DNA of 8,538 nucleotides, taken from assembly GCA_001803565.1 (NCBI GenBank), contig MHDQ01000075.1, forward strand, positions 1-8,538, written 5' to 3'. The position numbers and the translations under genes were made by a program. This document shows positions 1 to 8,538 of the stretch, in pieces. The DNA is from Nitrospinae bacterium RIFCSPLOWO2_12_FULL_45_22. GTDB lineage: Bacteria > 2-12-FULL-45-22. Below the pieces are notes generated by a model, which saw only the letters and a program-made list of their open reading frames with translations, did no database searches and was not told the origin of the DNA. How positions within the stretch are numbered: position 1 is the first letter of the stretch; each line of letters opens with the position of its first letter.

Positions 1-235
1 CTCCTCAATACTAATGATTTTATATCAAATTTTTACGTGAGTAAAGCAGATAGGCAGTTTTTATTATTATCCTTGGACGGGTAAGAACTTCGGCAAGTTC
101 CTGAAGCATGGGCTCAGAGATGACAACATGGAAATCGCCTTGTTCAAAGGATTTTCGTAACCTTGCAGGAAAGCCGAAAGGATTGAGTAAAGAAGAGACC
201 CAGATGTTGGTGTCAATAACAGCCTTAACGGCCAC
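1..235 (-). pseudogene. PIN-domain toxin (VapC-like, COG1569 type), apparently frameshifted and cut by window edge
   Basis: The frame opens with GTG (233-235) and reads AVIDTNIWVSSLLNP, the beta1 and first acidic site (Asp8) of PIN-domain ribonucleases. The EPMLQELAEVLTRPRI segment follows, with the second conserved acid Glu46. PIN toxins of this kind cleave RNA and are held inactive by a cognate antitoxin. Family members run to about 140 residues, but this frame stops at 20-22 after 71. In another frame the bases before the window edge read FDIKSLVLR, which fits the DI..L helix that normally follows RPRI. One extra base in the A5 run (30-34, minus strand) would join the two. I therefore infer a one-base frameshift, either a real mutation or a sequencing error. 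The two C-terminal acidic residues are not visible. The GTG overlaps the antitoxin gene by 11 nt, the usual coupled antitoxin-toxin order. Confidence 0.7.
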
Positions 236-464
236 GTTTTTCTTCTCTGACCTCTTTTATGGCATGGGAAATATCGGATTCTATCTCTTCAGAGGTGTAT
301 TGTGTAGCTTTTTTGTGTATCTTCTCTATAATGCGGTTAAATCGACTCTGCCATTCATCAAGATAGATTATCTTTATAGTAACTTTTTCATGTTCTTTTG
401 CCTCCACCTCTTGAAGAGGTTTAAAAACACCGTTTTCAAAAACAGCATCTATTATTTTAGACAT
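225..464 (-). CDS. DUF104 / AF2212-like antitoxin
   Basis: This 79-residue protein starts [20 protein letters not shown] and continues HEKVTIKI, the beta-hairpin signature of the DUF104 (AF2212-like) family. Members are commonly encoded directly before PIN-domain toxins and are regarded as their antitoxins. The C-terminal half (about residues 37-79: [17 protein letters not shown], then [15 protein letters not shown]) is charged and probably helical, as expected for an antitoxin tail that wraps around the toxin. The ATG at 462-464 has a strong Shine-Dalgarno AGGAGG at 475-480 with a 10-nt spacer. Its 3' end overlaps the PIN start by 11 nt, so toxin translation is probably coupled to it. Expected role is neutralising the toxin and perhaps autorepressing the operon; this is inferred from family and context. 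It looks intact although the toxin does not. Confidence 0.8.
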
Positions 465-482
465 GAGTGTGATACCTCCTTA

Positions 483-761
483 TCATATTCTTAGTATAAC
501 ATCAATGTTCGTGGTCCCGAAGGCCTTTTTCACAGCGTCTTCAATCTTCGCTGAATCAAGGCTCAAATCTTTTATACAACCTTTTTTTTCAAGCCGTCCT
601 TCGAGATAAAGAGATATAGAACTCTTGATGTCATCTATGGGTGTCATTAATACCTCAAATTCTTTGCCCGCGGTATCTCTTGCTATTTCAGCCGGAATAG
701 ACAGATGCCCATCTGGAAGGACTTTACCTATAAACTTGTATGCCTTATTTAAGGTTTGCAT
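483..761 (-). CDS. Hypothetical protein with AbrB-like segment, first gene of the toxin-antitoxin cluster
   Basis: From ATG 759-761 this encodes 92 residues beginning MQTLNKAYKFIGKVLPDGH. The segment GKVLPDGHLSIPAEIARD resembles the swapped-hairpin DNA-binding core of AbrB/MazE-type regulators (compare G-x-V/I-IP-x-E-I), and KEFEVLMTPIDD would form the following strand. The rest (SISLYLEGRLEKKG, DSAKIEDAVKKAFG) is probably helical. It has no confident function. Its stop is 18 nt upstream of the DUF104 ATG, suggesting a three-gene operon in which it could be a regulator or extra antitoxin. The same frame is open upstream to a TTG at 861-863 (126 residues), but that extension contains two TTGACA hexamers and does not look protein-like, so I prefer the internal ATG. 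Neither start has a good Shine-Dalgarno sequence. Confidence 0.6.
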   Translation of the reverse strand: MQTLNKAYKFIGKVLPDGHLSIPAEIARDTAGKEFEVLMTPIDDIKSSISLYLEGRLEKKGCIKDLSLDSAKIEDAVKKAFGTTNIDVILRI

Positions 762-768
762 GTTACTA

Positions 769-797
769 TTTTTAATTTGCCCATCCCTTTTTGTCAA
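769..797 (-). promoter_or_regulatory. Candidate sigma70-type promoter for the toxin-antitoxin cluster
   Basis: On the minus strand there is a perfect TTGACA (792-797), a 17-nt spacer and a weak -10 TAAAAA (769-774). Transcription would begin at about 762, essentially at the preferred ATG, giving a leaderless or nearly leaderless mRNA. A second perfect TTGACA lies upstream at 858-863 with a poorer -10 (TAAATA, 835-840). The -35 elements are convincing but the -10 elements are not, so this is tentative. Confidence 0.25.
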
Positions 798-880
798 GGG
801 ATATCTAAACAAAACCGATTCGTTTTGCGTTTTGTATTTACCATATAAATAAGCCACTGTCAAAAAACGGAGAGATAGGG

Positions 881-1017
881 CAGCAATTCTCGGTCAAAAT
901 TCTCCTGAGATTGCTTCGTCGCTGAAGCTCCTCGCAATGACATTATGAAAAATTTTTCGGACGTTGCGAGCGGAGCGAAGCAATCCCAAAGCTCTTTAGA
1001 TTGACCGAGAATTACTG
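881..1017. repeat. Nested palindromic (MITE-like) element built from dispersed GATTGCTTCG repeats
   Basis: The outer arms are CAGCAATTCTCGGTCAA (881-897) and TTGACCGAGAATTACTG (1001-1017), inverted copies matching at 16 of 17 positions with a perfect 13-nt core. Inside are two inverted repeat units. One is at 907-942 (GAGATTGCTTCG, then CTCGCAATGACA); the other is at 961-987 (TTGCGAGC, then GCGAAGCAATC). Their GATTGCTTCG/CGAAGCAATC cores pair perfectly (909-918 with 976-985). From memory, TGTCATTGCGAG...GAAGCAATC units are dispersed in high copy in many bacterial genomes. No transposase and no clear target-site duplication is seen. As RNA it would form a long branched hairpin, which could stop or stabilise transcripts between the dehydrogenase and toxin-antitoxin genes. 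Confidence 0.75.
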
Positions 1018-1018
1018 G

Positions 1019-1171
1019 GTATTCATTAATATGGAACCCACCAATGGTAGGTACGAGCCGCTTCTCGGCTATATTATTTTAGAGCAATCGCGCGCAGCTA
1101 TTGATATGGTTGGTCATCGTCTGGTCCAGGTAAAATATATGGATCTGAAGAAGGGAGTTATCTATTCATAA
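1019..1171 (+). pseudogene. C-terminal remnant resembling a clan AA (retropepsin-like) aspartic protease
   Basis: A plus-strand frame from ATG 1031 to TAA 1169-1171 encodes 46 residues containing GRYEPLLGYIILEQSRAAID and then MVGHRLVQVKYMDLK. The EPLLG..xLE......D....RLV pattern matches the final strand, helix and tail of bacterial retropepsin-like (clan AA) proteases, whose catalytic D-[TS]-G motif would lie about 80 residues earlier. That N-terminal part is absent: upstream sequence is the palindromic repeat, whose arm ends at 1017, exactly where plausible homology begins (codons 1019-1030 read VFIN in frame). There is no Shine-Dalgarno sequence. It is most likely a non-functional relict left when the region was rearranged. 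Its last 10 bases overlap the 3' end of the convergent dehydrogenase gene. The family call rests on a short match. Confidence 0.5.
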
Positions 1172-2139
1172 ATATCGGGATTGAGGAGGTTGGGGGGGCG
1201 TTTCCCTTCAAAAACTGCTTTGATGTTTTCTCCACACATAGTACCCATCCGGGTGCGGGTCTCCAGGGTGGCGCTGCCGATATGGGGAGTAATCACCACA
1301 TTAGGGAGCGCTATTAGCCCAGGAGCTAATTCTGGCTCCTTCTCGAATACATCTAATCCAGCCCCAGCCAGCAGGCCGTCTCTTAGCGCCTGGACCAGCG
1401 CCTTTTCATCTACACACTCCCCGCGGGCGGTATTGATGAGGAAGGCAGTCTTTTTCATCTGTCTCATCTCGTTTTCTCCGATAATTCCCCTGGTCTCGGG
1501 TGTCAGAGGGCAGTGGAGTGATACAAAGTCCGATTCCCTTAAAAGCTCGTCCAGGGAGGTGTAAGTGGCGTTAAGGCTTTGCTCAATCTGACATGGCAGC
1601 CGGGTGCGGTTGAGATAAAGGATCCGCATTTTGAATCCTGAGCCCCGCCGGGCTACGGCTTGGCCGATCCTCCCCATACCGATAATTCCGAAGGTCTTGC
1701 CGAAGATATCTGCCCCGAGGAACAATGTGGGGCTAAAGCCGCTCCATTTACCTTGTCGGCTGAAGGCATCAGCAGCAGGAATTTGGCGCGCCACGGCCAT
1801 CAGTACCGAAAAAGCCAGATCAGCCGTGGTCTCTGTCAAAACCCCTGGGGTATTGGTGGCGGGTATTCTCTGGGCGCTACAGGCCCTCAGGTCAATATTG
1901 TTAAACCCGACCGCGTAATTAGCCACTATCCTGAGCTGTGGCCCCGCGGCGTCAAGGATTTCTCCGTCTACCCGATGGGAAAGTTGTGGCAACAAGGCAT
2001 CAGCCCCTTTTACCTCCCGTAGAAACTCCTCCCGGCTAATAGGCCGCTCCTCAGCAAAGATGCGTAAGTGGACAAAGCTACCGAGATAGTCCAGGGCTGG
2101 CTGGCAAATACGGCGGGGGAGGTAAATGATTGGCTTCAT
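1162..2139 (-). CDS. D-isomer-specific 2-hydroxyacid dehydrogenase, glyoxylate reductase (GyaR) type
   Basis: This 325-residue cytoplasmic enzyme should reduce a 2-keto acid such as glyoxylate or hydroxypyruvate to the D-2-hydroxy acid with NAD(P)H. The substrate domain carries VANYAVGFNNIDL (72-84), close to the glyoxylate reductase signature. The Rossmann fold has GMGRIG (154-159), and the catalytic triad is complete: Arg239 in NTARGE, Glu268 in FEKEPE, His286 in ITPHIGSAT. Their spacings (29 and 18) equal those I recall for archaeal GyaR (R241/E270/H288). Length is normal for the family. The ATG overlaps the stop of the upstream anchored Ig-like gene by ATGA, with GAGGAAG 5 nt before it, so translation is coupled. 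The gene looks more GC-rich than its neighbours. Hydroxypyruvate or phosphoglycerate-type activity cannot be excluded, so no symbol is assigned. A link to the copper genes is not obvious. Confidence 0.88.
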   Translation of the reverse strand: MKPIIYLPRRICQPALDYLGSFVHLRIFAEERPISREEFLREVKGADALLPQLSHRVDGEILDAAGPQLRIVANYAVGFNNIDLRACSAQRIPATNTPGVLTETTADLAFSVLMAVARQIPAADAFSRQGKWSGFSPTLFLGADIFGKTFGIIGMGRIGQAVARRGSGFKMRILYLNRTRLPCQIEQSLNATYTSLDELLRESDFVSLHCPLTPETRGIIGENEMRQMKKTAFLINTARGECVDEKALVQALRDGLLAGAGLDVFEKEPELAPGLIALPNVVITPHIGSATLETRTRMGTMCGENIKAVFEGKRPPNLLNPDIYE

Positions 2140-2723
2140 CTTGTCTTCCTCGGGCGGATGCTAGCAGGTTTGAAGAGAAAAGGACTGGCTGTACCTACAA
2201 TAGTAACTACAGTAGCCAACAAGACTACTACCCTACCGAGCAACCGATACCAATATCCAATCCTCTCTTTGTCTATTGCCCCCTTTTTAAAAATACCAAC
2301 GATCTTTTCCACATCATCTATACCTGATTGGAAGGTTATAAGATGTTCCCCTTCCTGAGTGAATATATTCCTGGCTTCATAATAGCCTGCTACACCCTTT
2401 TGTTCAGAGGCGATCAAGGTCTTTTCTTTTCTGTCTGGGTACTTAATATTGACCTTGGCTTCTAAACCGCTCACATAAAAGCCGGTTTCGGCCAACTGTA
2501 CTTCAAAGACCAGCCTAATGGATTCTTTTATAAAAAGGGTTTGGGGATAGGACAAGAATTTTATCCGATAACCGTCACTCCGGACTTCCTGTTCCCATTG
2601 GACATCTTCTTGATATTCCCCTGCTTCTTCAGCCTCTACCACCAGACCACCATGATGGGCAAAAGATACCGAAGGTACCGATATAAGCACGATGAATAAT
2701 AAGGACAGAACAGTTTTTATCAA
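2136..2723 (-). CDS. Membrane-anchored periplasmic Ig-like protein (FixH/YtkA-like) with predicted N-terminal His-His
   Basis: This 195-residue protein has a signal peptide (1-22, MIKTVLSLLFIVLISVPSVSFA) with a good SFA|HH cleavage site, so the mature protein would begin HHGGLVVEAEEAGE. A beta-rich domain follows (about 52-135): RLVFEVQL, SGLEAKVNIKYPD, GYYEARNIFTQEGEHLITF, the pattern of YtkA/FixH-type domains. One transmembrane helix (about 161-183) and a basic tail (RPRKTR) place the domain in the periplasm. It resembles the second Ig-like protein at 5533-6129. The mature N-terminal histidines suggest copper or other metal binding, by analogy with YcnI and CopC; this is inference. The start codon is TTG (2721-2723) with only a weak AGG ahead of it, and an in-frame TAA a few codons upstream limits alternatives. 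It begins a two-gene unit with the dehydrogenase. Confidence 0.75.
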   Translation of the reverse strand: MIKTVLSLLFIVLISVPSVSFAHHGGLVVEAEEAGEYQEDVQWEQEVRSDGYRIKFLSYPQTLFIKESIRLVFEVQLAETGFYVSGLEAKVNIKYPDRKEKTLIASEQKGVAGYYEARNIFTQEGEHLITFQSGIDDVEKIVGIFKKGAIDKERIGYWYRLLGRVVVLLATVVTIVGTASPFLFKPASIRPRKTR

Positions 2724-2894
2724 GAGCCTAATTGTGCAATGTTATATTTTGGCAAGCATTATTCATAACCAGACGCAAGGACGTGTCCGGGAGGCGTGCC
2801 ATCGTGTCTGTATACCGGAGACGGTTCACGGACACCGAGACGGCTTCAAGGCGTCCCTTTGTGCTCTTTGCGGCTTTGCGGTGCATAATTTGAA
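2724..2894. repeat. Gene-free gap with short inverted and direct repeats
   Basis: No coding frame is credible here. The stretch is GC-rich against its flanks. It holds GTGTCCG (2783-2789) with inverted partner CGGACAC (2829-2835), an imperfect direct repeat CGGAGACGGTTCA / CCGAGACGGCTTCA (2816-2828 and 2835-2848), and a tandem run CTTTGTGCT-CTTTGCGG-CTTTGCGG (2857-2880). The last resembles CTTTGCGxCTTTGCGGTG motifs that I remember as dispersed repeats in several phyla. There is no T-run after a stem, so I do not call a terminator, although the gap may mark the end of the longer operon. Confidence 0.45.
2741..2746 (-). promoter_or_regulatory. Possible -10 element (TATAAC) ahead of the Ig-like/dehydrogenase unit
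   Basis: The minus strand reads TATAAC here, one mismatch from TATAAT, 18 nt upstream of the TTG start. No convincing -35 lies 16-18 nt further up. It is noted only because the 171-nt gap suggests that this unit may have its own promoter. Confidence 0.2.
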
Positions 2895-3380
2895 TTAAAT
2901 ATTGGATAGGCTCAAGGTCTCTCCCAGGGCAACTATCACCATAACCAGCAGGAGATTTATCTTTGCCAGGGTCTTAAACTTTATCCAGGCCCTGTGTGAA
3001 TCATGAGGGGTAGCCTTACTCCTATCCCCTATAATAAGCGGTATACAGTCCTTCTGGATGAATATTCCGTTAATAACGATAATTATATACAGTATAATTT
3101 TAGCTAGCATAATCCAGCCATAGGGTTGAGGTAAAAATATAATGCCGGGATCAGACCAGAGTATCAGCCGGGAAAGGCCACTTATGAATAGCAATAGGAT
3201 GCCTATCTCCATAAGGTGGGATATGGCGGGCAAGTTCCCGGAAATAAGTGGTGGTAATGGGTTTCCAGGATTATTTTTCGCTTTTGTGGTTAAGACAGCG
3301 AACCATATATGGCCCCCACCGAAGATCATCAGGCCAATTATATGTAAGAGCATAAATATGAATTCCAGATAGGGAATCAT
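2895..3380 (-). CDS. CopD-like four-helix inner-membrane protein
   Basis: This 161-residue hydrophobic protein has four likely transmembrane segments (about 5-30, 53-75, 86-108 and 135-156). The stretch ISGLSRLILW (66-75), then PYGWIMLAKIILYIIIVING (86-105), matches the CopD-family pattern of a G..R helix, then YG..L.K and a helix ending in N. CopD proteins sit in the inner membrane and move copper across it, usually with a periplasmic CopC or YcnI partner. Potential ligands are His13, His24 (GGGHIWF) and His55. It is much shorter than classical CopD (roughly 300 residues) and covers only the conserved core. The ATG is 2 nt after the stop of the YcnI-like gene, so translation is surely coupled; B. 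subtilis likewise pairs ycnI with ycnJ (CopCD fusion). A heme-binding small membrane protein is the main alternative. Confidence 0.6.
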   Translation of the reverse strand: MIPYLEFIFMLLHIIGLMIFGGGHIWFAVLTTKAKNNPGNPLPPLISGNLPAISHLMEIGILLLFISGLSRLILWSDPGIIFLPQPYGWIMLAKIILYIIIVINGIFIQKDCIPLIIGDRSKATPHDSHRAWIKFKTLAKINLLLVMVIVALGETLSLSNI

Positions 3381-3382
3381 AA

Positions 3383-3964
3383 TTATTCGTATTCTCTGCG
3401 GGAAGTCTGGAGAATAGCAATAACCATAACTATTATCAATGATACAGTGACACCAATAGCGACAAAGCTAGCTATGGTAGCTACTTTTGCCTTACTCAGG
3501 GCCTCTTTTGCTGAGGCAGATTCCTTGCTATCCCCACCCTCTTTTACCAGGGTCTGAAAATTCCAGTTGCTCCTTTCACCGTCTTCATAGTCCTGATAGG
3601 CCGTCCACAGAAAGGAGCCGGTTTTTGCGGGCGTTTTCGCTATAAACTTAAACTCTTCAAAGGTCAAAGGCGGGATATTACCCCCGGACCATTTGATCTT
3701 CCGGACAAAGCCTGCAGTATCTCTTTCCGTAGAAAAGGACCATTTCTCTTTGCTTCCTATCGCCTCTACCTCATAGCCAGCCGGGATGACCACCTCGACT
3801 TTGGTAGTAGGTGATTCTACCTCAGTAGGGACATTTATACTGTACACACCCCATTTGTTGGGCTCTCCTTTTTGGGGAGAGATGTCTATATGGGCTTTAG
3901 CATATTCCGGGGTTATAAATATAATGATAAAGGCAATGCTGAGTAGCAGACAAACCCTGGTCAT
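3383..3964 (-). CDS. YcnI-like (DUF1775) copper-binding protein with C-terminal membrane anchor
   Basis: This 193-residue protein has a signal peptide ending YAKA|H, so the mature protein starts HIDISPQKGE. It follows the DUF1775/YcnI pattern throughout: WGVYSINVPTEVESPTTKVE (38-57), IPAGYEV, FVRKIKWSGG, PLTFEEFKFIAKTP (99-112) and TAYQDYEDGERSNW (121-134). B. subtilis YcnI binds Cu(II) through a monohistidine brace made by its N-terminal His with a Glu and a Trp contributing. The equivalents here are His25, Glu48 and Trp134, all present. A transmembrane helix (about 163-185) tethers the domain on the periplasmic side. The start has a strong AAGGAGG about 10 nt upstream, just after the stop of the Fe-S gene (16-nt gap). 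Its role is probably to bind copper and hand it to or from the CopD-like protein encoded next. This is the most secure copper marker in the window. Confidence 0.85.
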   Translation of the reverse strand: MTRVCLLLSIAFIIIFITPEYAKAHIDISPQKGEPNKWGVYSINVPTEVESPTTKVEVVIPAGYEVEAIGSKEKWSFSTERDTAGFVRKIKWSGGNIPPLTFEEFKFIAKTPAKTGSFLWTAYQDYEDGERSNWNFQTLVKEGGDSKESASAKEALSKAKVATIASFVAIGVTVSLIIVMVIAILQTSRREYE

Positions 3965-3971
3965 ATCCCTA

Positions 3972-3978
3972 ATTCCTC
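3972..3978 (-). promoter_or_regulatory. Strong Shine-Dalgarno (AAGGAGG) of the YcnI-like gene
   Basis: A near-complete Shine-Dalgarno sequence sits directly after the TGA of the Fe-S protein gene (3981-3983). It fixes the ATG at 3962-3964 as the start and implies high, independent re-initiation for the YcnI-like protein compared with its weakly led neighbours. Confidence 0.6.
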
Positions 3979-3980
3979 CT

Positions 3981-5522
3981 TCACATGGCGGTCCGCATCT
4001 CCATCGGCTGTCTCATCAGCCATAGACTAACGAAGGCGCACAAGAATAAAAAAATTAGCAGCAATATATGGCTCCTAAATGCCCGTCTCTGGTCAGCAAA
4101 GCTCTGCTGGGACATTATTCCAGCGATATAGGCAGCATAGCCATATCCTATGACCAGTAACAATGACTGAATATACCATATGACAGATAAAGAGATCAGT
4201 GGTTTTGGGCTCCAGGCCGCAGTGCCCAATAGGTCCCATTGCCAGCCAAAAGGGTCTGATATGAGCGGTATCAATTTTTGCCCTTCCTGTAATAGGTGTT
4301 GGCTATTGTGGGCCAGATGGTAGAATAGAGCCAGGGGCAAAATGGGATAAGTAAAATTGATAAAGACCTTTTTTAACGGAATATCTTCTTGTCGTAAAGA
4401 CCCCTTTATAATCCAGGAAAAGAGGAAGTAAATTAGCCCTGGAATTATAATTATTGCCGCCATAGCCAGGGTGAAGGAAGGGAGGTATCCCAGGTTTAAC
4501 TGGCTCCCTAACTTTGTTGAAATAGTCCGCCAGTAAGGGGTCATAGTCAAGCCATGGAACAGGGTCAGGCTGAGCATAACTAAAGATAGGATGGCTTCAT
4601 CGGTCTTGGGCTGGACAGCTTTAACCAGATCAGTAGCGAAGGGTCTTAGGTTGAAAGAGACATTATCTCTCGGGCAGGTCTTTATACATTCGGTACATAA
4701 TATACAATAGGTATTCGTCACCATATTACCCAGATATTCGAAGGTCGGACAACCATAACCGCTGTCATTACCCTTCAGGCAATCTTTAGTCTTGCAGGCC
4801 GCACAGATATTCTTATCTCTGGCCCTTAATTCGCTGGAGGCAAACATCGCATAGAGTCCACTTATCCTCCCAACCAGGCAGGCATAGCGGCAAAAGGATT
4901 TCCTCTCAAATATTATAGCCGGTAATATAGTTATAGAAAGCATTACTATACCCAGATAAGCCGTGGCCTTGGGGCTGAAAGTTACCCCATACCCTAATTC
5001 TAGCCAGGTAAGCAGGATAAAAAGGCCGATAGCCAGATAAATATTCCTGAGTCTCTTGGGCCAAGGCAAATTTAAACTAAAGATATCTTTTTTTACTTTC
5101 CAAAGGCCCAGCCTTTGCAACCAGCTAGCTATAGCATCCCAGGGACACATAAGACACCACAACTTCCCCATAAATACAATAGCAATGATAATCCCTGTCC
5201 ACCAGATAGTCCAGGTTAGAATCGGGGCTATATTCCTGGCTGGGTAGCTGGTGCCATATAAGCCCGCATAGATTATCAGGAGAAATAAGAATACCCCGGG
5301 GAGCTGAATCATGGTCTGGAAAGGTCTCTTATTTGCCAGGGACTTAATGAGGGTAATATTCAATAGGTCATACTTCGGGTAATTCTCTGTTGTTGTCCGC
5401 CCTTTGATAAAGATAATAAGTATAATACCAGACAGTAACCCTATAGCCGCCAAAGAGCATAGGAAGAGGTAATCAGGCATGCCCTGCATCGCTTCTTCTT
5501 CCATTTGCATCAGGTGATGCAT
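3981..5522 (-). CDS. Polytopic membrane [4Fe-4S] protein, NapH/NosR/CcoG-like
   Basis: This 513-residue protein has about ten membrane helices and a central cytoplasmic-type ferredoxin domain. The ferredoxin has two cysteine sets: C240-x2-C243-x4-C248-x9-C258-P and C273-x2-C276-x2-C279-x3-C283-P. In the membrane part are C123-LM-C126-P and C211-RYA-C215, echoing the paired Cys motifs of NapH/NosR proteins, although the second lacks the usual Pro. The C-terminal region has YHLAHNSQHL (401-410: His402, 405, 409) and SDPFGWQWD (422-430). Such proteins pass electrons across the membrane; CcoG reduces Cu(II) during cbb3 oxidase assembly. In this operon a cupric-reductase or electron-supply role is a reasonable inference. 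Both ends are Met-rich (MHHLMQMEEEAMQGM; MRQPMEMRTAM). The start is uncertain: ATG 5520-5522 has a weak AGG, while Met12 has GGAAGAAG ahead of it. The fold call is firm, the function is not. Confidence 0.8.
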   Translation of the reverse strand: MHHLMQMEEEAMQGMPDYLFLCSLAAIGLLSGIILIIFIKGRTTTENYPKYDLLNITLIKSLANKRPFQTMIQLPGVFLFLLIIYAGLYGTSYPARNIAPILTWTIWWTGIIIAIVFMGKLWCLMCPWDAIASWLQRLGLWKVKKDIFSLNLPWPKRLRNIYLAIGLFILLTWLELGYGVTFSPKATAYLGIVMLSITILPAIIFERKSFCRYACLVGRISGLYAMFASSELRARDKNICAACKTKDCLKGNDSGYGCPTFEYLGNMVTNTYCILCTECIKTCPRDNVSFNLRPFATDLVKAVQPKTDEAILSLVMLSLTLFHGLTMTPYWRTISTKLGSQLNLGYLPSFTLAMAAIIIIPGLIYFLFSWIIKGSLRQEDIPLKKVFINFTYPILPLALFYHLAHNSQHLLQEGQKLIPLISDPFGWQWDLLGTAAWSPKPLISLSVIWYIQSLLLVIGYGYAAYIAGIMSQQSFADQRRAFRSHILLLIFLFLCAFVSLWLMRQPMEMRTAM

Positions 5523-5532
5523 ATGCGCCTGG

Positions 5533-6129
5533 TTAATTGCTCGTCTCCTTATTACAAATTGCTAATCTCCCCTTCCGGAGAAAGGCCACTAAGGCTATAG
5601 CTACTACCAGAAAAACGCCTATCAGGCCCAGAAAGATCATGCTGGGGCCTTTTCCATTACCAATCTGAACAGCAGTATGAACTTTTTGCTCACTATCCCC
5701 AACCTGGAACTGGACCCCTATTTCGTACTTACCTCTTTTTGGCCAGATATGTTGCACTTCATAGAACCCCTTGCCAAATCGGTTTGCCGTGTATTGCCTT
5801 GTCTGATCCTTTTCCCCTGAAGGGTAGACCGAAATTACGACCCTGCTTTTGACTGGCTCCTTCGTTTTATAATCTTCTATATATACTATAATCTCCCCTA
5901 TCTCGCCCGGCTGTGGTACTTCGGGGAATGGTGCCAGCTTTACCAAAAAAACTCCGGCATAGATTTCCTTAAAGACCAGATTTTCTGTGGGCAAATGGGC
6001 CAGAGAATTTATAGGCAGGATAATTAAGATCAATATCAAGGCAAAACCACTGGCCATAGGGGATATGGAAGGGGGAAGGCCATTAGGAGGAGATTTAAAA
6101 TTCATACGATATATTGAACTTAAAGACAT
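5533..6129 (-). CDS. Membrane-anchored periplasmic Ig-like protein (FixH/YtkA-like) with predicted N-terminal His
   Basis: Counted from ATG 6127-6129 this is 198 residues. A hydrophobic segment (27-44, ending PINSLA) has a SLA|H cleavage site, giving a mature N-terminus HLPTENLVFKE. A beta-sandwich follows (about 78-142): GEIIVYIEDYKTKEPV, RVVISVYP, GKGFYEVQHIWPKRGKYEIG. The last part is typical of YtkA/FixH domains (GxYE...x.P..G.Y.I.V). A transmembrane helix (163-184) and RKGR follow, so the domain faces the periplasm. Candidate ligands are His45, His127 and His151. It lies 10 nt before the Fe-S protein gene, reproducing the FixG/FixH neighbourhood known from cbb3 oxidase assembly. It overlaps the barrel gene by 35 nt with this start, or 11 nt from ATG 6103-6105 (190 residues); neither has a clear Shine-Dalgarno sequence, so translational coupling is likely. 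Confidence 0.75.
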   Translation of the reverse strand: MSLSSIYRMNFKSPPNGLPPSISPMASGFALILILIILPINSLAHLPTENLVFKEIYAGVFLVKLAPFPEVPQPGEIGEIIVYIEDYKTKEPVKSRVVISVYPSGEKDQTRQYTANRFGKGFYEVQHIWPKRGKYEIGVQFQVGDSEQKVHTAVQIGNGKGPSMIFLGLIGVFLVVAIALVAFLRKGRLAICNKETSN

Positions 6130-7603
6130 CCCATTTGTCCCAACGGCCTACAAAATCATTAGAGTGTCCCCAGAAGGCATAATATTCTGCATTAAGTGAT
6201 ACGTAGTCACCCAGGACAAATTTTATACCGAGCCGGTTCTTTCCCTGGCCCTGGTTAAAATAATTATAATAGGTATTGTAAAGGGTGAGCCGGTCATCAA
6301 AATACTCAAAGGGATGGCTTATGTTCAGGACGACAAAGGTCTCATCTCGCTCCAGCGGCATCATGTCCGGTTGATCATATTTAAAGGCATGGATATTGGC
6401 AAAGATAGTCATCACAGTCCAGTCCTTATGGATATAGGTATTGAGGTAGAAGGCGAGGAAGTTGGTATTGATCCGGGTCACACCATCCCTCCCGGGCAAT
6501 AGATATCCACGGCGTAAAGGGTCTAGCTCTCCCCTGGTTGGGACATACAGGTTCTGGGTAAATAGGTTTTCCAGGCGAAAGTCCCAGCCCCTATCCAGCC
6601 ACCAGAAAGACCTGACCAGGCCAACCATATGCTGGTGCAGGCGGGTGAATTCTGCTTCCGGGGCCTGATTAATCCGAGGGGCCCGCTGAAATATAGTAGG
6701 AGTGTCATTCCAGTTATAGAAATAGCCATAAGAAAGCTCCCAGGAGCCCAGAGCCTTCCATTCTATCGGGGTAAGCCAATCCAGCAGAAAGGCTATCTCA
6801 GAATTAGCCGGGTTCTGAGGGGGTTTATCTAAGCGATAAGGCCGGTAGTCCTTGCTGGGATTATAAGGGAAAGGAGATTCTCCCATCCCCGGGACCAACC
6901 CCTGGCTCTCCTCAAAGTCTGGTATCCAGATGGTGCGAAAATTAAAGGTCCCTTTGGTCCATAAGGCATTGACCATCCAGGTAGGGATGCGTAAGAATTT
7001 ATAGTTATCCACGACCTCGGCCGGCCCTTGCCACTGGATGGTAGGGTTGATGATATCCACAACCCTGAAGTCCATCTTACCCAAGACTACCTGCTGTTTA
7101 CCGACCCGGAAGTACCAATTACCGGCAAAGATATCTGCATAGAGCTCCCGCAGTATCTGCTTGGTAGTGTAATAATATTCCTTCTCCAGGTCTCTTATCT
7201 GCCCACCACCCTTGGCCAGGCCACTCTTTGGTTCCCAATCATAGACGGCATCATAGCGATAATTAGTTACCCCACCCAGGCTAATCCTATTAGTAAGCCG
7301 ATACCGGAACTCTAGCTCCCCTAGCCACTCTATCTGGTCAAAGTCATTCTTACGCTGTCTATGGGTGGCGGTCGCGCCGGTCTTACCTTCGGCATACACC
7401 CAGGTCTGGTTCCTAAGTAAGCCCCTCAGCCTTAATTTTGGTATAGCCTGATGTATCGGGTCCAGGACATTTGCCATAGGGTTAAACATCCCTACCCTAC
7501 GCAAGACGTCCAGTGCTTCGGCCCTAACCGCGGCCGGCTTTCCATATATTCCTAATAAGTACACAACGAGAACTATCAAGTACAGAGATATTTTCCTGGA
7601 CAT
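6095..7603 (-). CDS. DUF1302-type outer-membrane beta-barrel protein
   Basis: This 502-residue protein has a signal peptide (1-28, ending VRA|EA). The rest consists of alternating amphipathic strands rich in Tyr, Trp and Phe, closing with a terminal strand FKFNISYEF that ends in Phe, as outer-membrane barrels do. The segment ELYADIFAGNWYFRVGKQQV (153-172), with LGKMDFRVVDIINPT next, and IPTWMVNALW, then FNFRTIWIPDFEESQG, follow the DUF1302 pattern (R.G.Q...G....+..D.INP). DUF1302 proteins typically sit beside a DUF1329/LolA-like gene, often with an RND-type exporter, and their substrate is unknown. Here the LolA-like gene ends 5 nt upstream and its stop region supplies the Shine-Dalgarno AAGGAG, 8 nt from the ATG. 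Its place at the head of a copper-type gene set suggests metal or metallophore passage, which is inference only. Confidence 0.8.
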   Translation of the reverse strand: MSRKISLYLIVLVVYLLGIYGKPAAVRAEALDVLRRVGMFNPMANVLDPIHQAIPKLRLRGLLRNQTWVYAEGKTGATATHRQRKNDFDQIEWLGELEFRYRLTNRISLGGVTNYRYDAVYDWEPKSGLAKGGGQIRDLEKEYYYTTKQILRELYADIFAGNWYFRVGKQQVVLGKMDFRVVDIINPTIQWQGPAEVVDNYKFLRIPTWMVNALWTKGTFNFRTIWIPDFEESQGLVPGMGESPFPYNPSKDYRPYRLDKPPQNPANSEIAFLLDWLTPIEWKALGSWELSYGYFYNWNDTPTIFQRAPRINQAPEAEFTRLHQHMVGLVRSFWWLDRGWDFRLENLFTQNLYVPTRGELDPLRRGYLLPGRDGVTRINTNFLAFYLNTYIHKDWTVMTIFANIHAFKYDQPDMMPLERDETFVVLNISHPFEYFDDRLTLYNTYYNYFNQGQGKNRLGIKFVLGDYVSLNAEYYAFWGHSNDFVGRWDKWDVFKFNISYEF

Positions 7604-7608
7604 TTAGT

Positions 7609-8538
7609 CTACTCCTTTACCTTTATGGTTATTCCCATTTTTTTCCAAAACTCACTTCTGACCGCTGGTTCTGAGGCAATATCGGAATAATCCTTTACTG
7701 GATGGAACTTTATCTCTTCCTTGAGAATCGGCGGAGTAGCTAAGGCCCCTAAACTAAATTCTTTTTCCGTATGGCGGTTGAATTTCCAAACAACTCGATG
7801 GATAGTGCGCCTCTTCTGGGGGAGCTTGATGACATTGGTCAATCTGGGAGCCCAAAAACCTCCCGGCTCTACCTGGTACCAGTCTTTATCAAAAAGCTTG
7901 AAAATCTCCCCTTTTCGATCAAACTGCTCTTCATGTATCTCGAGAAAATTATTCCGCTCCACCCAGTTAACCCGCTTGCTCAGGTAATATTTGGGGTCTT
8001 TATGGATGCTCTCTATCACCAGGCAATCATACCCCTTTAACTTATCTTCCCCTATAATACTATGATTCTCCTCCCAGGGGTCCCTGCTATCGTCATCATC
8101 GCGGGTAGTTATCATAGTGCCGTAATTATCCTGGCGATGATTAGGATTAAGCCGGCTTACCTTTCTCAAGCCCACGCTATAACTCCACTGGGCCTTCTCT
8201 TTGTAGTGACCATCGCCGTTTAGATAAAAGAGACCTAAGGATGTGTTACCTCTCGCCTCCGGTGGTGACAGGGTTATATAGACCTCTTTATACTCTATAT
8301 CGCCTGGTCTGATACCATTATAGGCTATTCGATCCAGGTAATTCTTGAGATAGAATTTCCTTTTCCCCCACACATCACCTACTCTTATGCCTCCCCAGCG
8401 GCTGGCATTGATACAGCTATGGATCTCGTCGCAATTAGCCCAGAGTTGATATTTGACCATATCTACATAGGTCATTACCTCCAGTCCGGTATAGCCATAT
8501 CTCTTTATCTCCTCCTTTTCAATATTAGTCAGTTCCTT
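7609..8538 (-). CDS. LolA-fold periplasmic protein (COG2834/DUF1329-like), 5' end outside window
   Basis: The frame is open to the window edge with no stop, so the N-terminus and any signal peptide are missing; 309 codons are visible and 288 follow the first in-frame ATG (8473-8475). That ATG has GGAGG only 2 nt away and is probably internal. Numbering from it, QWSYSVGLRKVSRL (96-109), GEDKLKGYDCLVIE (142-155), YYLSKRVNWVER (163-174), DRKGEIFKLF (186-195) and GGFWAPRLTNVI (205-216) follow the strand order of LolA-like lipoprotein-sorting proteins. In these, an aromatic plus VRRL strand and a G..CYVIE strand are recurrent. DUF1329 proteins are the usual partners of DUF1302 barrels. The likely role is a periplasmic carrier for a hydrophobic ligand or lipoprotein serving the barrel. 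The RDDDDSRDPW acidic stretch (125-134) is unusual and could bind cations. Confidence 0.75.
   Translation of the reverse strand, partial: KELTNIEKEEIKRYGYTGLEVMTYVDMVKYQLWANCDEIHSCINASRWGGIRVGDVWGKRKFYLKNYLDRIAYNGIRPGDIEYKEVYITLSPPEARGNTSLGLFYLNGDGHYKEKAQWSYSVGLRKVSRLNPNHRQDNYGTMITTRDDDDSRDPWEENHSIIGEDKLKGYDCLVIESIHKDPKYYLSKRVNWVERNNFLEIHEEQFDRKGEIFKLFDKDWYQVEPGGFWAPRLTNVIKLPQKRRTIHRVVWKFNRHTEKEFSLGALATPPILKEEIKFHPVKDYSDIASEPAVRSEFWKKMGITIKVKE

Follow-up and report, generated by a model that had tools for sequence, protein, structure and literature searches.

Gene organization of the locus

The window analysed here is the whole of contig MHDQ01000075.1 (G000:C75; 8,538 nt, i.e. 8.5 kb) from a bacterium belonging to a poorly sampled lineage. 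A preliminary description of this DNA had reported a six-gene run between positions 2895 and 8538. This run is real: all six open reading frames are present on the minus strand, separated by 5 nt (LolA/barrel), -35 nt (barrel/YtkA1), 10 nt (YtkA1/NapH-long), 16 nt (NapH-long/YcnI) and 2 nt (YcnI/CopD). The proposed end of the unit at 2895 had to be given up, however, as a second YtkA-like gene overlooked in that description, YtkA2 (2136-2723), belongs to the copper part, with which it is counted because the synteny is conserved. The family assignments made at that time also hold, but the CopD, YtkA and Fer4_5 scores remain below the respective Pfam cut-offs. The features are as follows:

7609..8538, minus strand: LolA_like/DUF1329 periplasmic protein, 5' end missing (module 1; Pfam)
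6095..7603, minus strand: DUF1302-type outer-membrane beta-barrel with signal peptide (module 1; alignment members and AF2 model)
5533..6129, minus strand: YtkA1, exported, C-terminally anchored, YtkA-like (module 2; Pfam below cut-off, hydropathy, cleavage motif)
3981..5522, minus strand: NapH-long membrane Fe-S protein, candidate Cu(II) reductase (module 2)
3383..3964, minus strand: YcnI (DUF1775), Cu(II)-binding protein by homology, C-terminal anchor (module 3)
2895..3380, minus strand: half-size CopD-like membrane protein (module 3)
2724..2894, no strand: 171-nt spacer between CopD and YtkA2 with pieces of dispersed repeats (genome matches)
2136..2723, minus strand: YtkA2, exported, C-terminally anchored beta-sandwich protein (module 3; synteny, alignment, CrdA-like model)

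The genes make up a mosaic unit with three modules. Module 1 consists of the LolA_like/DUF1329 protein and the DUF1302-type barrel, module 2 of YtkA1 and the NapH-long Fe-S protein, and module 3 of YcnI-CopD and YtkA2, the latter preceded by the repeat-containing spacer, which has partial matches at seven further places in the genome. Because the contig begins and ends with the window, the operon is incomplete on its 5' side: the LolA gene is cut and anything beyond it is missing; a search for an overlapping contig at this end, through which upstream genes might have been recovered, found none. No named Rfam families were detected within the window, and its promoter- and terminator-like sites number close to the chance expectation.

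A conserved YcnI-CopD-YtkA2 cassette

The copper part of the preliminary description is well supported, namely by intact YcnI ligands, by the preserved YcnI-CopD-YtkA2 synteny, by the copper-protein fold of YtkA2 and by the parallel to YcnI/YcnJ of Bacillus subtilis. YcnI scores 55.7 bits for DUF1775 (Pfam cut-off 25) and is homologous to 7me6, with which the copper-site residues H25, E48 and W134 all align; these residues are invariant in all five sequences compared. Thus, YcnI has the N-terminal His, the Glu and the nearby Trp by which a monohistidine brace is recognized (His27, Glu50 and Trp137 in B. subtilis). The CopD-like protein scores 25.5 bits (E 1.8e-5) against a cut-off of 32.1, and CopD is the best match for all four of its homologues (down to 2.2e-7); we therefore treat it as a divergent, half-size CopD relative. 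It comprises 161 aa with four hydrophobic segments, half the roughly eight transmembrane helices usual for CopD, and in the alignment it corresponds to YebZ's C-terminal half. Its His13 aligns with a His common to YebZ and a YcnJ-type CopD, which may or may not be the mutated H295 of YcnJ.

YtkA2 itself has no match to Pfam YtkA (PF13115) and one of its homologues reaches E 0.059; the term 'YtkA-like' accordingly denotes resemblance only, for YtkA1 as well as for YtkA2. Its alignment reveals an invariant N-terminal HHGG. The structural model of YtkA2 fits best on the copper-binding periplasmic protein CrdA of Helicobacter pylori (9ll2; Z 14.0, rmsd 2.5, 103 residues aligned of the 108 of 9ll2) and shares the same beta-sandwich fold with FetP, P19 and FtrA (Z 10-12), while the region around HHGG is modelled at low confidence (residues 17-40, pLDDT < 50). 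Identity to CrdA is 18%, and unlike CrdA, YtkA2 has a C-terminal anchor and a genetic linkage to YcnI-CopD; the shared fold, as modelled, is not proof of function. As FtrA and P19 have the YtkA2 fold, FtrABCD (P19-type protein plus FtrD) was also weighed as an analogue, but was rejected: there is no FTR1 permease or FtrB-type gene, and a published account gives FtrD no Fe-S role.

The order YcnI-CopD-YtkA2 is kept in three other genomes, and a fourth has YcnI-CopD on one contig and YtkA2 on a different one. Of 386 genomes, the 4 with close YcnI homologues (E < 1e-38) are precisely the 4 with YtkA2. What the cassette does with copper is suggested by its parallel in B. subtilis, where YcnJ is a CopC-CopD-YtkA protein that works alongside YcnI to bring in copper for heme-copper oxidases, an importer role having been proposed (PMC12362106, PMC13344008). 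YcnI-CopD-YtkA2 is a split version of this system: it corresponds to YcnI together with the CopD and YtkA portions of YcnJ, encoded by separate genes and lacking CopC. As in ycnKJI, a YcnI-type Cu(II) protein is encoded beside a CopD membrane domain with a transmembrane His, followed by a YtkA-type domain, and both systems have a link to heme-copper oxidase supply. In contrast to ycnKJI, the genes are separate, the window has no CopC domain and no YcnK, CopD is of half size, YtkA2 carries the invariant N-terminal HHGG, the envelope includes an outer membrane, and a Fe-S protein is encoded upstream.

Instead of importing copper for oxidase assembly, the cassette might serve to tolerate copper or to sequester it in the periplasm; in favour of this, YtkA2 resembles CrdA, a named copper-resistance determinant, and the first descriptions of CopD came from resistance operons. 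We nevertheless regard this explanation as unlikely: YcnI, CopD and YtkA jointly serve acquisition in B. subtilis, Pfam searches of the window revealed neither CopA/CopB nor a multicopper oxidase nor Cus genes, and the genome encodes subunits I and II of an aa3 oxidase, an enzyme that requires copper, along with SCO.

A candidate Cu(II) reductase upstream of YcnI

YtkA1 and NapH-long are encoded directly upstream of YcnI-CopD in the same run. YtkA1 stays below the Pfam YtkA cut-off (18.7 vs 25.9 bits, E 0.0028); its predicted mature N-terminus is HLPTEN, as deduced from the cleavage motif, and its C-terminal anchor was assigned from hydropathy. NapH-long reaches 21.1 bits for Fer4_5 (cut-off 22) and 21.4 bits for NapH TIGR02163, whose cut-off is 213. 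It contains two 4Fe-4S motif sets (C240/243/248/258 and C273/276/279/283), which are invariant in eight sequences, a Met/His-rich N-terminus and a long C-terminal transmembrane domain with a conserved His and an MxMR motif, the latter common to all eight. Among its relatives are forms with a YHS domain, with CKFCGMTDCPMH or with an N-terminus rich in Met, and several relatives have N-termini of metal-binding type. Searching solved structures by sequence gave no match for NapH-long, and a scan of genome contigs yielded no confirmed relative.

Judged by its domain content, this protein is not a CcoG. What it has in common with the cupric reductase CcoG/FixG (ccoGHIS; YccM) is that both are membrane-bound Fe-S proteins whose genes accompany those of a YtkA/FixH-like partner and of copper proteins; the Cys motifs for two 4Fe-4S clusters expected of CcoG/FixG are present as well. 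However, the C-terminal periplasmic Ig-like domain of FixG (FixG_C) has no Pfam match in NapH-long, which has transmembrane segments there instead, CcoI and CcoS genes are not adjacent, and the closest relatives are found in molybdoenzyme clusters. The missing Ig-like domain and the C-terminal transmembrane region led us to reject CcoG as an identity. YccM-type homologues also lack the Ig-like domain.

The closest relatives (38-46% identity) are components of NapA-like/NapG/NapH clusters, in which a YtkA-like domain is likewise fused to or located near NapH, as for instance at locus L128, where NapH carries a fused YtkA-like domain. On plasmids, matches to NapH-long occur in varied contexts, none of them with copper genes, and NapH-long adjoins YcnI in no other genome examined. 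Given the missing linkage to YcnI elsewhere and the molybdoenzyme clusters of its relatives, its placement could be incidental: NapH-long and YtkA1 may form an electron-transfer module for another enzyme, e.g. a molybdoenzyme encoded elsewhere in the genome, and stand beside the copper cassette by chance. We take this as a serious possibility that nonetheless falls short of even odds, since here no NapA-like gene or NapG lies beside NapH-long, the NapA-like enzyme that is its usual partner was not found in this genome (positive controls worked; at a completeness of 85% this is no proof of absence), NapH-long and YcnI are spaced by 16 nt in one run, and relatives have metal-binding-type N-termini. 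A role of NapH-long as Cu(II) reductase is plausible. The more specific idea that it represents a cupric reductase of a new type, co-opted from the electron-transfer modules of molybdoenzymes, where related forms carry YHS, Cys/Met or Met-rich N-termini, and reducing Cu(II) presented by YcnI and the YtkA proteins for import via the half-size CopD, is tentative and less likely than not.

The LolA-barrel pair, probably a separate module

The LolA protein exceeds the Pfam cut-offs for both LolA_like (70 vs 30 bits) and DUF1329 (24.9 vs 23.1), and its homologues in genome G001 are intact (354-367 aa). DUF1302 is matched by 7 of the 11 members of the barrel alignment (best 5.6e-22), the window protein itself being without a direct Pfam match. 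Its AF2 model (pLDDT 69) is a porin-like beta-barrel that matches porins (E 1e-12 to 1e-9); a sequence search against solved structures gave no match.

Tight spacing of all six genes is what speaks for the trans-envelope route put forward in the preliminary description, in which copper, or a ligand of it, would pass through the outer membrane and periplasm by way of the DUF1302 barrel and the LolA-type protein and so reach NapH, YcnI and CopD. The neighbourhood survey returned the very pattern that this description had itself named as speaking against the route: none of the four other loci with the copper genes contains DUF1302 or LolA genes. The LolA/barrel pair is common; without copper genes it recurs in several copies in this genome and also elsewhere, where it adjoins MMPL pumps or acyl-CoA enzymes (MMPL genes at loci L049, L053 and L054). 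Moreover, where a DUF1302/DUF1329 system was put to the test, in the case of AmeABCD of Castellaniella defragrans (DUF1302, DUF1329, AmeC and an HAE3 RND pump), it gave monoterpene tolerance (PMC6394551). As in AmeABCD, a DUF1302 barrel occurs together with a DUF1329/LolA-type periplasmic protein, but an RND/MMPL pump and AmeC are not seen in the window, whose contig ends inside LolA. A copper role for barrel and LolA is thus not supported, and we consider the trans-envelope route highly improbable. The pair most likely constitutes a separate module for the passage of a hydrophobic molecule through the outer membrane, and is probably co-transcribed with the copper genes while standing outside the copper route.

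A proposed model for copper acquisition

Taken together, the locus is probably best read as a copper-acquisition cassette, YcnI-CopD-YtkA2, for cytochrome oxidase, with NapH-long as candidate Cu(II) reductase and the LolA-barrel pair as a separate entity. Inner-membrane-anchored YcnI would bind periplasmic Cu(II) via its N-terminal His, Glu48 and the neighbouring Trp134, a site assigned by homology, and could hand copper to the half-size CopD, for which the transmembrane His aligned with YebZ/YcnJ suggests transport. YtkA2, with its HHGG and CrdA-like fold, may receive or present copper in the periplasm, acting in place of CopC and/or in assembly of the aa3 oxidase copper sites. YtkA1-NapH-long most likely passes electrons via two 4Fe-4S clusters, and would thereby reduce Cu(II), providing the Cu(I) to be imported.

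To our knowledge, copper acquisition in Tectomicrobia/Nitrospinota-type lineages has been little studied. For CopD-dependent import in B. subtilis, the site of Cu(II) reduction is described as unknown (PMC12362106). The Fe-S membrane protein encoded 16 nt upstream of YcnI-CopD is a candidate for this step and makes it testable. In addition, the separate-gene arrangement YcnI-CopD-YtkA2 presents CopD and YtkA as units that go with YcnI without CopC, and indicates that half a CopD may suffice.

Gene run and family assignments

On the minus strand of contig C75, which is the window in its entirety, six ORFs extend from the contig end down to position 2895 with gaps of 5, -35, 10, 16 and 2 nt, which bears out the six-gene unit proposed in the preliminary description. 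The family identities guessed there hold up as well, though some score below the curated cut-offs. The end placed at 2895 has to be moved, as one more gene, ytkA2, belongs to the unit. Annotated genes are as follows:

7609..8538, minus, LolA_like (DUF1329)
6095..7603, minus, DUF1302-type barrel
5533..6129, minus, YtkA1
3981..5522, minus, NapH-long
3383..3964, minus, YcnI (DUF1775)
2895..3380, minus, CopD-like
2136..2723, minus, YtkA2
1162..2139, minus, D-2-hydroxyacid dehydrogenase (glyoxylate-reductase-like)
225..464, minus, AF2212-like antitoxin
20..235, minus, short PIN-domain ORF (71 aa)

The last two, antitoxin first, form a VapBC-type pair, which is possibly broken or truncated. The 5' end of the LolA gene is missing from the contig, and a search for an overlapping contig on this side found none. 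The draft genome (3.67 Mb) is 85% complete, and G001 is the single same-order relative among the compared genomes.

A putative copper-acquisition cassette

YcnI has a homologue of solved structure in B. subtilis YcnI (7me6, E 1.2e-13), in which the N-terminal His27 and Glu50 form the copper site and Trp137 lies adjacent (PMC8424229). H25, E48 and W134 of the window protein align with these residues and are invariant across five homologues, H25 being the first residue past the predicted AKA cleavage site. The CopD-like protein encoded by the following gene (161 aa, four hydrophobic segments) aligns to the C-terminal half of both E. coli YebZ and a YcnJ-type CopD, sharing a transmembrane His with the two; Pfam CopD is the best, but weak, match for all four homologues. 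The predicted mature N-terminus is His in YcnI (AKA|H), YtkA1 (SLA|H) and YtkA2 (SFA|HH). A His start after signal cleavage is a feature of histidine-brace copper proteins.

YcnI homologues were found in six of 385 other genomes searched, with close ones in G001, G049 and G363. A YtkA2 homologue comes directly after YcnI and CopD in G001 (a 'Nitrospinota' MAG contig), in G363 (Candidatus Tectomicrobia) and, with the order unchanged, in a third genome (L086, SXND01000282.1); in G049, YtkA2 is on a different contig from YcnI-CopD. A YtkA2 profile matches exactly those 4 of 386 genomes that have a close YcnI, which are related and do not count as four independent events. The 171-nt spacer between CopD and YtkA2 carries pieces of dispersed repeats (partial matches at seven other places in the genome), which explains why the unit was first ended at 2895.

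The mature N-terminus of YtkA2, HHGGL, is invariant in five sequences. Its AlphaFold2 model (pLDDT 78), a beta-sandwich with a C-terminal helix, best matches CrdA, a copper protein of H. pylori (Z 14.0, rmsd 2.5, 103 residues), followed by the copper-binding FetP/P19/FtrA/HftA proteins (Z 10-12); PmoD and CopC are also in the Foldseek list. Pfam YtkA was matched weakly by one YtkA2 homologue. As the HHGG region is poorly modelled, we can only infer that it may bind copper.

The dehydrogenase gene shares 4 nt with the end of ytkA2 and may thus be co-transcribed with the copper cassette; its G001 homologue (51%) lies in another stretch, L047, near a LolA/barrel pair instead. In L086, an ORF that is rhodanese-like by eye (6363-6704, minus) is divergent from the cassette.

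In B. subtilis, where YcnJ combines CopC, CopD and YtkA domains, Cu(II) is exchanged between YcnI and the CopC domain, oxidase function under copper starvation needs CopC and CopD residues, and the YtkA domain has a supporting role for cytochrome c oxidase (PMC12362106, PMC13344008). The order YcnI, CopD, YtkA2 in the window is a separate-gene version of this YcnI/YcnJ system that lacks CopC, and the view that the cassette is a split variant for copper acquisition is supported. A plausible client is the cytochrome c oxidase of the window's genome, whose genes for subunits I and II have a SCO1/SenC gene upstream of them.

The LolA/barrel pair

The barrel is DUF1302-like via its homologues, and its model is porin-like. 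In the window's genome, 17 places spread over about a dozen contigs match LolA_like, and five places hold barrel homologues. Such pairs also stand in tandem (two in L046), next to HGD-D genes (2-hydroxyglutaryl-CoA dehydratase-type) in G001 and together with MMPL pumps (L049, L053, L054). AmeABCD, a tested DUF1302/DUF1329 system, confers monoterpene tolerance (PMC6394551), and neither gene of the pair is present at any of the four other loci carrying the copper genes. Hence, only proximity would suggest a copper role for the pair. The initial interpretation is thus supported in part: copper acquisition stands and a reductase is possible, but the single trans-envelope copper route is not supported.

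NapH-long as a candidate Cu(II) reductase

YtkA1 and NapH-long (513 aa) make up a module of their own. In NapH-long, two groups of four Cys are invariant and a FYHLAHN..H segment is conserved; it ends in a region with MxMR and scores far below the NapH cut-off. Its assignment as CcoG was ruled out by domain content. The seven closest relatives are 38-46% identical, and their clusters, wherever the contig shows them, encode NapA-like molybdoenzymes and NapG- and NapH-type proteins. Searches for a NapA-like enzyme found none in the window's genome or in G001, and gave strong matches in two control genomes. N-terminal extensions of metal-binding type are found in L125 (a YHS domain, 34.7 bits, above cut-off), L126 (CKFCGMTDCPMH) and L129 (Met-rich); the window protein starts with MHHLMQMEEEAMQGM. 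The L125 gene (2-2098) also encodes a second, similar-looking Cys-containing stretch.

L128 has a NapH with a fused YtkA-like domain, as detected by BLAST to YtkA1; in L129 and L017, YtkA-like stretches were recognised by eye after NapH. In L128 (3851-5371) and L129 (5745-7355), the NapH with its C-terminal YtkA-like periplasmic domain belongs to NapA-like molybdoenzyme clusters containing several NapG- and NapH-type genes.

NapH-long would serve the adjoining copper genes, most simply as a possible Cu(II) reductase. Of the proposed mechanism, this is the weakest step, because NapH-long adjoins YcnI in no other genome examined. As a candidate for the reduction step that is still missing, NapH-long is amenable to testing.
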